Source of the DNA: Herbaspirillum rubrisubalbicans
GTDB taxonomy: Bacteria > Pseudomonadota > Gammaproteobacteria > Burkholderiales > Burkholderiaceae_D
Assembly (NCBI RefSeq): GCF_003719195.1
Contig: NZ_CP024996.1
Coordinates: 5,456,001 to 5,520,000, forward strand
DNA: 64,000 nt
Reading direction: 5' to 3'
Under the pieces are notes generated by a model. That model had not been told where the DNA came from and made no database searches. It was given only the letters and a program-made list of their open reading frames with translations. This document shows, in pieces, positions 1-64,000 of the stretch. Both the position numbers and the translations under genes were made by a program. Position 1 is the first letter of the stretch. Every line of letters starts with the position of its first letter.

Positions 1-910
1 AGCGCGAGTTGGCCTCGCGCTGCAGGCTGGTCAGGTCGAACAGGCCCGGCGACATCTGCGTGGTCGGCTTGGATTCCTCGGTGACGCTGCCCGGCTTGTC
101 GCGGCAAGCGGCCACGATGGAGTCCGCAGCAGCTTTGCTCCAGAGGCGCTCGGGGCGCTTCTCGGGATCGGCTTCATCCTTCTTGTGGCCCTTGTCCAGC
201 CAGCGGCCCTTGTAGATGCCGGCCGCGCAGACGAATTCGGCGTGCACTTCCCAGTAGTCGCGCGGGACGAACTTCTTGATCTTCTCTTCACGCTCCACCA
301 CGATGGACAGGGTCGGCGTCTGCACGCGGCCCACGGTGGTCAGGTAGAAGCCGCCTTCCTTGGAATTGAAGGCGGTCATGGCGCGGGTGCCGTTGATGCC
401 GATCAGCCAGTCGGCTTCGCTGCGGCAGCGCGCGGCATTGGCCAGCGGGAGCATTTCTTCATCATCGCGCAGATGGGCGAAGCCCTCGCGGATGGCGCCG
501 GGCGTCATCGATTGCAGCCACAAGCGCTTCACCGGCTGCTTGGCCTTGGTGTATTGCGCGATCAGGCGGAAGATCAGTTCACCTTCGCGGCCCGCGTCAC
601 AGGCGTTGATGAGGGTGGTCACATCCTTGCGCTTGATGAGCTTGGAGAGCACCTTCAGGCGCGACTCGGTCTTGGCAATCGGATTGAGCGCGAAGTGCGG
701 CGGAATCATCGGCAGGTGGGTAAAACTCCACTTGCCGCGCTTGACGTCGTATTCCTCGGGGACTGCGATTTCCAGCAGGTGACCGACAGCCGAGGACAGG
801 ATGTACTCGTCGGATTCGAAATACTCATCGTGCTTGGTGAAGCCGCCGAGCGTCTTGGCGATGTCGTTGGCGACAGAGGGCTTCTCGGCAATGATGAGGG
901 TCTTGCTCAT
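1..910 (-). CDS. topB: DNA topoisomerase III, N-terminal 303 residues (partial)
   Basis: Type IA topoisomerase that relaxes and decatenates DNA through a single-strand break. The product starts MSKTLIIAEKPSVANDI at an ATG at 910 and runs off the left edge of the window, so the C-terminal part is missing. The TOPRIM domain is visible: the IIAEKP motif at residues 6-11 and the acidic DAGREGE motif near residue 105. The GRVQTPTL signature of the family follows near residue 195. The catalytic tyrosine region lies beyond the window. It is the last visible gene of a minus-strand group dprA-smg-topB, an order common in betaproteobacteria. Type III is preferred over TopA from the start and TOPRIM spacing; the missing C-terminus leaves a small doubt. 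Confidence 0.9.
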   Translation of the reverse strand, partial: MSKTLIIAEKPSVANDIAKTLGGFTKHDEYFESDEYILSSAVGHLLEIAVPEEYDVKRGKWSFTHLPMIPPHFALNPIAKTESRLKVLSKLIKRKDVTTLINACDAGREGELIFRLIAQYTKAKQPVKRLWLQSMTPGAIREGFAHLRDDEEMLPLANAARCRSEADWLIGINGTRAMTAFNSKEGGFYLTTVGRVQTPTLSIVVEREEKIKKFVPRDYWEVHAEFVCAAGIYKGRWLDKGHKKDEADPEKRPERLWSKAAADSIVAACRDKPGSVTEESKPTTQMSPGLFDLTSLQREANSR

Positions 911-1152
911 AAGTATGGGTCTCGGTGGTGAGAGGTCGGTTGCTAGCGGTTGCTGGCGTTGTGTGGAAAATGCACCAGCCTTAAGTGGGGCCGGAATGTC
1001 CCGAAACAACGTCATGTCATCCCAGTTGGGAAACGATCAGCGGCGGCAAGCTGCGCAAGTGGCCGGCGTTTCATTGCCTGTGGACAACAGAATTTTATAT
1101 AGTAGCCAATATCGGGCCAATGCGGGGGAATGATAAGCGTGATGCAAATGAA

Positions 1153-1176
1153 ACGGCAAGCACAAGGGCTTGCCGT
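1153..1176 (-). terminator. Stem-loop downstream of smg, possible weak terminator
   Basis: Perfect 9-bp arms (ACGGCAAGC / GCTTGCCGT) with a 6-base loop. Read on the minus strand it lies about 155 bases after the smg stop codon and is followed by only a short interrupted T run, so termination efficiency is uncertain. It could equally be an RNA or protein site ahead of topB. Confidence 0.35.
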
Positions 1177-1185
1177 CTCGGTGTT

Positions 1186-1215
1186 TCATACGCTTTTATA
1201 CGCATTCATACGAAT
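1186..1215. repeat. Three 10-bp direct repeats, consensus TTCATACGCW
   Basis: TTCATACGCT, TTTATACGCA and TTCATACGAA follow each other without gaps. The exact 10-base period would put the same sequence on one face of the helix, which is typical of cooperative protein binding. A 7-bp-arm inverted repeat begins immediately after (1216-1235). No protein is identified. Confidence 0.5.
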
Positions 1216-1330
1216 GTTGCTTGATATGAAGCAACAGGCATGGTTTGCGGTGTCAGCAGCACGTCAGTGATATGTCAGCCTGACGCCCTCCCCGCCAGAC
1301 CGGCCGCTGATGCTGCCTGTTATATCAGTG

Positions 1331-1807
1331 TCAGTGCAACAGGCGCGGCTCGGTGTCGTCTTCGTCGAGGAACAATTCCTCGAACATCAGACCGTCAGGT
1401 TCCTTGCCCTGGCTCCACAAGACCATCAGCACGATGACCTTGAGCTTTTCCAGGGTAATGGGGGCTTCGCCGGCAGCCAGGGCGCGTTCGATGACGATCT
1501 CGCGCTGGATCGGGTCGAGCATCTTGGCCGATTCCAGGAACTGGATGAAACCGATGGCTTCCACACCCAGCACATCGCTTTCCTGGCGCGCGTAGATACG
1601 GGTGCCGAAGGAGAAGGCGGTCTGTCGGGGATAGTTGTCGGCGAACTCATGATTGGCGACTTCAAGATCGGTCAGCCATCCGAGTGCCTGGGAGATTTCA
1701 TCTTCTTCGAAACCAATCGCGGACAGCTTCTTGACGAGCGCCTCGGGTTCGGGGCAGGCATCAGGGCGATAGTAGGTTTCGTACAGGTAAACGAGGACAT
1801 CAAACAT
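1331..1807 (-). CDS. smg: Smg family protein (DUF494)
   Basis: A 158-residue cytoplasmic protein of the Smg/DUF494 family, which in proteobacteria lies between dprA and a topoisomerase gene, as here. The product begins [15 protein letters not shown], the usual family start, and has an acidic tail ([12 protein letters not shown]). The biochemical function of Smg is not established. The gene starts 87 bases after dprA ends and is probably co-transcribed with it. Length and full N-terminus look intact. Confidence 0.9.
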
Positions 1808-1894
1808 GTTCGTACTCTATCGCGAAGGTTATGAATGTACAAGTCAGCCAAGTCCAGTATGGCAGGAATTGCGGCGCTGCGGGAATTAATTTCG

Positions 1895-3061
1895 TCAGCC
1901 CAGGCGCCGATAGCGTGCCCCGGGCAACAGTTCCACCAAACCCTGCAGTTCCAGCGTGAGCAATATTCCTGCCAGCTTGGCCACGTCGAGCTTGCAGCGC
2001 TGCGCCAAGGTATCAGCATCGAGCGGATCATGACCCATTGCCTGCAGGACAAGCCTGCTTGTCGGATCGACATTATCATCAGCATTGCGGTCGTTGGATA
2101 TTGTCATCGGGACAGCTTGCGGCAACGACCAGCCAGGCAATTCATCCAGCATGTCCTGGGTGGTCTCCACCAGTTTGGCGCCCTGGCGGATCAACTGATG
2201 ACATCCCTTGGACAGCGGCGCATGGATCGAGCCCGGAATGGCAAACACATCGCGCCCCTGCTCAGCGGCCATGCGCGCGGTAATCAAGGAGCCCGACTGC
2301 GCCGCCGCCTCCACCACCAGCACCGCGCGCGACAGGCCCGAGATGAGCCGATTGCGGCGCGGGAAGTTGGCTGCCAAGGGTGGCGTGCCCAAGGCATATT
2401 CACTGACGATGCAACCGCCCTCGGCAATGCGCTGTGCCAGTGCACGATTGCGGCGGGGATAATCCAGATCGATGCCGGTACCGATCACCGCCACGGTCGA
2501 GCCGGCGCCACGCAAGCCGCCTTCATGGGCCGCCGTATCGATACCCAGCGCCAGCCCGGAGACGATGGTCAAGCCTGCCCGGCTCAACTCTTCGGAAAAA
2601 CGCGCCGCGTGGGTGATCCCCTGTGTGGTCGCATTACGGCTACCCACCACGGCCAGCGCCGGTGCCGCCAGCAAGGCCGGATGGCCGCGCAGATACAACA
2701 GCAAGGGCGGATCGGCAATATTGAGCAAGCTCTGCGGATAGGCGGCGTCAGCCAGCGTCACGATGGTTTGCCCCGGCCGCTGGACCCAGGCCAGCGTGGC
2801 GGCAATACGCTCGCGCTGCACGGTCGAAGGCGCACGCAGCAAGGCCGTGGCCACCTGCGCCGGCACCACCGCGCTCAGCGCAGCATGATCGGCCTGCCAG
2901 ATGCATTCAGGCAGCCCGAACGTCGACAGCAGCCGGCGCGCCAACGAGGGACCGACACCCTCGGTGAAACTCAACCGCAACCACGCCGCCAGGCTGGCGG
3001 GATCGTCTGCGGTCAGGCCAGCAGCCTGATCGATATCCTCAGAACGTAAATGATTTAGCAT
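1895..3061 (-). CDS. dprA: DNA processing protein DprA
   Basis: A 388-residue protein that binds incoming single-stranded DNA and loads RecA during natural transformation; it has a Rossmann-like fold (Pfam DNA_processg_A). A helix-hairpin-like N-terminus (LSFTEGVGPSLARRLL) is followed by the family core: VVGSRNAT, TIVSGLALGIDTAAHEGGL, TVAVIGTGID and a FPRRNRLISGLS motif. The C-terminal 60 residues form a winged-helix DprA domain. The ATG at 3061 (MLNHLRSEDI) is chosen because the open frame continues far upstream only as an antisense shadow of def. It is divergent from def and probably heads the dprA-smg-topB transcript. Confidence 0.93.
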   Translation of the reverse strand: MLNHLRSEDIDQAAGLTADDPASLAAWLRLSFTEGVGPSLARRLLSTFGLPECIWQADHAALSAVVPAQVATALLRAPSTVQRERIAATLAWVQRPGQTIVTLADAAYPQSLLNIADPPLLLYLRGHPALLAAPALAVVGSRNATTQGITHAARFSEELSRAGLTIVSGLALGIDTAAHEGGLRGAGSTVAVIGTGIDLDYPRRNRALAQRIAEGGCIVSEYALGTPPLAANFPRRNRLISGLSRAVLVVEAAAQSGSLITARMAAEQGRDVFAIPGSIHAPLSKGCHQLIRQGAKLVETTQDMLDELPGWSLPQAVPMTISNDRNADDNVDPTSRLVLQAMGHDPLDADTLAQRCKLDVAKLAGILLTLELQGLVELLPGARYRRLG

Positions 3062-3370
3062 GATGAACCTTTCATGAGCTGCGACCACCCCGCCCACAGC
3101 GCCGTGCGGCTTGGCCCAGCGGGCAGGCAGGGCACGGGCTGTGATACACTTTTCCAACTTGATCGGGAAACACCCCTGGCCACCGGGTCCAGCAACAGCG
3201 CCGCCAGCCAGGACCACGATTGTGCTGCGGCCGCGCTTGAAGCGTCGCGTTGTGGCCACATTTAAAACATCATTCCCGAAATGAATTCCCCGGAGGCTCG
3301 CAAAATGTCGAGATCCGGACCGTCCAAGGTCCCCTGAGACCGAACTCCAAGATTGCCGAGAACCAAACGT
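3062..3370. other. Divergent promoter region between dprA and def
   Basis: 309 bases with no long gene. The stretch must hold promoters for both divergent genes. The only translational signal seen is a good ribosome-binding site (CGGAGG, 3291-3296) placed before an ATG at 3305 that opens an 11-codon frame ending at 3337, 33 bases ahead of def. Confidence 0.5.
3305..3337 (+). CDS. Possible 10-residue upstream ORF (leader peptide) of def
   Basis: ATG at 3305 follows CGGAGG by eight bases and encodes MSRSGPSKVP before TGA. Its ribosome-binding site looks better than that of def itself. It could be a translated leader, or the ATG may be accidental. No attenuator hairpin is obvious between it and def. 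Confidence 0.25.
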   Translation: MSRSGPSKVP

Positions 3371-3889
3371 ATGGCCCAGCTCAACATCCTCCGCTACCCC
3401 GATCCACGCCTGCACAAGGTGGCCACCCCCGTGACCGTCTTCGACGAGCGCATCAAGAAGCTGGTGGCCGACATGGCCGAGACCATGTATGCCGCCCCCG
3501 GCGTGGGCCTGGCCGCGACCCAGGTCGATGTGCATGAACAGGTGGTGGTGATCGACGTTTCCGATGATGGCAAGCACCTGCAAGTCTTCATCAACCCGGA
3601 AATCCTCTGGGCCAGCGAAGAAAAGCGCGTCTACGATGAAGGCTGCCTGTCGGTGCCCGGCATCTACGATGGCGTGGAACGGCCGGCGCGCGTGAAGGTG
3701 CGCGCCTTCGACACCGATGGCAAGGCCTTCGAAGTCGATGCCGATGATCTGCTGGCGGTCTGCATCCAGCACGAAATGGATCACCTGAAGGGCAAGGTCT
3801 TCGTCGAATACCTCTCGCCGTTGAAGCGCAACCGCATCAAGACCAAGTTGCAGAAGGAAGAACGCGAGATGAAAAAGAAAGCAGGCTGA
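3371..3889 (+). CDS. def: Peptide deformylase
   Basis: Removes the N-formyl group from new polypeptides; metalloenzyme, cytoplasmic, 172 residues. All three family motifs are present: GVGLAATQ starting at residue 44, EGCLSVPG near residue 90, and QHEMDH at 133-138, giving one Cys and two His metal ligands plus the catalytic Glu. The ATG at 3371 ([14 protein letters not shown]) is preferred over an in-frame TTG at 3353 because it matches the usual family start. def is commonly followed by fmt; here it is followed by a terminator instead, so the transcript is probably monocistronic. Confidence 0.95.
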
Positions 3890-3917
3890 CCCCGCCGCTC
3901 CTCATCACGAAAAAGAC

Positions 3918-3950
3918 AACGCCGGCCAGGGTCACCCCTGCCGGCGTTTT
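3918..3950 (+). terminator. Rho-independent terminator of def
   Basis: Arms AACGCCGGC and GCCGGCGTT flank a further partially paired AGGG/CCCT stretch and a short loop; the stem ends in TTTT. It lies about 30 bases after the def stop codon and reads towards the convergent metallo-hydrolase gene. Confidence 0.8.
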
Positions 3951-4014
3951 CTATTGATTCCATTGATTTTATTGATGCAAGCCATGCATCAATCCAAGAC
4001 ATTGATGCGCAGCC

Positions 4015-5079
4015 TTACACGGCCACGAAGCGATACACCCCATCCTCACCCAGCCTACGCTTTACCGCGCCGTCGTACCAGAGCTTGTGCAGATGCGCCA
4101 CCGCCTCGCCCAGCGCAAAGGACAACTGGTGCGTATCGAGCGGTCGCTTGAACATCACCGGCAGGATATCCACGCCGGTCTGCGGCGTGGCGCAGGCCTC
4201 CAGCACTTCGCCCAGGCGCAGGCGATGATGCTCGTTCAATTGCGCGATGCGCGTATGCAAGCCACGGAACGGCTTGCCATGCGACGGCAACACCAATGTA
4301 TCGGCCGGCAGGTGGCCATACTTCTGCAATGAATCCAGGTACTGCTGCACCGGATTGCTCTCGGGCTCGATGGCGAACACCGACACATTGGTAGAGATGC
4401 GCGGCAACACCATGTCGCCCGAGATCAGCACATTCAATGGCCGGCAATACAGCGACACATGCTCCGGCGAATGGCCGAAGCCGGTGATGACCTCCCAGTC
4501 GCGTCCACCGATATGCACCGCATGACCATCCTGCATCCGGTGATAGGCGCGTGGCACCGCCGGCACCAGGTCCTGGTAATAGGTATTGCGTCCTTGCAGC
4601 GTGGCGATGGTATCGGGATCGGCCAGCCCGTGGCGCTGGAAGTGCGGCGTGGCCGCCGTGCCTTCGGCGCCGGGCAGGGCCGCCGACATCACGCGAGCGA
4701 ACGCATAGTCACCGGTACTCATCCACAACGGCGCCTGCCAGCGCTGGCACAGCCAGTCGGCCAGGCCCACGTGATCCGGGTGGCAGTGCGTGACCAGCAC
4801 GCGCAGGATGGGCAGGCCATCGAGTTCTTCGACAAAGATGCTCTCCCAGGCCTGACGGGTCTCTTCGGTGGCGATGCCGCAATCGACCACGGTCCAGCCG
4901 CGCTGGCGGCCTTGCTCAGTCTCTACCTCATCTTCCAGCAGCCACAGGTTGATATGGTTCAGCGCAAAGGGCAGCCCCATGCGCAGCCAGCGCACGCCGG
5001 GCGCGACCTGCAGGGTGCGGCCGGGGTCCGGCATGGTATCGCCGAAGGCGTAATCGAGCTGGGATTCAAGGGCATTCAT
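4015..5079 (-). CDS. Metallo-beta-lactamase-fold hydrolase
   Basis: A 354-residue soluble protein of the MBL superfamily. The zinc motif HCHPDHVG lies near residues 102-109, with further ligand motifs GFGHSPEH and LPSHGKPF later in the chain. The C-terminal 70 residues resemble the winged-helix extension seen in the lactonase/glyoxalase-II-like hydrolases of this group. The substrate is not known. It is divergent from liuR with the LiuR-type palindrome (5184-5203) between them, so it may share regulation with the leucine operon. It could be an acyl-CoA thioesterase-like enzyme, but nothing in the sequence proves this. Confidence 0.8.
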   Translation of the reverse strand: MNALESQLDYAFGDTMPDPGRTLQVAPGVRWLRMGLPFALNHINLWLLEDEVETEQGRQRGWTVVDCGIATEETRQAWESIFVEELDGLPILRVLVTHCHPDHVGLADWLCQRWQAPLWMSTGDYAFARVMSAALPGAEGTAATPHFQRHGLADPDTIATLQGRNTYYQDLVPAVPRAYHRMQDGHAVHIGGRDWEVITGFGHSPEHVSLYCRPLNVLISGDMVLPRISTNVSVFAIEPESNPVQQYLDSLQKYGHLPADTLVLPSHGKPFRGLHTRIAQLNEHHRLRLGEVLEACATPQTGVDILPVMFKRPLDTHQLSFALGEAVAHLHKLWYDGAVKRRLGEDGVYRFVAV

Positions 5080-5183
5080 CAGTCAACCTGGCGATCAAGA
5101 AGAAAAGAAAACGAGAACAGAAAAACCGAACATTGCTCCTGAGGCAAGCACTGCATTTTCTGCTGGACGACAGGGCACAATAT

Positions 5184-5203
5184 ACTTTACGTTAACGTAA
5201 AGT
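5184..5203. promoter_or_regulatory. LiuR-type operator 1 (perfect 20-bp palindrome)
   Basis: A perfect 20-bp palindrome centred on GTTAAC, with core ACGTTAACGT, 40 bases upstream of liuR and between liuR and the divergent hydrolase gene. LiuR-family MerR proteins are known to bind TTACGTTAACGTAA-like sites. It is probably an autoregulatory operator. Confidence 0.8.
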
Positions 5204-5243
5204 GCCAGACCAACGAACGTCCAACTGAACGTCCACCTCGCCC

Positions 5244-5672
5244 ATGCCTACCTACACCATCACCGAACTGGCTGAAGAATTCGCCATCACCCCGCGCGCG
5301 ATCCGGTTCTACGAAGACCACGGCATCCTCAATCCCAAGCGCGAAGGCGTGGGTGGGCGCCAGCGCGTCTATCCGGCGCGCCAACGCACGCGCCTGAAGC
5401 TGACGCTGCGCGGCAAGCGTCTGGGCTTCACGCTCGCCGAGATCAAGGACTTGATCGACATGTACGAGTCGCCCAAGGATACCCAGCCGCAACTGCAACG
5501 CTTCCTGGGCCTGCTGCAACAGCATCGCGAAAAACTGGAGCAGCAGCGCGAAGACCTGGATCTGACCCTCTCCGAAATCGCCGCCCACGAAGAGGAATGC
5601 CGGCAACTGCTGGCCGCTGCCAAACCCAGGAGCGCGACCAGCAAGAACAAACGCAAGATCTGCGCCGCCTGA
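5244..5672 (+). CDS. liuR: MerR-family regulator of leucine/isovalerate catabolism
   Basis: A 142-residue MerR-type DNA-binding protein. The N-terminal winged helix-turn-helix (TITELAEEFAITPRAIRFYEDHGIL, residues 4-28) is followed by RLGFTLAEIKDLIDMY and a long coiled coil (about residues 85-120) for dimerisation. Assignment to LiuR rests on position directly before liuA and on the two operators in and after its gene region. Family members respond to an acyl-CoA intermediate of leucine breakdown; that is knowledge of the family, not visible here. The gene ends one base before operator 2. Confidence 0.85.
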   Translation: MPTYTITELAEEFAITPRAIRFYEDHGILNPKREGVGGRQRVYPARQRTRLKLTLRGKRLGFTLAEIKDLIDMYESPKDTQPQLQRFLGLLQQHREKLEQQREDLDLTLSEIAAHEEECRQLLAAAKPRSATSKNKRKICAA

Positions 5673-5688
5673 TTGACGTTAACGTCAA
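5673..5688. promoter_or_regulatory. LiuR-type operator 2 (perfect 16-bp palindrome)
   Basis: TTGACGTT/AACGTCAA begins at the base after the liuR stop codon and lies 65 bases upstream of the liuA start. It shares the ten-base core ACGTTAACGT with operator 1. It implies a separate regulated promoter for the catabolic genes. Confidence 0.8.
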
Positions 5689-5753
5689 GCAATTCCGCTT
5701 TCCCATCATCACCACAACACCACAAGAAACCACCATCCCACCAGGAGACACCC

Positions 5754-6938
5754 ATGATCCACCTGCCCGGCCTCAGTTTCGATCACGGCGACGACATCGC
5801 TGCCCTGCGTGAAGCGGTCGCGGCCTTCGCCCAGAGCGAGATCGCCCCACGCGCCGCCGAGATCGACCGCAGCGACCAGTTCCCCATGGACCTGTGGAAA
5901 AAACTGGGTGAACTGGGCGTGCTGGGCATGACCGTCGGCGAAGAATACGGCGGTGCCGGGCTGGGCTACCTGGCCCACATCATCGCCATGGAAGAAATCT
6001 CGCGCGCCTCGGCCTCGGTGGGCTTGTCCTACGGCGCCCACTCCAACCTGTGCGTGAACCAGATCAAGCGCAACGGCAACGAAGAACAGAAGCGCAAGTA
6101 CCTGCCCAAGCTGATCTCGGGCGACTTCATCGGTGCGCTGGCCATGTCCGAACCCAATGCAGGCTCGGATGTGGTGAGCATGAAACTGCGCGCCGACAAG
6201 CAGGGCGACCGCTATGTGCTCAACGGCAGCAAGATGTGGATCACCAATGGCCCCGATGCGGACGTGCTGGTGGTCTATGCCAAGACCGATCTGCAAGCCG
6301 GCGCGCGCGGCATGACGGCGTTTCTGGTCGAGAAGGGTTTCAAAGGCTTCTCGGTGGCGCAAAAGCTGGACAAGCTGGGAATGCGCGGCTCCCATACGGG
6401 CGAACTGGTGTTCCAGGATTGCGAGGTACCAGAAGAGAACGTGCTGGGCGGTGTCGGCCGTGGCGTCAATGTCTTGATGTCGGGTCTGGACTTCGAACGC
6501 AGCGTACTCTCCGGTGGACCGCTGGGCATCATGCAAGCCTGCATGGACGTGGTGGTTCCCTATGTACACCAACGCCAGCAGTTCGGCCAGGCCATCGGTG
6601 AATTCCAGCTCATGCAAGGCAAGCTGGCCGACATGTACAGCACCATGATGGCCTGCAAGGCCTATGTCTACGCCGTGGGCCAGGCCTGCGACCGCGCCGA
6701 TAACACTGACAAGGTGCGCGCCCTGCGCAAGGATGCCGCCAGCGCCATCCTCTACTCGGCCGAGAAAGCCACCTGGATGGCCGGTGAAGCGATCCAGGCG
6801 CTGGGTGGCAATGGCTACATCAATGAATACCCGGTCGGCCGCCTGTGGCGCGATGCCAAGCTCTATGAAATCGGCGCCGGCACCAGCGAGATCCGCCGTA
6901 TGCTGATCGGCCGCGAACTGTTTGCCGATACGCTGTAA
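5754..6938 (+). CDS. liuA: Isovaleryl-CoA dehydrogenase
   Basis: FAD-dependent acyl-CoA dehydrogenase that oxidises isovaleryl-CoA to 3-methylcrotonyl-CoA in leucine breakdown; 394 residues, the usual length. Visible features are the [17 protein letters not shown] substrate/FAD segment, WITNGP, and [12 protein letters not shown], in which the Glu near residue 248 sits where isovaleryl-CoA dehydrogenases carry their catalytic base. The C-terminal signature ([20 protein letters not shown]) is complete. The ATG at 5754 follows AGGAGA by six bases; the longer open frame from 5673 would run through the operator. First gene of the liu catabolic operon. Confidence 0.93.
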
Positions 6939-6982
6939 GCGCGAGCGAGCGCCATCCCCTCTTCCCTCCTGCAAGGACTACC

Positions 6983-7585
6983 ATGAGCAATCCCATCGAT
7001 TTCTACTTCGACTTCAGCTCGCCCTACGGCTATTTCGCCGCGGTCGAGATCGACAAGCTGGCCGCCAGGCATGGCCGCAGCGTCAACTGGCACCCCATCC
7101 TGCTGGGCCCGATCTTCAAGGCACTGGGCACCAACTCGCTGGTCAATATCCCGCTCAAGGGCGAATATTCCAAGCACGACATGGAGCGCACCGCGCGCTT
7201 CCACAACATCTTTTACCAAGCCCCCAGCAACTTCCCCATCGGCAGCCAGGTCGCAGCCCGCGCCACGCTGTGGGTGCAGCAGACCCAGCCGGCCAAGGCG
7301 GTGGACCTGATCAAGACCCTCTACAGCGCCTACTTCACCGAAGACATCGACATCAGCGTCACCGACCACGTACTGCGCATCGCCGCCGATGCCGGCATCG
7401 ACCGCCACGCCCTGGAAGCCGCGCTGGCCTCGCCGGAGCTGAAGGAACAGCTGCGCCAGCGCACCGACGCCGCGGCCAAGGCCGGCGTGTTCGGCTCGCC
7501 CTTCATGATCGTCGATGGCGAAGCCTTCTGGGGCTTTGACCGCTTCACTCAGTTGGAAGCCTTCCTCAAGAACGGAAAGATCTGA
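6983..7585 (+). CDS. 2-hydroxychromene-2-carboxylate isomerase-like protein (DsbA fold)
   Basis: A 200-residue member of the kappa-class GST/DsbA-like thioredoxin-fold family. The N-terminus YFDFSSPYGYFAAVEI and the C-terminal GVFGSPFMIVDGEAFWGFDR are characteristic of HCCA isomerases. The founding enzymes use glutathione in naphthalene breakdown. No aromatic pathway genes are nearby, so the true substrate is unknown. It lies between liuA and liuB with short gaps and overlaps the next gene by one base, so it is probably carried in the liu transcript. Confidence 0.8.
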   Translation: MSNPIDFYFDFSSPYGYFAAVEIDKLAARHGRSVNWHPILLGPIFKALGTNSLVNIPLKGEYSKHDMERTARFHNIFYQAPSNFPIGSQVAARATLWVQQTQPAKAVDLIKTLYSAYFTEDIDISVTDHVLRIAADAGIDRHALEAALASPELKEQLRQRTDAAAKAGVFGSPFMIVDGEAFWGFDRFTQLEAFLKNGKI

Positions 7586-8001
7586 TGAGCCACAAGAAAG
7601 ACAAGTCCGGCCCCTGCCCCTGCGGCCAGCCCAGCTTCGACCAATGCTGCGGTCGCTTCATCGGTGGCGGGCAGATACCGGAGACGGCCGCATTGCTGAT
7701 GCGCTCGCGCTACAGCGCCTTCGCCCTGCGCGACGAAGCCTACCTGCGCGCCACCTGGTTCCCCGACACCCTGCCGGAAGAAGAGTTGACCAGCGAGACC
7801 GACGTCAAGTGGATAGGGCTGGACATCAAGAACCACCAGCACGCCAGCGACAGCGATGAAGCCACGGTGGAATTCGTGGCGCGCTTCAAGGTGGCGGGCC
7901 GCGCCCACCGCCTGCACGAAATCAGCCACTTCGTGCGCCAGCCGGATGCCACGGGCCAGTTGCGCTGGTACTACGTAGATGGGCGCTTCCCGGACGATTG
8001 A
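7585..8001 (+). CDS. YchJ-family (UPF0225) SEC-C motif protein
   Basis: A 138-residue protein with an N-terminal SEC-C zinc motif (PCPCGQPSFDQCCGRF, residues 10-25) followed by the YchJ middle domain with an NTF2-like fold (SRYSAFALRDEAYLRATW). The second, C-terminal SEC-C motif found in longer YchJ proteins is absent. The function is not established. The ATG overlaps the stop codon of the previous gene (TGATG), showing translational coupling. Confidence 0.85.
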   Translation: MSHKKDKSGPCPCGQPSFDQCCGRFIGGGQIPETAALLMRSRYSAFALRDEAYLRATWFPDTLPEEELTSETDVKWIGLDIKNHQHASDSDEATVEFVARFKVAGRAHRLHEISHFVRQPDATGQLRWYYVDGRFPDD

Positions 8002-8085
8002 AGCTTGCTTCACCTCACGCGCCACCACAAGCGCCCGCCAGCCGACACCATAACAAGAAACTGAACAAAGAGACGAAAGACGACC

Positions 8086-9720
<1,635 letters not shown>

Positions 9721-9740
9721 AGCGCCACCGAGGAGACATC

Positions 9741-11756
9741 ATGTTCACCAAGATCCTAGTCGCCAATCGCGGCGAAATCGCCTGCCGCGTGGCCGCTACC
9801 GCACGCCGTATGGGCATCGCCACCGTGGCCGTGTATTCCGATGCCGACGCGCACGCCAAACATGTGGCCGCCTGTGACGAAAGCGTGCATATCGGCCCGG
9901 CGCCGGCCAAGGAAAGCTATCTCTGTGGCGACAAGATCATCGCCGCCGCGCTGGCCAGCGGCGCCCAGGCGATCCACCCCGGCTATGGCTTCCTGTCGGA
10001 GAACGCCGGCTTCGCCCAGGCCTGCGCCGAGGCCGGCCTGGTCTTCATCGGCCCACCGGCCTCGGCCATCGACGCCATGGGCTCCAAGTCGGCCGCCAAG
10101 GCCTTGATGGAAACCGCCGCCGTGCCGCTGGTGCCGGGCTATCACGGGGCACGCCAGGAAAGTGACTTCCTGCGCAACGAAGCCGACCGCATCGGCTATC
10201 CGGTGCTGCTCAAAGCCAGTGCCGGCGGTGGTGGCAAGGGAATGCGGGTGGTCGAGCGCAGTGAAGATTTCGACGCCGCGCTGGCCTCCTGCAAGCGCGA
10301 AGCGATCTCCAGCTTCGGCGACGACCGCGTACTGGTGGAGAAATACCTGACCCGCCCGCGCCATATCGAAATCCAGGTCTTCGCTGATCACCACGGCCAT
10401 TGCGTCTATCTGTTCGAACGCGATTGCTCGGTACAGCGACGTCACCAGAAGGTGCTGGAAGAAGCGCCCGCCCCCGGCATGAGCAGCGAACGCCGTGCCG
10501 CCATGGGCCAGGCCGCCGTGGCTGCGGCCCGGGCCGTGGGCTACGTGGGTGCCGGCACCGTCGAATTCATCGCCAACCAGGATGGCAGTTTCTATTTCAT
10601 GGAAATGAATACGCGCCTGCAGGTCGAGCACCCGGTGACCGAGATGATCACCGGCCTGGACCTGGTGGAATGGCAATTGCGGGTCGCCGCTGGTGAAGCG
10701 CTGCCGCTGCAACAGGATCAATTGCGCCTTCAGGGCCACGCCATCGAAGCGCGCATCTATGCCGAGAATCCCGAGAAAGGCTTCCTGCCCGCCATCGGCA
10801 CGCTGAGCCATCTGCGCTGCGCGCCGGCGGTGGAGTTCACGCTGGCCGCCGCCGGCGCCACGCAACCGGCGGCGGTGCGCATCGATTCCGGCGTGCGCGA
10901 GGGTGACGCGATTTCGCCCTTCTATGATCCGATGATCGCCAAGCTCATCGTCTGGGGCGCCGACCGCCAGGCCGCCCTGCGCAACATGACGCGCGCCCTG
11001 GCGCAATACCAGGTGGTGGGGCTGGCCACCAATATCGGCTTCCTGCAACGGCTGGTCGCGGGCCAGGCCTTCGCCACGGCCGAGCTCGACACCGGCTTGA
11101 TCGAGCGCCACCGCGATACCCTCTTCCCGCCCCTGTCCGCCCCCGCCACCGACACGCTGGCGCTGGCCGCCGCCGCCCTGCTGCAGCAGGAACGGCAAGC
11201 CAGCACCGGCCATGATCCCTGGGCCCAGACCAGCGGCTGGCGCCTCAACACGCGCCTGGTGCGCACACTCTGCTTCGAGGATGACGCCGGCAAGCACAGC
11301 GTACAGGTCGAGTACGCCGGCGATGGCCAACACTGGCAATTGCAGATCGCCGGCCGCACGCACACGCTGGAAATCCATGCCGCCAGCGCAGAGCACCTGC
11401 TCATCACGCTGGATGGCCGCACCCTGCGTGCTACGGTGGTACGCGAAGCAGAGTGCTGGCACCTCTTCGATGCGCACGGCCAGCGCAGCCTGCGCTACCT
11501 CGACCCGCTGGCCCACGCCGGCCACACCGAAGCCGAAGGCGGCCGCCTGACCGCGCCCATGCCCGGCAAGATCGTCGCGCTGCTGGTGGAGCAAGGCGCC
11601 AGCGTCGCCCAGGGCGCAGCGCTGCTGATCATGGAAGCCATGAAGATGGAACACACCATCACCGCCCCCGCCGCCGGCACCGTCCAGGCCTTGCTCTACG
11701 CGGTCGGCGACCAGGTCGCCGAGGGCGCGCAGTTGCTGGACTTCAAGGCCGCCTGA
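9741..11756 (+). CDS. liuD: Methylcrotonoyl-CoA carboxylase, biotin carboxylase/carrier (alpha) subunit
   Basis: ATP-dependent carboxylation of biotin for the LiuB partner; 671 residues. Domains in order: biotin carboxylase N-terminal domain (KILVANRGEIACRV), ATP-grasp with the GGGGKGMRVV glycine loop and the FMEMNTRLQVEHPVTE signature, biotin carboxylase C-terminal domain, a linker, and a biotinyl carrier domain whose EAMKMEH motif places the biotinylated lysine near residue 635. It starts 20 bases after liuB behind a GAGGAGA site. The following gene begins 11 bases downstream. Confidence 0.94.
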   Translation: MFTKILVANRGEIACRVAATARRMGIATVAVYSDADAHAKHVAACDESVHIGPAPAKESYLCGDKIIAAALASGAQAIHPGYGFLSENAGFAQACAEAGLVFIGPPASAIDAMGSKSAAKALMETAAVPLVPGYHGARQESDFLRNEADRIGYPVLLKASAGGGGKGMRVVERSEDFDAALASCKREAISSFGDDRVLVEKYLTRPRHIEIQVFADHHGHCVYLFERDCSVQRRHQKVLEEAPAPGMSSERRAAMGQAAVAAARAVGYVGAGTVEFIANQDGSFYFMEMNTRLQVEHPVTEMITGLDLVEWQLRVAAGEALPLQQDQLRLQGHAIEARIYAENPEKGFLPAIGTLSHLRCAPAVEFTLAAAGATQPAAVRIDSGVREGDAISPFYDPMIAKLIVWGADRQAALRNMTRALAQYQVVGLATNIGFLQRLVAGQAFATAELDTGLIERHRDTLFPPLSAPATDTLALAAAALLQQERQASTGHDPWAQTSGWRLNTRLVRTLCFEDDAGKHSVQVEYAGDGQHWQLQIAGRTHTLEIHAASAEHLLITLDGRTLRATVVREAECWHLFDAHGQRSLRYLDPLAHAGHTEAEGGRLTAPMPGKIVALLVEQGASVAQGAALLIMEAMKMEHTITAPAAGTVQALLYAVGDQVAEGAQLLDFKAA

Positions 11757-11767
11757 AGCTGCTTGCC

Positions 11768-12697
11768 ATGAACGCCCCCGCGCTGCACCTCGCCCCCTCC
11801 ATCCACGTGCTGGAGCGGGGCTGGCTATCGTCCAACAACGTACTGCTGTTCGGCCGCGATGAAGTGGCCATGATCGATAGCGGCTACGTCACCCACGGCG
11901 AACAGACCCAGACCCTGGTGCGCCACGTCCTGCACCAGCGCGGCCGCGAGCGCCTGGACCTGCTCATCAACACCCACCTGCACTCCGACCACTGCGGCGG
12001 CAATGCCGCCCTGCAGGCGGCCCACCACTGCCGCATTGCCATCCCCGCCGCCGAAGCCGACAAAGTGCGCCACTGGGATGAAACAGCCCTGAGCTACCAG
12101 GCCACCGGCCAGCGCTGCCCGCGCTTCGTGCATGACCAGGTCATCGCCAGCGGTGACGTACTGCGCCTGGGCGAGCTGGACTGGACCGCGCTGGCAGCGC
12201 CCGGACATGATCCCCATGCCCTGCTGTTCTACTGCGCGCAGGAAGGTGTACTGATCTCGGCCGATGCGTTGTGGCGCAATGGCTTTGGCATCATCTTCCC
12301 TGAACTGGAAGGCCAATCCGGCTTCGAGGAAGCACGCGCCACGCTGGAACTGATCCGCACGCTGGACGTGCGCACCGTCATCCCCGGCCATGGCGCGCCC
12401 TTCCATGACATCGACGATGCGCTGGAAAAAGCCTTCTCGCGCCTCGACTACCTGCGAGCCGACCCGCTGCGCAACGCCCACAACGGCATCAAGGTACTGG
12501 TGAAATTCCTGCTGCTCGAACGTGGCCGCATTGCGCTGGCCCAACTGCCGGCGATGATGCGCGACATCCCTTTGTTGCGCATCACCAATGCGCGCTACCT
12601 GCAGATGGAGGAGGCGGCACTGGCCCAGTGGTGCGTAGCGCAACTGGAAAAAGCCGGCGCCGCCCGCAGCGATGGCGTCTTCCTATTGGACTGCTGA
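11768..12697 (+). CDS. Metallo-beta-lactamase-fold hydrolase in the liu operon
   Basis: A 309-residue MBL-superfamily protein with the zinc motif THLHSDHCGGN (about residues 71-81), a later AAPGHDPHALLFY segment and VIPGHGAPF. The start ATG at 11768 lies 11 bases after the liuD stop. Placement inside the operon suggests a hydrolytic role on a CoA ester or toxic by-product of leucine breakdown, but this is inference from context. It is not a close relative in sequence of the other MBL protein at 4015-5079, beyond the shared fold motifs. Confidence 0.82.
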   Translation: MNAPALHLAPSIHVLERGWLSSNNVLLFGRDEVAMIDSGYVTHGEQTQTLVRHVLHQRGRERLDLLINTHLHSDHCGGNAALQAAHHCRIAIPAAEADKVRHWDETALSYQATGQRCPRFVHDQVIASGDVLRLGELDWTALAAPGHDPHALLFYCAQEGVLISADALWRNGFGIIFPELEGQSGFEEARATLELIRTLDVRTVIPGHGAPFHDIDDALEKAFSRLDYLRADPLRNAHNGIKVLVKFLLLERGRIALAQLPAMMRDIPLLRITNARYLQMEEAALAQWCVAQLEKAGAARSDGVFLLDC

Positions 12698-12779
12698 CAC
12701 CGGCCCGGCAGGCAGGGCGGTCATGCTGGTATCATTTCCGGCTTCTCCTTATGCTTCTGCCTAACGCTCCCGACACACC

Positions 12780-13286
12780 ATGAACGATACCGCTGCCCTT
12801 CCCTCTTCCGCCCAACGCGTGGCCGACCTGCTGAGCGCCATGGGTCACGACAAACCGGTCGTGATGCTGCCCTCGACCGGCCGCACCTCGGCCGAAGCCG
12901 CTGCTGCCGTGGGATGCAGCGTGGCCGAGATCGCCAAGTCGATCATCTTCCGCCGCCTCTCCGATGACGCGCCGGTGCTGGTCATTGCCAGCGGCGCCAA
13001 CCGCGTGGACGAAGCCAAGGTCACCGCACTGACCGGCCCGCTCGGCAAGGCCGACGCCAAGTTCGTGCGGGACGCCACCGGCTACGCCATCGGCGGCGTC
13101 TGCCCGGTCGGCCACGTCATCAAGCCGATCATGTTGATCGACCGCGACCTGTTCAACTTCGACAGCGTCTGGGCCGCAGCCGGCCATCCGCACGCCGTCT
13201 TCAACCTGAGCGCCGCGCAACTGGAAAAGATGACCGGCGGCACCGTCGCCGATGTGCGCCTGGAAGCGGTACCGCAGGCCGACTGA
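12780..13286 (+). CDS. YbaK/EbsC-family aminoacyl-tRNA deacylase-like protein
   Basis: A 168-residue YbaK/ProX-type protein. Family members hydrolyse wrongly charged aminoacyl-tRNA. Visible family features are the central EIAKSIIFR segment, the VLVIASGANRVDEAKV strand-helix and the GYAIGGVCPVGH loop that closes the active site. It stands between the MBL gene and liuE, and is probably read with the liu operon although unrelated to the pathway. Exact tRNA specificity cannot be told from sequence. Confidence 0.85.
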   Translation: MNDTAALPSSAQRVADLLSAMGHDKPVVMLPSTGRTSAEAAAAVGCSVAEIAKSIIFRRLSDDAPVLVIASGANRVDEAKVTALTGPLGKADAKFVRDATGYAIGGVCPVGHVIKPIMLIDRDLFNFDSVWAAAGHPHAVFNLSAAQLEKMTGGTVADVRLEAVPQAD

Positions 13287-13337
13287 TATCATCGACGCAC
13301 CCTATTGCCCGCCATCACAGCCCACGGAGATCGCCAG

Positions 13338-14246
13338 ATGAGCCTGCCCAAGAAAGTGAAGATCGTCGAAGTCGGCCCCCGCGACGGTTTGCAGAACGAG
13401 AAGGAAACCATTTCCGCCGAGGTCAAGATCGAGCTGGTCAATCGCCTCTCGGCGGCGGGCTTCCCGAATGTGGAAGCGGCCTCCTTCGTCTCGCCCAAGT
13501 GGGTGCCACAGATGGCGACCTCCGCCGAAGTCATGCGCGGCATCACGCGCAAGCCTGGCGTGATCTACTCGGCGCTGGTACCCAACATGAAAGGCTTCGA
13601 CGCAGCGCTGGAAGCGGGCGTGGATGAGGTCGTGATTTTTGGTGCTGCCTCGGAGGCGTTCTCGCAGAAGAACATCAACTGTTCCATTGCCGAATCCATT
13701 GCCCGCTTCGCCGAAGTGGCCAAGGCAGCCAAGGACCATCGCAAGCGCTTGCGTGCCGCGGTCAGTTGCGCCTTCGGCTGCCCCTACCAGGGCGAGGTGC
13801 CGCTGGACGCCGTGGCCGACGTGGTGCGGCGCTTCCGTGAACTGGGCTGTGACGAAATCGACATTGCCGACACCATTGGCGTAGCCACTCCCGGCAAGGT
13901 CCGCCCGGTGATGGAAACGGCCATCCGCGAATTCCACATCGAAGGCTTGTCCGGCCACTTCCATGATACCTATGGCCAAGCCCTGGCCAACATCTATGCC
14001 AGCTTGCAGACGGGCATCAGCATCTATCACGCCTCAGTCGCGGGATTGGGAGGCTGTCCTTACGCCAAGGGCGCGACCGGGAATGTGGCTACCGAAGATG
14101 TGCTGTACATGATGCATGGCCTGGGCATCGAGACCGGGGTAGACCTGGATGCGGTGGTGGAGGCTGGGCAGTTCATCTCGCAGCAATTGGGGCGCAAGTC
14201 GGTGAGTAGGGCGGGGAATGCGATGGTGGCTAAGCGGGTGGGGTGA
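13338..14246 (+). CDS. liuE: Hydroxymethylglutaryl-CoA lyase
   Basis: Cleaves HMG-CoA to acetoacetate and acetyl-CoA, the last step of leucine breakdown; TIM-barrel DRE-family enzyme, 302 residues. Motifs: EVGPRDGLQNE at the N-terminus (Arg and Asp of the active site), GHFHDTYGQALAN, and the lyase signature GLGGCPYAKGATGN with the catalytic Cys at residue 240. The ATG at 13338 follows a GGAG; the open frame upstream adds 11 residues that do not resemble the family. Last gene of the liu cluster. Confidence 0.94.
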   Translation: MSLPKKVKIVEVGPRDGLQNEKETISAEVKIELVNRLSAAGFPNVEAASFVSPKWVPQMATSAEVMRGITRKPGVIYSALVPNMKGFDAALEAGVDEVVIFGAASEAFSQKNINCSIAESIARFAEVAKAAKDHRKRLRAAVSCAFGCPYQGEVPLDAVADVVRRFRELGCDEIDIADTIGVATPGKVRPVMETAIREFHIEGLSGHFHDTYGQALANIYASLQTGISIYHASVAGLGGCPYAKGATGNVATEDVLYMMHGLGIETGVDLDAVVEAGQFISQQLGRKSVSRAGNAMVAKRVG

Positions 14247-14313
14247 GGGCCAAAGAATAGCTAGAAGGGTCACAAAGACGGCAAGCCACTTTCTAACGAC
14301 CAAGGAGATAAAG

Positions 14314-14583
14314 ATGGGCAGACCTAAAGGATCGAAGAACAAACCAAAACCGCAGGCCGCTCCTCAACCTCCGAGCGAACCCAAACCTCCGGAGGAACTG
14401 AAGTCACCAATCATTCCTGGTTTCATTTCAGATCCAGCTGGCCGGATCAACGTTCGCGTCAGTACCACGACAAAGGATGGCCTCGCCCAACTGAAGGAAG
14501 ACTTTGGTCTGCATAGTCACGACGAGGTTCTAGAGAAAGCAATTGCCATTGTCATGGCCTTGCGAAAAGCTGTAGCAACATAA
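14314..14583 (+). CDS. Hypothetical protein with basic AT-hook-like N-terminus
   Basis: An 89-residue protein I cannot name. It starts MGRPKGSKNKPKP, which resembles the GRP-centred minor-groove-binding AT-hook, then a proline-rich linker (residues 14-35), then about 45 residues ending in a helix rich in Lys, Glu and Ala. The ATG at 14314 is preceded by AAGGAG at six bases, an excellent ribosome-binding site. It is the first gene of the lower-GC stretch after liuE and may have arrived with the CDI island. Confidence 0.65.
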   Translation: MGRPKGSKNKPKPQAAPQPPSEPKPPEELKSPIIPGFISDPAGRINVRVSTTTKDGLAQLKEDFGLHSHDEVLEKAIAIVMALRKAVAT

Positions 14584-14639
14584 TCTCAGCTCTGACAAGC
14601 TGAAGCCTTTTTACGCATTAATGCACCAGAGAAGTAAAA

Positions 14640-15044
14640 ATGTTTAATTTTTTCAAGAAGCGGCCTTCAGTTGTTGGAATAGCTGATACAGAACTCGTGA
14701 CAGCTCTACTTAACTACATTTTGCATGACTCGACTCTGTCGCGACCAGTTTATCTGCCAGGCGTTTTGACAGAAGAAGATGCGGAAAACATCGGCATCGC
14801 CCCTTTAGTCATAGTATGGAATGAAGATCAATTAAAGGGCTCATTTTCCGTCTCTATCAATAAGAGCGCGATTGAGCATTTACTTGAGGGGGCTCTTCCC
14901 GCAGAACATGAAAACTTCGTCCCGACAAGGAATGAAATTATCAAAGCTTTGAACGCCGCCGTGCCAGTTTCTATAGTCAAGACCTGCGAGAAATTAGGCG
15001 TACTTCCAAGTAAATTGTATGCATGGGATCCAACGCAGGATTGA
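14640..15044 (+). CDS. Hypothetical protein, 134 residues
   Basis: I do not recognise this protein. It begins MFNFFKKRPSVVGI, has no signal peptide or membrane segment, and contains alternating hydrophobic strands (APLVIVWNEDQLKGSFSVSI) and helices, consistent with a small globular cytoplasmic protein. GC content is clearly lower than in the liu operon upstream. The gene lies 56 bases after the AT-hook-like gene, on the same strand, and faces the minus-strand CDI remnants. An immunity or regulatory role is possible but unproven. Confidence 0.6.
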   Translation: MFNFFKKRPSVVGIADTELVTALLNYILHDSTLSRPVYLPGVLTEEDAENIGIAPLVIVWNEDQLKGSFSVSINKSAIEHLLEGALPAEHENFVPTRNEIIKALNAAVPVSIVKTCEKLGVLPSKLYAWDPTQD

Positions 15045-15177
15045 TTGCGTTAGAGCGTTCCTTTAGAAAAATTGACTGAAGCTAAACGTGATGCAGAGAA
15101 ATGACGACGTCGCCGAACTCCTAATTGATCTCCTCATTCCACATTAAGACAACGTTCGGAACTGGGTTTCTGTCTAT

Positions 15178-15396
15178 TCACGAATTATCAACATCCAACT
15201 CACTCCACAGGGGATCTAAACCGATGTCTTCCATATAGGTTCCAAAATCAACGAATCCTGATTTAATAATTTCAGTGCCAGACAACCAAGTTGCCTCACA
15301 CTCTTGGCAAACAAAAATTAGCCTTCCGGTCTTACGAATCATTGCTCTTACAACATCACCTTGTTCACATCTTGGACATAACATTTGAAGCTCCAT
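15178..15396 (-). CDS. Small zinc-ribbon protein, probable orphan immunity protein
   Basis: A 72-residue protein with two Cys pairs, CPRC (residues 7-10) and CQEC (30-33), spaced as a zinc ribbon, followed by an acidic C-terminus (DIGLDPLWSELDVDNS). Its ATG overlaps the stop codon of the toxin-like fragment upstream (TAATG), the usual arrangement of a CdiA C-terminus with its immunity gene. Acidic small partners are common among nuclease inhibitors. Function as an immunity protein is inference from this coupling; no named family is claimed. Confidence 0.6.
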   Translation of the reverse strand: MELQMLCPRCEQGDVVRAMIRKTGRLIFVCQECEATWLSGTEIIKSGFVDFGTYMEDIGLDPLWSELDVDNS

Positions 15397-15872
15397 TATT
15401 GAATGGGATAAGCAGTAATAATTTTTTTAGTACCTGGCCGAACAATAATTTTAATATTCATCTCACCGGCAGTTACTATAACTCTTCCCATAGCGACAGC
15501 GTATGCGCCAGAATCATTCGGCAATAGAGCCCCTCTAATTTTCCACGCTTCATCAACCAGCCCCAATATCTCATTCCTTTCCACACTAAAAACACCGTGC
15601 GTTGTTTTATATGGTTTTGGAGCTGCATGTTCAAGCTCTTCTCCAGGCAGACCTTTATCAATCTTGGTTTGTAGATATTGTGTTGCTCGGCCTTCTTGTC
15701 CAAAGTTAATTCAGACAACCTAGTCTTTATTCGGCACCAGCGATACCTCACCCACCTCGTTAATTGCTATGCGTTGATTCGGAACAGCAGTAAGCGCGGA
15801 CTACAAACTGCTCAGTTGCTCTTGAGAAGAAAGACGTACCGCTTCTGGAGCGAAATTAACGACCTTCATCTG
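15396..15872 (-). pseudogene. Degenerate CdiA/polymorphic toxin C-terminal module
   Basis: Read on the minus strand in one frame, this stretch encodes about 155 codons interrupted by four in-frame stops (one near 15800, then TAG at 15720-15722, TGA at 15711-15713 and a close neighbour upstream). The last uninterrupted part (15396-15710) gives about 100 residues ending GTKKIITAYPIQ, a C-terminal pattern typical of nuclease toxins at the ends of CdiA and Rhs proteins. No start codon with a ribosome-binding site is evident, and no secretion domain precedes it. It looks like a dead orphan toxin tip whose partner gene (15178-15396) remains open. Confidence 0.6.
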
Positions 15873-16160
15873 TTACATGAATTCGTATGTAAACTTATCT
15901 TCCCAACCATAATTTTCATCGTGCAACTTAACCGTCTCAAATATCTGCTTAATTATTTCAAAATCTGCGCCCAGCTTAATTTTTGATGCATCCGAATCGG
16001 TCCACTCCAAATGTAGCGGTCTCTCAATCCAAGAACTCAGCACATCGCGAAGGGCATGATAATTCTTTCCATAATACTGCTCGATACCCAGCAGTTTGGA
16101 AAAGACATTATGAAAATCATTCACATTGTTTATGTCGCTGCCGCTAATACGTAACTTCAT
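15873..16160 (-). CDS. Barstar-family ribonuclease inhibitor (orphan immunity protein)
   Basis: A 95-residue protein matching the barstar pattern along its length: an N-terminal strand (MKLRISGSDI), a helix leading to LLGIEQYYGKNYHALRDVLSSWIERPLHLEW, and a closing acidic helix. The YYGKNxxAL..DxL segment is the family hallmark and carries the residues that plug the active site of barnase-type RNases. The ATG at 16160 is preferred over 16178. No barnase-like toxin is found next to it: upstream lies a CdiA fragment and downstream an unrelated broken toxin. It may protect against neighbours carrying the matching toxin. Confidence 0.82.
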   Translation of the reverse strand: MKLRISGSDINNVNDFHNVFSKLLGIEQYYGKNYHALRDVLSSWIERPLHLEWTDSDASKIKLGADFEIIKQIFETVKLHDENYGWEDKFTYEFM

Positions 16161-16189
16161 TTTATTTCCACGTTCCAATAGAGGTTACC

Positions 16190-16620
16190 GAATTATAGTG
16201 ATCGCCCCCCCCAGGTTGCGAAGGTTGTCGGCGCGCAGCAATCGTGCCGCCACGGTTGAGGATGTCCTGCGCCGTCTGCAAGGCCAGATCGTTGCCGGCG
16301 ATCAGGGTCTGCTGGCCGCTGACCTGGATGTTGGAAGGGTGCAGGTACACCTGCGGCACCAGCACTTCCTGGGTGCGGCCATCGGCCAGCGTTACCGTCT
16401 GCTTGACCAGCCAGACGATGTCCGTCTTGATCTGGACAAGTTGTGCTTGGCTCAGCGCAACGCCCACTACGTAACGCTGGGCTTGCGCCTGTTGCAGGCC
16501 GGCTTGCATCAGCGCCAGGTATTACGCTTCGTTGCTGTTGACGCCTCTCAGGTAACGCTGGCCGGTGGCTTCCTGGATCGGGCGCTGGATCTGCGGGGCG
16601 GGGCCGAACTTCTGTTACCG
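16190..16620 (-). pseudogene. Fragment of a second CdiA-type gene (haemagglutinin-repeat region)
   Basis: The minus strand encodes a stretch closely matching CdiA residues about 1570-1710 of the intact gene (for example DIVWLVKQTVTLADGRTQEV). The central 190 bases (about 16250-16440) are almost identical to about 21040-21230. The flanks differ by scattered substitutions and by two deletions of about 20 and 40 bases. The pattern fits a remnant of another CdiA allele rather than a recent tandem copy. It has no start, no secretion signal and no toxin of its own. Confidence 0.8.
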
Positions 16621-16718
16621 TGAGCAGTACACCAGCGTGGCGTAAATCTTATAAACAAATTTAAGACGTGTCACACCTGTGAAGTGCAATAACAGCTTGG
16701 GTTTTCAGGGCTTTTTGC

Positions 16719-16973
16719 TTACCCAGAAACTCTCGGTTTATTTATCGCATCCAGCAACTCTTCTAACTCAATACCGTATTGATTTGGTTCAAAGTTCTCA
16801 TCAATACCTTCCATCATAAATTCTTGATTTATCAAATCGCAAAGCGTATCCACATGCAACATCTCTACATTTCCTTGCAATGCACATCTGAATGCTTCGG
16901 TTTTATCGTCATTCAATTTGCCTTGAAGGTATTTCAATAAATTCTTTTGCGACTCGGTCAAATTTACTATCAT
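16719..16973 (-). CDS. cdiI: Probable CdiI immunity protein
   Basis: An 84-residue acidic protein starting MIVNLTESQKNLLKYLQ, mainly helical by composition, with clusters of Asp and Glu (EGIDENFEPNQYGIELEELLDAI). Its ATG overlaps the cdiA stop codon (ATGA), so it is translationally coupled. By position it should neutralise the toxin at the CdiA C-terminus and bind it in the cytoplasm. I do not recognise a named immunity family. AT-rich relative to the rest of cdiA, as is normal for exchangeable toxin/immunity cassettes. Confidence 0.75.
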   Translation of the reverse strand: MIVNLTESQKNLLKYLQGKLNDDKTEAFRCALQGNVEMLHVDTLCDLINQEFMMEGIDENFEPNQYGIELEELLDAINKPRVSG

Positions 16974-19900
16974 TTTTCCACCCCCTTAGCACTAGTCCCC
17001 CAAGCGGTAACTACATTTCCTTGCGGGTTAACAACCACGGTTGCATTTTGCCCCACATATTTAAACGTAGGCCCATATTTGCTTGGAACGTATTGAATTG
17101 ATACTGGATATAAAAAAGCATCCGTAACTGCTACTTGATTAACTCCTATGCCTGAGTCTCTGCTGGCGATTTGAGATAACGCGTGATCAGAATAACTTAC
17201 GATTTTCGTTGGGGCAGATACCCCGGCCGCTTGTTCCGCTGATAGTTGCATTTTCAATCTAGCAGCTTGTGCGGAACTAACAGCAATCCCATTCGTAGCG
17301 TTCGCCGCAGGGTTTACAGAACTGGTCGTGCTGCCGCTTAGATTGTTACGTCCTGTCCCTGCTACAGCCTCGCCACCCGCATCCGCCGTTCCTACGCTTA
17401 CAGAAGCGACTTCGCTAGTTGCCCCACTCATCGATTTTTTTGAGTCTGAGGCTGGGCGTGCGCCGACCTTATAAGGCTGTGCCACTTCCGCACTTGATCC
17501 AGCAGAATTGCTACTTGCGCCAAATAACGAAGAAGCCCCCGCCCTTGGCAACATGAACGACGTCCCAATCTGCGCCAACTGCCCCATCGCAATCGCCAGC
17601 CCATCACGGGTATTCGCACTTGCACCTGCCACGGTAGCGCCAAGATAACTACCACTGGCTAAGGAGCTATTGGCGATCGAGTCAACAACCGAGAAGAAAC
17701 GCGACAACTGCATTCCCACAGGCGTCAGACTTTCATAAGGCGTCACGATCGGATATATCCCCGCCTTCGCTCTCGCTTCATTAAAGATAAGTTCGTTGGG
17801 GCTTTGAGTTCGGTTCCAGTAGTCCTGCCACTTGAAGTTCTTGCTCGTATAGTCACCACGATCAGAGCTAGATCCCGCGTAAGGGAAGCTATATGCCGGA
17901 TTGCTACCGTTCTGAACAAGCTGCCGTTTAGCCTCTTCGCCATTCTGTTTGGCATACCAAGTCAGATAGATATCCAGATTCTGCTGATCGTATTTGGTCA
18001 AGGGTTGCCCGGAACGGTACTTGTTGAGCAACCCATCACTGATCTGATCACTGATCTCTAATAAAGCGAGCTGTTGTGCCTCATCCTTCGTCAGCTTCAC
18101 CTTGCTCTGCGCCTTCTGACGCAGCTCATTCAATCTCGCTCTATCGACATGACCCAGGAAGTTATTGACGACCTCGTTATAAGCCGCCGCACCACCCGCA
18201 GTCCCACCAACAGCAGCCCCCACCAAGTTACTCGACAACCCCGTCAACGCCTTGGCCAGATCAGGATCAACACCAGCCTTATCCAAAGCAGAGGCCACAT
18301 TCGGCGCCGTCAAGGTTCCCGCAGCAGCGCCAGCCGCGCCCGCAAGTCCTCCCGTCAACCCACCAACAATGCTATGTGCCAGCACCCGCATCTTTCCATC
18401 CGGCCCCCACTTACTTTCAAGGGCGCTGGCCTGATCGTTAAGTTCCTTAGCCTGTTGCGGATCACTCGTATCCGCAGCCTGCTTGCGTAAATCAGCCGCC
18501 TTCTTCTGCTGTTCCTCGGCATAGTTACCAATCAGCGTGGAAGCCTGCTGCCCAAACGCCTGCGTAATCTTCGCCTGCGCCTCGACATCCTCACGCAGTT
18601 GATTGCCGTCCCAGCTCTTCGACAAACTATTGCTGCTGTCCTTACCCGTGCGTACCGATGCATCCAGCGACGCCACCGCCTGATCCGAACTTTGTCCCGT
18701 CCTGGCCTGTTGCGCCTGCGCATCCGTAATGGTCACTGCCGCACCCGATACACCACTACGCGTCACGCTGGTCTCGCTACCCGAGGCGTTTCCGATGCCA
18801 ATGCCTCCGCCTGGTTTGCCACCTGACGTACCGGCACTGGCACTCTGACTCTCTGCCGAGTATTGGCTCCGATTCTGGATATCACTGCTGGTAAGTGTTC
18901 CCGTGGTCAGGCTATTTCTTCCCTGCTCCACCGCCTGATCCGTGCTAGCAATCTGCGCCCCCTTCAGATCCGTATTGCCCTTCACGTTGATCTGGAAGCC
19001 ACCATTTCCCGCCATGATCCCGGCTTGCTGCCCCACGCTCGCATAGTCGGCATCGACACGGCTGCGGCTGGCGCTGATGCTGGCGCCCGATCCATACCCT
19101 ATCGTCGCACTGCCACCAATGCTCTGATCACGGCTCTTGAAGGTACTGGTGTCCTGCACGCTGGCGATGTTCAAGTCGCGCCCAACGTTGGCCAGCACCT
19201 GTTCCCCCGATACCGTGGCGCCAATCAGATTCGTATCACGACCCGAATTCATGTTGACCTGACCGCCCGCCCGCACCTGCGTCATCACATTGGAAACGTC
19301 CTTGCCATCGCTGTTGCCTCGGCTGCCCGCTGCATTGGCTGTGATGCCGAATCGGTTTTTTGCTCCGATCTGCGCCGTGATACCCACACCCCATGAAGAC
19401 GACGAGCGCGTGCTGCGTTGTTCGTCGCTGTTCTGTGCCGCGATGAGGTTGATGTCGTTGTCCGCCTTCAGCGCGAGATTGCCCTTGGCATTGATGTCGC
19501 TGCCGGCAATGGTGATGTTGCTGTTGGCGCCGTCACCGGTTGCACGGATGCTCATGTTGCCGCCAGAGGCCACCGTGGCGCCGCGTTGTGTCACCGTGTT
19601 CTGTTCGCTGCGGCTACCGTTCTGGCTGCTGCCTATCGTGGCGCTGATGCCGATGCTGGGGCTGCCTTCCGAGCCGGCTTTTTGCATCTCTCCGGCGGCG
19701 CTGTAGACCGACATGCCTGCTGTCGCAGCAGCCAGTGCCTGCGCGCGGCCGCTCTTGGTCTTGCTCGCGGCGTCGGCCATCTGCTCTACCGATTGCATCG
19801 CCGAGATCACCGGACTGGTGATGGCCAGCGTTACTCCGCTTTGTTTGAACTTGTCTTCGGTGGTGGTTTTACTGGCCTGCTCTGCCGCCCGAATCTCCAC

Positions 19901-22900
19901 CGACCTGGCCGCAATATCGATATCCCCCTTCGGCGCCAGCACATCACTCCCCACCTGCGTATATCGATTGCCCGCCACAATAGTGACGTTGCCTTCCACA
20001 CTGCCAATCGTGGAGGCAGCAGCGGTCTGCGCCCGTCCATCCACATCACGACTCTGAACGCGACTACCCACCGTCACCCCCAAGCCCGCCCCCATCACCC
20101 CACTGGTGCGCTCCTGCCGGAAGCTGCGTCGGGTACTGCTGTCGATCGCGGAAGCAATGTTCACATCCCGTCCCGCCACCACCGCTGTACCCTGCGTGGA
20201 GACGACATCGCTTCCCGTCACCTTCACATCCTGGCCCGCACGGACCAAGACGGCGTTGCCAGACAAGGTGCTGCCCAGTTGACGGCTGAAGCTGCTGGCG
20301 TCATCCGTGCGTACCGTCTTGGCACTGAGGATGCCGCTGCTGCTGCGCTGCACCTGGTCGCGCGCGCTGCCTGATGCGTTGGCGGCGCCGATCTGGATGT
20401 CGCGTCCGGCTTGCGCTTGCAGGGCGCCCTCGGCCACGATCTGCGTTCCCTTGGTGATGACATCCTGGCCCGCCTGGATGCGGATGTTGCTGCCGCTGAC
20501 CTGGGTCGCGACTTCCTGGCTGCCAGTGACCACGGCGCGGTTCACGCCCACCTCGGTGGTGCCATACGCACCATTGCCACGGTCCACCAGATTCGGGCCA
20601 GTCAATGTGCGAACCCAGTTGCTGCCGCCCCGGTCATTGGCCCAACGGATTTCCTGGCGGAAGTATTCCGTCACCGCCCCAAAGTTGACGTCGCGTGCCG
20701 CCAGAATGCTCACGTCTCCCCTGGCTGCGATCACGGCGGCATTGGCAGTGAAGTCGCGGCCTGCCGCTATCACTACGTCCTTGCCGCTGACCCTGGCAAG
20801 CTGATTGATGTTGCGCCCGACGGTGGTGGCGTTGGCCGTGTCCACGCTGGTGCTGGTGAGGGCGATGTCTCGCCCTGCGCGCAGGATGAGCTGCTGGTCG
20901 GCATCGATGCTGCCTCCGGCATTGTCGATATCGTGGGCGGCGGCGATATAGACATTGCCGCCCACGATGCGTCCACCCAGGTTGCGGAGGTTGTCGGCAC
21001 GCAGAGCGACGCCACTGCGCGCGGCAATCGTGCCGCCACGGTTGAGGATGTCCTGCGCGGTCTGCAAGGCCAGATCGTTGCCGGCGATCAGGGTCTGCTG
21101 GCCGCTGACCTGGATGTTGGAAGGGTGCAGATACACCTGCGGCACCAGCACTTCCTGGGTGCGGCCATCGGCCAGCGTTACCGTCTGCTTGACCAGCCAG
21201 ACGATGTCCGTCTTGAGCTGGGCGATCTGCGCCTCGGAGAGGGCAATGCCCAATGCATAGTGCTGGGCTTGCGCCTGTCGCAACGCGGCTTGCATCAGCG
21301 CCAGGTATTGCGCTTCGTTGCTGTTGAAGCCCTTCAGATAACGCTGGCCGGTGGCTTCCTGGATCTGGCGCTGGATCAGTTGCTGTTCATAGAAACCATC
21401 GGCGAAACGCTGGACCTGCGGGGCGGGGCCGGACTGTTCCCGGATGCGCTGGATCAGGAAGTCCGAGGACAGCCAGTTGCGGTTGCCGATGAAGCGCGCA
21501 TCGGTCTGTACCAGGGGCGCGGTCGGGCTACTGTTGTTGACCTGGTAGAGTGCATTGATCGGCAGGCTCACATCCACCGCAGGGGCGCGCAGATCGGTAG
21601 TTCTGCCGGTGGCCGGCAAGGGCTGCGTGGGGGCCGTGATGGCGGCCCGGGAAATGGCGTCCCGCGTGGAACCGGTGCCGTGCGTGGGGGTGACCTCCAG
21701 CTGGAACTGAGTTTCTATCGTTTGGGAAGCGTAGGGCGCGCTTTCATAACGGCGGTCGTCTGCCTTGAAGCTGTGGCTCTTGACGAAAGTGCGCTGGGCC
21801 GTTCCTGTCGAGGTGACGGTCTGTCGGCCCAGGGGACCGATGTTGTTGATGGTGGTGCCGTTAATACGGTCCGCGACCAGCGCGCCGCCTGCAATGAATT
21901 GGCTGGCATAGTTGTTGACCACGCCTGCCACCAGGTCCATGCCACCGCCCGAGGTGATCATGCCCGGTGCGCTGCGCGTGACGATGGTGCGACGGATCTG
22001 TTCGGTGCCATCGTGGATGATCCATTGATCGAACAGGCGCTCACGCAGACTGATGTTGAAATCCCTGATGGCCTCGTTGAGCTTTTCGTAGGCGGGAAGC
22101 TGGGCATCGCGCACTGCCTTCCAGGCGGCGCGTCGTTGCTGGTAGTCGCCACTGACACAGTTGTCAGCGTCGCTGCAGCCAGCCGGCTTTTCCGGCTCGC
22201 TCGGCACTTCAGCCGTGGGGCGCGCTATGCCGAAGACATCCCAGATCCGGTCGCTTGGCCGGTAGACAAACAGCTCAGGCAATGCCGGCAGGATCGCGGT
22301 TTCCGTACTGGACTCAGGAAGTGGCTTGAGATACGCAGGAACGACACCGATACCACCGGAGGAGTAATCTCGCCTGAGGACTTCCCGGTTGTAATCAACA
22401 GGCGGGCCATAACGGTCGAAAGGATATTCTGCCGAAGGAAGCAATAGGCGGAAGTTGTCCTCATCGCCCATCGCGCGCCAGTTCTCGGGCGCGATGATCT
22501 GGTTGTTACCTATACTGATGAGTCTTGCCTTGTCTGCCGAGATGAAGTCCGATGAACCGACCAGGCGGTAGTTGATGACCCTGCGCCCCGGCTTGTTCTC
22601 TTCGGATGTCTCGAAATGCGCATTATGGTTGTTGATCGTATCGGCAGCGATGCTCAGACGACCATCGGCATTGATGGTGGCGCTGGTGTTGTTGACGACG
22701 CGGGCGCGGCCCGCAGCACGGTAGTCCTGGCCCAGCGTGCCGCCGATGGCGATATCGCCCACCGAGTACAGCAGCGCCTGTTCGCTGTTGTGAATCTCGC
22801 CGGCGCCGATGTCCAGCCGTTCGCGTGCAGCGATGACGGGGGCGCGCAGGACGCCCTCGACGATTTCTGGGGCGTTATGCAGCACGTCGGCGCGGATGGC

Positions 22901-25900
22901 GAGGCGGTCGCCATAGAGGCGGCCGGGGCCGAGGTTGTCGAGCGTGCCGGCTTGCAGGCGCGTGGTGACGCCGTCGATCAAGCCACGGTTGAGCAAGGTG
23001 CTGGCTTCGGTTGCCGTGAGCAGTACCTCCTTGCCGAGCAGGGCGGCGCCGGCATGGTTCTCGATGCTCTTGGCGCTGATGCTCAGGGACGCACCGGCAG
23101 CGGTGGTGCCGTAGTGGCTGAATCTGCCGGCGGTGCGAATGTCGATGTTGGCGCTGGCGGCGGTCTGGCCGCGCTGCTCCAGATCGCGCACGACATCGAT
23201 GCGCAGATCCTGGTGGCTCAATAGCAGACCTTTTCCGATCAGGGCCGCGGCGCGCAGGTCGAGTTCTTCAGCGGCGACGATGCGGCCATCGTCGTTGTCG
23301 ATGATCAGGCTGCGATTGGGGGTGCTGTCGCTCACCCCTACCTTGCCCTTGGACGAGAGCAGGCCGCGACGGTTCTCTACGCTGCCCACGGAGTCGATCT
23401 TGAGCAAGCGGTCAGTGCGGATGGCGCCCTGGTTGTTGTTGACGTCAGTGGCGCGGATGGTGACATCGCGTCCTTCGATGCCTTGCTCCTTGTCCTGGGT
23501 GTCGTCGTTGCGCAGGGTGCGGGCCTGGAGGGCGAGGTCGCTGTCGGCGCGGATCAGGCCTTGGTGGTTGTCCAGCGTACCGCCGGCGATATCGATGCGC
23601 ATCGTACTCTGCGCTTGCAGTTTGCCTGTGCTGTTATCCAGGCTGTCGGCGTCGAGGTTGAGCGCACCTGCCGTGACCATATCACCACCCTGGTTGTCCA
23701 GGCGGCTGACCTTCAGGTTGGCGTCACCCACCACGACCACCACGCCGCTGCGATTGATGAACGGCCCACTCTCGATCCGCAAGCCGCCACCGGCGCGCAG
23801 GCCCTGGTCCTTGCTGGAATGGGTGTTGCGCAGCGCCTGGCCATGGGTATCGATCTCGACCGTCTTTCTGGCTTGCAGCAAGCCTTGGTCGTTGTCGATC
23901 TCGCCGCTGGAAATATTCAGCTTGCCCTTGGCGGCGATACGGCCCTCGGCATTAGTGAGTTCGCCGCTGGCAATGCGCAGATCCTGCTGCGCCACCACCA
24001 CGCCGCGCTGGTTGTTGAAGCGCTGCCCGCGCATCTCCAGCAGCACGTCTTGGCCAGCGATCGTGCCGGCGCTGTTGTCGATGCCGGCGGCGGTCCATGT
24101 GATGTTTTTTGCCGCCAAGATCTGGCCGTAGTTGGTGCTTTGGCCTTCGGTGGCAAGCGTGAGCGCGGCGTTTGCAGAGCGCAGCGTGCCGCGATTGTCC
24201 AGCGTGCTGGCGGTGAGGCCGAGGGCATCGTTGGCGCCTATTTCTCCGGTGTTATTGAGTTGCTGCTTGAGCGCCAGTGTCATGGCCGCAACAGCGGTCA
24301 GCTTGCCGCTGTTGTGCAATGCCGATGCGTTCAGGCGCAGCGCTTGCGCGGCTTCCATCGTGCCGCTGTTGAGGGTGCTGCCGCTGGTTTGCACATCGAT
24401 GGTGGAACGGATCGAATACAGCGCATTGCGGTTCTCCAGCGCAGCAGCGCGAAAGTCGATGGCGCCAGCCGCACCGATCTTGCCAGTGTTGAGCACATTG
24501 CCCTGGATTTGCATCGCCAAGCTGCCGGGTGTGACGACGCTGCCCTTGTTGTCGACCGCCGCCGCATCGATAGTGATGTCGCCGCTTGCCTGGAGTGTCT
24601 TGTCGTTATTGATTTGCCCGGACAGACTGATCGTCATGGCCTTGCCGGCACTGATCAGGCCCTGGTTGTCCACGCTGGCAGCACGCAGGTCGACTGCGCC
24701 TTGGCTACCCAGGGTGCCGGCATTTCGGATGTGGGTGCGGGTGATGACGGCGAGCGCATCCTCGCTGATGAATCGGCCCTGGTTATCCAGTGCAGTCGCA
24801 TTGGCCGTCACGGTCTGCCGGGCTTCGATGTTGCCGCGATTGACGAGCCGCTCACCGATCTTCAATTGCACGCTGGAGCGGCTTGAATAGAGATCCTGAC
24901 GATTCTCCAGCGTGGCGGCCTGCACCGTGAGCGATGCATTGCTGCCGATTCTTCCGCCATTGATGAGCCCCTGCTTGAGCCCAATCTCAAGGGCAGCGGG
25001 GGTGAGCAAATCGCCGCTATTGTCCAGCGCGGCGGCGTTCACGGTAAGGCCGGTGGTGCCACCGATGCTGCCACTGTTGCCGAGCGCGCCGGCGACCTCC
25101 AGACGGGTGTGGCCGCGTGCAGCCAGGGTGCCGGTGTTCTCCAGGCGACCGGCAGCCGTGACGATCAATTCGGTGTCAGCGACCAGCTTGCCGCCGTTGT
25201 GCGCCCCCACTCCCTGTTCGGTAGCCATCAGGTAGATGTGGCCGGCATACATGCCGCCCAGATGCGCGACGTCGATGGCGCGTAACGGTGTGGCATCCAG
25301 CGGCGCTATGCCAGGTACCACCTGTTCATGATCGGCACTGACCGCATTCAAACCGGTGCTGACCTTGACTCGGTTGGCCCACAGACCGGCATTGATGCGC
25401 ACCGCACGCGCAATCAGGTCGGCGTAGTCGGCGCTGCCGGCCTGCATCCCGTCACCTTCGATGGAGAGCACGCCGCCGCCGACGCGATAACTCTCCAGGC
25501 TGCCCTGGTGGATGATGGGTGTACCGGTCGTCAAGGTCACGCGCGGTGCATTGATGAAGCCGCAGCCGGCACAGGTGATGCCGGCCGGATTGGCGATGAT
25601 GACCTGGGCCTGATGGCCCGCCACTTCGATGAAGCCGCGCAGATAGCTGGGATCGGTTGCGTTGATCTGGTTGACGATGACCCGGGCGCCACCGCCGGCC
25701 AGGCGCGGATTGCCGGCGACATATCCGGCCAGTCCGGTCTTGCTGGCACTGCCGGCATTGTTAAGGATCACGCCCCGCGCATCGACGTCGAAGCGGCGAT
25801 AGCGGTTCACCGACAGACCGCGGGCATTGGGTTGCTGGATGTTGACCACCGGCACGCCATTGCCACTGCTGAGGACGCTAGCCTGTTGCGTCGGCGGGGC

Positions 25901-26125
25901 GTTGCGGTCGATCAGGATCTGCGCATGGACCACGCTGTGCCAGGCCAGTGCGAGGGCAATACTCAACCTCAATGCCGAACATCGCCCCGCACCTGACACC
26001 ATCATCCGAGCGGCACTGCGCGTGCCGCTCACTGCCTTGCCACTGATGACGGACGCCCTTTCTGCCACGGCCACCAGCATTGACCTATGACGATTGAAGA
26101 CCAAGCGATAGCACTGCCGATTCAT
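16970..26125 (-). CDS. cdiA: CdiA-type contact-dependent inhibition toxin / filamentous haemagglutinin (TpsA), 3051 residues
   Basis: A giant exoprotein of two-partner secretion. Order: extended signal peptide region (MNRQCYRLVFNRHRSMLVAV) and hydrophobic core with likely cleavage VVHA/QILIDR after residue 68; TPS secretion domain about 69-330 with the NPAGI motif at 179-183 and a Cys pair CAGC at 185-188; haemagglutinin repeats to about residue 1150; a spacer with few repeats to about 1560; a second repeat block to about 2450; an Ala/Gly-rich pre-toxin region ending near YNEVVNNFL (about 2650). The last 400 residues are variable. The final 78 (2974-3051) resemble the DUF4258 fold (SDHALSQIASRDSGIG... 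and VVVNPQGNVVTAW), a nuclease-like family. CdiB is divergent, the immunity gene overlaps the stop. Confidence 0.9.
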   Translation of the reverse strand: MNRQCYRLVFNRHRSMLVAVAERASVISGKAVSGTRSAARMMVSGAGRCSALRLSIALALAWHSVVHAQILIDRNAPPTQQASVLSSGNGVPVVNIQQPNARGLSVNRYRRFDVDARGVILNNAGSASKTGLAGYVAGNPRLAGGGARVIVNQINATDPSYLRGFIEVAGHQAQVIIANPAGITCAGCGFINAPRVTLTTGTPIIHQGSLESYRVGGGVLSIEGDGMQAGSADYADLIARAVRINAGLWANRVKVSTGLNAVSADHEQVVPGIAPLDATPLRAIDVAHLGGMYAGHIYLMATEQGVGAHNGGKLVADTELIVTAAGRLENTGTLAARGHTRLEVAGALGNSGSIGGTTGLTVNAAALDNSGDLLTPAALEIGLKQGLINGGRIGSNASLTVQAATLENRQDLYSSRSSVQLKIGERLVNRGNIEARQTVTANATALDNQGRFISEDALAVITRTHIRNAGTLGSQGAVDLRAASVDNQGLISAGKAMTISLSGQINNDKTLQASGDITIDAAAVDNKGSVVTPGSLAMQIQGNVLNTGKIGAAGAIDFRAAALENRNALYSIRSTIDVQTSGSTLNSGTMEAAQALRLNASALHNSGKLTAVAAMTLALKQQLNNTGEIGANDALGLTASTLDNRGTLRSANAALTLATEGQSTNYGQILAAKNITWTAAGIDNSAGTIAGQDVLLEMRGQRFNNQRGVVVAQQDLRIASGELTNAEGRIAAKGKLNISSGEIDNDQGLLQARKTVEIDTHGQALRNTHSSKDQGLRAGGGLRIESGPFINRSGVVVVVGDANLKVSRLDNQGGDMVTAGALNLDADSLDNSTGKLQAQSTMRIDIAGGTLDNHQGLIRADSDLALQARTLRNDDTQDKEQGIEGRDVTIRATDVNNNQGAIRTDRLLKIDSVGSVENRRGLLSSKGKVGVSDSTPNRSLIIDNDDGRIVAAEELDLRAAALIGKGLLLSHQDLRIDVVRDLEQRGQTAASANIDIRTAGRFSHYGTTAAGASLSISAKSIENHAGAALLGKEVLLTATEASTLLNRGLIDGVTTRLQAGTLDNLGPGRLYGDRLAIRADVLHNAPEIVEGVLRAPVIAARERLDIGAGEIHNSEQALLYSVGDIAIGGTLGQDYRAAGRARVVNNTSATINADGRLSIAADTINNHNAHFETSEENKPGRRVINYRLVGSSDFISADKARLISIGNNQIIAPENWRAMGDEDNFRLLLPSAEYPFDRYGPPVDYNREVLRRDYSSGGIGVVPAYLKPLPESSTETAILPALPELFVYRPSDRIWDVFGIARPTAEVPSEPEKPAGCSDADNCVSGDYQQRRAAWKAVRDAQLPAYEKLNEAIRDFNISLRERLFDQWIIHDGTEQIRRTIVTRSAPGMITSGGGMDLVAGVVNNYASQFIAGGALVADRINGTTINNIGPLGRQTVTSTGTAQRTFVKSHSFKADDRRYESAPYASQTIETQFQLEVTPTHGTGSTRDAISRAAITAPTQPLPATGRTTDLRAPAVDVSLPINALYQVNNSSPTAPLVQTDARFIGNRNWLSSDFLIQRIREQSGPAPQVQRFADGFYEQQLIQRQIQEATGQRYLKGFNSNEAQYLALMQAALRQAQAQHYALGIALSEAQIAQLKTDIVWLVKQTVTLADGRTQEVLVPQVYLHPSNIQVSGQQTLIAGNDLALQTAQDILNRGGTIAARSGVALRADNLRNLGGRIVGGNVYIAAAHDIDNAGGSIDADQQLILRAGRDIALTSTSVDTANATTVGRNINQLARVSGKDVVIAAGRDFTANAAVIAARGDVSILAARDVNFGAVTEYFRQEIRWANDRGGSNWVRTLTGPNLVDRGNGAYGTTEVGVNRAVVTGSQEVATQVSGSNIRIQAGQDVITKGTQIVAEGALQAQAGRDIQIGAANASGSARDQVQRSSSGILSAKTVRTDDASSFSRQLGSTLSGNAVLVRAGQDVKVTGSDVVSTQGTAVVAGRDVNIASAIDSSTRRSFRQERTSGVMGAGLGVTVGSRVQSRDVDGRAQTAAASTIGSVEGNVTIVAGNRYTQVGSDVLAPKGDIDIAARSVEIRAAEQASKTTTEDKFKQSGVTLAITSPVISAMQSVEQMADAASKTKSGRAQALAAATAGMSVYSAAGEMQKAGSEGSPSIGISATIGSSQNGSRSEQNTVTQRGATVASGGNMSIRATGDGANSNITIAGSDINAKGNLALKADNDINLIAAQNSDEQRSTRSSSSWGVGITAQIGAKNRFGITANAAGSRGNSDGKDVSNVMTQVRAGGQVNMNSGRDTNLIGATVSGEQVLANVGRDLNIASVQDTSTFKSRDQSIGGSATIGYGSGASISASRSRVDADYASVGQQAGIMAGNGGFQINVKGNTDLKGAQIASTDQAVEQGRNSLTTGTLTSSDIQNRSQYSAESQSASAGTSGGKPGGGIGIGNASGSETSVTRSGVSGAAVTITDAQAQQARTGQSSDQAVASLDASVRTGKDSSNSLSKSWDGNQLREDVEAQAKITQAFGQQASTLIGNYAEEQQKKAADLRKQAADTSDPQQAKELNDQASALESKWGPDGKMRVLAHSIVGGLTGGLAGAAGAAAGTLTAPNVASALDKAGVDPDLAKALTGLSSNLVGAAVGGTAGGAAAYNEVVNNFLGHVDRARLNELRQKAQSKVKLTKDEAQQLALLEISDQISDGLLNKYRSGQPLTKYDQQNLDIYLTWYAKQNGEEAKRQLVQNGSNPAYSFPYAGSSSDRGDYTSKNFKWQDYWNRTQSPNELIFNEARAKAGIYPIVTPYESLTPVGMQLSRFFSVVDSIANSSLASGSYLGATVAGASANTRDGLAIAMGQLAQIGTSFMLPRAGASSLFGASSNSAGSSAEVAQPYKVGARPASDSKKSMSGATSEVASVSVGTADAGGEAVAGTGRNNLSGSTTSSVNPAANATNGIAVSSAQAARLKMQLSAEQAAGVSAPTKIVSYSDHALSQIASRDSGIGVNQVAVTDAFLYPVSIQYVPSKYGPTFKYVGQNATVVVNPQGNVVTAWGTSAKGVEK

Positions 26126-26324
26126 AGGACGCCCCCGTCGATGATGTCGAAGCGGGCGGATGCCGATTCGATTCGAGGGGCAGTCTATTTTTTGGAGGGA
26201 AATTTAAAAATCAGAATTCTCTGATTTTCAGGGAAGAGATAAAACGAGACATTGCGATGGCCTCATTTTTCTAACTATTTCATCGCCCACGGCACAGCTA
26301 CTTTTGCCGGATGACATAAAACTT
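26126..26324. promoter_or_regulatory. Divergent cdiA/cdiB promoter region
   Basis: 199 AT-rich bases between the two divergent genes; the CDI promoters must be here. It includes a long inverted repeat (26207-26228). T- and A-rich tracts flank it. No clear sigma-70 hexamer pair is assigned. Confidence 0.55.
26207..26228. promoter_or_regulatory. 22-bp inverted repeat, candidate operator of the CDI genes
   Basis: Arms AAAATCAGA and TCTGATTTT are perfectly complementary around a 4-base centre, about 80 bases from the cdiA start and 97 from the cdiB start. As RNA it would form a weak AT-rich hairpin, so a DNA-binding site for a dimeric regulator is more likely. Confidence 0.5.
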
Positions 26325-28037
26325 ATGAAACCACGACATTGGCTCTCTCCCCTCTTGCTTGGCCTGGCAAGCTGCTTGCCTTATGCGGCGACCTCGGCGC
26401 AATCCATCGGCATCCATCAGGAACAATTACAGCGTGAACGGGAACGTATCTTGCGCCAGCAATTGGAACTGACACCCTATGTGGTGAATCCGGTTTTTCC
26501 ATCGACGCAGGCAACGCCGCTTTCCTTCCCTGAAGAGGAGCAGCCTTGCAGTCGGATCGATGCGCTCGTCCTGCAAGGCAAAGCTGCGCAAGACTTTCAG
26601 TTTGCTCTCAGCGAAGTCCGGCAGCCGGCCAACGAAGGTGGCGCACTGGGCCGTTGCCTGGGTGGCCGTGGCATACAGATGGTGATCGCTCGCGTACAGA
26701 GCGCCATCATCGAACGTGGCTTCACGACCACCCGGGTGCTGGTGCAACCGCAGGACCTCTCCAGCGGCACGCTGGTGCTCACGCTGGCGCCGGGTCGGGT
26801 GCGCAAGCTGCGCATGGCCGAGGATGCCGATCCGCGGGGCACGCTCTTGAATGCCCTGCCGCTGTCGGAGGGCGACATCCTCAACTTGCGCGCCATCGAG
26901 CAAGGTCTGGAAAACCTCAAGCGCCTGCCCACGGTCCAGGCCGATATCCAGATCACCCCTTCGCAAGAAGCTGATGCGCAAGATGGCGATAGCGATCTGG
27001 TGGTGCAGTATCAGCAGGCATTGCCGTTTCGGTTCTCGAGTTCGCTCGATGATGGTGGGACACGTGCGAGCGGTCGTTACCAGGCGGGCGTGACATTGAC
27101 CTATGACAATTGGTGGACGCTCAACGATCTCTTCTACGTCAGCCTCAACCGCAGTCTTGGTCGCTATGGTGATCGTGGCAACCGCAGCCATACCGTGCAT
27201 TACTCGCTGCCCTTCGGTGACTGGCTGCTGTCGGCCACCAGTTCGGCCAGCCGGTATCACCAAACCGTGGCCGGCGCCTTTGAGCCGGTGCGCTACAGCG
27301 GAGAGAGCGAGAGCGGCGAACTGAAATTGTCGCGGCTGGTGCAGCGCGGTGGCAGCAGCAAGACCAGCCTGGCGGGCAAGCTCTTGCTGCGCCGCTCCTT
27401 GAACTTCATCGATGGGATTGTTCTGGGACCACAACAACGGCGCATGTCGGCCTGGGAGTTGAGTGTGCATCACCGGCATTTCATCGGATCGGCGGTGCTG
27501 GAAGGGAACCTGGGCTATCGGCGCGCCCTGGATCGTCAGGGCCAGGAGGCCCAGGATGAACTGGACCTGCCGCAGATCGTCAGCCGTTACGCTCTGTGGC
27601 TGGCCGATGCCGCATGGAATGTGCCCTGGCAATGGGGCAGCGCCAGGCTGCGTTACAGCGGGACGGCACGCGCCCAATGGAACCGGGGGGCTCTGCCAAC
27701 CCAGGACCAGTTCGCCATTGGCGGACGCTATACGGTGCGCGGTTTCGATGGCGAGCTGACGCTACAGGCCGAACGGGGCTGGCTCCTGCGCAATGAAGTG
27801 GCACTGGCCTTGGGCGCGAGCGGACAGGAAATCTATGCCGGTTTCGATACCGGGGCGGTAGCAGGTGCGCTGACGCAGAACCTGACTGGCCGCCGCTTGA
27901 GCGGTGCGGTGCTGGGGTGGCGCGGCAGCCTGGACAAGCTCGGCTACGAGCTCTTCGTGGCCACGCCATTGGCCCGTCCGGCAGGATGGGCGAGCGCCTC
28001 GGTGACGGGGGGCTTCAACCTGCAATGGACGTATTGA
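26325..28037 (+). CDS. cdiB: CdiB/FhaC-type outer-membrane transporter (TpsB)
   Basis: Omp85-superfamily barrel that exports CdiA; 570 residues. A Sec signal peptide (MKPRHWLSPLLLGLASCLPYAATSAQS) is followed by the plug helix (HQEQLQRERERILRQQ), two POTRA domains (about residues 80-160 and 160-230), and a 16-strand barrel to the end (SVTGGFNLQWTY). The VRGFDGE motif (residues about 470-476) is the conserved tip of the L6 loop. The ATG at 26325 is chosen because it opens the signal peptide; a TTG seven codons upstream is possible. It is transcribed away from cdiA, unlike the cdiBAI order of enterobacteria. Confidence 0.9.
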   Translation: MKPRHWLSPLLLGLASCLPYAATSAQSIGIHQEQLQRERERILRQQLELTPYVVNPVFPSTQATPLSFPEEEQPCSRIDALVLQGKAAQDFQFALSEVRQPANEGGALGRCLGGRGIQMVIARVQSAIIERGFTTTRVLVQPQDLSSGTLVLTLAPGRVRKLRMAEDADPRGTLLNALPLSEGDILNLRAIEQGLENLKRLPTVQADIQITPSQEADAQDGDSDLVVQYQQALPFRFSSSLDDGGTRASGRYQAGVTLTYDNWWTLNDLFYVSLNRSLGRYGDRGNRSHTVHYSLPFGDWLLSATSSASRYHQTVAGAFEPVRYSGESESGELKLSRLVQRGGSSKTSLAGKLLLRRSLNFIDGIVLGPQQRRMSAWELSVHHRHFIGSAVLEGNLGYRRALDRQGQEAQDELDLPQIVSRYALWLADAAWNVPWQWGSARLRYSGTARAQWNRGALPTQDQFAIGGRYTVRGFDGELTLQAERGWLLRNEVALALGASGQEIYAGFDTGAVAGALTQNLTGRRLSGAVLGWRGSLDKLGYELFVATPLARPAGWASASVTGGFNLQWTY

Positions 28038-28110
28038 AGACGACAGAACAGAAGCGGCCGCCACAAAGGTGGCCTCGGGCGGCCTCGAACAGCGCGTGGC
28101 GGCAGCAGGA

Positions 28111-28266
28111 CTACTGCTGGCGATAACGCCGCAAGCCCCGCACCGGCAGCTTGCTGGTTTCGATCAGGTTCTTCCTCAATGCACGCTTGTGCAGCACCGC
28201 GCCCCCTATCAGTGCGACGGCGGCCAGGATGATGATGAGAACATTGATGAGATCAAAATTTTGCAT
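28111..28266 (-). CDS. Small single-pass membrane protein, 51 residues
   Basis: Begins MQNFDLINVLIIILAAVALIGGAVL, one membrane helix at residues 6-25, then a strongly basic tail rich in Arg and Lys ending RGLRRYRQQ. The ATG at 28266 is preceded by AGGGGGGAAT, an excellent ribosome-binding site, which supports it as a real gene despite its size. The basic tail should face the cytoplasm. Function unknown; it is convergent with cdiB and divergent from the nitronate monooxygenase gene. Confidence 0.7.
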   Translation of the reverse strand: MQNFDLINVLIIILAAVALIGGAVLHKRALRKNLIETSKLPVRGLRRYRQQ

Positions 28267-28567
28267 GATTCCCCCCTATGACAAAAAACGACAATGAGGA
28301 CGACAACGAAAGCCGGGCTGGCCCGTGCCGACTGAGCCGGTCCGCAAAGCGCCCCCGATAGCGCTTGCGTGGCCTGTGGTTGCGCCCGGCCGGTGAAAAC
28401 CAGGCGCCTGTCCAGGCTAGACAGTAAATCATATAAATAATTTCCTGAATATTTCCTGTTCGCGCAACAAAAAGCACGACCGTTATATTTTTGCCGCCTT
28501 TTACCCTATAATCGTCCGACAAAAGCGGCCCTGCGCCTTGATAGAACGACAACCACGAGAGACGACC
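28267..28567. other. Intergenic region before the nitronate monooxygenase gene
   Basis: 301 bases without a supported gene. An AT-rich part (28425-28515) contains a perfect TATAAT (28507-28512) that could be the -10 box for the gene starting at 28568, with only a poor -35 match at the usual distance. Divergent transcription of the small membrane protein also starts here. Confidence 0.45.
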
Positions 28568-29542
28568 ATGCCATCAGCACCTGCTTATCCCCAGGCACTG
28601 CAAGATTTGCGCCTGCCCATCATTTGCTCGCCCATGTTCATCGCCAGCGGTCCGGCGCTGGTGGCGGCCCAGTGCAAGGCCGGGCTGGTCGGCTCGTTTC
28701 CGGCACTCAATGCGCGGCCGGCCGAGCTGCTCGATACCTGGCTGAGCCAGTTGCAGGAAGAACTGGCCGAGTGGCAACAAGCGCATCCGCAACGCAAGGT
28801 CGGGCCGATCGCGGTCAACCAGATCGTGCACCAGTCCAACGACCGCCTGGCCCAGGACGTGGCCACCTGCGTGAAGCACCAGGTGCCCATCATCATCTCC
28901 AGCCTGCGCGCGCCACCCAAAGAAATGCTGGACGCAGTGCACAGCTATGGCGGCATCGTGCTGCACGATGTGATCTCGCTGCGCCACGCCGAAAAAGCGC
29001 TGGAAGCCGGGGTCGATGGCCTGATCCTGGTGGCCGCCGGGGCGGGTGGTCATGCGGGAACGCTCTCGCCCTTCGCGCTGGTGGGCGAGGTGCGCAAGAT
29101 GTTCAAGGGGCCGCTGGTGCTGTCCGGGGCCATCGCCACGGGCGATGCCGTGCTGGCGGCGCAGGCCATGGGCGCGGACTTCGCCTACATGGGCTCGCGC
29201 TGGCTGGCGACCCGGGAATCCAACGTGGATGAGGCCTACCGCCAGGCCATCGTGGAGTCGACGGCCGCCGATGTGGTCTACACCAACCTCTTCACCGGCG
29301 TGCATGGCAACTACTTGAAGAAGTCCATCGTCAATGCCGGACTCGATCCGGACAACCTGCCCGAGGCCGACAAGAGCAAGATGAACTTCGGCTCCGGCGG
29401 CGGCAGCAAGGCCAAGGCCTGGCGCGATATCTGGGGCGCCGGCCAGGGCGTGGGCCTGATGCAAGACGTGCCCAGCGTGGCCGAGATGGTGGACCGGCTG
29501 GAAGCCGAGTATCGCGCAGCACGTGCCCGGCTGGCGCTGTGA
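28568..29542 (+). CDS. Nitronate monooxygenase family protein (FMN-dependent)
   Basis: A 324-residue TIM-barrel FMN enzyme of the 2-nitropropane dioxygenase family, which oxidises nitronates. Features: RLPIICSPMFIASGPALVAAQCKAGLVGSFPALNARP at the N-terminus, LVAAGAGGHAGTLSPFAL (phosphate/FMN binding), LVLSGAIATGDAVLAAQAMGADFAYMGSRWLAT. The ATG at 28568 follows GAGAGACGACC. It stands alone between its own promoter region and a good terminator. Physiological substrate is not defined by sequence. Confidence 0.88.
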   Translation: MPSAPAYPQALQDLRLPIICSPMFIASGPALVAAQCKAGLVGSFPALNARPAELLDTWLSQLQEELAEWQQAHPQRKVGPIAVNQIVHQSNDRLAQDVATCVKHQVPIIISSLRAPPKEMLDAVHSYGGIVLHDVISLRHAEKALEAGVDGLILVAAGAGGHAGTLSPFALVGEVRKMFKGPLVLSGAIATGDAVLAAQAMGADFAYMGSRWLATRESNVDEAYRQAIVESTAADVVYTNLFTGVHGNYLKKSIVNAGLDPDNLPEADKSKMNFGSGGGSKAKAWRDIWGAGQGVGLMQDVPSVAEMVDRLEAEYRAARARLAL

Positions 29543-29949
29543 GGGGCGCGGCGGGCTCATTGATGAGCTTGCCCCCTCGACGCAGTCACCAGCTCATCAA
29601 TAGCATCAGTAAAACTAAGTAAAAGGGCGGGCCACGATAGGGGTCCGCCCTTTTCTTTTCACCGCAAGCGCGCAGGGTGGCCGGGAACGCGCCCAGTCCT
29701 GGCCAGTCCAAGCGACGCATCCTCTCGCTTGATGAGAGCCCCTGGACCCCGCCTGTACGAATCCTCTGTCGGACAAAACCTTATTTTTTCACGCACTTTG
29801 TAACGGACGGCACTTCTGATGCCCGGCTCGGTCGTACCTGTTCGCTTTGTGCATTCGCAAGGCGGCCAGTAGTGCTGTGGCCACTTTCATCACACGGCAT
29901 CGCCCTGCGGCAAAAGAAGAGTCAACCATCCAATGCGAGGACCCTCACC
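29543..29949. other. Intergenic region, terminator then leader of the next gene
   Basis: 407 bases. The first part holds the terminator at 29621-29656. After it lie a GC-rich stretch and an AT-rich block around 29780-29805 that may carry the promoter for the small polar protein at 29950. No gene is supported. Confidence 0.45.
29621..29656 (+). terminator. Rho-independent terminator after the nitronate monooxygenase gene
   Basis: AAGGGCGGGCC and GGTCCGCCCTT pair with one G-T wobble around an 8-base loop and are followed by TTCTTTT. Located about 80 bases after the stop codon. Confidence 0.82.
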
Positions 29950-30219
29950 ATGACCAGCTTCCTGAGAACCAGAAAAGATCGTCATCCCAAACACGACAAG
30001 CCCCGTCTGCCGCATGAGCAGGACCAGAACGTGGATCGCCAGGATCCCGCGCGCAGCGGCCACCAGGTCGAGCGCCCGGAGATACGCCAGGCCTATGACG
30101 ACATCCGCAAGGGCCAGGTCGATACCGACCTGCGCGGCACCGGCGGACTCGATGAAATCAACAAGGGAGCAGGCGGACGCGCCGCAGGGGCGCCGCCTAA
30201 GGAGCTGGATGAAAGTTAA
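29950..30219 (+). CDS. Small hydrophilic protein of unknown function
   Basis: An 89-residue, highly charged protein (MTSFLRTRKDRHPKHDKPRL at the start) with many His, Asp, Arg and Gly and almost no large hydrophobic residues, so it is probably disordered in isolation. Such proteins are often stress-induced, but nothing here proves that. The ATG at 29950 is preceded by GAGGA (29938-29942, seven bases) and the longer frame upstream lies in the leader. I do not recognise a family. Confidence 0.6.
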   Translation: MTSFLRTRKDRHPKHDKPRLPHEQDQNVDRQDPARSGHQVERPEIRQAYDDIRKGQVDTDLRGTGGLDEINKGAGGRAAGAPPKELDES

Positions 30220-30265
30220 TTCAGCTAAATGATTTACGCGGACTGGACCGGCCCCACGGACGGCC

Positions 30266-30961
30266 TCACAGGCCCGAGCGGGTGATCCAGTCCGAGATGA
30301 TGCTGAACAATGCTTCCGGCTTCTCCATCGGCGTCATGTGACCGCAGTCGCCGATCACTTCCAGGCGCGCCTGCGGTATCTGGTGCGCCATCTCTTGCGA
30401 CTCTTCCACGCTACGCAACTTGTCCTGGTCACTGCTGACGATGAGCACCGGGCAGCGCAACTGTTGCAGGTCTTCGGCATTGCTGTCGCGCAAGGTCTGC
30501 AACTGGCGCAGGAACACTTCCTTGCCATTGGCCAGCGCCATGGCTTGCAGGCGGTCCAGCAGCGCACGCTCCTGACTGCGCGCCGGGTGTAGCGAAGAGG
30601 CCAGCGCACGCGAGGTCAAACCCTTGAAGGGCGTGCGTTGAGCCAGCTCGATCTGGGCCAGCGTGGCTTGGGATTCGCGCTCGGTCTGCGGGCGCGAAGA
30701 GGTATTGAGCAAGCCCAGGCCGAGCACGCGCTCGGGCGCCTTGAGCGCAATAGCCTGGGCCACGAAACCACCCATCGAAAACCCGAACAGCACGAAGCGC
30801 TCCGGCGCCTGGCGCAGCACGGCGTCGGCCATGGCCTGAATGCCGATATCCTGGCCGAGATCGCCAAAGTGCAGCGCACCCAGGGTGGCCAGATCGTCCC
30901 GCATGTCGTCCCACAGGTGTTCATTGAGCATGAAGCCCGGCAGCAGGGCCAGGTGGCGCAT
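30266..30961 (-). CDS. Alpha/beta-fold hydrolase
   Basis: A 231-residue alpha/beta hydrolase. The nucleophile elbow GFSMGG (about residues 74-79), the later SSDQDKLRSVEESQEM acid segment and the C-terminal GDCGHMTPMEKPEAL with the catalytic His are all visible. The ATG at 30961 has AAGGA ten bases before it; an in-frame ATG at 30979 is possible. Similar proteins are esterases or BioH/RutD-like enzymes, but the substrate cannot be assigned. It is 84 bases downstream of the MFS gene start-side neighbour and on the same strand. Confidence 0.8.
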   Translation of the reverse strand: MRHLALLPGFMLNEHLWDDMRDDLATLGALHFGDLGQDIGIQAMADAVLRQAPERFVLFGFSMGGFVAQAIALKAPERVLGLGLLNTSSRPQTERESQATLAQIELAQRTPFKGLTSRALASSLHPARSQERALLDRLQAMALANGKEVFLRQLQTLRDSNAEDLQQLRCPVLIVSSDQDKLRSVEESQEMAHQIPQARLEVIGDCGHMTPMEKPEALFSIISDWITRSGL

Positions 30962-31045
30962 GGTGTTTTTTCCTTGCATCGGTAAGTCGAAAAGAGGCGT
31001 CATTGTAGGGCGCTACGGCCACCCTTGCAGGCCACTGCCGCAGAA

Positions 31046-32206
31046 CTACTGGAGCCATTGCGCGCGGCGGCTGGAGCCCGACATGGCCAGGCACAGCACG
31101 CCCAACAGTGCCAGCGCCGCCTGCAAACCCCAGCCATGGGCCAGGAAGCCGAACAGCGGTGGACCGATCAGGCTGCCGCTATAGCCCAGCGTGGCCACCG
31201 CAGCCAAGGCGCTGGAGCCGTGCCGGCCCGCCGCGCTGAAGACGAAGGGAAATACCGCCGCCACCCCGGTACCAGCAATGGCAAAGCCGAGGATGGCCCA
31301 CACCATGCCCGGCGCGGCCACCGCCAGGGCCATGCCGGCGCTGGCCACGAGCGTGCCGATCCACACCACGCGCCGGGCGTCGTAGCGCGCCTTCAAGCCA
31401 TCGCCGACCATGCGCATGATGAGCATCATGCCGGCAAAAGCGGCGTAGGCCAGCGGGGTGGTGCCGTCGCTGGCGCCGATGTGGTCCTTCATGTAGATGC
31501 CGCTCCAGTCGGCTACCGATCCTTCGACGATGGCGCCGCAAAAGGCGATCACGCCCAGCACCACCAGGTGTCCATGGGGCAGGGCAAACAGTTTGCGCTC
31601 GGGATCGTGTGCAGGACGGTCATCGGGCAAGGCGCCATAGCCGGCATAGAGCGGATAGAGAAACAGCGCGGCCACCAGCAGGAAATGCCAGATCGGTGCG
31701 ATGCCCATGCCGGCCACGGCGCTGGCGGTGAGGGCGCCGGAGAAGGTGCCCACGCAGAACCAGCCGTGCAGCATGGACATGATGGGCCGTCCGGCATCGC
31801 GCTCGGCCTGCGCGCCCAGTGCATTGATGGCCACATCGAAGCAACTGGAGGCGGCGCCATAGACGGTGCAGACCAGCATCAGGGTCCACAGATTGGGCGC
31901 CAGCCCCAGCAGCGGCAGCGACACCAGCAGCGCCAGGCCGGCATACAGACTACTGTGGCGCGCACCATAATGGCCGGTGATCCAGGCCGCCAGTGGGAAC
32001 GAGCCGACCGCGCCGATGCCGCCGCACAACAGCACCAGGGCCAGGGTGGCGGCATCGAGTTGCAGGTGGTCGCGGATGGCAGGAATGCGAGCGGCCCAGG
32101 TGGCGAAGACCACTCCCAGCAGCAGGAAAAAACAGGGGATAGCAAACTTGCGCCAGATCAGACGTAGCGGAGAAGGGGAACGGGAAATGGACGGCTTGGT
32201 TGTCAT
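31046..32206 (-). CDS. MFS transporter, YbjJ-like
   Basis: A 386-residue inner-membrane protein with about 12 hydrophobic segments (first: FAIPCFFLLLGVVFATWAARIP). The motif RIPAIRDHLQLDAATLALVLL and the central DVAINALGAQAERDAGRPIMSMLHGWFCVGT are typical of the YbjJ/fucose-permease-like branch of the major facilitator superfamily. Substrate unknown. It precedes the alpha/beta hydrolase gene on the same strand with a gap of about 85 bases; the two may be one transcript. Confidence 0.85.
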   Translation of the reverse strand: MTTKPSISRSPSPLRLIWRKFAIPCFFLLLGVVFATWAARIPAIRDHLQLDAATLALVLLCGGIGAVGSFPLAAWITGHYGARHSSLYAGLALLVSLPLLGLAPNLWTLMLVCTVYGAASSCFDVAINALGAQAERDAGRPIMSMLHGWFCVGTFSGALTASAVAGMGIAPIWHFLLVAALFLYPLYAGYGALPDDRPAHDPERKLFALPHGHLVVLGVIAFCGAIVEGSVADWSGIYMKDHIGASDGTTPLAYAAFAGMMLIMRMVGDGLKARYDARRVVWIGTLVASAGMALAVAAPGMVWAILGFAIAGTGVAAVFPFVFSAAGRHGSSALAAVATLGYSGSLIGPPLFGFLAHGWGLQAALALLGVLCLAMSGSSRRAQWLQ

Positions 32207-32475
32207 CGATAAGTCATGAATGTAAACTGCACATAATCATTTCTTTCCTGAAATGAGTTTCAGTATTGCAAACCGCTATTATCCGACAACCGGGAACGCG
32301 CATCGCCATGCGCGGTCGGACCAGCGGCATGGGTTGCCCCTCGGGTGGCCATTCAGAGGTCGATGGATTGCAAAGGTTCACGGTGGACGCCAGCTCTGCT
32401 GCCGGCGGCACCTTTGCGCCCCAGCTCTGAGCGATCATGCACGCTGCCAGCGGCTGCAATCTCGCAGGGACAGAA

Positions 32476-33075
32476 ATGCCAGTTTCGGAACAGAACAAGA
32501 TCTACCAGGAAATCATCGATGCATTGATCGCCATGCATCGGCTCACTGACGGCTATACGCCCAACCACGAAGACCAGACCGCCGAGCTGGCCGTGATGAT
32601 AGGCCAACACCTGAACTTGCCGCGCGGGCGCATCGATGTGCTGCACATGGCGGCCCAGGTGCATGACATCGGCAAGGCGCGCATTCCTCTGGATCTGCTC
32701 ACCAAGCCGGGCCGCATCACCGCCGACGAATATGGCGTGCTCAAGACCCATGTGCAGTTCGGCTACGAGATCCTCAACAAGATCAGTTTCCCCTTCAACC
32801 TGGCCGAGATCGTCTGGTGCCATCACGAGTATCTGGACGGCAGCGGCTATCCGCGGGGCATCGGTGCCGAGGCGCTGCCCTTGGAAGCGCGCATCCTGAC
32901 GGTAGCTGACATCGTCGAATCGATGTCGGCCGACCGTCCTTATCGCAAGTCGCTGGGCATGAGGGTGGCCCTGGAAGAAATCCAGCGCCAGAGCGGCAGC
33001 CGGCTCGATCCCATGGTGGTAGAAGCCTGCGTGCAGGTGGTCAAGCAGCAGAACTGGCGCCCCCTGGCCAACTGA
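32476..33075 (+). CDS. Stand-alone HD-GYP domain protein, putative c-di-GMP phosphodiesterase
   Basis: A 199-residue cytoplasmic protein made almost only of an HD-GYP domain. Metal-binding HD is in AAQVHDIGKARIP, and HHEYLDGSGYPRG supplies the His pair and the GYP motif; the DRPYRK segment follows. Enzymes of this class hydrolyse cyclic di-GMP. No sensory or receiver domain is fused, so input must come from a partner protein or expression. The ATG at 32476 after CAGGGACAG is preferred over one 13 codons upstream. Upstream 269 bases carry no supported gene. Confidence 0.85.
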   Translation: MPVSEQNKIYQEIIDALIAMHRLTDGYTPNHEDQTAELAVMIGQHLNLPRGRIDVLHMAAQVHDIGKARIPLDLLTKPGRITADEYGVLKTHVQFGYEILNKISFPFNLAEIVWCHHEYLDGSGYPRGIGAEALPLEARILTVADIVESMSADRPYRKSLGMRVALEEIQRQSGSRLDPMVVEACVQVVKQQNWRPLAN

Positions 33076-33162
33076 CGCCTTCACGCCAGCCCTGCTGGCT
33101 GCGAGCAGCTTGGGCTACACTGGGCGCCACAACGACACCAAGACCGCTCGGAGACATCCCCC

Positions 33163-34371
33163 ATGACCAGCACTGCTGCGCATGTGCCCTCGCCTTTCAT
33201 CCGGCGCCATCCCATCCTGACGGCCCTGGCGCTGTCGCTGGGCACGGCGGTGGCGCTGGGCCTGGCGCGCTTTTCCTATGCCCTGCTGCTGGCGCCCATG
33301 CGCGCCGACCTCGGCTGGCCCTACCTGGTGGCCGGCGGCATGAATACCGGCAATGCCGTGGGCTACCTGCTGGGCGCCTTGAGCACACCGCTGCTGATGC
33401 GACGCTTCCAGGCCCATCGTGTCTTGATCGCAGGCGCCTTCGGTACCGCGCTGCTGTCCTTCCTGCCGGCGCTGACCACCGACACGCTGTGGCAGTTGCT
33501 GCTGCGGATAGTAACGGGTGTGACCAGTGCCTTGATCTTCGTCTCGGGCGGACTGCTGGTCAGTCGCCTGGCCGCGCTGCACGCACAGCGCGCAGGATTG
33601 CTGCTGGGGCTGTACTACGGTGGCACCGGGATCGGCATCGTGGCCGCGTCCCTGCTGGTGCCACCGGTGATGCAGGCGGCCGTGGCGCAGGGCGCGCCCC
33701 ATCCGTGGCAATGGGCCTGGGTGCTGCTGGGCAGCCTGGCCCTGGTGGCGAGCGTGTGCATGGCCTTGCCGGCGCGGCTGATGCCCACTGCGCCGGCGCA
33801 GGCCAAGGGCGCGCGCCATTGGCGGCCACGCAGCCTGGGCTTCGGGCTGGTCGGCTATCTTTTCTTCGGCTTGGGTTATATCGGCTACATGACCTTCGTC
33901 ATCGCCCTGCTCAAGGAAGAAGGCATGTCCGCCTCGCGCATCACGCTGTTCTTTGCGCTGCTGGGTGCGGCCACCTTTGCTTCCTCGCGTATCTGGGCGC
34001 CGATGCTGGATCGCTTCCGCGGCGGGCAATCGCTGGCCATCCTCAACGGCCTGCTGTGCCTGGCCACCCTGCTGCCGGCCCTGACCGCCGAACCGCTGGC
34101 GGTGTTGGCTTCGGGCTTGCTGTTCGGTGGCTGCTTCCTGTCGGCGGTGGCCTCCACCACGGCCATGGTGCGCCATAACCTGCCCCCGGCGGATTGGCCA
34201 GCAGGCATCAGCGCCTTCACCATCATCTTTGCGGTGGGGCAGATCATCGGGCCGTCCATCGTGGGATGGATCGCCGATGGTTCCGGGGGCCTGCAACGCG
34301 GCCTGGTGTTTTCTGCACTGATGCTGCTGGCAGGCTCAATGGTGGCGTGGCGGCAGCGGCCACTGGGATGA
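33163..34371 (+). CDS. MFS transporter, YbfB/YjiJ family
   Basis: A 402-residue inner-membrane protein with about 12 transmembrane helices. The N-terminal GTAVALGLARFSYALLLAPMRADLGWPYLVAGGMNTGNAVGYLLGAL is the signature of the YbfB/YjiJ (DUF1228) subgroup. Substrate unknown. It ends about 100 bases before the convergent hisC, with a strong hairpin between. Confidence 0.86.
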   Translation: MTSTAAHVPSPFIRRHPILTALALSLGTAVALGLARFSYALLLAPMRADLGWPYLVAGGMNTGNAVGYLLGALSTPLLMRRFQAHRVLIAGAFGTALLSFLPALTTDTLWQLLLRIVTGVTSALIFVSGGLLVSRLAALHAQRAGLLLGLYYGGTGIGIVAASLLVPPVMQAAVAQGAPHPWQWAWVLLGSLALVASVCMALPARLMPTAPAQAKGARHWRPRSLGFGLVGYLFFGLGYIGYMTFVIALLKEEGMSASRITLFFALLGAATFASSRIWAPMLDRFRGGQSLAILNGLLCLATLLPALTAEPLAVLASGLLFGGCFLSAVASTTAMVRHNLPPADWPAGISAFTIIFAVGQIIGPSIVGWIADGSGGLQRGLVFSALMLLAGSMVAWRQRPLG

Positions 34372-34434
34372 AGCAGGATGCTTGAAACAGCGCAGACTGG
34401 GTCTGTACGCCGCCTGACGTTTTCTGCACATCGG

Positions 34435-34459
34435 GCCGCACGCGCCCGGTGCGTGCGGC
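34435..34459. terminator. Hairpin between convergent MFS and hisC genes
   Basis: Perfect 9-bp arms (GCCGCACGC / GCGTGCGGC) with a 7-base loop, lying between two genes that converge. It lacks a clear T tract, so it may act as a weak bidirectional terminator or mRNA 3' end. Confidence 0.45.
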
Positions 34460-34474
34460 TCGCAGCGCGGTAGT

Positions 34475-35563
34475 TCAGGCGGGCGACTGCCCCAGATGGC
34501 GGCGCAGCGCGTCGACCAGGGTGGCGCAATCCGCATCGGTGCCGATGGTAATGCGCAGGAACTGCTGGATGCGCTCGCTCTTGAAGTGACGCACGATGAT
34601 GCCGTCGCCGCGCAGCGACGCCGCCAGCTCGGCTGCATCATGCCGGGGATGACGTGCAAAGACGAAGTTGGCCGCCGACGGCAGCACCTCGAAGCCCAGC
34701 CCCTCCAGTTGCGCCACCAGCGCGGTGCGGCTGGCGATGACCATGCCGCAGGTCTGCTGGAAGTAATCCTCATCCTCGATGGCAGCTGTGGCGCCGGCAA
34801 TGGCGGGGCGGTCCAGCGGGTAGGAGTTGAAGCTGTTCTTGACGCGCTCCAGCGCATCGATCAGGTCGGCATGGCCGATGGCGAAACCGACCCGCATCCC
34901 GGCCAATGCGCGCGACTTGGAGAAGGTCTGCACCACCAGCAGGTTGGGGTAGCGCTGCACCAGCGGGATGGCGCTCTGGCCGCCGAAATCGATATAAGCC
35001 TCATCGACCACCACCACGCGCTGGGGATTGCCCTGCAGGATGCGCTCGACGTCTTCCAGGCCCAACAGGCAGCCGGTGGGGGCATTCGGATTGGGGAAGA
35101 TGATGCCGCCGATGGCCTCGCCATGGCCCAGGTAATCCTCGCTGCGCAGCGTGAAATCCTCAGTCAGCGGCACGGCACGGTACTCGATCTGGTACAGGCC
35201 GGCATAGGTCGGATAGAAGCTGTAGGTAATGTCCGGGAACAGGATAGGCTTGCCATGTTGCAGCAGGGCGTGGAAGGCGTGGGCCAGCACTTCGTCGGAG
35301 CCATTGCCCACGAACACTTCGCGCGCGCTGATGCCGTCGGCGGCATGACGGCGGGCGATGGCCAGCTTCAGCGGTTCGGCATCCGGGTTGGGATACAGGC
35401 GCAGGCTGTCGTTGACCTCGGCGGCGATGGCCTGCAGCGCCAGGGGCGAAGGGCCATACGGGCTCTCGTTGGTATTGAGCTTGACCAGGCGCGCGAGCTT
35501 GGGTTGTTCGCCGGGGGTGTAGGGCGTCAGGCGGCTGACGATGGGGCTCCAGAACTTGCTCAT
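34475..35563 (-). CDS. hisC: Histidinol-phosphate aminotransferase
   Basis: PLP-dependent aminotransferase of histidine synthesis, converting imidazole acetol phosphate to histidinol phosphate; 362 residues. Family motifs: [21 protein letters not shown] at the N-terminus, [17 protein letters not shown] with the PLP lysine at residue 216, and [18 protein letters not shown] at the end. The ATG at 35563 ([12 protein letters not shown]) is chosen because the 19 residues upstream do not look like the family. It is alone here, not within a his operon, so a second copy elsewhere is possible, or a role with aromatic substrates. Confidence 0.9.
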
Positions 35564-35656
35564 GAGAAATCGACCCGTGTCGGGCCACACAGAATTGAGG
35601 GAAAGCGCAGATGGTAGCAAACTTGCCGCCCCTGGGCGGGCTGCGCGGCAGAAATC

Positions 35657-36319
35657 TCAGAAATAGGGCCGGTAGCGCGGTCGGCGCGATTGCTGTTCAG
35701 GCTGCAGTGACGGCGGTAGCGGGCTGCTGCTGAGCAGGGAAATGGCGCGCCGGGCGATCTCGGGCGGCAGGCCGATCAAGTCCTGGCAGGCGCGTTGCAG
35801 GGCGGCCAGTGAGGCAAAGCCGGCCGCCGCAGGCTCGACCCCGGCATCTTCCATGCGCGCCAATGCGGCCAATACCCAGGCCACGCGCTGCTCGCGCACC
35901 AGGCTGCGCAACGACTCGCCTTCGGCAAACAAGAGCGCACGCAAGCGCGCCGCGCTCATCTGCCAGTCGCGGGCGATGGACTCGGCGCGCCAGTTGGCGG
36001 CCGGTTGGGCGAAGATGGCTGCGGCCAGACGGCGGGCGTGCGGCTTGCTGGTATCGGCAGCGCGGTCCAGGTCGGCGGCAGATTGCGCTTCCAGCGCCAG
36101 CGACCACACGGCCGGGCGCATCCCCTGCACGCTCACCTGCGGATGGGCCAGGCAAGAAAAGCGCACGAAGGACGGCACCGTGAAACTCTCGCCCTGGCGC
36201 AACTCCACCGTGGCGCCACCGCTCCTGAGCGTAGCCGCGCCCTTCCACAGCCGCACCCGCGCCGGTGCGGCAAAACGCAACTCACGCAATTGCAGATGAT
36301 GATGGGTGACGATGGCCAT
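35657..36319 (-). CDS. AraC-like transcriptional regulator
   Basis: A 220-residue protein. The N-terminal half resembles a cupin-type sensor (LRSGGATVELRQGESFTVPSFVRFSCLAH). The C-terminal half has one recognisable AraC helix-turn-helix (ESIARDWQMSAARLRALLFAEGESLRSLVREQRVAWVLAAL) and a degenerate second one (GFASLAALQRACQDLIGLPPE), so DNA binding may be altered. Its start is 57 bases from an inverted repeat that also lies 58 bases from the Crp/Fnr-type gene, suggesting control by that regulator. Target genes unknown. Confidence 0.72.
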   Translation of the reverse strand: MAIVTHHHLQLRELRFAAPARVRLWKGAATLRSGGATVELRQGESFTVPSFVRFSCLAHPQVSVQGMRPAVWSLALEAQSAADLDRAADTSKPHARRLAAAIFAQPAANWRAESIARDWQMSAARLRALLFAEGESLRSLVREQRVAWVLAALARMEDAGVEPAAAGFASLAALQRACQDLIGLPPEIARRAISLLSSSPLPPSLQPEQQSRRPRYRPYF

Positions 36320-36375
36320 GGACGTGTCAGTTCCGGGAGGGTCGGCCGATCTTAAGACAGGCGCGGCGCACAGAC

Positions 36376-36392
36376 TGTCGCCGGGGTGACAA
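36376..36392. promoter_or_regulatory. Crp/Fnr-type candidate operator A, before the AraC-like gene
   Basis: TGTCGCCGGGGTGACAA, an inverted repeat of TGTC/GACA half-sites with nine bases between. It matches the site at 37142-37158 in 15 of 17 positions. Its near edge is 57 bases upstream of the AraC-like start codon. Confidence 0.6.
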
Positions 36393-36397
36393 GCCGG

Positions 36398-37084
36398 TCA
36401 TAGCGAGGCCATGCCGAAGGCGCGCAAGCCATCCAGATCGACCACCCGGATGCTCTGGTAGGAAATCTCCACCAGCCCCAGTTCGGCCAGGCGGCGCATG
36501 GTCTGGTTCACGCGCTGGCGCGACAGGCCGGTCAACAGACCAATCTCTTCCTGCGACAGTTCCAGCACCTTGGACGTGCGTGGATACAGCATCGGATGGA
36601 ACAGCTGCGCAATGGCCTGCGCCACACGGGCATCGACATCGAGCAGGCGCTCGTTCTGCACGGTGGCGATGAACTGGCCCATGCGCTCGTTCAACTGGCC
36701 GATGACGAAGGCATTGAAGGGCAGGCTCTCGGCCATGAGGCGATGGAAGGTATCGGCCGGCACCAGCAGGATCTGCGAGGCGCGGATGGCGATGACGTCA
36801 TAGCGGCGCGGCTCGCGCTTGATGACGCTGCCCTCGCCGCACCAGCCGCCTTCGGGCACGCCCGAGAGCGTGCTGCTGCGGCCATCGATGTTGTAGACGG
36901 CCAGCTTGATCAAGCCCTCATGCACACCGATCCAGTATTGCGAGAGCTCCCCGCGCCGCGCCACGAAGGCATCGGCGGCATAGCGTGCCAGCTGGGTAGT
37001 GGCGGCGGCCAGCGCACGATGTTCCGGCGCCAGCGCGGCGAACCAGTCGTATTGCTGCAGAAGCTGCGCCATCGGGCTGCTCAT
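36398..37084 (-). CDS. Crp/Fnr-family transcriptional regulator
   Basis: A 228-residue protein with an N-terminal cyclic-nucleotide-binding-type beta barrel (AVYNIDGRSSTLSGVPEGGWCGEGSVIKREPRRYDVIAI), a long dimer helix (about residues 120-150) and a C-terminal winged helix with recognition segment LTGLSRQRVNQTMRRLAELGLVEI. The paired Cys needed for an FNR iron-sulphur cluster are not seen at the N-terminus, so it is not an oxygen sensor of that kind. The effector is unknown. The ATG at 37084 fits the operator spacing; the frame also extends to a TTG at 37165. It is divergent from the acyl-CoA synthetase gene. Confidence 0.85.
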   Translation of the reverse strand: MSSPMAQLLQQYDWFAALAPEHRALAAATTQLARYAADAFVARRGELSQYWIGVHEGLIKLAVYNIDGRSSTLSGVPEGGWCGEGSVIKREPRRYDVIAIRASQILLVPADTFHRLMAESLPFNAFVIGQLNERMGQFIATVQNERLLDVDARVAQAIAQLFHPMLYPRTSKVLELSQEEIGLLTGLSRQRVNQTMRRLAELGLVEISYQSIRVVDLDGLRAFGMASL

Positions 37085-37141
37085 GGGAGGGAGAGGAAGA
37101 GGGAGATGAAGAAAACGGTGAACATTGTCGCATGTCAGCCT

Positions 37142-37158
37142 TGTCGTCGGGATGACAA
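37142..37158. promoter_or_regulatory. Crp/Fnr-type candidate operator B, between the regulator and acyl-CoA synthetase genes
   Basis: TGTCGTCGGGATGACAA, the twin of site A. It lies 58 bases upstream of the Crp/Fnr-type start codon and about 100 bases upstream of the acyl-CoA synthetase start, so it can serve autoregulation and the divergent gene. Confidence 0.6.
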
Positions 37159-37261
37159 AGCGCAAGAGTGCTTCGGTGCTACCCTAGACGATCATCAAGT
37201 ATCAGGCGGCTGATAAAAAATGCACAGGCCGCTACCACCATCCCGCTGCAAGGAGACCAGC

Positions 37262-38902
37262 ATGGCAGACTTCGACACCGGCCTTGGGCGCAACGCCGCC
37301 AATTACGCCGCCCTCACCCCCATCGATTTCATCGCACGTGCGGCGGCCGTCTATGGCCAGCGCACCGCCATCCTCCACGGCGCGCTGCGCCAGAACTGGG
37401 ACCAGACCTATCGCCGCACGCGCCGCCTGGCCAGCGCGCTGCAGCAGTTGGGCGTGGGCAAGAACGACACCGTCTCGGCCATGCTGCCCAATACCCCGGC
37501 GATGGTGGAGGCGCACTTCGGCGTGCCGATGGCCGGCGCCGTATTGAATGCGCTCAACATCCGGCTCGATGCCGAATCCATCGTCTTCATGCTGCGCCAT
37601 GGCGAGGCCAAGGTACTCTTGATCGACAGCGAATTCGCCGCGCTGGCGCAGCAGTTGCGCACCCAGTTGCCGGGCCTGAAGATCGTCGAAGTGTTCGATG
37701 AACTGGGGCCGCCAGCGGTGGCCGGCGAGCGTTTCGGTCATCTGGAATACGAAGCCCTGCTGGCCACGGGCGACGAACATTTCGAATGGAAGATGCCCGC
37801 TGACGAATGGGATGCGATTGCGCTGAACTACACCTCCGGCACCACCGGCGACCCCAAGGGCGTGGTCTATCACCATCGCGGCGCGGCCTTGAATGCGGTC
37901 TCCAACATCCTCGAATGGGACTTGCCCAAGCACCCGGTCTACCTGTGGACGCTGCCCATGTTCCATTGCAATGGCTGGTGCTTCCCGTGGACCGTGGCGG
38001 CCCGTGCCGGGGTCAACGTGTGCCTGCGCAAGTTCGAGCCCAAGCTGGTGTTCGACCTCATCGCCGAGCATGGCATCACCCATTACTGCGCTGCGCCCAT
38101 CGTCCACGCGGCCTTGGCCAATGCACCGGAGGGCTGGCGTGCCGGCATCCGTGGTCCGGTCAAGGCGATGGTGGCCGGGGCGCCGCCGCCAGCGGCGGTG
38201 CTGGCCAAGGTGGAGGCCATGCAGTTCGAGCTGACCCACGTCTATGGTCTGACGGAAGTGTATGGGCCGGCGGCCGTGTGCGCCGAACAGGATGCCTGGA
38301 GCGCTTTGTCGGTGGACCAGCGCGCCGTGGCGAAGTCGCGCCAGGGTGTGCGCTATCACCTGCAAAGCGGCGTGACGGTACTCTCGCCCGACACCATGGA
38401 GCCAGTCGCCGCCGATGGCGAGGAGATCGGCGAGATCATGTTCCGTGGCAACATCTGCATGAAGGGTTATCTGAAGAACGACCGCGCCACCCACGAAGCC
38501 TTTGCCGGTGGCTGGTTCCATACCGGCGACCTGGGCGTGATGAATGCCGATGGCTACATCAAGATCAAGGACCGCAGCAAGGACATCATCATCTCCGGTG
38601 GCGAGAACATCTCCAGCGTGGAAGTGGAGGATGTGCTGTACCGCCACCCGGCGGTCCTGGCCGCGGCCGTAGTGGCGCAACCGGATGAGAAGTGGGGCGA
38701 GACGCCCTGTGCCTTCGTCGAACTCAAGGAAGGTGCCGAGACCGGCGCGGTCGAACTGACCGAGTTCTGCCGCAGCCATCTGGCCGGCTTCAAGGTGCCC
38801 AAGGCGATCTACTTCGGCCCGCTGCCCAAGACCTCCACCGGCAAGATCCAGAAGTTCGAGCTGCGCAAGCGCATGAAATCCGACAGCGCCATCAACGTCT
38901 GA
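37262..38902 (+). CDS. Acyl-CoA synthetase (AMP-forming)
   Basis: ANL-superfamily ligase, 546 residues, that activates a carboxylic acid as acyl-AMP and then acyl-CoA. The P-loop YTSGTTGDPKGVVYHHRGA (about residues 190-208), the YGLTEVYGPAAVC A5 motif, the FHTGDLGVMNADGYIKIKDRSKDIIISGGENIS hinge region and the catalytic lysine in PKTSTGKIQKFELRKR near the C-terminus are all present. Sequence style is that of medium-chain or methylmercaptopropionate-type ligases (DmdB-like); specificity is not certain. AAGGAG lies seven bases before the ATG. The preceding region carries operator B. Confidence 0.88.
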   Translation: MADFDTGLGRNAANYAALTPIDFIARAAAVYGQRTAILHGALRQNWDQTYRRTRRLASALQQLGVGKNDTVSAMLPNTPAMVEAHFGVPMAGAVLNALNIRLDAESIVFMLRHGEAKVLLIDSEFAALAQQLRTQLPGLKIVEVFDELGPPAVAGERFGHLEYEALLATGDEHFEWKMPADEWDAIALNYTSGTTGDPKGVVYHHRGAALNAVSNILEWDLPKHPVYLWTLPMFHCNGWCFPWTVAARAGVNVCLRKFEPKLVFDLIAEHGITHYCAAPIVHAALANAPEGWRAGIRGPVKAMVAGAPPPAAVLAKVEAMQFELTHVYGLTEVYGPAAVCAEQDAWSALSVDQRAVAKSRQGVRYHLQSGVTVLSPDTMEPVAADGEEIGEIMFRGNICMKGYLKNDRATHEAFAGGWFHTGDLGVMNADGYIKIKDRSKDIIISGGENISSVEVEDVLYRHPAVLAAAVVAQPDEKWGETPCAFVELKEGAETGAVELTEFCRSHLAGFKVPKAIYFGPLPKTSTGKIQKFELRKRMKSDSAINV

Positions 38903-38941
38903 GGCGCTGCCTAGGCTGCCCACACTGCATCAAGCGCTGCA

Positions 38942-39535
38942 TCAGGCCTTGCGCACGGCGATGTGGTACAAGCCCCAGGGGCATTGGCCGAAGCGCTCCG
39001 AGACCGGGCGTGCGGCCATCTCCGGGATACTGTCGGCGTCATACACCGCCCACAGCGGGCCGAGGCCCCCCAGCGGGATCGGCTTGCCATCCAGGTGGGT
39101 GGCGACGATGAAGCGGTACTTGGCGATATCGGCCGGCGAAACCAGCACCGCATAGCCATCCACGGCGCGCAAGGCGCAGTTCTGGATGGCGGCGGGCGCA
39201 CCCACCACCCGTAACACTTCCGAGAGCAAGGGCCCGCGCAGGCTGTGGCGGCGGCCATCGTATTCCAGCGTGGGGTGGATTTCCACCGACGGCAGGGCCG
39301 AGAGCGCCGCGAAATCGAACACGTGGGCCTTGTCGAAACTGAGCTTTTGCTTGGCCATCATCTGGTCCAGCGCCGGATCGAGAGGACCACGATTGGCGTT
39401 GCCGATGTCGCCGGTGACGGTCAGCAGGACCGGGCCGGACATGGCCGCCGCCTTGCGCTCGGCGGCCAGCACCGGCAGCGCCGCGGGAGCGGCCAGCAGC
39501 GAGGCGCCCAGACGGAGGAACTTGCGTTTTTGCAT
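38942..39535 (-). CDS. Exported molybdopterin-fold oxidoreductase-like protein
   Basis: A 197-residue protein with a Sec-type signal peptide (MQKRKFLRLGASLLAAPAALPVLAA) and a single sulphite-oxidase/YedY-like molybdopterin-binding fold: LSALPSVEIHPTLEYDG, LRGPLLSEVLRVVGAP, AVDGYAVLVSPADIAKYRFIVATHLDGKPI and GPLWAVYDAD. The Cys ligand of molybdenum in true SUOX enzymes is not obvious; the only Cys residues are at NCALRAVDGY and QCPWG. It may be a structural relative without the cofactor. The ATG at 39535 is chosen because it opens the signal peptide. No partner haem protein is adjacent. Confidence 0.72.
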   Translation of the reverse strand: MQKRKFLRLGASLLAAPAALPVLAAERKAAAMSGPVLLTVTGDIGNANRGPLDPALDQMMAKQKLSFDKAHVFDFAALSALPSVEIHPTLEYDGRRHSLRGPLLSEVLRVVGAPAAIQNCALRAVDGYAVLVSPADIAKYRFIVATHLDGKPIPLGGLGPLWAVYDADSIPEMAARPVSERFGQCPWGLYHIAVRKA

Positions 39536-39628
39536 GGAATGCCCTTTCCTTGGCGAATATGCAATGTGAAGAATGTAGACGATCACGCGCAGTGATGGCG
39601 GATTGTAGGCGCATCTGCGCCGCATGAA

Positions 39629-39665
39629 CAACGGCCCGCTTTCCCATGGGGAAGCGGGCCGTTGT
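39629..39665 (-). terminator. Strong hairpin after the BASS transporter gene
   Basis: Arms ACAACGGCCCGCTT and AAGCGGGCCGTTGT pair around a short loop. It lies 23 bases downstream of the transporter stop codon. The T run that should follow is short, but the 14-bp stem is the strongest in the window. Confidence 0.65.
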
Positions 39666-39687
39666 CGTCGATATGAACGATATGGAC

Positions 39688-40602
39688 TCAGTCGCGCGGC
39701 GGCCGTCCGCGCCAGTAACCGGCCAAGAGCGACCCCGACAGGTTGTGCCACACCGAGAACAGGGCACCGGGCAGGGCCGCCACCGGCGTAAAGTAGAGCT
39801 TGCCCAGCGCTGCGGCCAGGCCGGAATTCTGCATCCCGACTTCGATGGCCAACGTGCGACAGACCGCTTCGTCGAAGCCCAGCAGGCGACCGCCCCAGTA
39901 ACCGCCCAGCAAACCCAGGCCGTTATGCAGGATCACGCCCACCAGCACCACCAGGCCGACCGAGGCGATGCTGGCCTGGCTGCCGGCCACTACCGCAGCG
40001 ATGATGAGCAAGATGGCCACCATCGATACCAGCGACAGATAGGGTTCGATACGACGGATAAGATTGCCCGCGAACAGGTTCAGCACCAGGCCCACGGCGA
40101 TGGGCAGCACCACGATCTGGACGATGGACATGAGCATGGCATGGGCATCGAAGTGGATGGAGGCATCCACGTACAGTTCAGTCAGCAGGGGCGTAGCAAA
40201 CACGGAGACCAGGGCCGACAGCGTAGAGATGGTGACCGACAGCGCGACATCGCCGCGCGAAAGATAGATCATCACGTTGGAGGCGGTGCCGGAGGCCACG
40301 CTACCGACCAGCACCATGCCGGCCGTCAGGTCGGGCGGCATGTGCAGCACCTTGGCGATGATCCAGGCCGCCAGCGGCATGACCAGGTAGTGCAGGATGA
40401 TGCCGGCAGCCACCGGCGCGGGGCGCTTGATGATGCGCTTGAAGTCGTCCACCGTGAGGGTCACGCCCATGGTCAGCATGATCAGCGTGAGCAACTGGGT
40501 GATGTACTTGCCGATGGGCGTGAAGGTCGGCGGCGAGAAGTAGGCGGCGGCGGAAAGCAGCAGCGCCCACACGGGGAAGAGGCGGGTGATGGTGGCGAGC
40601 AT
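39688..40602 (-). CDS. Bile acid:sodium symporter (BASS) family transporter
   Basis: A 304-residue inner-membrane protein with about nine to ten helices, starting [22 protein letters not shown]. The segment [19 protein letters not shown] and the [24 protein letters not shown] and [13 protein letters not shown] segments are typical of the family; the last two carry the crossed-helix sodium sites. Real substrates in bacteria range from pantoate to steroids and are not settled by sequence. The ATG at 40602 is preferred because the 39 residues upstream are not hydrophobic or family-like. Confidence 0.88.
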
Positions 40603-40827
40603 GGCAATGGATGAATGATCAACACTGGCCCAGCCATGAAGACAATCATGGCGGGATGGCGCGTTTTTTATGGTGAATGCGCGGATGACGCGAACTGCGG
40701 GGAAGAGGTCATCGTGCACAGGATCGTGTGACGGCCTCTTCCCGGTCTGGCGCCTTGTGGGCGGGGCAAGGGGGGGATTCTACCCGCGCAGGAGGATTCC
40801 TGCCGGCTCCCGAGCCATGGGACACGG

Positions 40828-41121
40828 CTACTGGCCAGGCCGATCGCACTTGAAGCTGAGCATCACCTTGGGCGGCAGCACGCCGAACAAGCCTTCGGAA
40901 CGTTCGCTGCCAGTGATGCGCGCACTGCGGCCCTGCTGGCGGCACCACTCATCGGCTTGCTGCACCCCCTGCGCGGCCACGCCATCGTTGCCATGCCAGC
41001 GTGAACTGGCCACCAGCAAGTAGGTGTCTTTGTCGATCTGCGTGACCGGCTGCGGAGTGGCACAGCCCGACAGCAAGGTACACAGGGCCAGGGTGCATGT
41101 CAGCGCCAGGCAGATCTTCAT
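40828..41121 (-). CDS. Small lipoprotein of unknown function
   Basis: A 97-residue protein with a lipoprotein signal peptide (MKICLALTCTLALCTLLSGC, lipid-modified Cys at residue 20). The mature part has no known domain I recognise; it contains WHGNDGVAAQGVQQADEWCRQQG and a second Cys pair (C64 region and near the end) that could form a disulphide. GGAG precedes the ATG at 41121. Likely anchored in the outer membrane, as the residue after Cys is Ala rather than Asp. Confidence 0.75.
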   Translation of the reverse strand: MKICLALTCTLALCTLLSGCATPQPVTQIDKDTYLLVASSRWHGNDGVAAQGVQQADEWCRQQGRSARITGSERSEGLFGVLPPKVMLSFKCDRPGQ

Positions 41122-41214
41122 CGGGGCTCCCGTTGGTCTTGTCATACTACGATGGTAGCCAGCCCGGCAGGCGGCGTCATGCATCCCTACAACTCTTTAC
41201 CCGGTTCAGCCAGC

Positions 41215-41243
41215 AAAAAAAGCGCCGCTGAAAATCAGCGGCG
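41215..41243 (-). terminator. Rho-independent terminator of ettA
   Basis: On the minus strand a perfect 9-bp stem (ACGCCGCTG side pairing with CAGCGGCG) with a short loop is followed by seven T residues. It begins 27 bases after the ettA stop codon. Confidence 0.88.
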
Positions 41244-41269
41244 TTCAAGGTAGGGATCGGGCCAGGCGA

Positions 41270-42937
<1,668 letters not shown>

Positions 42938-42978
42938 GGTATGAGTTGCCAGTAAGAGGGGAAACGATAGGGCAGCGT

Positions 42979-43875
42979 TCAGGCGCCGCCGGCGCTGGGC
43001 TCGGCCGAGCTTTGCGCACGGCTGCGCAGGTAGCGCCACAAGCCTTCGGCGGAGTATACCGCGAGCGCCGCCCAGATCACGCAAAAGCCGATGGCGCGGG
43101 CCCCGACGAAGGGTTCGTCATAGACCAGCACGCCGGCCAGGAGCTGGATGGTAGGCGAGATGTACTGGATCAAGCCCAGCATCGACAACGGAATGCGGCG
43201 CGCGCCATGCGCAAAGAGCAGCAAGGGCACGGCGGTGATCGGCCCCGACAGGATCAGCAGGATCCTGGCCGTGGTGGAGGCATGGGTAAAGGCATTGCTG
43301 TCGCGCAGGCTGTCTGTGCCCAGGATCACCAGCACCAGCGGCAGCATCAGCAGGGTTTCCAGCGACAGGCCTTCGAGCGCGCCCAGGTGCGCGGTCTTGC
43401 GCAAGAGGCCATAGAAGGCGAAGGTGAGCGCGATCAAGAGCGAAATCCACGGCAGGCTGCCATTGGCGATGGTTAGCCATAGCACCGCCCCCAGCGCCAG
43501 AAACACGGCCAGCCATTGCAGCGGGCGCATTTTTTCCTTCAGGATCAGGTAGCCCATGAAGACGCTCATCAGGGGGCTCATGAAATAGCCCAGGCTGGTA
43601 TCGACGATGCGCCCGGCATTGACCGCCCACACATACAGGGTCCAGTTGCCGCTCAAGAGCAGCGCCGAGAGCAGGCAGCCACCCACCACCAGCGGCTGTT
43701 TGGCCAGCTCGACTATCCAGCGCCATTGCCGGCGCCAGGCCAACACCGCCAGCAGGAACACGCAGGACCAGAACAGGCGCTGCACCACGATATCGAAGGA
43801 GGGAACCTCCTTGAGCAGCTTGAAGTACAGCGGAAACAAGCCCCACAGGATGGAGGCACAGACGGCATAAGGCAT
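42979..43875 (-). CDS. rarD: RarD-type EamA family transporter
   Basis: A 298-residue inner-membrane protein with ten hydrophobic segments in two EamA repeats, starting MPYAVCASILWGLFPLYFKLLKEVPSFDIVVQRLFWSC, the RarD pattern. RarD was named for chloramphenicol sensitivity but its transport substrate is unknown. The ATG at 43875 is taken; the frame also opens with TTG two codons earlier. It is followed after 41 bases by ettA on the same strand and may share its transcript. Confidence 0.88.
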   Translation of the reverse strand: MPYAVCASILWGLFPLYFKLLKEVPSFDIVVQRLFWSCVFLLAVLAWRRQWRWIVELAKQPLVVGGCLLSALLLSGNWTLYVWAVNAGRIVDTSLGYFMSPLMSVFMGYLILKEKMRPLQWLAVFLALGAVLWLTIANGSLPWISLLIALTFAFYGLLRKTAHLGALEGLSLETLLMLPLVLVILGTDSLRDSNAFTHASTTARILLILSGPITAVPLLLFAHGARRIPLSMLGLIQYISPTIQLLAGVLVYDEPFVGARAIGFCVIWAALAVYSAEGLWRYLRSRAQSSAEPSAGGA

Positions 43876-44006
43876 GGGCAAGAAGGCGGGATGAGCACGC
43901 GACCGGAGCCGGTGTGGACATCAGCAAAAATGGTCACGACGGTGACAATTCGCCATTATTGCAGGATTCGCCGGGGCCGGCTTGGGGGCTGAACAGTTCG
44001 CCGGAG

Positions 44007-44528
44007 CTAGGGCAGATGGACTTCGGCAGGCATGGTCAGCATCACGACCTGGCAATCCTCTTCTGCCGCCAGGCGCTCGATGACCAGCACATCGGCCGCC
44101 CCCACCGTGATCAAGGGATGGTGCCAGACCCCACGGCGCAGGGTGACGCCCTGTCCCGGTTCGATCACGAAGGCGGCGATGGCCGACTCATCAGGGCATT
44201 CGCCATCGCCGGCCAGCACGGCCAGGCAACGCGCTGCACCCATGGGGATGAAGCTCTGGCTGCCCAGCCGGTGGCGCTCGAAGGCGCGCAGGGGATAGGG
44301 AGCCTGATGGGTCTGCGCATCGGTGCGGAAGATCGCCGCGCAGGCGCGCCCTCCCTGCTCCTGCACATCAAGCCTGGCCACGTCATCGTAGCGGCGGGTG
44401 GTGCCGAAGTTGATGTCACGCTCAAGCGGCCCCGGCGCGATCAGGTGGCCGTAGGGGGCGAAGGCCTGGGGCGTCAGCGGCTGCGCCAGGATCACACGCC
44501 GCCGACCTTGGACCTCAGGCGCATTCAT
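44007..44528 (-). CDS. allA: Ureidoglycolate lyase
   Basis: Cupin enzyme that cleaves ureidoglycolate to glyoxylate and urea in allantoin breakdown; 173 residues. Motifs: PQAFAPYGHLIAPG at the N-terminus, HRLGSQSFIPMGAARCLAVLA and the QGVTLRRGVWHHPLITV segment with the metal-ligand His pair, all typical of AllA. Its start overlaps the end of the amidase gene by 14 bases, so it is translated from the same message. Last gene of the operon; product urea could be reused. Confidence 0.88.
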   Translation of the reverse strand: MNAPEVQGRRRVILAQPLTPQAFAPYGHLIAPGPLERDINFGTTRRYDDVARLDVQEQGGRACAAIFRTDAQTHQAPYPLRAFERHRLGSQSFIPMGAARCLAVLAGDGECPDESAIAAFVIEPGQGVTLRRGVWHHPLITVGAADVLVIERLAAEEDCQVVMLTMPAEVHLP

Positions 44529-45705
44529 GCATCAGTCTCGCGGCATAGCGGATCAGGGAACGGTCGCTGCCCGGTGGTGCGATGAGCGACAGGCCGAAGG
44601 GAGCATCATCCAGGCGCATGAGCGGCAGCGAGATCTGCGGACAACCCGAGAGCCCCGCCAGGCACAACATGCGCACGGCCTGGTTGCGATAGTTTTCCAG
44701 CGACTGCTCGGAATCGGTCAACAACGGTGCCACATCCGGTGCACTGGGCAAGAGCAGCACCCCATCGCGCCCCAGCAGGCGAGTGAAGGTTTCGGAAAAG
44801 ATGGCACGCACCGCACTGTGCTGCGCCATCTGCTGCGGTGTAATGGTGGCCGACCAGGTGAAGCGTTCTGCCACGCCGGGGCCGAGCTGGAAGTCGTGGC
44901 GACGGATGTGTTGGCCATGGGCTTGCCAGGCTTCATAGCCCTGGATATGACGGAACGCCCAATACAGCGTATCGAAGGACGGGGTCGCGGTCTTGACCGG
45001 CTGCGGCGTGCCGATCACGCCGGCCAGGCGGTCCAGCGTCTGTGAGAACACCGCCTGCACGCGCGACTCCAGCAGGGCCAGCACATCGGCGGCCACCATC
45101 ACGCGCGGCTGCTCGGGCAGCTCGATGCTGTCTTGGCCCAGCAAGATATCGCCGGCACGGCTGAAGAGGCCCATCTCGCGCGCAAACCAGCCGCAGGTAT
45201 CGAAGCTGCCGGCCAGTTCCATGACGCCCGCCAACGAAACGCGGCCATGCGTGGGACGCAGTCCGATCAGACCGCAATGGCTGGCCGGCACGCGCACCGA
45301 ACCACCGGTATCGGTGCCCAGCGCCAGTTCGGCCAGGCCATTGGAGACCGCCGAAGCCGAGCCGGAGCTGGAGCCACCCGGAATGCGATCGGGCGCCCCG
45401 CCATTGCGCGGGGTACCGAAATGGGCATTCTTGCCATTCATGGAAAAGGCCAGCTCATCGGTATAGACCTTGCCGACGAATTGCGCGCCCGCTTGCAGCA
45501 GTGCCTGCACGGCCGGCGCCGAACTGTTCTTGATACCGGACATGGCCAGCATGTGCGGGTTGCCGCAACCGGTGGGATAACCAGCCACATCGAAGATATC
45601 CTTGACGGCCAGGCGCACGCCGGCCAGCGGGCCGGTGCTGACCTGGGGCTGCGGCACGAAGGGATAGGGGACGAAGCAGCGGGCGGTAGAGGCATCAGCA
45701 CTCAT
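44515..45705 (-). CDS. Amidase signature family hydrolase
   Basis: A 396-residue cytoplasmic amidase with the Lys-cisSer-Ser triad: Lys at residue 35 (RLAVKDIFDV), Ser 112 in GGSSSGSA and nucleophile Ser 136 in TDTGGSVR, with the usual 24-residue spacing between the serines. Similar to hydrolases of small amides, urea derivatives and aryl-alkyl amides; the substrate is not certain. The position between a peptide-type importer and ureidoglycolate lyase suggests an imported amide or ureide. The ATG at 45705 is preferred; the 50 residues upstream are not family-like. Overlaps allA. Confidence 0.85.
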   Translation of the reverse strand: MSADASTARCFVPYPFVPQPQVSTGPLAGVRLAVKDIFDVAGYPTGCGNPHMLAMSGIKNSSAPAVQALLQAGAQFVGKVYTDELAFSMNGKNAHFGTPRNGGAPDRIPGGSSSGSASAVSNGLAELALGTDTGGSVRVPASHCGLIGLRPTHGRVSLAGVMELAGSFDTCGWFAREMGLFSRAGDILLGQDSIELPEQPRVMVAADVLALLESRVQAVFSQTLDRLAGVIGTPQPVKTATPSFDTLYWAFRHIQGYEAWQAHGQHIRRHDFQLGPGVAERFTWSATITPQQMAQHSAVRAIFSETFTRLLGRDGVLLLPSAPDVAPLLTDSEQSLENYRNQAVRMLCLAGLSGCPQISLPLMRLDDAPFGLSLIAPPGSDRSLIRYAARLMHECA

Positions 45706-45748
45706 GCGGTTTCCTTGTCTGGTCGAAGAGGGTGGTAGGTACCGCCAC

Positions 45749-46750
45749 TCAGGCGGTAGCCAACTGGAGTTCCTGGGCGCGCAGGCAACGTACCGTATGC
45801 TGCGCATCCAGTCTTTGCTCGGGCGGCTGCTGGCTCTGGCAAGCCGCCTGGGCATGGGCGCAGCGTTCGGCGAAAGCGCAGCCCGCCGGCAGCCTGGCCA
45901 AGTCGGGCGGCGCGCCGGGAATGGTCGGCAGGCGCTGGCCCTTTTGCAGGGCGCCGTGGCTGCGGCTTTGCAGCAGCGACATGGTGTACGGGTGACGCGG
46001 CTGACTCAGCAATTGCGCTGCCGGTCCTTGCTCGACGATGCGCCCGGCATACATGACGGCGATGCGGTCGGCCACCTCGACGGCCGCGCCAATGTCGTGG
46101 GTGACGAAGATGATGGACAAGCCCAGCTCGCGCTGCAGTTCGCGCAGCAGCAAGAGGATCTGGATCTGTACCGTGGCGTCCAGCGCAGTGGTAGGTTCAT
46201 CGGCCAGCAAGACCTTGGGCGAGCACGACAGGGCCAACGCGATCATGGCGCGCTGACGCATCCCACCCGACATCTCATGCGCATAGGCATCCAGGCGCCG
46301 TTCGGGGCTAGGGATGCGCACCTTCTCGAACAGTGCCAGTGCTTGCGCACGGGCCTGGGCGGCCGAAACCTTCTTGTGACGGCGGATGGTCTCGATGATC
46401 TGCTCACCGACGGTATAGACCGGGTCCAGCGCCAGCAGCGGTTCCTGGAAGATCATCGCCACATCATGGCCGCGCAGGGCCGACAGCTCACGGCCCGTCA
46501 TCTGCAACACGTCGCGGCCATCGACTTGCAACCGGCCTTCGATGCGGGTGCGCTGCTCGGGATGCAGACGCATGATGGAACGCAAGGTGACGCTCTTGCC
46601 CGAGCCCGATTCACCGATCAGCGCCACGACTTCGCCGGCGGCCACGTCCAGGTCCACCCCGCTGACGGCGCGGATAGTCTTGCCAGGCGCCTGGAAGGTG
46701 ACGCGCAGGTCACGCAGGCTCACCATTGCTTGCTTGTCGGGGTCAACCAT
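45749..46750 (-). CDS. ABC importer ATP-binding protein, dipeptide/oligopeptide type (DppD-like)
   Basis: A 333-residue ATPase with Walker A GESGSGKSV, Q-loop (MIFQEPLLALDPVY), signature MSGGMRQRAMIA and Walker B LLADEPTTALD. The C-terminal segment CAFAERCAHAQAAC resembles the Cys-rich, iron-sulphur-type tail of DppD/OppD. It works with the partner ATPase encoded upstream and the two permeases. Its start overlaps that gene by 8 bases. Energises import of the ligand caught by the binding protein of this operon. Confidence 0.9.
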   Translation of the reverse strand: MVDPDKQAMVSLRDLRVTFQAPGKTIRAVSGVDLDVAAGEVVALIGESGSGKSVTLRSIMRLHPEQRTRIEGRLQVDGRDVLQMTGRELSALRGHDVAMIFQEPLLALDPVYTVGEQIIETIRRHKKVSAAQARAQALALFEKVRIPSPERRLDAYAHEMSGGMRQRAMIALALSCSPKVLLADEPTTALDATVQIQILLLLRELQRELGLSIIFVTHDIGAAVEVADRIAVMYAGRIVEQGPAAQLLSQPRHPYTMSLLQSRSHGALQKGQRLPTIPGAPPDLARLPAGCAFAERCAHAQAACQSQQPPEQRLDAQHTVRCLRAQELQLATA

Positions 46751-47834
46751 GTTGCGGCTCCTGGTTCATCATGCCGATGTCAAAGGCAGTGGCATCGTAG
46801 CCACTGCCGGCTTCATAACGCAAGCAGGCCACGCCATGCAGGGGGAGTGCCTCGGTGAAGGCCGGGGCGCGCTGCTGGCAGACCGGTTGCGCAAACTGGC
46901 AACGGGTATGGAAGCGGCAGCCCGGTGGCGGGTTGATGGGGTTGGGCGGGTCGCCGGCCAGCGGCGCTTGCTCGGTGCGGCGGGTCGGGTCCATGCTGGG
47001 CATGGAGCGCAACAAGGCGCGCGTATAGGGATGCCGGGGTGCATCGAAGACCTGCTCGGCCGGCCCCACCTCGACTACTTGGCCCAGGTACATGACCAGC
47101 ACGCGGTCCGAGATGAAACGCACCACGTTGAGGTCGTGGCTGATGAAGAGATAGGTCAGGCCGAATTCCTGCTTCAGGTCCAGCAGCAGGTTCAACACCT
47201 GGGCTTCCACCGATTTGTCCAGTGCCGAGACGGCTTCGTCCAGGATCACCAGGCGCGGCTCCAGCGCCAGGGCACGGGCGATATTGACGCGCTGGCGCTG
47301 GCCGCCGGAGAGTTCATGCGGATAGCGCCCGGCGAAACGCTCCGGCTGCAAACCCACACGCGCCAGCAGACTGCGGGCGCGGGCGATGGCCTCACGCGCC
47401 GGCAGGCCGTGCACGATGGGCGCGAAAGCGATCGAATCCTCGATGGTCATGCGCGGATTGAGCGAGGAATAACTGTCCTGGAACACCATCTGCGCCTGGC
47501 GCCGGAACTGGCGCAAGGGCATGGCGCGCGAGCCCACGGTCTGGCCATCGAAGACCAGTTCGCCGCTATCCTGCTCGATCAATTGCATCAGCACGCGCGC
47601 GGTAGTGGATTTGCCGCAGCCGGATTCGCCGACCACGCCCAGGGTTTCGCCCTTCATGATGTCGAAGCTCACACCATCGACCGCGCGCACCGCATTGGCC
47701 GGGCCGCGCAGCCAGGGCAGGCCCTGCTGTTTCAGTGGAAAGTGTTTCAGCAACTGGCGCACCCCCAGCAGCGGCTGGCGCGGGCCGCCAACATCCCGCG
47801 GATCTTGCTGGAGGAGAGGGGCAGACAGACTCAT
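46743..47834 (-). CDS. ABC importer ATP-binding protein, DppF-like
   Basis: A 363-residue ATPase: Walker [10 protein letters not shown], signature [15 protein letters not shown], Walker [19 protein letters not shown] (Ala-Val replaces the commoner Pro-Thr), and the Cys-rich tail [14 protein letters not shown]. The ATG at 47834 overlaps the stop of the permease gene (ATGA), showing tight coupling. It forms a heterodimer with the DppD-like protein. Confidence 0.9.
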
Positions 47835-48736
47835 TGCTTGACCTCCATGGCCGAACGCAGGCCGTCGGACAACAGGTTGAAGGAAATCGAGGTGACGAAG
47901 ATGAAGGCTCCCGGCAAGGCCGCCACCCACGGCTGGGTGTAGATGGCGGTACGCAGGGTGTTCAACATGAGGCCCCATTCCGGTTCGGGCGGTTTGACGC
48001 CCAGGCCGAGGAAGGACAAACCCGAGGCCAGGATCATCGAAACCGAAATCAAGCTGGTGGAATAGACGAAGATCGGTCCCAGCACATTGCCCAGTACGTG
48101 CGCGCGCACGATAGTGAAGGCGCTGGCCCCGGAAGCGCGTGCGGCATCGACATAATCGCTGCGCCGCACTTGCGTGGTGACGCTTTCTGCAATGCGGGCG
48201 ATCTGCGGCACGAAGACGATGGTCAGCGAAGTAAGTGCATTGAAGATGCCCGCGCCCAGCGCACCGGACAATGCAATGGCCAGCAGTACCGAGGGAAAGG
48301 CGTAGAGGATATCGATGCTGCGCATGATGATGGTATTGGTGAAGCCGCCCGCATAGCCGGCCACGATGCCCAGGGCGCTGCCGATGACGAAGGCCAGCAG
48401 CACTGGCGTGATCCCCATGAACAGCGACAGCCGGCCACCCAGCAGCAGGCGCGAGAACATGTCGCGGCCCAGTTCATCGGTGCCCAGCAGATGGCCGACG
48501 GTGCCGATGGGTTTCAGGCGCGAGAACATGGAAGCGGCGAACGGGTCGCCCGGCATTACCCAGGGTGCGGCGATGGCCGCTACGATCAACAGCAGCAGCA
48601 CGGCGGCGGCGATCATGGCGCCGGGATTGCGCACCAGCCGCGCAGCGACGTTGGCCCAATGACCGCGCGAGCGGCGCATGGCGGTGGCGGGCGCCTCGGC
48701 CGCCTTGAGTGAGGAGACGGGAGTGGAAAGATTCAT
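47831..48736 (-). CDS. ABC importer permease, DppC-like
   Basis: A 301-residue inner-membrane protein. First helix [22 protein letters not shown], then [21 protein letters not shown], the DppC/OppC hallmark, and the EAA-type loop ([24 protein letters not shown]) that contacts the ATPases. It lies one base from the DppB-like gene and overlaps the DppF-like gene. About six helices. Confidence 0.9.
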
Positions 48737-48737
48737 G

Positions 48738-49691
48738 TCAGGCTCGCTCGATACGGGGGTCGAAGATGGTCTGCAGGATATCCACCAGCAGGTTCAGCGC
48801 CACGAAAAACATGGCCAGCACCAGGATGCTCCCTTGCAGCAGCGGCAGGTCGCGCTGGAAGATGGCCTGGTTGAGCAGGAAGCCGGTACCGGGCCAGGAG
48901 AACACGGTTTCGATCAGGATGGAACCGCCCAACAGATAGCCGAGTTGCAGGCCCATGACAGCCAGTGCAGTGGGCGCGGCATTCTTGACCACGTGACGCA
49001 ATACGCCCGCATCCGACAAGCCGCGCGCCTTGAGGCCGACCACGAATTCCTGCGCCAGGATATCGGCCACCAGCGCGCGCACGGTGCGGGCGATGATGCC
49101 CATGGGGATGAAGGACATGGTGACGGCCGGCATGAGCAGGTATTTCATGTGCTCGATATCCCACACCCAGGCTCCCGAGCCATCGGGCCCGGCACCGGTG
49201 GCAGGCAACCACATCAGCTTGGAAGAGAACACGATCACCAGCACCATGCCCAGCCAGTAGTGCGGCACCGATACGCCCACCACCGAGATGAAGGAAGCGA
49301 TGCGGTCCACCCAGGAATTGCGGAAGTAACCCGCCACGAAGCCGAACAGCGAACCGAACACGAAGCCGATCACCGTGGCCACGGCGGCCAGCATGAAGGT
49401 ATTGCCAACCGCCTTGAAGACTTCGGCGGCCACCGGGCGACCGGTGGCAATGGAGCTGCCCAGATCACCGTGCAGAGCGCGCCAGACCCAGCTCAGGAAT
49501 TGCTCGGGATAGCTGCGGTTGAATCCGTAGAGCTCCATGAGCTGCTTCTGCAGATCGGCCGAGGCATCCGGTGGCAGGATCGAGACCAGTGGATCGCCTG
49601 GGGCGATGTGGACCAGCATGAAGCAGAGGAAGGCCACGCCCAGCATGATGGGCAGGGCGTAGAGTAGGCGTCGTATCAGGTAGGCGATCAT
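48738..49691 (-). CDS. ABC importer permease, DppB-like
   Basis: A 317-residue inner-membrane protein starting MIAYLIRRLLYALPIMLGVAFLCFM with HIAPGDP, the standard start of DppB/OppB permeases; the EAA loop (FVVGLKARGLSDAGVLRHVVKNAAPTAL) is clear. About six helices. It follows the binding-protein gene after 134 bases that include a strong hairpin. Confidence 0.9.
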   Translation of the reverse strand: MIAYLIRRLLYALPIMLGVAFLCFMLVHIAPGDPLVSILPPDASADLQKQLMELYGFNRSYPEQFLSWVWRALHGDLGSSIATGRPVAAEVFKAVGNTFMLAAVATVIGFVFGSLFGFVAGYFRNSWVDRIASFISVVGVSVPHYWLGMVLVIVFSSKLMWLPATGAGPDGSGAWVWDIEHMKYLLMPAVTMSFIPMGIIARTVRALVADILAQEFVVGLKARGLSDAGVLRHVVKNAAPTALAVMGLQLGYLLGGSILIETVFSWPGTGFLLNQAIFQRDLPLLQGSILVLAMFFVALNLLVDILQTIFDPRIERA

Positions 49692-49780
49692 GGCAGTTCC
49701 GGCGACGGGTCAGGTGCAGCGGCAGCAGTGCTGCGGAATAGGCTTGGTGCAGAAAACGCCAAGCATGGTGCAGAAAACGT

Positions 49781-49811
49781 CAGCGGCGCCGACGCAGATA
49801 CGGCGCCGCTG
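49781..49811 (-). terminator. Intercistronic hairpin after the binding-protein gene
   Basis: Perfect 11-bp arms (CAGCGGCGCCG / CGGCGCCGCTG) around a 9-base loop, 15 bases downstream of the binding-protein stop codon and ahead of the permease gene. Such hairpins protect the binding-protein mRNA or partly terminate, giving more binding protein than permease. Confidence 0.65.
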
Positions 49812-49825
49812 ATGGGCTGGCTGCA

Positions 49826-51478
49826 TCAGTCCATGTGCATGGTGGCGATGTCGATGAACCAGCTCTGCGGCTGCACCACGCCCTTGACCTTGGCGGAGAT
49901 GGCGCGCGGACCGGTGTCGTGGGCCACCCAGACGAACGGTGCTTCGTCGACGATCTTGGCGTGCAACTGGGCCAGCAGCGCGTCACGCTGCTTGGGATCG
50001 AAGGTGGTGCGGGCCTTGGCGATCAGGGCATCGACCTCGGGGTTGCTGTAGAAGCCCCAGTTGTTGGAGGTCGGCGGTGCGGCCTTGGTATCGACGAAGC
50101 GCACCATGGCGAAGAACGGGTCCATGGAAGCGAAGCTCACGTTGATCGCATTGGCACCATGTGCGCTCGGGTCCTTGGCGCCGATACGCCAGTTGGTATA
50201 GAGCGTGTTCCATTCGATGACGTCGAACTGCACGTCGAAGAAGCATTCCTTCAGGTTCTGCTGCATGAATTCGTTCATCGGCAGCGGCTGCATCTGGCCG
50301 GAGCCGGAGGCCGAGATCTGCACCTTCACCGTCAACGGCTTGGCGGCGGAATAGCCGGCTTCGGTCATGAGCTTCTTGGCGGCGGCCGGATCGTACTTGA
50401 TCTGGAAGCTCGGATTGCCGCGCCACGGATGGCCGGGTTCGACGGTGCCGGTGGCCTCACCCATGAGCCCGCCCAGCAATTGCTTCATGGCCGGACGATT
50501 CACGCACAGGTTGGCGGCATGACGCACGCGCTTGTCCAGCCAGGGCGAGCCGGGCAGGAAGGACAACTGCCATGGCCAGACGTGCGGCTGCGGGTTGGAG
50601 TAGATCTTGAAGCCGCGCGCCTTGATGGCATCCAGCGCATCCGGGGCGGGTGCTTCGATCCAGTCGACCTGGCCCGACATCAAGGCGGCTGTGCGCGAGT
50701 TGGCTTCCGGCAGTGGCAGCATCACCACGCGGTCGATCTTGGGGCGGCGTGCCGGATCCCAGTAGCCATCGTTCTTGACCACTTCCAGCCGCTCGCGCGG
50801 CACGAACTTGGCCATCTTGAAGGGGCCGGTGCCCGAGGCATCGGCCGCGAAAGCTGCCCAGGCCTGCTTGCTGCGCTCGGCCTTGTCGGTTACCGAGGCC
50901 GGCACCGCGGCCAGCTTCTTTTCCCACTGCGAGGGCGAAGCCATGAACAGGTTGGTCAGGTTGATGGGCAGGAAGGAATCCGGCTCGGAGGTGGTCAGCT
51001 CCACGGTCAGGTCATCGATCTTCCTGGCCGAGCGCAGGGTGGGCATCCGCGAGGCGGTGACACCGACCTGGCTGGGATCGAATTGCACGGCGTTCTTGTC
51101 GAGCACCTTGTTGACGTTCCACACCACGGCATCGGCATTGAAGGGCGAGCCATCGTGGAATTTCACGCCGGGGCGCAGCTTGAAGATCCACTTGGTCTTG
51201 TCCTTGGGCTCCACCTGCCACGACAGCGCCAGGTCGGCAATCAGTTCGCTGGCCTTGTCGGCCTTGGACAAGTCCCACTGCGTCAGGCCGTCATACATGG
51301 GGATGCCGGTGAAACGGTTGCCCTCGAAGCCCTGGTCGGGCTGGCCCAGTGTGCGCGGGATGTCGCCGGCGGTCATGGCGATGCGCAATACCTTCTCGGC
51401 ATGGGCCGGCAGGCTGGCGAAGGCGCCGAAGGCCAGGGTACAGGCCAGCGTCAGGGTGGCGGTCTTGGGGAATTTCAT
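49826..51478 (-). CDS. ABC importer periplasmic binding protein, dipeptide type (SBP_bac_5)
   Basis: A 550-residue exported protein. Sec signal peptide MKFPKTATLTLACTLAFGAFASLPAHA, then EKVLRIAMTAGDIPRTLGQPDQGF and the family core WIFKLRPGVKFHDGSPFNADAVVWNVNKVLD and DWIEAPAPDALDAIK. Members bind peptides, but also nickel, glutathione and other small ligands; with amidase and allA in the same operon an amide or ureide ligand is a fair guess. The ATG at 51478 begins the signal peptide and follows AGGAAAG. First transporter gene after the regulator. Confidence 0.9.
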   Translation of the reverse strand: MKFPKTATLTLACTLAFGAFASLPAHAEKVLRIAMTAGDIPRTLGQPDQGFEGNRFTGIPMYDGLTQWDLSKADKASELIADLALSWQVEPKDKTKWIFKLRPGVKFHDGSPFNADAVVWNVNKVLDKNAVQFDPSQVGVTASRMPTLRSARKIDDLTVELTTSEPDSFLPINLTNLFMASPSQWEKKLAAVPASVTDKAERSKQAWAAFAADASGTGPFKMAKFVPRERLEVVKNDGYWDPARRPKIDRVVMLPLPEANSRTAALMSGQVDWIEAPAPDALDAIKARGFKIYSNPQPHVWPWQLSFLPGSPWLDKRVRHAANLCVNRPAMKQLLGGLMGEATGTVEPGHPWRGNPSFQIKYDPAAAKKLMTEAGYSAAKPLTVKVQISASGSGQMQPLPMNEFMQQNLKECFFDVQFDVIEWNTLYTNWRIGAKDPSAHGANAINVSFASMDPFFAMVRFVDTKAAPPTSNNWGFYSNPEVDALIAKARTTFDPKQRDALLAQLHAKIVDEAPFVWVAHDTGPRAISAKVKGVVQPQSWFIDIATMHMD

Positions 51479-51569
51479 ATCGGTGCTTTCCTGGTTGAGA
51501 GACGACGATGGAAACGACGGATGCAACGGAATTGGCGCAACAACAAACACAGAACCGGAAGACGGGCCA

Positions 51570-52265
51570 TCACGGCGTAGAAAAACTGAGGCCCACACGC
51601 TGGGCCGCATTGACGATGTGTTGCTGCATGGCCAGGCGCGCCGCCTCGATGTCGCCAGCCGAGATGGCGGCGGCGATGGCGCGGTGCTCGATGGCCGGGG
51701 CCCAGATACGTTCGCGGTCGGCGAAGGGCACGCGCAGGCTGTGGCTGATGGGGCGCTCGAACTGGCGCACGACCTGTGAAAAGGCGGGATTACCGGAAAG
51801 TTCGGCCACCAGTTGATGAAATTCCAGATCGGCGTGGGAGGCGCTGACCAGGTCCAGATTCTTGAGCGCATCCTCGAAGCGCGCCTGGATCCCCCACAAG
51901 CGCGGCGTGGCGTGAGCACTGATGTGGCGCGCCGCCAGGGCGGCAGCCGCCGACTCCAGCGTGTAACGCAGCTGGAACACGGCGGCCAAGTCCAGTGCCG
52001 TCGCGCTCGTACCGCCTTCACCGGCCGGTGGCTGGGGCGGGGCCACGCGCCCCTCCTGGCGTTCACTCACCAGCGTGCCCTTGCCGGGAACGGAGCGGAT
52101 GAAACCCAGCGCCTCCAGCATCGACAAGGCCTCGCGCAGCGAGGCACGGCTGATGCCCATGGACTCGGCCAATTCGCGCTGGCTGGGCAACATCGCTCCC
52201 GGGGCATAGGTGCCGGAGAGAATCTGGCGTTGCAAGGTCTGTGCTGCAATATTGGGCATACTCAT
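51570..52265 (-). CDS. GntR family regulator, FadR/FCD subgroup
   Basis: A 231-residue regulator: winged helix (LQRQILSGTYAPGAMLPSQRELAESMGISRASLREALSMLEALGFI, about residues 10-56) and a C-terminal FCD ligand domain with metal-binding His candidates (DLEFHQLVAEL; ...EHRAI). Lies 91 bases upstream of the binding-protein gene on the same strand, so it probably controls its own operon, responding to the imported compound or a product. A GGTC/GACC site lies 25 bases upstream of its start. Confidence 0.87.
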   Translation of the reverse strand: MSMPNIAAQTLQRQILSGTYAPGAMLPSQRELAESMGISRASLREALSMLEALGFIRSVPGKGTLVSERQEGRVAPPQPPAGEGGTSATALDLAAVFQLRYTLESAAAALAARHISAHATPRLWGIQARFEDALKNLDLVSASHADLEFHQLVAELSGNPAFSQVVRQFERPISHSLRVPFADRERIWAPAIEHRAIAAAISAGDIEAARLAMQQHIVNAAQRVGLSFSTP

Positions 52266-52283
52266 CGGGGTGTCCTCACTGGC

Positions 52284-52298
52284 CTGACTGGTCAGACC
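52284..52298. promoter_or_regulatory. Candidate operator of the GntR/FCD regulator
   Basis: CTGACTGGTCAGACC contains GGTCAGACC, a perfect inverted repeat around one base, and an overlapping CTGAC/GTCAG repeat. FCD-type regulators often bind TGGTnnnACCA-like sites. It lies about 20-33 bases upstream of the regulator gene start. Purely a sequence match. Confidence 0.4.
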
Positions 52299-52498
52299 GC
52301 GAAGAACTGTTCAGCAATGAGCGTGCCAAGTACCTTCCCATCGGTCGCAAAGCCATGTACAGCAAGGCTTCACAAGGTTCTTTAGGGGCTGGAGCCAGAC
52401 CAGCTGGGCAAGCGACAATGAGCGTTCATGAGGCAGCGGCGCACCGCGGACGTGAAAAGTACTTCCCGAAAACGGACGATGCATCCAACACCGAAGAC

Positions 52499-52527
52499 GA
52501 AAAAAAGCCCGGCACGCGGCCGGGCTG
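52499..52527 (-). terminator. Rho-independent terminator of the Bcr/CflA gene
   Basis: On the minus strand AGCCCGGC and GCCGGGCT pair around a 5-base loop and are followed by eight T residues. It lies 28 bases downstream of the stop codon. Confidence 0.87.
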
Positions 52528-52554
52528 CTACCTCATGCTCGATGAGCGATCAGC

Positions 52555-53778
52555 TCAATGCACTGCCGGCGTCACCGGCTCATGCTTGGCCACGAAGTAA
52601 TACAGCAGCAAGGCGCTGATGCCGCAGAAGGCCATCACCGACACCAGCGGCAAGGCGGTGCCGTCATGCCACAAGCTCATCACTACCCCCGAGAGCACGC
52701 CCATGCCAAATTGCAGCGTGCCCATCAAGGCCGCTGCAGTGCCGGCCTGACGGCCTTGGTGCTTCAGGGCAATGGCGGTGGCGTTGGGACCGGTAAAACC
52801 ATAGGCGGTGAGGAAGCCGAAGAAACCGAACAGCAACAGCGGCAGGCTTTCCAGGCCGGCCAGTACCATCAGCGCCACCATCAGCGCCAGTCCGGCCGGT
52901 ACCCATAGCACCTTGCCCAGCACGCGTTCAGCCGAACGCTTGACCACCAGGCGCGCATTGATCTGCGAGGCGGCGATCAGGCCGATGGCGTTGGAGGCGA
53001 ACACGAAGCCGAAGTATTGCGGCTTGACGCCATGCAACTCGATCACCACGAACGGGCCACCGGCGATGTAGGCGAACATGCCGGCCTGCACCAGGCCGCC
53101 GCACAAGACGAAGGACATGAACTGGCGATGCCGCAACAGCCCCCAGTACTGGCGCAGCGTGCGGCCCAGGTGCAGCGGCTCGGCACGGGAGACGTCGACC
53201 GTTTCGGTAAGGTACTTGCGCGTGCCCACCATGCACAGCAGGCCGAAGAGGGTCAGCACCACGAAGATGCCGCGCCAATTGGCAAAGACCAGCATCAGGC
53301 CGCCGATGAAGGGTGCCAGGATGGGGGCCAGGCCGAATACCAGCATCAGCATTGAGAACGCCTTGGCCGACCCTTCGGCCCCCATGCGGTCGCGCACCAT
53401 GGCGCGCGGGATTACCATGCCGGCGCTGCCGCCCAGGCCCTGGAACAGGCGCAAGACGATCAGGGTCTCGATGTTCTGGGCGAAGCTGCACAGCAGCGAA
53501 CAGACGAAATACAGCGCGATGCCGAAGAACAAGGGCGGCTTGCGTCCGAAGCGGTCCGACAGCGGGCCATAGAACATCTGGCCCACTGCCAGGCCGATCA
53601 GGAAGGAGGCCAGCGTCAACTGGACCAGATTGGTGCCCACGCCCAGGTCCTGGGCAATGGCGGTGAAGCTGGGCAGGTACATGTCGATGGCCAGCGCGCC
53701 CATCGCGGTAAGGGCGGCCAACACGGCCAGCCATGGGGGAAATTTGCCCGTGGAGAGCGAAGTATCTTGTTTGTGCAT
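52555..53778 (-). CDS. Bcr/CflA family MFS drug-efflux transporter
   Basis: A 407-residue inner-membrane protein with 12 helices. The N-terminus (WLAVLAALTAMGALAIDMYLPSFTAIAQDLG), the motif A loop (GPLSDRFGRKPPL) and RLFQGLGGSAGMVIPRAMVRDR are the Bcr/CflA subgroup signature. Relatives export bicyclomycin, chloramphenicol, sulphonamides or short peptides; specificity is not readable here. The ATG at 53778 is preferred over an in-frame TTG six codons upstream. It has its own promoter and terminator. Confidence 0.9.
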   Translation of the reverse strand: MHKQDTSLSTGKFPPWLAVLAALTAMGALAIDMYLPSFTAIAQDLGVGTNLVQLTLASFLIGLAVGQMFYGPLSDRFGRKPPLFFGIALYFVCSLLCSFAQNIETLIVLRLFQGLGGSAGMVIPRAMVRDRMGAEGSAKAFSMLMLVFGLAPILAPFIGGLMLVFANWRGIFVVLTLFGLLCMVGTRKYLTETVDVSRAEPLHLGRTLRQYWGLLRHRQFMSFVLCGGLVQAGMFAYIAGGPFVVIELHGVKPQYFGFVFASNAIGLIAASQINARLVVKRSAERVLGKVLWVPAGLALMVALMVLAGLESLPLLLFGFFGFLTAYGFTGPNATAIALKHQGRQAGTAAALMGTLQFGMGVLSGVVMSLWHDGTALPLVSVMAFCGISALLLYYFVAKHEPVTPAVH

Positions 53779-54234
53779 GTGGAATGGATGAGACAACTAC
53801 ACCCATGGCGTAGCCATGAGGCAAGCTGGGTGAAGCAAAATGAAGTAAAACGAACCGGGTAAGACCGCACGGCGTGAGGGCCACATTATAAATGGCCGTC
53901 AGCATTGCTTCAGGTAGCCAGATCAAGCAATGCGAGCAAGAGTGTGGCAGGTGCCCTGTGCAAAAAACTGCGCGAGGACAAAAAATGCGCACAGCCTTCG
54001 TGCAGGAAGAGATAAAAGCTGGCAAACTTCTTGTCATTATTCTCATAGGTCTGGAATCCGGGCTGGGAGCGGCCTAGCGTAGTACGAGCCGTACGCAGAC
54101 CCGAGAACGGTCCACGGCACATTGCTGTACGACAAGAAATTTAGCCGCGGGGGAACTCAATGCTTGGCCGATCTACGCCATCAATAACAGGCGGGCCTGG
54201 AACGCGCTCTAGTCCAGGATGCAGGCCATCTGGT
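53779..54234. other. Divergent promoter region between the efflux gene and the binding-lipoprotein gene
   Basis: 456 bases with no supported gene. A perfect TATAAT on the minus strand lies at 53885-53890, with a weak -35 (CTGAAG) at 53908-53913, suitable for the efflux gene. On the plus strand an AT-rich part (54015-54055) and several short open frames are seen; none has a ribosome-binding site and family features. Confidence 0.5.
53885..53913 (-). promoter_or_regulatory. Candidate sigma-70 promoter of the Bcr/CflA gene
   Basis: TATAAT -10 (minus strand) with a 17-base spacer to CTGAAG, which matches the -35 consensus in three positions. About 105 bases upstream of the start codon. Confidence 0.4.
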
Positions 54235-55563
54235 ATGACCGGGCGCATCTTCGGTGGCCTCCGGTATCTCATCGCCGCAGTGACGGCAGCGCTGCTGCTC
54301 AACGGCTGCGAGCGCAACGACGAGAAAGCCGCCACGCCCGAGGCGAGCGCTGCAGCAGTCAGCGAACCGGTGGTTCTGACCGCCCTGGTGTGGGCGCCGG
54401 ATTGGTCCGAGGAGATGCATCGCGTGGCCGATGCCTTCATGCACGCCCATCCCGAGGTACGCATCAACCTGCAATTCATGATTGGCGATTCGGTCGAGGA
54501 AAACCTCAAGCCGCGCGCAGCCACCGACAGCCTGCCCGACATCGTCTCGGTCAATGCCAGCCCCTATACGGCGGCACTGGCCGACCAGGGGATGCTGGCC
54601 GACCTCGGCCATACCCGCGCCTGGGGTGATCTGCTGGCCGTGTTGCAACGCGAGTGGACCTCGCCGGGCGGGCGCCGCTACGGCATTCCCTCGGGCCTGG
54701 CCACGACCCTGATCTACTACAACCGCGACATGTTCGAGCGCGCCGGCATCAGCACGCCTCCGGGCGACTTCGAGGCCTTCCTGGCGGCGGGGGCGGCGCT
54801 GCGCAAGGCTGGTTTCGTTCCGCTGGCACTCTCCGGCGCCTTTCCCAACATGCTGGGCAATGGCCCCTTCAGCTACGGTTTTGCCAATGCGGTGGCCAAT
54901 GTCCCGGACTGGCGCGAGCGCATCGCCAAGGGCAGCTTGCAGCTGGACAATGCCGACGGCATTGCCATCTTCAGCCGCCTGCGCACGCTGATGGACAAGA
55001 AAATGGTGCAGGCCGATTGCCTGCGCGCCGGTTACGACGCCACCTTGCGCCAGTTCGCCGAGGGTCGCGCGGCGATGACCTTCCAAGGAACCTGGGCCGC
55101 CGGCAAGCTCGTGAACACCAGCGGCCTGCGGGTCGGGGTCTTCGTGCCACCCTGGAACGACAAGGGCCGCCCGCTCAAACCGGTGCTGGGCAGCGAGACC
55201 GGCTTTGCCGTGGCCCAGCGCAGTGACACGCGGCATCGGCAGGCGGCGGCACAGTTCCTGGATTTCCTGTATGGGCCGGGCATGTCGATCTGGCAGGCCA
55301 AACGCCAGAACATCCCGCCCATGCGCGTCATCGCACCGGAGGTCAGTGGTGACCCGGCGCTGTTTGCGCTGGTCCAGCAGATGGCAAGCGAGGCCGCCAG
55401 CGGCAATACGCCGGGGCTGTATTACTCGCTGCTGCCGGTCAATACCATCGAGGTCTTGCATCCCTTGCTGCAAGCGGTACTGGCAGGCAGTCAATCACCG
55501 GCCCACGCGGCGCGCGTACTGCAGGATTCCATCGCCGAACAGGCGCGTCTGTCAGCCAGGTAA
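54235..55563 (+). CDS. Sugar-type ABC substrate-binding lipoprotein (no cognate transporter)
   Basis: A 442-residue SBP_bac_1-type protein. It has a lipoprotein signal (MTGRIFGGLRYLIAAVTAALLLNGC, lipid Cys at 25), then the binding-protein fold: VWAPDWSEEMHRVADAFMHAHPEVRINLQFM, YGIPSGLATTLIYYNRDMFERAGI and FAEGRAAMTFQGTWAAGKL, the last two family-typical. No permease or ATPase is next to it. Instead the next gene, 14 bases on, encodes a membrane diguanylate cyclase, so this protein may sense a ligand rather than feed a transporter. The ATG at 54235 is chosen because it opens the lipoprotein signal. Confidence 0.85.
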   Translation: MTGRIFGGLRYLIAAVTAALLLNGCERNDEKAATPEASAAAVSEPVVLTALVWAPDWSEEMHRVADAFMHAHPEVRINLQFMIGDSVEENLKPRAATDSLPDIVSVNASPYTAALADQGMLADLGHTRAWGDLLAVLQREWTSPGGRRYGIPSGLATTLIYYNRDMFERAGISTPPGDFEAFLAAGAALRKAGFVPLALSGAFPNMLGNGPFSYGFANAVANVPDWRERIAKGSLQLDNADGIAIFSRLRTLMDKKMVQADCLRAGYDATLRQFAEGRAAMTFQGTWAAGKLVNTSGLRVGVFVPPWNDKGRPLKPVLGSETGFAVAQRSDTRHRQAAAQFLDFLYGPGMSIWQAKRQNIPPMRVIAPEVSGDPALFALVQQMASEAASGNTPGLYYSLLPVNTIEVLHPLLQAVLAGSQSPAHAARVLQDSIAEQARLSAR

Positions 55564-55577
55564 GGGAGAGCCGCGAG

Positions 55578-57299
55578 ATGCCCGCACGGTTCGACTTCCT
55601 CTGGCTCGGTTTTCTGCGCAAGATCGAGATCCGCTATCGGCTCATCACTTCCTTCATCCTGGTCTCGTTGGTGCCGCTGGTAATCTCGGGCCTGCTGGCC
55701 TATCGCGAGACCACGCGCGCCACTCAGGACAAAGTGCGCGCCTACTCGGTACAGGTGGCCAAGCAGATCGCGCAGAACCTGATGCTGCGTATGGAAAGAA
55801 TCGAGGACACCAGCGAAGAGCTGGCGCTGTCGGATAAATTGCAACGCCTGCTGGGGGACTACTACAGCGGTAGCGAAGCCGCCAGTGCCACCGCTCGCAG
55901 CGCCGTGGCGCGGGTATTGCTGGACACCTATGGCTCGCTGCCGGACGTGAACCAGAAGTACTTGCTGGACCGCAAGCGCCAGGTGATCGACCCGCAGATC
56001 TTCGCCCCCCTGGCCAGCAGCATCGGTCGCGTGGCTGAGGAAGCCCCGGACCTCAGCGGCCGTGCCTGGTGGACGCTCTATAACGGCGGCCATGGCCAGA
56101 AGAGCGTGGCCATGCTGCGCGAGATCCGCTTTACCGGCAACAACCGGCCGGCCGGCATTCTCTTCGTGGGGGTGCGACCAAGCTATTTCTTCAGTATCTT
56201 CGAAGGCGTGGATCTGGGCTACGATTCCAGCATCTTCATCGTCGACGCCAGCGACGGCACGGTGGTGGTCCAAAGCCGCGAAAGCAACGCCAGCACGGTC
56301 GACCCGGCCTTGCTGGAAGGCATCACCGCCAGCCTCACGCAACGCCGCAGCAGCGACTTCATCGCCTATACGCGGGCCGACAAGACGCGCTACTACGCCG
56401 CCATCGCCCAACTGCCGCACACCTCGTGGTGGGTGGTCAGCGCCACCCCCAGCGACAAGCTCAACGCCGACACCCGCTCGGTGCGCGACAAGATCATCGC
56501 CATCGGCCTGCTCTGCTTTGCCGCTTCGCTGCTGCTCTCAGCACTCATCGCGCGCAGCATCAGCCTGCCCTTGCAGCGCCTGGTGGGCGCCATGCGCGAG
56601 GCCGGCAGCGGCGACACCACGGTGCGGGTGGAGCAAGCTGGGGACGATGAAATTACGGTGCTGTCGCGCAAGTTCAACGAGATGGCCGGCAAGCTGCAGC
56701 AGCACAAGGAAGAACTGGAACAACAGGTGGCGCTGCGCACGCGTGAACTGGAACGCGCCAACCGCAAGCTGGAGGCGCTCTCGGCCACCGATGGCCTGAC
56801 CGGGGTCGCCAACCGACGCCGCTTCGATGAAGCGCTGGTCAATGAGCTGCGGCGTTCGGTGCGCTCCGGTCATGCGTTGGCCCTGCTGATGCTGGATGTG
56901 GATTACTTCAAGAAATACAACGACCGCTACGGCCACCTGGCGGGCGACGAATGCCTGCGCATCGTGGCGCGCGTGCTGCAGAAGAGTTCGCGCCGCGCGA
57001 CCGACCTGGTCGCGCGCTATGGCGGCGAGGAATTCAGCGTCATCATCGCCGAGAGTGATACCGCCCATGCCTTGCAGCAGGCCGAGAACATCTGCCAAGC
57101 CATCTTCGAGCTCAAGCTGCCCCATGCCGACTCGCCCTTCGGCTACATCACCGCCAGCATCGGCGTAGCCTCGCTGCTGCCGGACGAGCACACCAGCGCC
57201 GAACAGATGCTGCGCATCGCCGACCAGGCGCTGTACCATGCCAAATACCAGGGACGCAACCGGGTGGTGCTGGGCAGCGATGCAACCCAGGATCTGTAA
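55578..57299 (+). CDS. Membrane diguanylate cyclase, Cache-HAMP-GGDEF
   Basis: A 573-residue inner-membrane sensor that makes cyclic di-GMP. Order: TM1 (about residues 21-41), periplasmic double-Cache-like domain (about 45-300; FVGVRPSYFFSIFEG and SSIFIVDASDGTVVVQS), TM2 (about 306-327), HAMP (about 328-375), coiled coil (HKEELEQQVALRTRELERANRKLEAL) and GGDEF. The active-site GGEEF is at about 482-486, preceded by RATD, an inhibitory I-site RxxD at the right distance. It is therefore likely active and product-inhibited. The gene starts 14 bases after the binding-lipoprotein stop codon, in one operon. Confidence 0.92.
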   Translation: MPARFDFLWLGFLRKIEIRYRLITSFILVSLVPLVISGLLAYRETTRATQDKVRAYSVQVAKQIAQNLMLRMERIEDTSEELALSDKLQRLLGDYYSGSEAASATARSAVARVLLDTYGSLPDVNQKYLLDRKRQVIDPQIFAPLASSIGRVAEEAPDLSGRAWWTLYNGGHGQKSVAMLREIRFTGNNRPAGILFVGVRPSYFFSIFEGVDLGYDSSIFIVDASDGTVVVQSRESNASTVDPALLEGITASLTQRRSSDFIAYTRADKTRYYAAIAQLPHTSWWVVSATPSDKLNADTRSVRDKIIAIGLLCFAASLLLSALIARSISLPLQRLVGAMREAGSGDTTVRVEQAGDDEITVLSRKFNEMAGKLQQHKEELEQQVALRTRELERANRKLEALSATDGLTGVANRRRFDEALVNELRRSVRSGHALALLMLDVDYFKKYNDRYGHLAGDECLRIVARVLQKSSRRATDLVARYGGEEFSVIIAESDTAHALQQAENICQAIFELKLPHADSPFGYITASIGVASLLPDEHTSAEQMLRIADQALYHAKYQGRNRVVLGSDATQDL

Positions 57300-57478
57300 C
57301 CGTCCCCAATTTCTATCATCCTGTTATTCAAGCCGGGCTGACAATACGCTGACGGTAGCAGGGGGGCGCATGGCAAATGCAAAGTTAGGTCAAAACACTC
57401 GTTGCGGCTCTGAACCAATGTCTTCGCGCTGCATCATATCTCCATACCAACCATCATTTCAGAAGAGAGGTATTGCAG

Positions 57479-58306
57479 ATGAGCCCGAGTCGCCAAGAAA
57501 AAAAACACTGGACTATCGATGACATCGATCTGGACCGTATCGATCGAGAGCGGGTGCGACAGGATGAAGACCTGTTCTATCTGGTGGCCTGCGCCTCCTT
57601 CGTCGAAAGCGGCTCCGACCTCTACACCCAGAACCTGGTGCAATACTACGCGGGCGATGCCGAAGTCGAGACCTGGCTGCGCGAGCAGTGGGAGCAGGAA
57701 GAGCTGCAGCACGGTGCAGCCCTGCGCGCCTATGTCGAGCATGTCTGGCCGGAGTTCGACTGGCAGCGCGCCTATCAGGGCTTCCTCGACGAATACTCGC
57801 AGTATTGCAAGGTCGAACTGCTGGAACCGACGCGCGCCCAGGAGCTGGCCGCGCGTTGCGTGGTCGAGACCGGCACCTCGACTTATTACCGCGCCCTGGC
57901 GCGGGCCACCGATGAACCGGTCTTGAAGCACCTGGCCGGTTTGATCGCCAATGACGAAGTCAATCACTACAAGCACTTCTACCAATACTTCCGGCGCTAC
58001 CGCCGCCAGGAAAACATCGGTCGCTCGCGCGTGCTGAGCACACTGAGCCGCCGTACCCTGGAATTGAAGAGCGAGGATGCCGATTGCGCCATCCGTCACG
58101 TCGCCCTGGTGTACAAGCCCGAGCTGGCCGCCGATCCGGCGCGCCTGAAGGAACTGGCCTCGCGCATGAGTCGCACCGTGCGCGTCAATCTCAAACCCGA
58201 GACCACCATCAAGATGATCATGCGCCCGCTGGAGTTGCCGGTGATGCTGCAGAACATGATCGAATTCCCGCTGCGGCAATTCATGCAGCGGGTGCTGCTG
58301 CGTTGA
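57479..58306 (+). CDS. Ferritin-like domain protein
   Basis: A 275-residue cytoplasmic protein whose central part looks like a four-helix ferritin-like bundle with di-iron ligands: WEQEELQHGAALRAYVEH (ExxH), VVETGTSTYYRALAR and IANDEVNHYKHFYQYFRRYR (ExxH). It is related in pattern to the acyl-ACP desaturase/ferritin-like superfamily of betaproteobacteria. The reaction is unknown; an oxygenase or a desaturase are possible. The ATG at 57479 follows GAGAGG. It lies 179 bases after the diguanylate cyclase gene; whether they are co-transcribed is unclear. Confidence 0.78.
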   Translation: MSPSRQEKKHWTIDDIDLDRIDRERVRQDEDLFYLVACASFVESGSDLYTQNLVQYYAGDAEVETWLREQWEQEELQHGAALRAYVEHVWPEFDWQRAYQGFLDEYSQYCKVELLEPTRAQELAARCVVETGTSTYYRALARATDEPVLKHLAGLIANDEVNHYKHFYQYFRRYRRQENIGRSRVLSTLSRRTLELKSEDADCAIRHVALVYKPELAADPARLKELASRMSRTVRVNLKPETTIKMIMRPLELPVMLQNMIEFPLRQFMQRVLLR

Positions 58307-58362
58307 TCCAGGATCGCCCACAGCACCAAGCTGGGTCACGGGTTTTCTCGCGGGTTGAAAGC

Positions 58363-58376
58363 GATTGTTAACAATC
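58363..58376. promoter_or_regulatory. 14-bp perfect palindrome upstream of urtA
   Basis: GATTGTT/AACAATC, with a further GAACAATC half-copy immediately after (58378-58385). Candidate binding site for a dimeric regulator. It is 57 bases after the ferritin-like gene and 314 bases before urtA; its target is uncertain. Confidence 0.45.
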
Positions 58377-58385
58377 TGAACAATC

Positions 58386-58413
58386 TTGCAGGCGCTTGGT
58401 CAATTGCCTGCAA
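58386..58413. promoter_or_regulatory. Interrupted palindrome TTGCAGGC-N12-GCCTGCAA
   Basis: Two exactly complementary 8-base arms separated by 12 bases. The full length (28 bases) and spacing suit a dimeric or looped regulator, or a weak hairpin at the 3' end of the ferritin-like transcript. No T tract follows. Confidence 0.4.
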
Positions 58414-58619
58414 ACCCGCCTGGCATGGCGCTTTCGACGGCGCACCAAGATCGCGCGCAGCCGAGCGCCAGGCTGGTGAATATTGCTGCTGCGATACGAT
58501 GCTGTCGACAATGGCGCTCGGCTTTGGTGCGCAATTCTGATGTAGCAGACAACATTTCCCCCCTCCCATCCTCCCTCCCGCCCCGCTTTGATGCAGCCGG
58601 CGCGCCCATTGTCGGGCAT

Positions 58620-58635
58620 TGGCACGCAATCTGCT
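58620..58635 (+). promoter_or_regulatory. Sigma-54 (RpoN) promoter of urtA
   Basis: TGGCACGCAATCTGCT matches the consensus TGGCACN5TTGCW at all but one conserved position. The essential GG (58621-58622) and GC (58633-58634) are exactly ten bases apart. It lies 55 bases before the urtA ATG. Nitrogen-regulated urea transporters are commonly driven this way with NtrC. Confidence 0.78.
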
Positions 58636-58690
58636 AAAGCGACTGGGCAGTGAAAAAAATCTTCCAAAACTTTTCTCGAGGGAGCACTAC

Positions 58691-59944
58691 ATGTCACGTC
58701 GTACCGTACTGAAAGCCACCGCTCTGGGCGCATTCGCACTGGCCGCATCCTCCTGGCTGCCGTCGGCCTTCGCTGCCGACACCATCAAGGTCGGTATCCT
58801 GCATTCGCTGTCGGGCACCATGGCCATCTCCGAAACGTCCCTGAAGGACGTGGCTCTGATGACCATCGATGAGATCAACGCCGCCGGCGGCGTGATGGGC
58901 AAGAAGCTCGAACCGGTGGTGGTCGACCCCGCCTCGAACTGGCCGCTGTTCGCCGAAAAGGCCCGCCAGCTGATCTCGCAGGACAAGGTCTCGGTGGTGT
59001 TCGGCTGCTGGACTTCAGTGTCGCGCAAGTCGGTGCTGCCGGTCTTCAAGGAATTGAACAGCCTGCTGTTCTACCCGGTACAGTACGAAGGTGAAGAACT
59101 GGAGAAGAACGTCTTCTATACCGGTGCGGCGCCCAACCAGCAAGCCATTCCGGCCGTGGAATACCTGATGTCCAAGGAAGGCGGCGGCGCCAAGCGCTTC
59201 GTGCTCTTGGGTACCGACTACGTCTATCCGCGTACCACCAACAAGATCCTGCGCGCCTTCCTGCACAGCAAGGGCGTGAAGGATTCCGACATCGACGAGG
59301 TCTACACCCCGTTCGGCCATTCCGACTACCAGACCATCGTGGCCAACATCAAGAAGTTCTCCGCCGGTGGCAAGACCGCTGTGATCTCGACCATCAATGG
59401 CGACTCCAACGTGCCCTTCTACAAGGAACTGGGCAACGCCGGCCTGAAGGCAACCGACGTGCCGGTGGTGGCATTCTCGGTGGGTGAAGAAGAATTGCGC
59501 GGTGTCGATACCAAGCCGCTGGTGGGCCACCTGGCGGCCTGGAACTACTTCGAATCGGTGAAGAATCCGGTCAACGCCGCCTTCATCAAGAAGTGGAAGG
59601 CCTACGCCAAGGCCAAGAACCTGCCCAACGCCGATACCGTCGTGACCAACGACCCGATGGAAGCCACCTACGTCGGCATCCACATGTGGGCACAGGCCGT
59701 GGAAAAGGCCAAGTCCACCGACACCGACAAGGTGATCGCCGCCATGGCTGGCCAGACCTTCAAGGCGCCGTCGGGCTACACGCTGGAAATGGACAAGACC
59801 AACCACCACCTGCATAAGCCGGTGATGATCGGCGAAATCAAGGCCGATGGTCAGTTCAACGTGGTCTACAAGACCAAGACCACCATCCGCGCGCAACCGT
59901 GGAGCCCGTACATCCCGGGTAACGAAAGCAAGCAAAAGAACTAA
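58691..59944 (+). CDS. urtA: Urea ABC transporter, substrate-binding protein
   Basis: A 417-residue branched-chain-amino-acid-type binding protein for urea. Signal peptide MSRRTVLKATALGAFALAASSWLPSAFA carries a twin-arginine-like SRRTVLK motif. The mature protein shows IKVGILHSLSGTMAISETSLKDVALMTIDEINAAGGVMG and the urea-type segments VFGCWTSVSRKSVLPVFKELNSLLFYPVQYEGEE and VVAFSVGEEELRGVDTKPLVGHLAAWNYF. The ATG at 58691 follows GAGGGAG. First gene of urtABCDE, behind the sigma-54 promoter. Confidence 0.95.
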   Translation: MSRRTVLKATALGAFALAASSWLPSAFAADTIKVGILHSLSGTMAISETSLKDVALMTIDEINAAGGVMGKKLEPVVVDPASNWPLFAEKARQLISQDKVSVVFGCWTSVSRKSVLPVFKELNSLLFYPVQYEGEELEKNVFYTGAAPNQQAIPAVEYLMSKEGGGAKRFVLLGTDYVYPRTTNKILRAFLHSKGVKDSDIDEVYTPFGHSDYQTIVANIKKFSAGGKTAVISTINGDSNVPFYKELGNAGLKATDVPVVAFSVGEEELRGVDTKPLVGHLAAWNYFESVKNPVNAAFIKKWKAYAKAKNLPNADTVVTNDPMEATYVGIHMWAQAVEKAKSTDTDKVIAAMAGQTFKAPSGYTLEMDKTNHHLHKPVMIGEIKADGQFNVVYKTKTTIRAQPWSPYIPGNESKQKN

Positions 59945-59959
59945 GCTTGCCGTTGTTGT

Positions 59960-59981
59960 AAGGCGTTCTTCGGAGCGCCTT
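59960..59981 (+). terminator. Intercistronic UUCG-loop hairpin between urtA and urtB
   Basis: AAGGCGTT-CTTCGG-AGCGCCTT forms a stem with a C(UUCG)G tetraloop, a very stable cap, and only one wobble. It begins 15 bases after urtA. No T run follows, so it more likely stabilises the urtA message than ends transcription. Confidence 0.6.
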
Positions 59982-60111
59982 CGCCCGGCCCGCGCGGCCG
60001 CGTGAAGACGCTCCGTCCGCCCCACGCATTTCCCTCCACAAGAAGAACGCCCGACGATTCGCACCGGCGACCGCAGTCTGCCCGGCCCGCGCTTCGAGGC
60101 GCACACCGACC

Positions 60112-61728
60112 ATGAAACCAGCCATCCAGTTCCTACGCGGGCTGCTCGCGACCTGGCTCTGCGCCCATGCCTTGGGAGCATTCGCAGCCATCGATCCGGC
60201 CCTGCTCAAGCCCCTTGGCGGAGACGACCCCGACGCGCGCATCGACGCCGTCAACCAGATTGCCGCGCTGGCCAATGAAGACGCGCTCAAGATCCTCAAT
60301 GCCTTGAACAGCGACGCGCTCTACGTCACACCCGCCGGCGAGGTGCTCATCGTCGACGATTCCGGCAAGGCCTTCAACCCGGCCACCGACCAGAGCGGTC
60401 CGGCCCCCGATGATGCCGAAGGCATCACCGTCAACAACCGCCTGCGCGGCGCCGTCGAGGGCGCGCTCTCGGGTCTGAAGCTGCTCTCGCCGCAACGCGA
60501 TGAGCGCCTGGCGGCGGCCAATGATCTGCTCAAGAATGCCGACCCGGCCCAGATCCCGCTGATCGTCAAGGCACTGGCCAAGGAAAGCGATCCGCAGATC
60601 AAGGACGTGCTGCAACAGGTGCAGGCCACCGCCAACCTGCATTCGCCCGACCCGGCCGCGCGCCGCGCCGCCGTCAAGACGCTGGCCGACACCACCAATG
60701 CCTCGTTGAAGCCGGCCCTGGAAAACATGCTGGCCAAGAATCCCGATGGCTCCTATGTCGAACCGGATGAAGGCGTGCGGGTGGAAGCCGTGCGCACCCT
60801 GGCTGCGCTGGACCGCCACCTGGCCATCGTCGATTTTGCCGGCAAGCTGTTCTATGGCATCTCGCTGGGCAGTGTGCTGCTGCTGGCGGCCCTGGGCCTG
60901 GCTATCACCTTCGGTCTGATGGGCATCATCAACATGGCCCATGGTGAATTGCTGATGATCGGCGCCTATACCACCTATGTGTGCCAGTTGGTATTCCGCA
61001 AGTTCTTCCCCGGCGCCATCGATGCCTACCTGGTCGTGGCCTTGCCCGCGGCCTTCATCGTCGCCGCTGCGGTAGGCATTGCGCTGGAACGCCTGGTAAT
61101 CCGTTGGCTCTATGGCCGTCCGCTGGAAACCCTGCTGTGCACCTGGGGCATCAGCCTCATGCTCATGCAATGCGTGCGCTCCATCTTCGGCGCCCAGAAC
61201 GTGGAAGTGGCCAACCCGAGCTGGATGTCGGGCGGCGTCACGGTGCTGGGTTCGCTGGTGCTGTCCTATAACCGCATCGTGATCGTGTTCTTCGCGCTGT
61301 TCGTGGTATTCGCGGTGTGGCTGATCTTGAACAAGACCCGCCTGGGTCTGTTCGTGCGGGCCGTCACGCAGAATCGCCGCATGGCCGACTGCGTGGGCGT
61401 GTCCACCGGCAAGATCGACATGATGACCTTCGGTCTCGGTTGCGGCATCGCCGGTCTGGGTGGCGTGGCGCTCTCGCAGTTGGGCAACGTCGGTCCAGAC
61501 CTGGGACAGGGTTACATCGTGGATTCGTTCATGGTGGTGGTGCTGGGCGGCGTGGGTCAGTTGGCCGGTACCGTCATCGCTGCCTTCGGCCTGGGCGAAG
61601 TCAACAAATTCCTGGAGCCGATGGCCGGCGCCGTGCTGGCCAAGATCGCCATCCTGGTCTTCATCATCGTATTCATCCAGAAGCGTCCGCAAGGCCTCTT
61701 CGCACTCAAGGGAAGGAGCGTGGAATGA
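60112..61728 (+). CDS. urtB: Urea ABC transporter, permease UrtB
   Basis: A 538-residue inner-membrane protein. A signal peptide (MKPAIQFLRGLLATWLCAHALGAFA) and an N-terminal helical-repeat domain of about 210 residues (DARIDAVNQIAALANEDALKIL...) precede the LivH-type permease domain (SLGSVLLLAALGLAITFGLMGIINMAHGELLMIGAY onward, about eight helices). The extra N-terminal domain and this length are standard for proteobacterial UrtB. It lies 167 bases after urtA and overlaps urtC (ATGA). Confidence 0.94.
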   Translation: MKPAIQFLRGLLATWLCAHALGAFAAIDPALLKPLGGDDPDARIDAVNQIAALANEDALKILNALNSDALYVTPAGEVLIVDDSGKAFNPATDQSGPAPDDAEGITVNNRLRGAVEGALSGLKLLSPQRDERLAAANDLLKNADPAQIPLIVKALAKESDPQIKDVLQQVQATANLHSPDPAARRAAVKTLADTTNASLKPALENMLAKNPDGSYVEPDEGVRVEAVRTLAALDRHLAIVDFAGKLFYGISLGSVLLLAALGLAITFGLMGIINMAHGELLMIGAYTTYVCQLVFRKFFPGAIDAYLVVALPAAFIVAAAVGIALERLVIRWLYGRPLETLLCTWGISLMLMQCVRSIFGAQNVEVANPSWMSGGVTVLGSLVLSYNRIVIVFFALFVVFAVWLILNKTRLGLFVRAVTQNRRMADCVGVSTGKIDMMTFGLGCGIAGLGGVALSQLGNVGPDLGQGYIVDSFMVVVLGGVGQLAGTVIAAFGLGEVNKFLEPMAGAVLAKIAILVFIIVFIQKRPQGLFALKGRSVE

Positions 61729-62855
61729 GCACCATGATCATGCGCCCCTCGCTGTTCAATCGTCCGGCCTGGACCGGCATCGTCGTCTGCACCATCGTCC
61801 TGGCGCTGCTGCCGATCTGCAATCTGCTGTTCCCGGCAGGCAGCGCGCTGCACGTGTCGTCCTACACCGTCGCTCTGGTCGGAAAGTTCATGTGCTATGC
61901 CATGGCGGCCCTGGCCCTGGACCTGGTATGGGGCTACACGGGCATCCTGTCGCTGGGACATGGCGTTTTCTTCGCATTGGGCGGATACGCCCATGGCATG
62001 TACCTGATGCGCGCCATCGGCCGTGAGGGCGTGTACCAGAGCGACCTGCCGGACTTCATGGTGTTCCTGAACTGGAAGGCCTATCCCTGGTACTGGTGGA
62101 TGACGGATCACTTCTGGTTCTCCATGCTGCTGGTGGTGCTGGTGCCGGGTCTGTTGGCCTTCGTGTTCGGTTACTTTGCCTTCCGTTCGCGCATCAAGGG
62201 CGTGTATTTCTCCATCATCACGCAGGCCATGACCTTCGCCTTCATGCTGCTGTTCTTCCGTAACGACACCGGCTTTGGCGGCAACAACGGCTTCACCGAC
62301 TTCAAGCGCATCCTCGGCTTCACCATCACCGCGCCGACCACCAAGGCGGTGCTGTACCTGGTGACGCTGGCGCTTCTGTTCGGTGCGCTGGTGCTGTGTC
62401 GCATGATCGTCACTTCCAAGCTGGGCCGCGTGCTGCAAGGCGTGCGCGATTCCGAATCGCGGCTCATGTTCATCGGCTACAACCCGCTGTGGTTCAAGCT
62501 TTTCGTGTGGACACTCTCGGCCGTGATCTGCGGTATCGCAGGTGCGCTGTACGTGCCGCAGGTGGGCATCATCAATCCCTCCGAAATGTCGCCGGCCAAT
62601 TCCATCGAGATGGTGATCTGGGCCGCCGTCGGTGGCCGTGGCACGCTGATCGGCCCCATCATCGGCGCCTTCACCGTCAATGGTCTGAAGAGCTGGTTCA
62701 CTGCGGCCTTCCCCGACCTGTGGCTGTATGCGCTGGGACTGATCTTCATCCTGGTCACGCTGTTCCTGCCGCAGGGCATCCTGGGACTGGTGCAGAAATT
62801 CAAGAAACGCGATGCAGCGCCCGCCGAAGGCAATGCATCCAAGGAGGCAGCATGA
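61725..62855 (+). CDS. urtC: Urea ABC transporter, permease UrtC
   Basis: A 376-residue LivM-type permease with about ten helices; LALDLVWGYTGILSLGHGVFFALGGYAHGMYL and GKYGPIIGAF-like C-terminal helices (GGRGTLIGPIIGAFTVNGLKSW) are typical. The EAA-like loop SRLMFIGYNPLWFKLFVW contacts the ATPases. Its ATG overlaps the urtB stop and its stop overlaps the urtD start, so the genes are translationally coupled. Confidence 0.94.
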   Translation: MSTMIMRPSLFNRPAWTGIVVCTIVLALLPICNLLFPAGSALHVSSYTVALVGKFMCYAMAALALDLVWGYTGILSLGHGVFFALGGYAHGMYLMRAIGREGVYQSDLPDFMVFLNWKAYPWYWWMTDHFWFSMLLVVLVPGLLAFVFGYFAFRSRIKGVYFSIITQAMTFAFMLLFFRNDTGFGGNNGFTDFKRILGFTITAPTTKAVLYLVTLALLFGALVLCRMIVTSKLGRVLQGVRDSESRLMFIGYNPLWFKLFVWTLSAVICGIAGALYVPQVGIINPSEMSPANSIEMVIWAAVGGRGTLIGPIIGAFTVNGLKSWFTAAFPDLWLYALGLIFILVTLFLPQGILGLVQKFKKRDAAPAEGNASKEAA

Positions 62856-63721
62856 GTGCAGTCGAACCTGGCAAGAATGCCACCGGCATCGGCGGCCTGG
62901 GCGGCAACGTCGATACACCACGCGCCGATCACGGCACGTCCTACGAGCGCATCAAACCCGAGGGCGTCGATACCACCCACGGCGCCATCCTCTATCTGGA
63001 AAACATCACGGTGTCCTTCGATGGCTTCAAGGCCATCAACAATCTGAACCTGGATATCTCGGTGGGTGAACTGCGCTGCATCATCGGCCCCAATGGCGCG
63101 GGCAAGACCACGATGATGGACGTCATCACCGGCAAGACCCGGCCCACCTCCGGCACCGCCTTCTTCGGCCAGACCATCGACCTGACCAAGATGACCGAAT
63201 ACGAGATCGCCCACGCCGGCATCGGTCGCAAGTTCCAGCGCCCGACGGTGTTCGAGCAGCACACCGTGTTCGAGAATCTGGAACTGGCGATGAAGATGGA
63301 CAAGCGCGTCAAGACCACGCTCTTTGCACGGCTGTCCTCGGAGCAGATCGGCAAGATCGAGGAAATCCTCAAGCTGATCCGTTTGAGCGGACAGGAACAG
63401 CGCATGGCCGGCCTGCTCTCGCACGGCCAGAAGCAATGGCTGGAGATCGGTATGTTGTTGATGCAGGAGCCGCAATTGCTGTTGCTCGATGAACCGGTGG
63501 CCGGCATGTCCGACGCCGAAACCGCGCGCACCGCCGAGTTGTTGAATGAGCTGCGCGGCAAGCATTCCATCATGGTGGTGGAACACGACATGGGCTTCGT
63601 CGAAGAGATTGCCCAAGGTGGCAAGGTGACCGTGCTGCACGAAGGATCGGTGCTGGCCGAGGGCAATATGCGCCAGGTCCAATCCAATGAACGCGTCATC
63701 GAAGTCTACCTGGGACGATAA
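62852..63721 (+). CDS. urtD: Urea ABC transporter, ATP-binding protein UrtD
   Basis: A 289-residue LivG-type ATPase. Walker A GPNGAGKTT, signature LSHGQKQWLEIGMLL (the LSHGQ form is normal in UrtD), Walker B LLLLDEPVAGMSDAET and the H-loop EHDMGFVEEIA are present. An N-terminal extension of about 45 residues (MSAVEPGKNATGIGG...) precedes the domain; the following start candidates do not fit better. The ATG overlaps the urtC stop. Confidence 0.94.
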   Translation: MSAVEPGKNATGIGGLGGNVDTPRADHGTSYERIKPEGVDTTHGAILYLENITVSFDGFKAINNLNLDISVGELRCIIGPNGAGKTTMMDVITGKTRPTSGTAFFGQTIDLTKMTEYEIAHAGIGRKFQRPTVFEQHTVFENLELAMKMDKRVKTTLFARLSSEQIGKIEEILKLIRLSGQEQRMAGLLSHGQKQWLEIGMLLMQEPQLLLLDEPVAGMSDAETARTAELLNELRGKHSIMVVEHDMGFVEEIAQGGKVTVLHEGSVLAEGNMRQVQSNERVIEVYLGR

Positions 63722-63739
63722 GAACGGAGACCCTCATCC

Positions 63740-64000
63740 ATGCTGCAAGTCAATGAACTGAACCAGTATTACGGCGCGGCCCATACACTGCGCGGTGTCT
63801 CGCTCGATGTGCAGAAGGGCAAAGTCTTGTCCCTGCTGGGCCGCAATGGCGTGGGCAAGACCACGTTGTTGAAATGCCTGATGGGCGTGCTGCCGGTGGC
63901 CCGTGGCAATGTCATGTTCGAAGGCCAGGACATCACCAAGCTCAAACCGCACCAGCGCGCCAAACTGGGCATCGCCTACGTGCCGCAGGGACGCGAGATC
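63740..64000 (+). CDS. urtE: Urea ABC transporter, ATP-binding protein UrtE (partial)
   Basis: First 87 residues of a LivF-type ATPase, cut by the window edge. It starts MLQVNELNQYYGAAHTLRGVSLDV and contains Walker A GRNGVGKTT and the Q-loop region GIAYVPQGREI. GGAG at 63726-63729 precedes the ATG at ten bases. It completes the urtABCDE set visible here; urease genes, if linked, lie outside. Confidence 0.93.
   Translation, partial: MLQVNELNQYYGAAHTLRGVSLDVQKGKVLSLLGRNGVGKTTLLKCLMGVLPVARGNVMFEGQDITKLKPHQRAKLGIAYVPQGREI

Follow-up and report, generated by a model that had tools for sequence, protein, structure and literature searches.

Orphan modules located behind cdiBAI genes, together with their mobility and function, were described by Poole et al. 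2011 (PMC3150448), who reported that orphans usually, but not always, encode a VENN-type motif. In Acinetobacter, step-wise displacement and a predominance of cdiI were described for the orphan regions of type-II cdi loci (2019; PMC6336857). For the tpsC cassettes of Neisseria meningitidis, recombination was shown and a collection of immunity genes was proposed (PMC3848433), and in the T6SS orphan immunity arrays of Vibrio cholerae the immunity gene is retained and the effector lost (PMC5361080). Orphan immunity proteins probably protect against other CDI systems according to a review (PMC9086364). Barnase and barstar are known as a polymorphic toxin pair (PMC3482391), and a barstar-type CdiI was reported in P. 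brassicacearum (PMC4725963). A limited literature search, which is no proof of absence, returned no paper on barstar as an orphan immunity protein or in association with zinc-ribbon immunity proteins.

The window analyzed here, a DNA stretch of 64,000 nucleotides, contains an intact cdiA gene on its minus strand (16970-26125) that encodes 3051 aa with the Pfam domains TPS (E=2.5e-48), Fil_haemagg_2 (E=2.5e-47) and ESPR (E=1.6e-6). The current immunity gene cdiI (16719-16973, minus strand; 84 aa) is connected to it by an ATGA overlap. No Pfam or NCBIfam family was detected for the current toxin tip (16973-17263, minus strand; 97 aa searched), cdiI yielded no Pfam family above the cut-off and no NCBIfam family, and a structure prediction of the tip with a mean pLDDT of 47 was set aside. 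A 64% relative of the tip is found in genome G311, within an open frame of 3322 aa and directly followed by a 37% relative of cdiI; given both relatives, the assignment as an active cdiA/cdiI pair appears credible. A 577-aa frame (26304-28037, plus strand), read as cdiB from sequence alone, is divergent from cdiA and shares no operon with it. Blast matches suggest the same divergent cdiB-like arrangement in other loci of the genus (e.g. L021 and L023), and in L036 and L037 the cdiB-like match is positioned downstream of cdiA. The own genome contains two further cdiA-like loci, near 1854499 (L024) and 469396 (L025), which are 79% identical to the cdiA-derived FHA piece described below; the long frame of L024 has only 1966 codons.

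A strip of orphan sequence follows directly downstream of the intact cdiA/cdiI pair and on the same strand. The sequence-only reading had listed a cdiA fragment, a barstar-type immunity gene, a broken toxin tip and a zinc-ribbon gene, and all of these were located on the minus strand behind cdiA/cdiI; a barnase toxin end directly before the barstar gene was absent from its list. Besides its position, the strip shares with orphan CDI modules that it holds cdiA-derived sequence and that toxin fragments are followed by their own immunity genes (the zinc-ribbon pair, and the barnase tail with barstar). Behind the active pair, at least three other toxin modules have left remains in the strip, which puts the specificities at this site at a minimum of four: the current one, barnase, an interrupted remnant and a toxin coupled to the zinc-ribbon gene. 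This is one more than the at least three proposed earlier because the interrupted remnant is counted; without it, the number is three, as before. It is very probable that the strip represents the orphan zone on the downstream side of a CDI island and arose by successive displacement of modules. A DNA search of 60 relatives besides the own genome found no match to the strip as a whole. Nearly all matches fell on the FHA piece, mostly within other cdiA genes, and two on small genes left of the strip. The motifs VENN, VDNN and (E/Q)LYN were found neither in the six frames of 14247-16972 nor in the intact cdiA, and since the latter also has no VENN-type motif, this motif is not applicable to this cdiA.

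The first remnant (16207-16620, minus strand) stems from a second cdiA; in a gapped alignment, two deletions (39 and 20 bp) and a stop are apparent. BLAST of the strip against the window aligned 361 bp (16231-16591) to positions 21017-21377 of the own cdiA with 91.4% identity. The piece of about 400 bp corresponds to residues about 1562-1718 of 3051 in CdiA, which places it in the middle of the gene and not at the toxin tip. It had been attributed to a different CdiA allele, and this description fits one side of a mosaic break near 16430, where 23 of 154 positions differ from the own cdiA, but not the other side, where only 2 of 192 differ (7 bp between the two blocks were left out); 2 of 5000 permutations were as extreme. 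Other cdiA copies compared are at most 85% identical in the near-identical 192-bp tract. This mosaic identity suggests that the remnant and cdiA recently exchanged sequence, or that a recombination ended near 16430. Beside the more divergent 154 bp, such a tract would also suit a strip that serves as a recombination reservoir, with the FHA piece allowing exchange with cdiA and re-arming the cell with stored toxin ends, and there are precedents in an orphan-to-cdiA fusion in Yersinia (PMC3150448) and in cassette exchange in Neisseria (PMC3848433). This function is nevertheless improbable, as no usable toxin end is left in the strip beyond 13 codons of one toxin and the fused, interrupted rest of two others. 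Cases of further cdiA pieces were surveyed in 20 stretches from the own genome and relatives, which provided 16 other cdiA loci with a long frame matched by cdiA, two of them in the own genome. At a threshold of E<=1e-8, seven of the 16 contain an additional cdiA piece on their downstream side; nine have none, one of which (L023) shows a weaker one.

The cdiA piece is followed by the last 13 codons and the stop of a barnase-type toxin (16162-16203, minus strand), recognized by profile score and by position before the barstar gene. The sequence DHYNSVTSIGTWK is encoded at 16203-16162, and a single base separates its stop from the barstar ATG at 16160. With a profile built from nine barnase tails from elsewhere, it obtained a score of 47, the best of all 1729 stop-preceding 13-mers in the window, while the runner-up reached 10.9. 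In view of this score, a deletion appears to have joined mid-cdiA sequence to the last 13 codons of barnase. A possible ribosome-binding site for barstar, GGAAA, was noticed by eye within the tail region.

The barstar-type immunity gene itself (15873-16160, minus strand; 95 aa) is open, and its assignment was borne out by Pfam PF01337 (E=6.7e-17) and by barstar in the PDB (E=6.6e-13). The alignment with PDB 1x1x is ungapped and the residue numbers coincide. For the comparison with relatives, 92 loci were entered, 86 matched and one duplicate contig was dropped, resulting in 85 sequences. Position 35 is an Asp in all 85 relatives and a His in the window. Asp39 is present in the window and in all 85, and position 34 is a Tyr in the window and a Leu in 82 of the 85. 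We take D35 and D39 to be the main contacts with barnase, and the loss of D35 thus weakens the idea of a barstar that still protects. By sequence, the protein belongs to the Imm-Barstar family and is best described as a descendant of a barstar, while the DxxxD motif of this family (Zhang et al. 2012, PMC3482391) is broken and reads HxxxD. The gene, changed at a shared residue, may no longer provide protection and may be decaying rather than kept; its lost cognate toxin may have differed too. A search of 5.8 billion proteins by a method that requires shared short words recovered only the window's own cluster (4 candidates).

Relatives of barstar were kept for 80 named loci, and the upstream side was inspected in 22 of these (the 20 best together with L177 and L179). 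An uninterrupted barnase-type domain directly precedes barstar in nine of the 22, with Pfam Ribonuclease confirmed in both loci that were scanned, and no barnase was recognized before barstar in nine others. The remaining four loci, three of them in CDI-like arrays, carry a broken barnase beside a whole barstar: a 52-codon barnase frame adjoining a frame with PT-VENN in Serratia oryzae, a 48-codon barnase frame adjoining a frame with DUF637 in Photorhabdus heterorhabditis (L167), a piece of barnase before barstar in Massilia kyonggiensis and, in Neisseria elongata (L156, 5850-6276), a frameshifted remnant directly before an open barstar that by eye belongs to a series of small frames following a cdiA-end-like frame. 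The combination of broken barnase and whole barstar is therefore not unique to the window. The Photorhabdus array (L167, 3-5326) extends over about 5 kb and comprises a C39-peptidase-type toxin end, small genes, the truncated barnase with its barstar and a further long frame.

Behind the barstar gene, the sequence-only reading had placed a broken toxin tip with in-frame stops. Three such stops are indeed present, but the tip turned out to be a fusion of two different toxin-like stretches: an open piece of 104 codons (15399-15710) matches other genomes only from residue 26 onward, and the stops lie upstream of it. The second remnant (15630-15872, minus strand), which contains the three in-frame stops, was used, with each stop replaced by X, to search 294 genomes of the family; besides itself, it matched only G080 and G085. 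The G080 match (56%, 55 residues) follows a cdiA-end-like frame and a small gene, and the G085 match (69%, 39 residues) falls within a frame of 65 codons. No Pfam family was detected for these two fragments, and from the setting of the matches we infer that the second remnant was a toxin. The third remnant (15396-15635, minus strand) comprises about 79 codons of the C-terminal part of a toxin whose N-terminal part is missing. Toxin ends in G080 and G159 share 73% and 68% identity with it, respectively; each is followed by a zinc-ribbon gene, and in both relatives the aligned domain begins some 30 residues earlier, in a stretch that is absent here. The G159 relative has a weak similarity to the EndoU profile (E=0.093; 13.5 bits, cut-off 25.3); the G080 relative does not match this profile, and a PDB profile search gave nothing relevant. 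A protein search with the remnant tip listed one relative.

The zinc-ribbon gene (15178-15384, minus strand) had been described as coupled to this tip, and the TAA of the tip does overlap an ATG (TAATG, 15398-15394). The zinc-ribbon frame opens at 15396; the next ATG at 15384, six bases after a GGAG, is the likelier start, which is indicated by 21 of 23 aligned relatives that begin at MLCPRC, the position of this ATG. The toxin represented by the third remnant was found in eight of the 294 family genomes and the zinc-ribbon gene in 30, the own genome being included in both counts. Seven other genomes have the toxin, and in five of them (G080, G159, G277, G248 and G221) the zinc-ribbon gene lies next to it; no adjacent pair is present in G136 and G111, where the toxin relatives are distant. 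The contexts of three of these five pairs were inspected. By eye, the toxin forms the end of a 1402-aa frame read as Rhs in G159, follows another CdiA-like frame and a small gene as an orphan in G080, and is found among Rhs-like remnants in G248, and hence the pieces of the strip need not all have come through cdiA. Its pairing with the toxin identifies the zinc-ribbon gene as a putative immunity gene. In an alignment of the window's protein with 23 of 39 listed relatives, it agrees with the family at 18 invariant columns, which include the window by definition, and at seven nearly invariant ones; the two CxxC pairs (C7, C10, C30, C33) are invariant in all 24 sequences. Pfam zinc-ribbon models gave weak matches below the cut-off (best 0.009), and the AlphaFold model of the protein is confident (89.1) and has no PDB fold match at E<=0.001.

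Five empty sites served to place the edges of the cdi island at about 14249 and 28112, between a gene at 13305-14246, which we take to be lyase-like, and a gene at 28538. The lyase-like gene is present in 33 of 34 genus genomes, own included, and the one miss is a 63% complete genome. Among the 33, the site flanks of 22 were inspected, namely those of the window, of L023 and of 20 further loci. Twelve genomes have no insert, with the two flanking genes within about 0.7 kb, and five have a gap of about 2.4-2.5 kb without any cdi match; in G024, the gene at 28538 was not seen within 19.9 kb. A cdi locus occupies the site in four genomes, namely the own genome, G028, G025 and G008, with a shortened cdiA in the last two. 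Small immunity-like genes, some of them alike by eye, accompany cdiA in G028, G025 and G008, and none of these three loci gave a tblastn match to the barstar, the zinc-ribbon gene, the tip or the cdiI of the window. In G008 (L141), cdiA and a cdiB-like gene both have no start and meet at a deletion point, and the cdiA end and small immunity-like genes are still open. In G028 (L023, 3344-5236, minus strand), two adjoining immunity-like genes behind cdiA each appear by eye to contain an internal domain repeat. Two small island genes of the window (14314-14583 and 14640-15044, both plus strand) lie between the lyase-like gene and the strip, and each has a relative in one genus genome (G018 and G017). 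The frame 14640-15044 was considered as a further immunity gene and rejected, as it is on the opposite strand and 60 other genomes yielded a single relative (40%).

The absence of the island from the site in 12 of 22 genomes could also mean that another strain supplied the strip in finished form together with the whole cdi island and that no replacement took place here. Modules imported together with extra immunity genes have been described (Kirchberger 2017, PMC5361080), and the chance of such an import is considered to be not far below even. It would shift the history to another host, however, and the mosaic FHA tract indicates exchange with this very cdiA. That the strip is a product of assembly error is very unlikely. 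No point was found in favor of it, and the genome is a single contig of 5,617,593 bases. Furthermore, a contig of 369,924 bp encodes a protein of 54 residues that exactly matches part of the zinc-ribbon protein, and the barstar cluster spans two contigs, although both records could be from the same strain.

Successive displacement within the island is the preferred explanation. Repeated toxin/immunity replacement had already been proposed for this locus, and it gains support from three sides: in other genomes, relatives of barstar and of the zinc-ribbon gene immediately follow toxin ends, the interrupted stretch has fragment relatives in two other genomes, and the genus comparison revealed the same site to be empty or to carry other orphans. 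A new cdiA-CT/cdiI would enter by recombination within cdiA, and the old 3' end of cdiA would be pushed downstream, lose its start and then decay. Deletions would remove most of each displaced toxin, one of them joining mid-cdiA to the barnase tail and another joining two unrelated toxin stretches. Barstar and the zinc-ribbon gene each have an apparent ribosome-binding site in or just after the last codons of the toxin, and both would have remained open because the deletions stopped short of them. As no strain with intermediate steps was found, the order of these events is one that we infer. A more specific and rather speculative version is that displaced toxins are trimmed down to the few codons in which the immunity gene has its ribosome-binding site, with the antidote repeatably outliving its toxin as a result, and that a freed antidote then drifts or is retuned, as barstar might have been.

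The present role of the strip is likely that of leftover immunity against neighbors that still deliver the old toxins. The earlier suggestion that immunity genes were kept as a defense finds support in the two open immunity frames next to broken toxins and in the fit of the zinc-ribbon protein to the conserved positions of its family, but not in the barstar. Of the two genes, the zinc-ribbon gene is the more credible carrier of leftover immunity; the barstar lacks a residue that is otherwise invariant among its relatives. The lost D35 would also be compatible with neutral junk, in which the open immunity frames represent no more than the shortest and most recent portions of decaying DNA, without any selection for immunity. 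A short frame is more likely than a long one to stay intact by chance, and neither promoter-like sites (four found, 4.2 in shuffles) nor terminator-like sites (three against 2.6) exceed chance, the former adding to the case for neutrality. We hold neutral decay to be a serious, if minority, possibility, given that the zinc-ribbon protein conforms to its family and has an SD-like GGAG before its start, and that broken barnase beside whole barstar recurs in four of 22 other loci, mostly within CDI-like arrays.

The strip combines successive toxin swaps at one chromosomal site, of which empty and differently filled versions exist in relatives, with two orphan antidotes that are apparently in different states of repair. 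Together, these features make it possible to ask directly for orphan immunity whether selection or a decay slower than that of the toxin is at work. The pattern of a toxin cut back to its tail ahead of a complete immunity gene merits a survey. Compared with the orphan modules described by Poole et al. (PMC3150448), the strip likewise consists of startless cdiA fragments and small immunity genes directly behind cdi genes, the length of the upstream cdiA varies, and the modules are related to those of other species, whereas the toxin parts are far more reduced, the cdiA piece is mid-gene and no VENN is present. The Acinetobacter type-II regions (PMC6336857) share step-wise displacement and a predominance of cdiI remnants with the window but belong to another genus and another cdiA class. 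As in the tpsC cassettes (PMC3848433), 3' ends and immunity frames are stored behind a two-partner toxin; the cassettes are N-terminally truncated homologues with different C-terminal domains, while the toxin ends of the window are broken. The V. cholerae arrays (PMC5361080) resemble it in that the effector is lost or cut back, the immunity gene is kept and the 3' end of the effector is shifted back, with T6SS effectors there and CdiA here. The barnase-type tail directly before the barstar gene corresponds to known barnase/barstar pairs (PMC3482391, PMC4725963), from which the window deviates by the nearly complete deletion of the toxin and by HxxxD in place of DxxxD (PMC3482391). The strip is a clear example of a known phenomenon, orphan CDI modules, and its surprise is the changed barstar residue.
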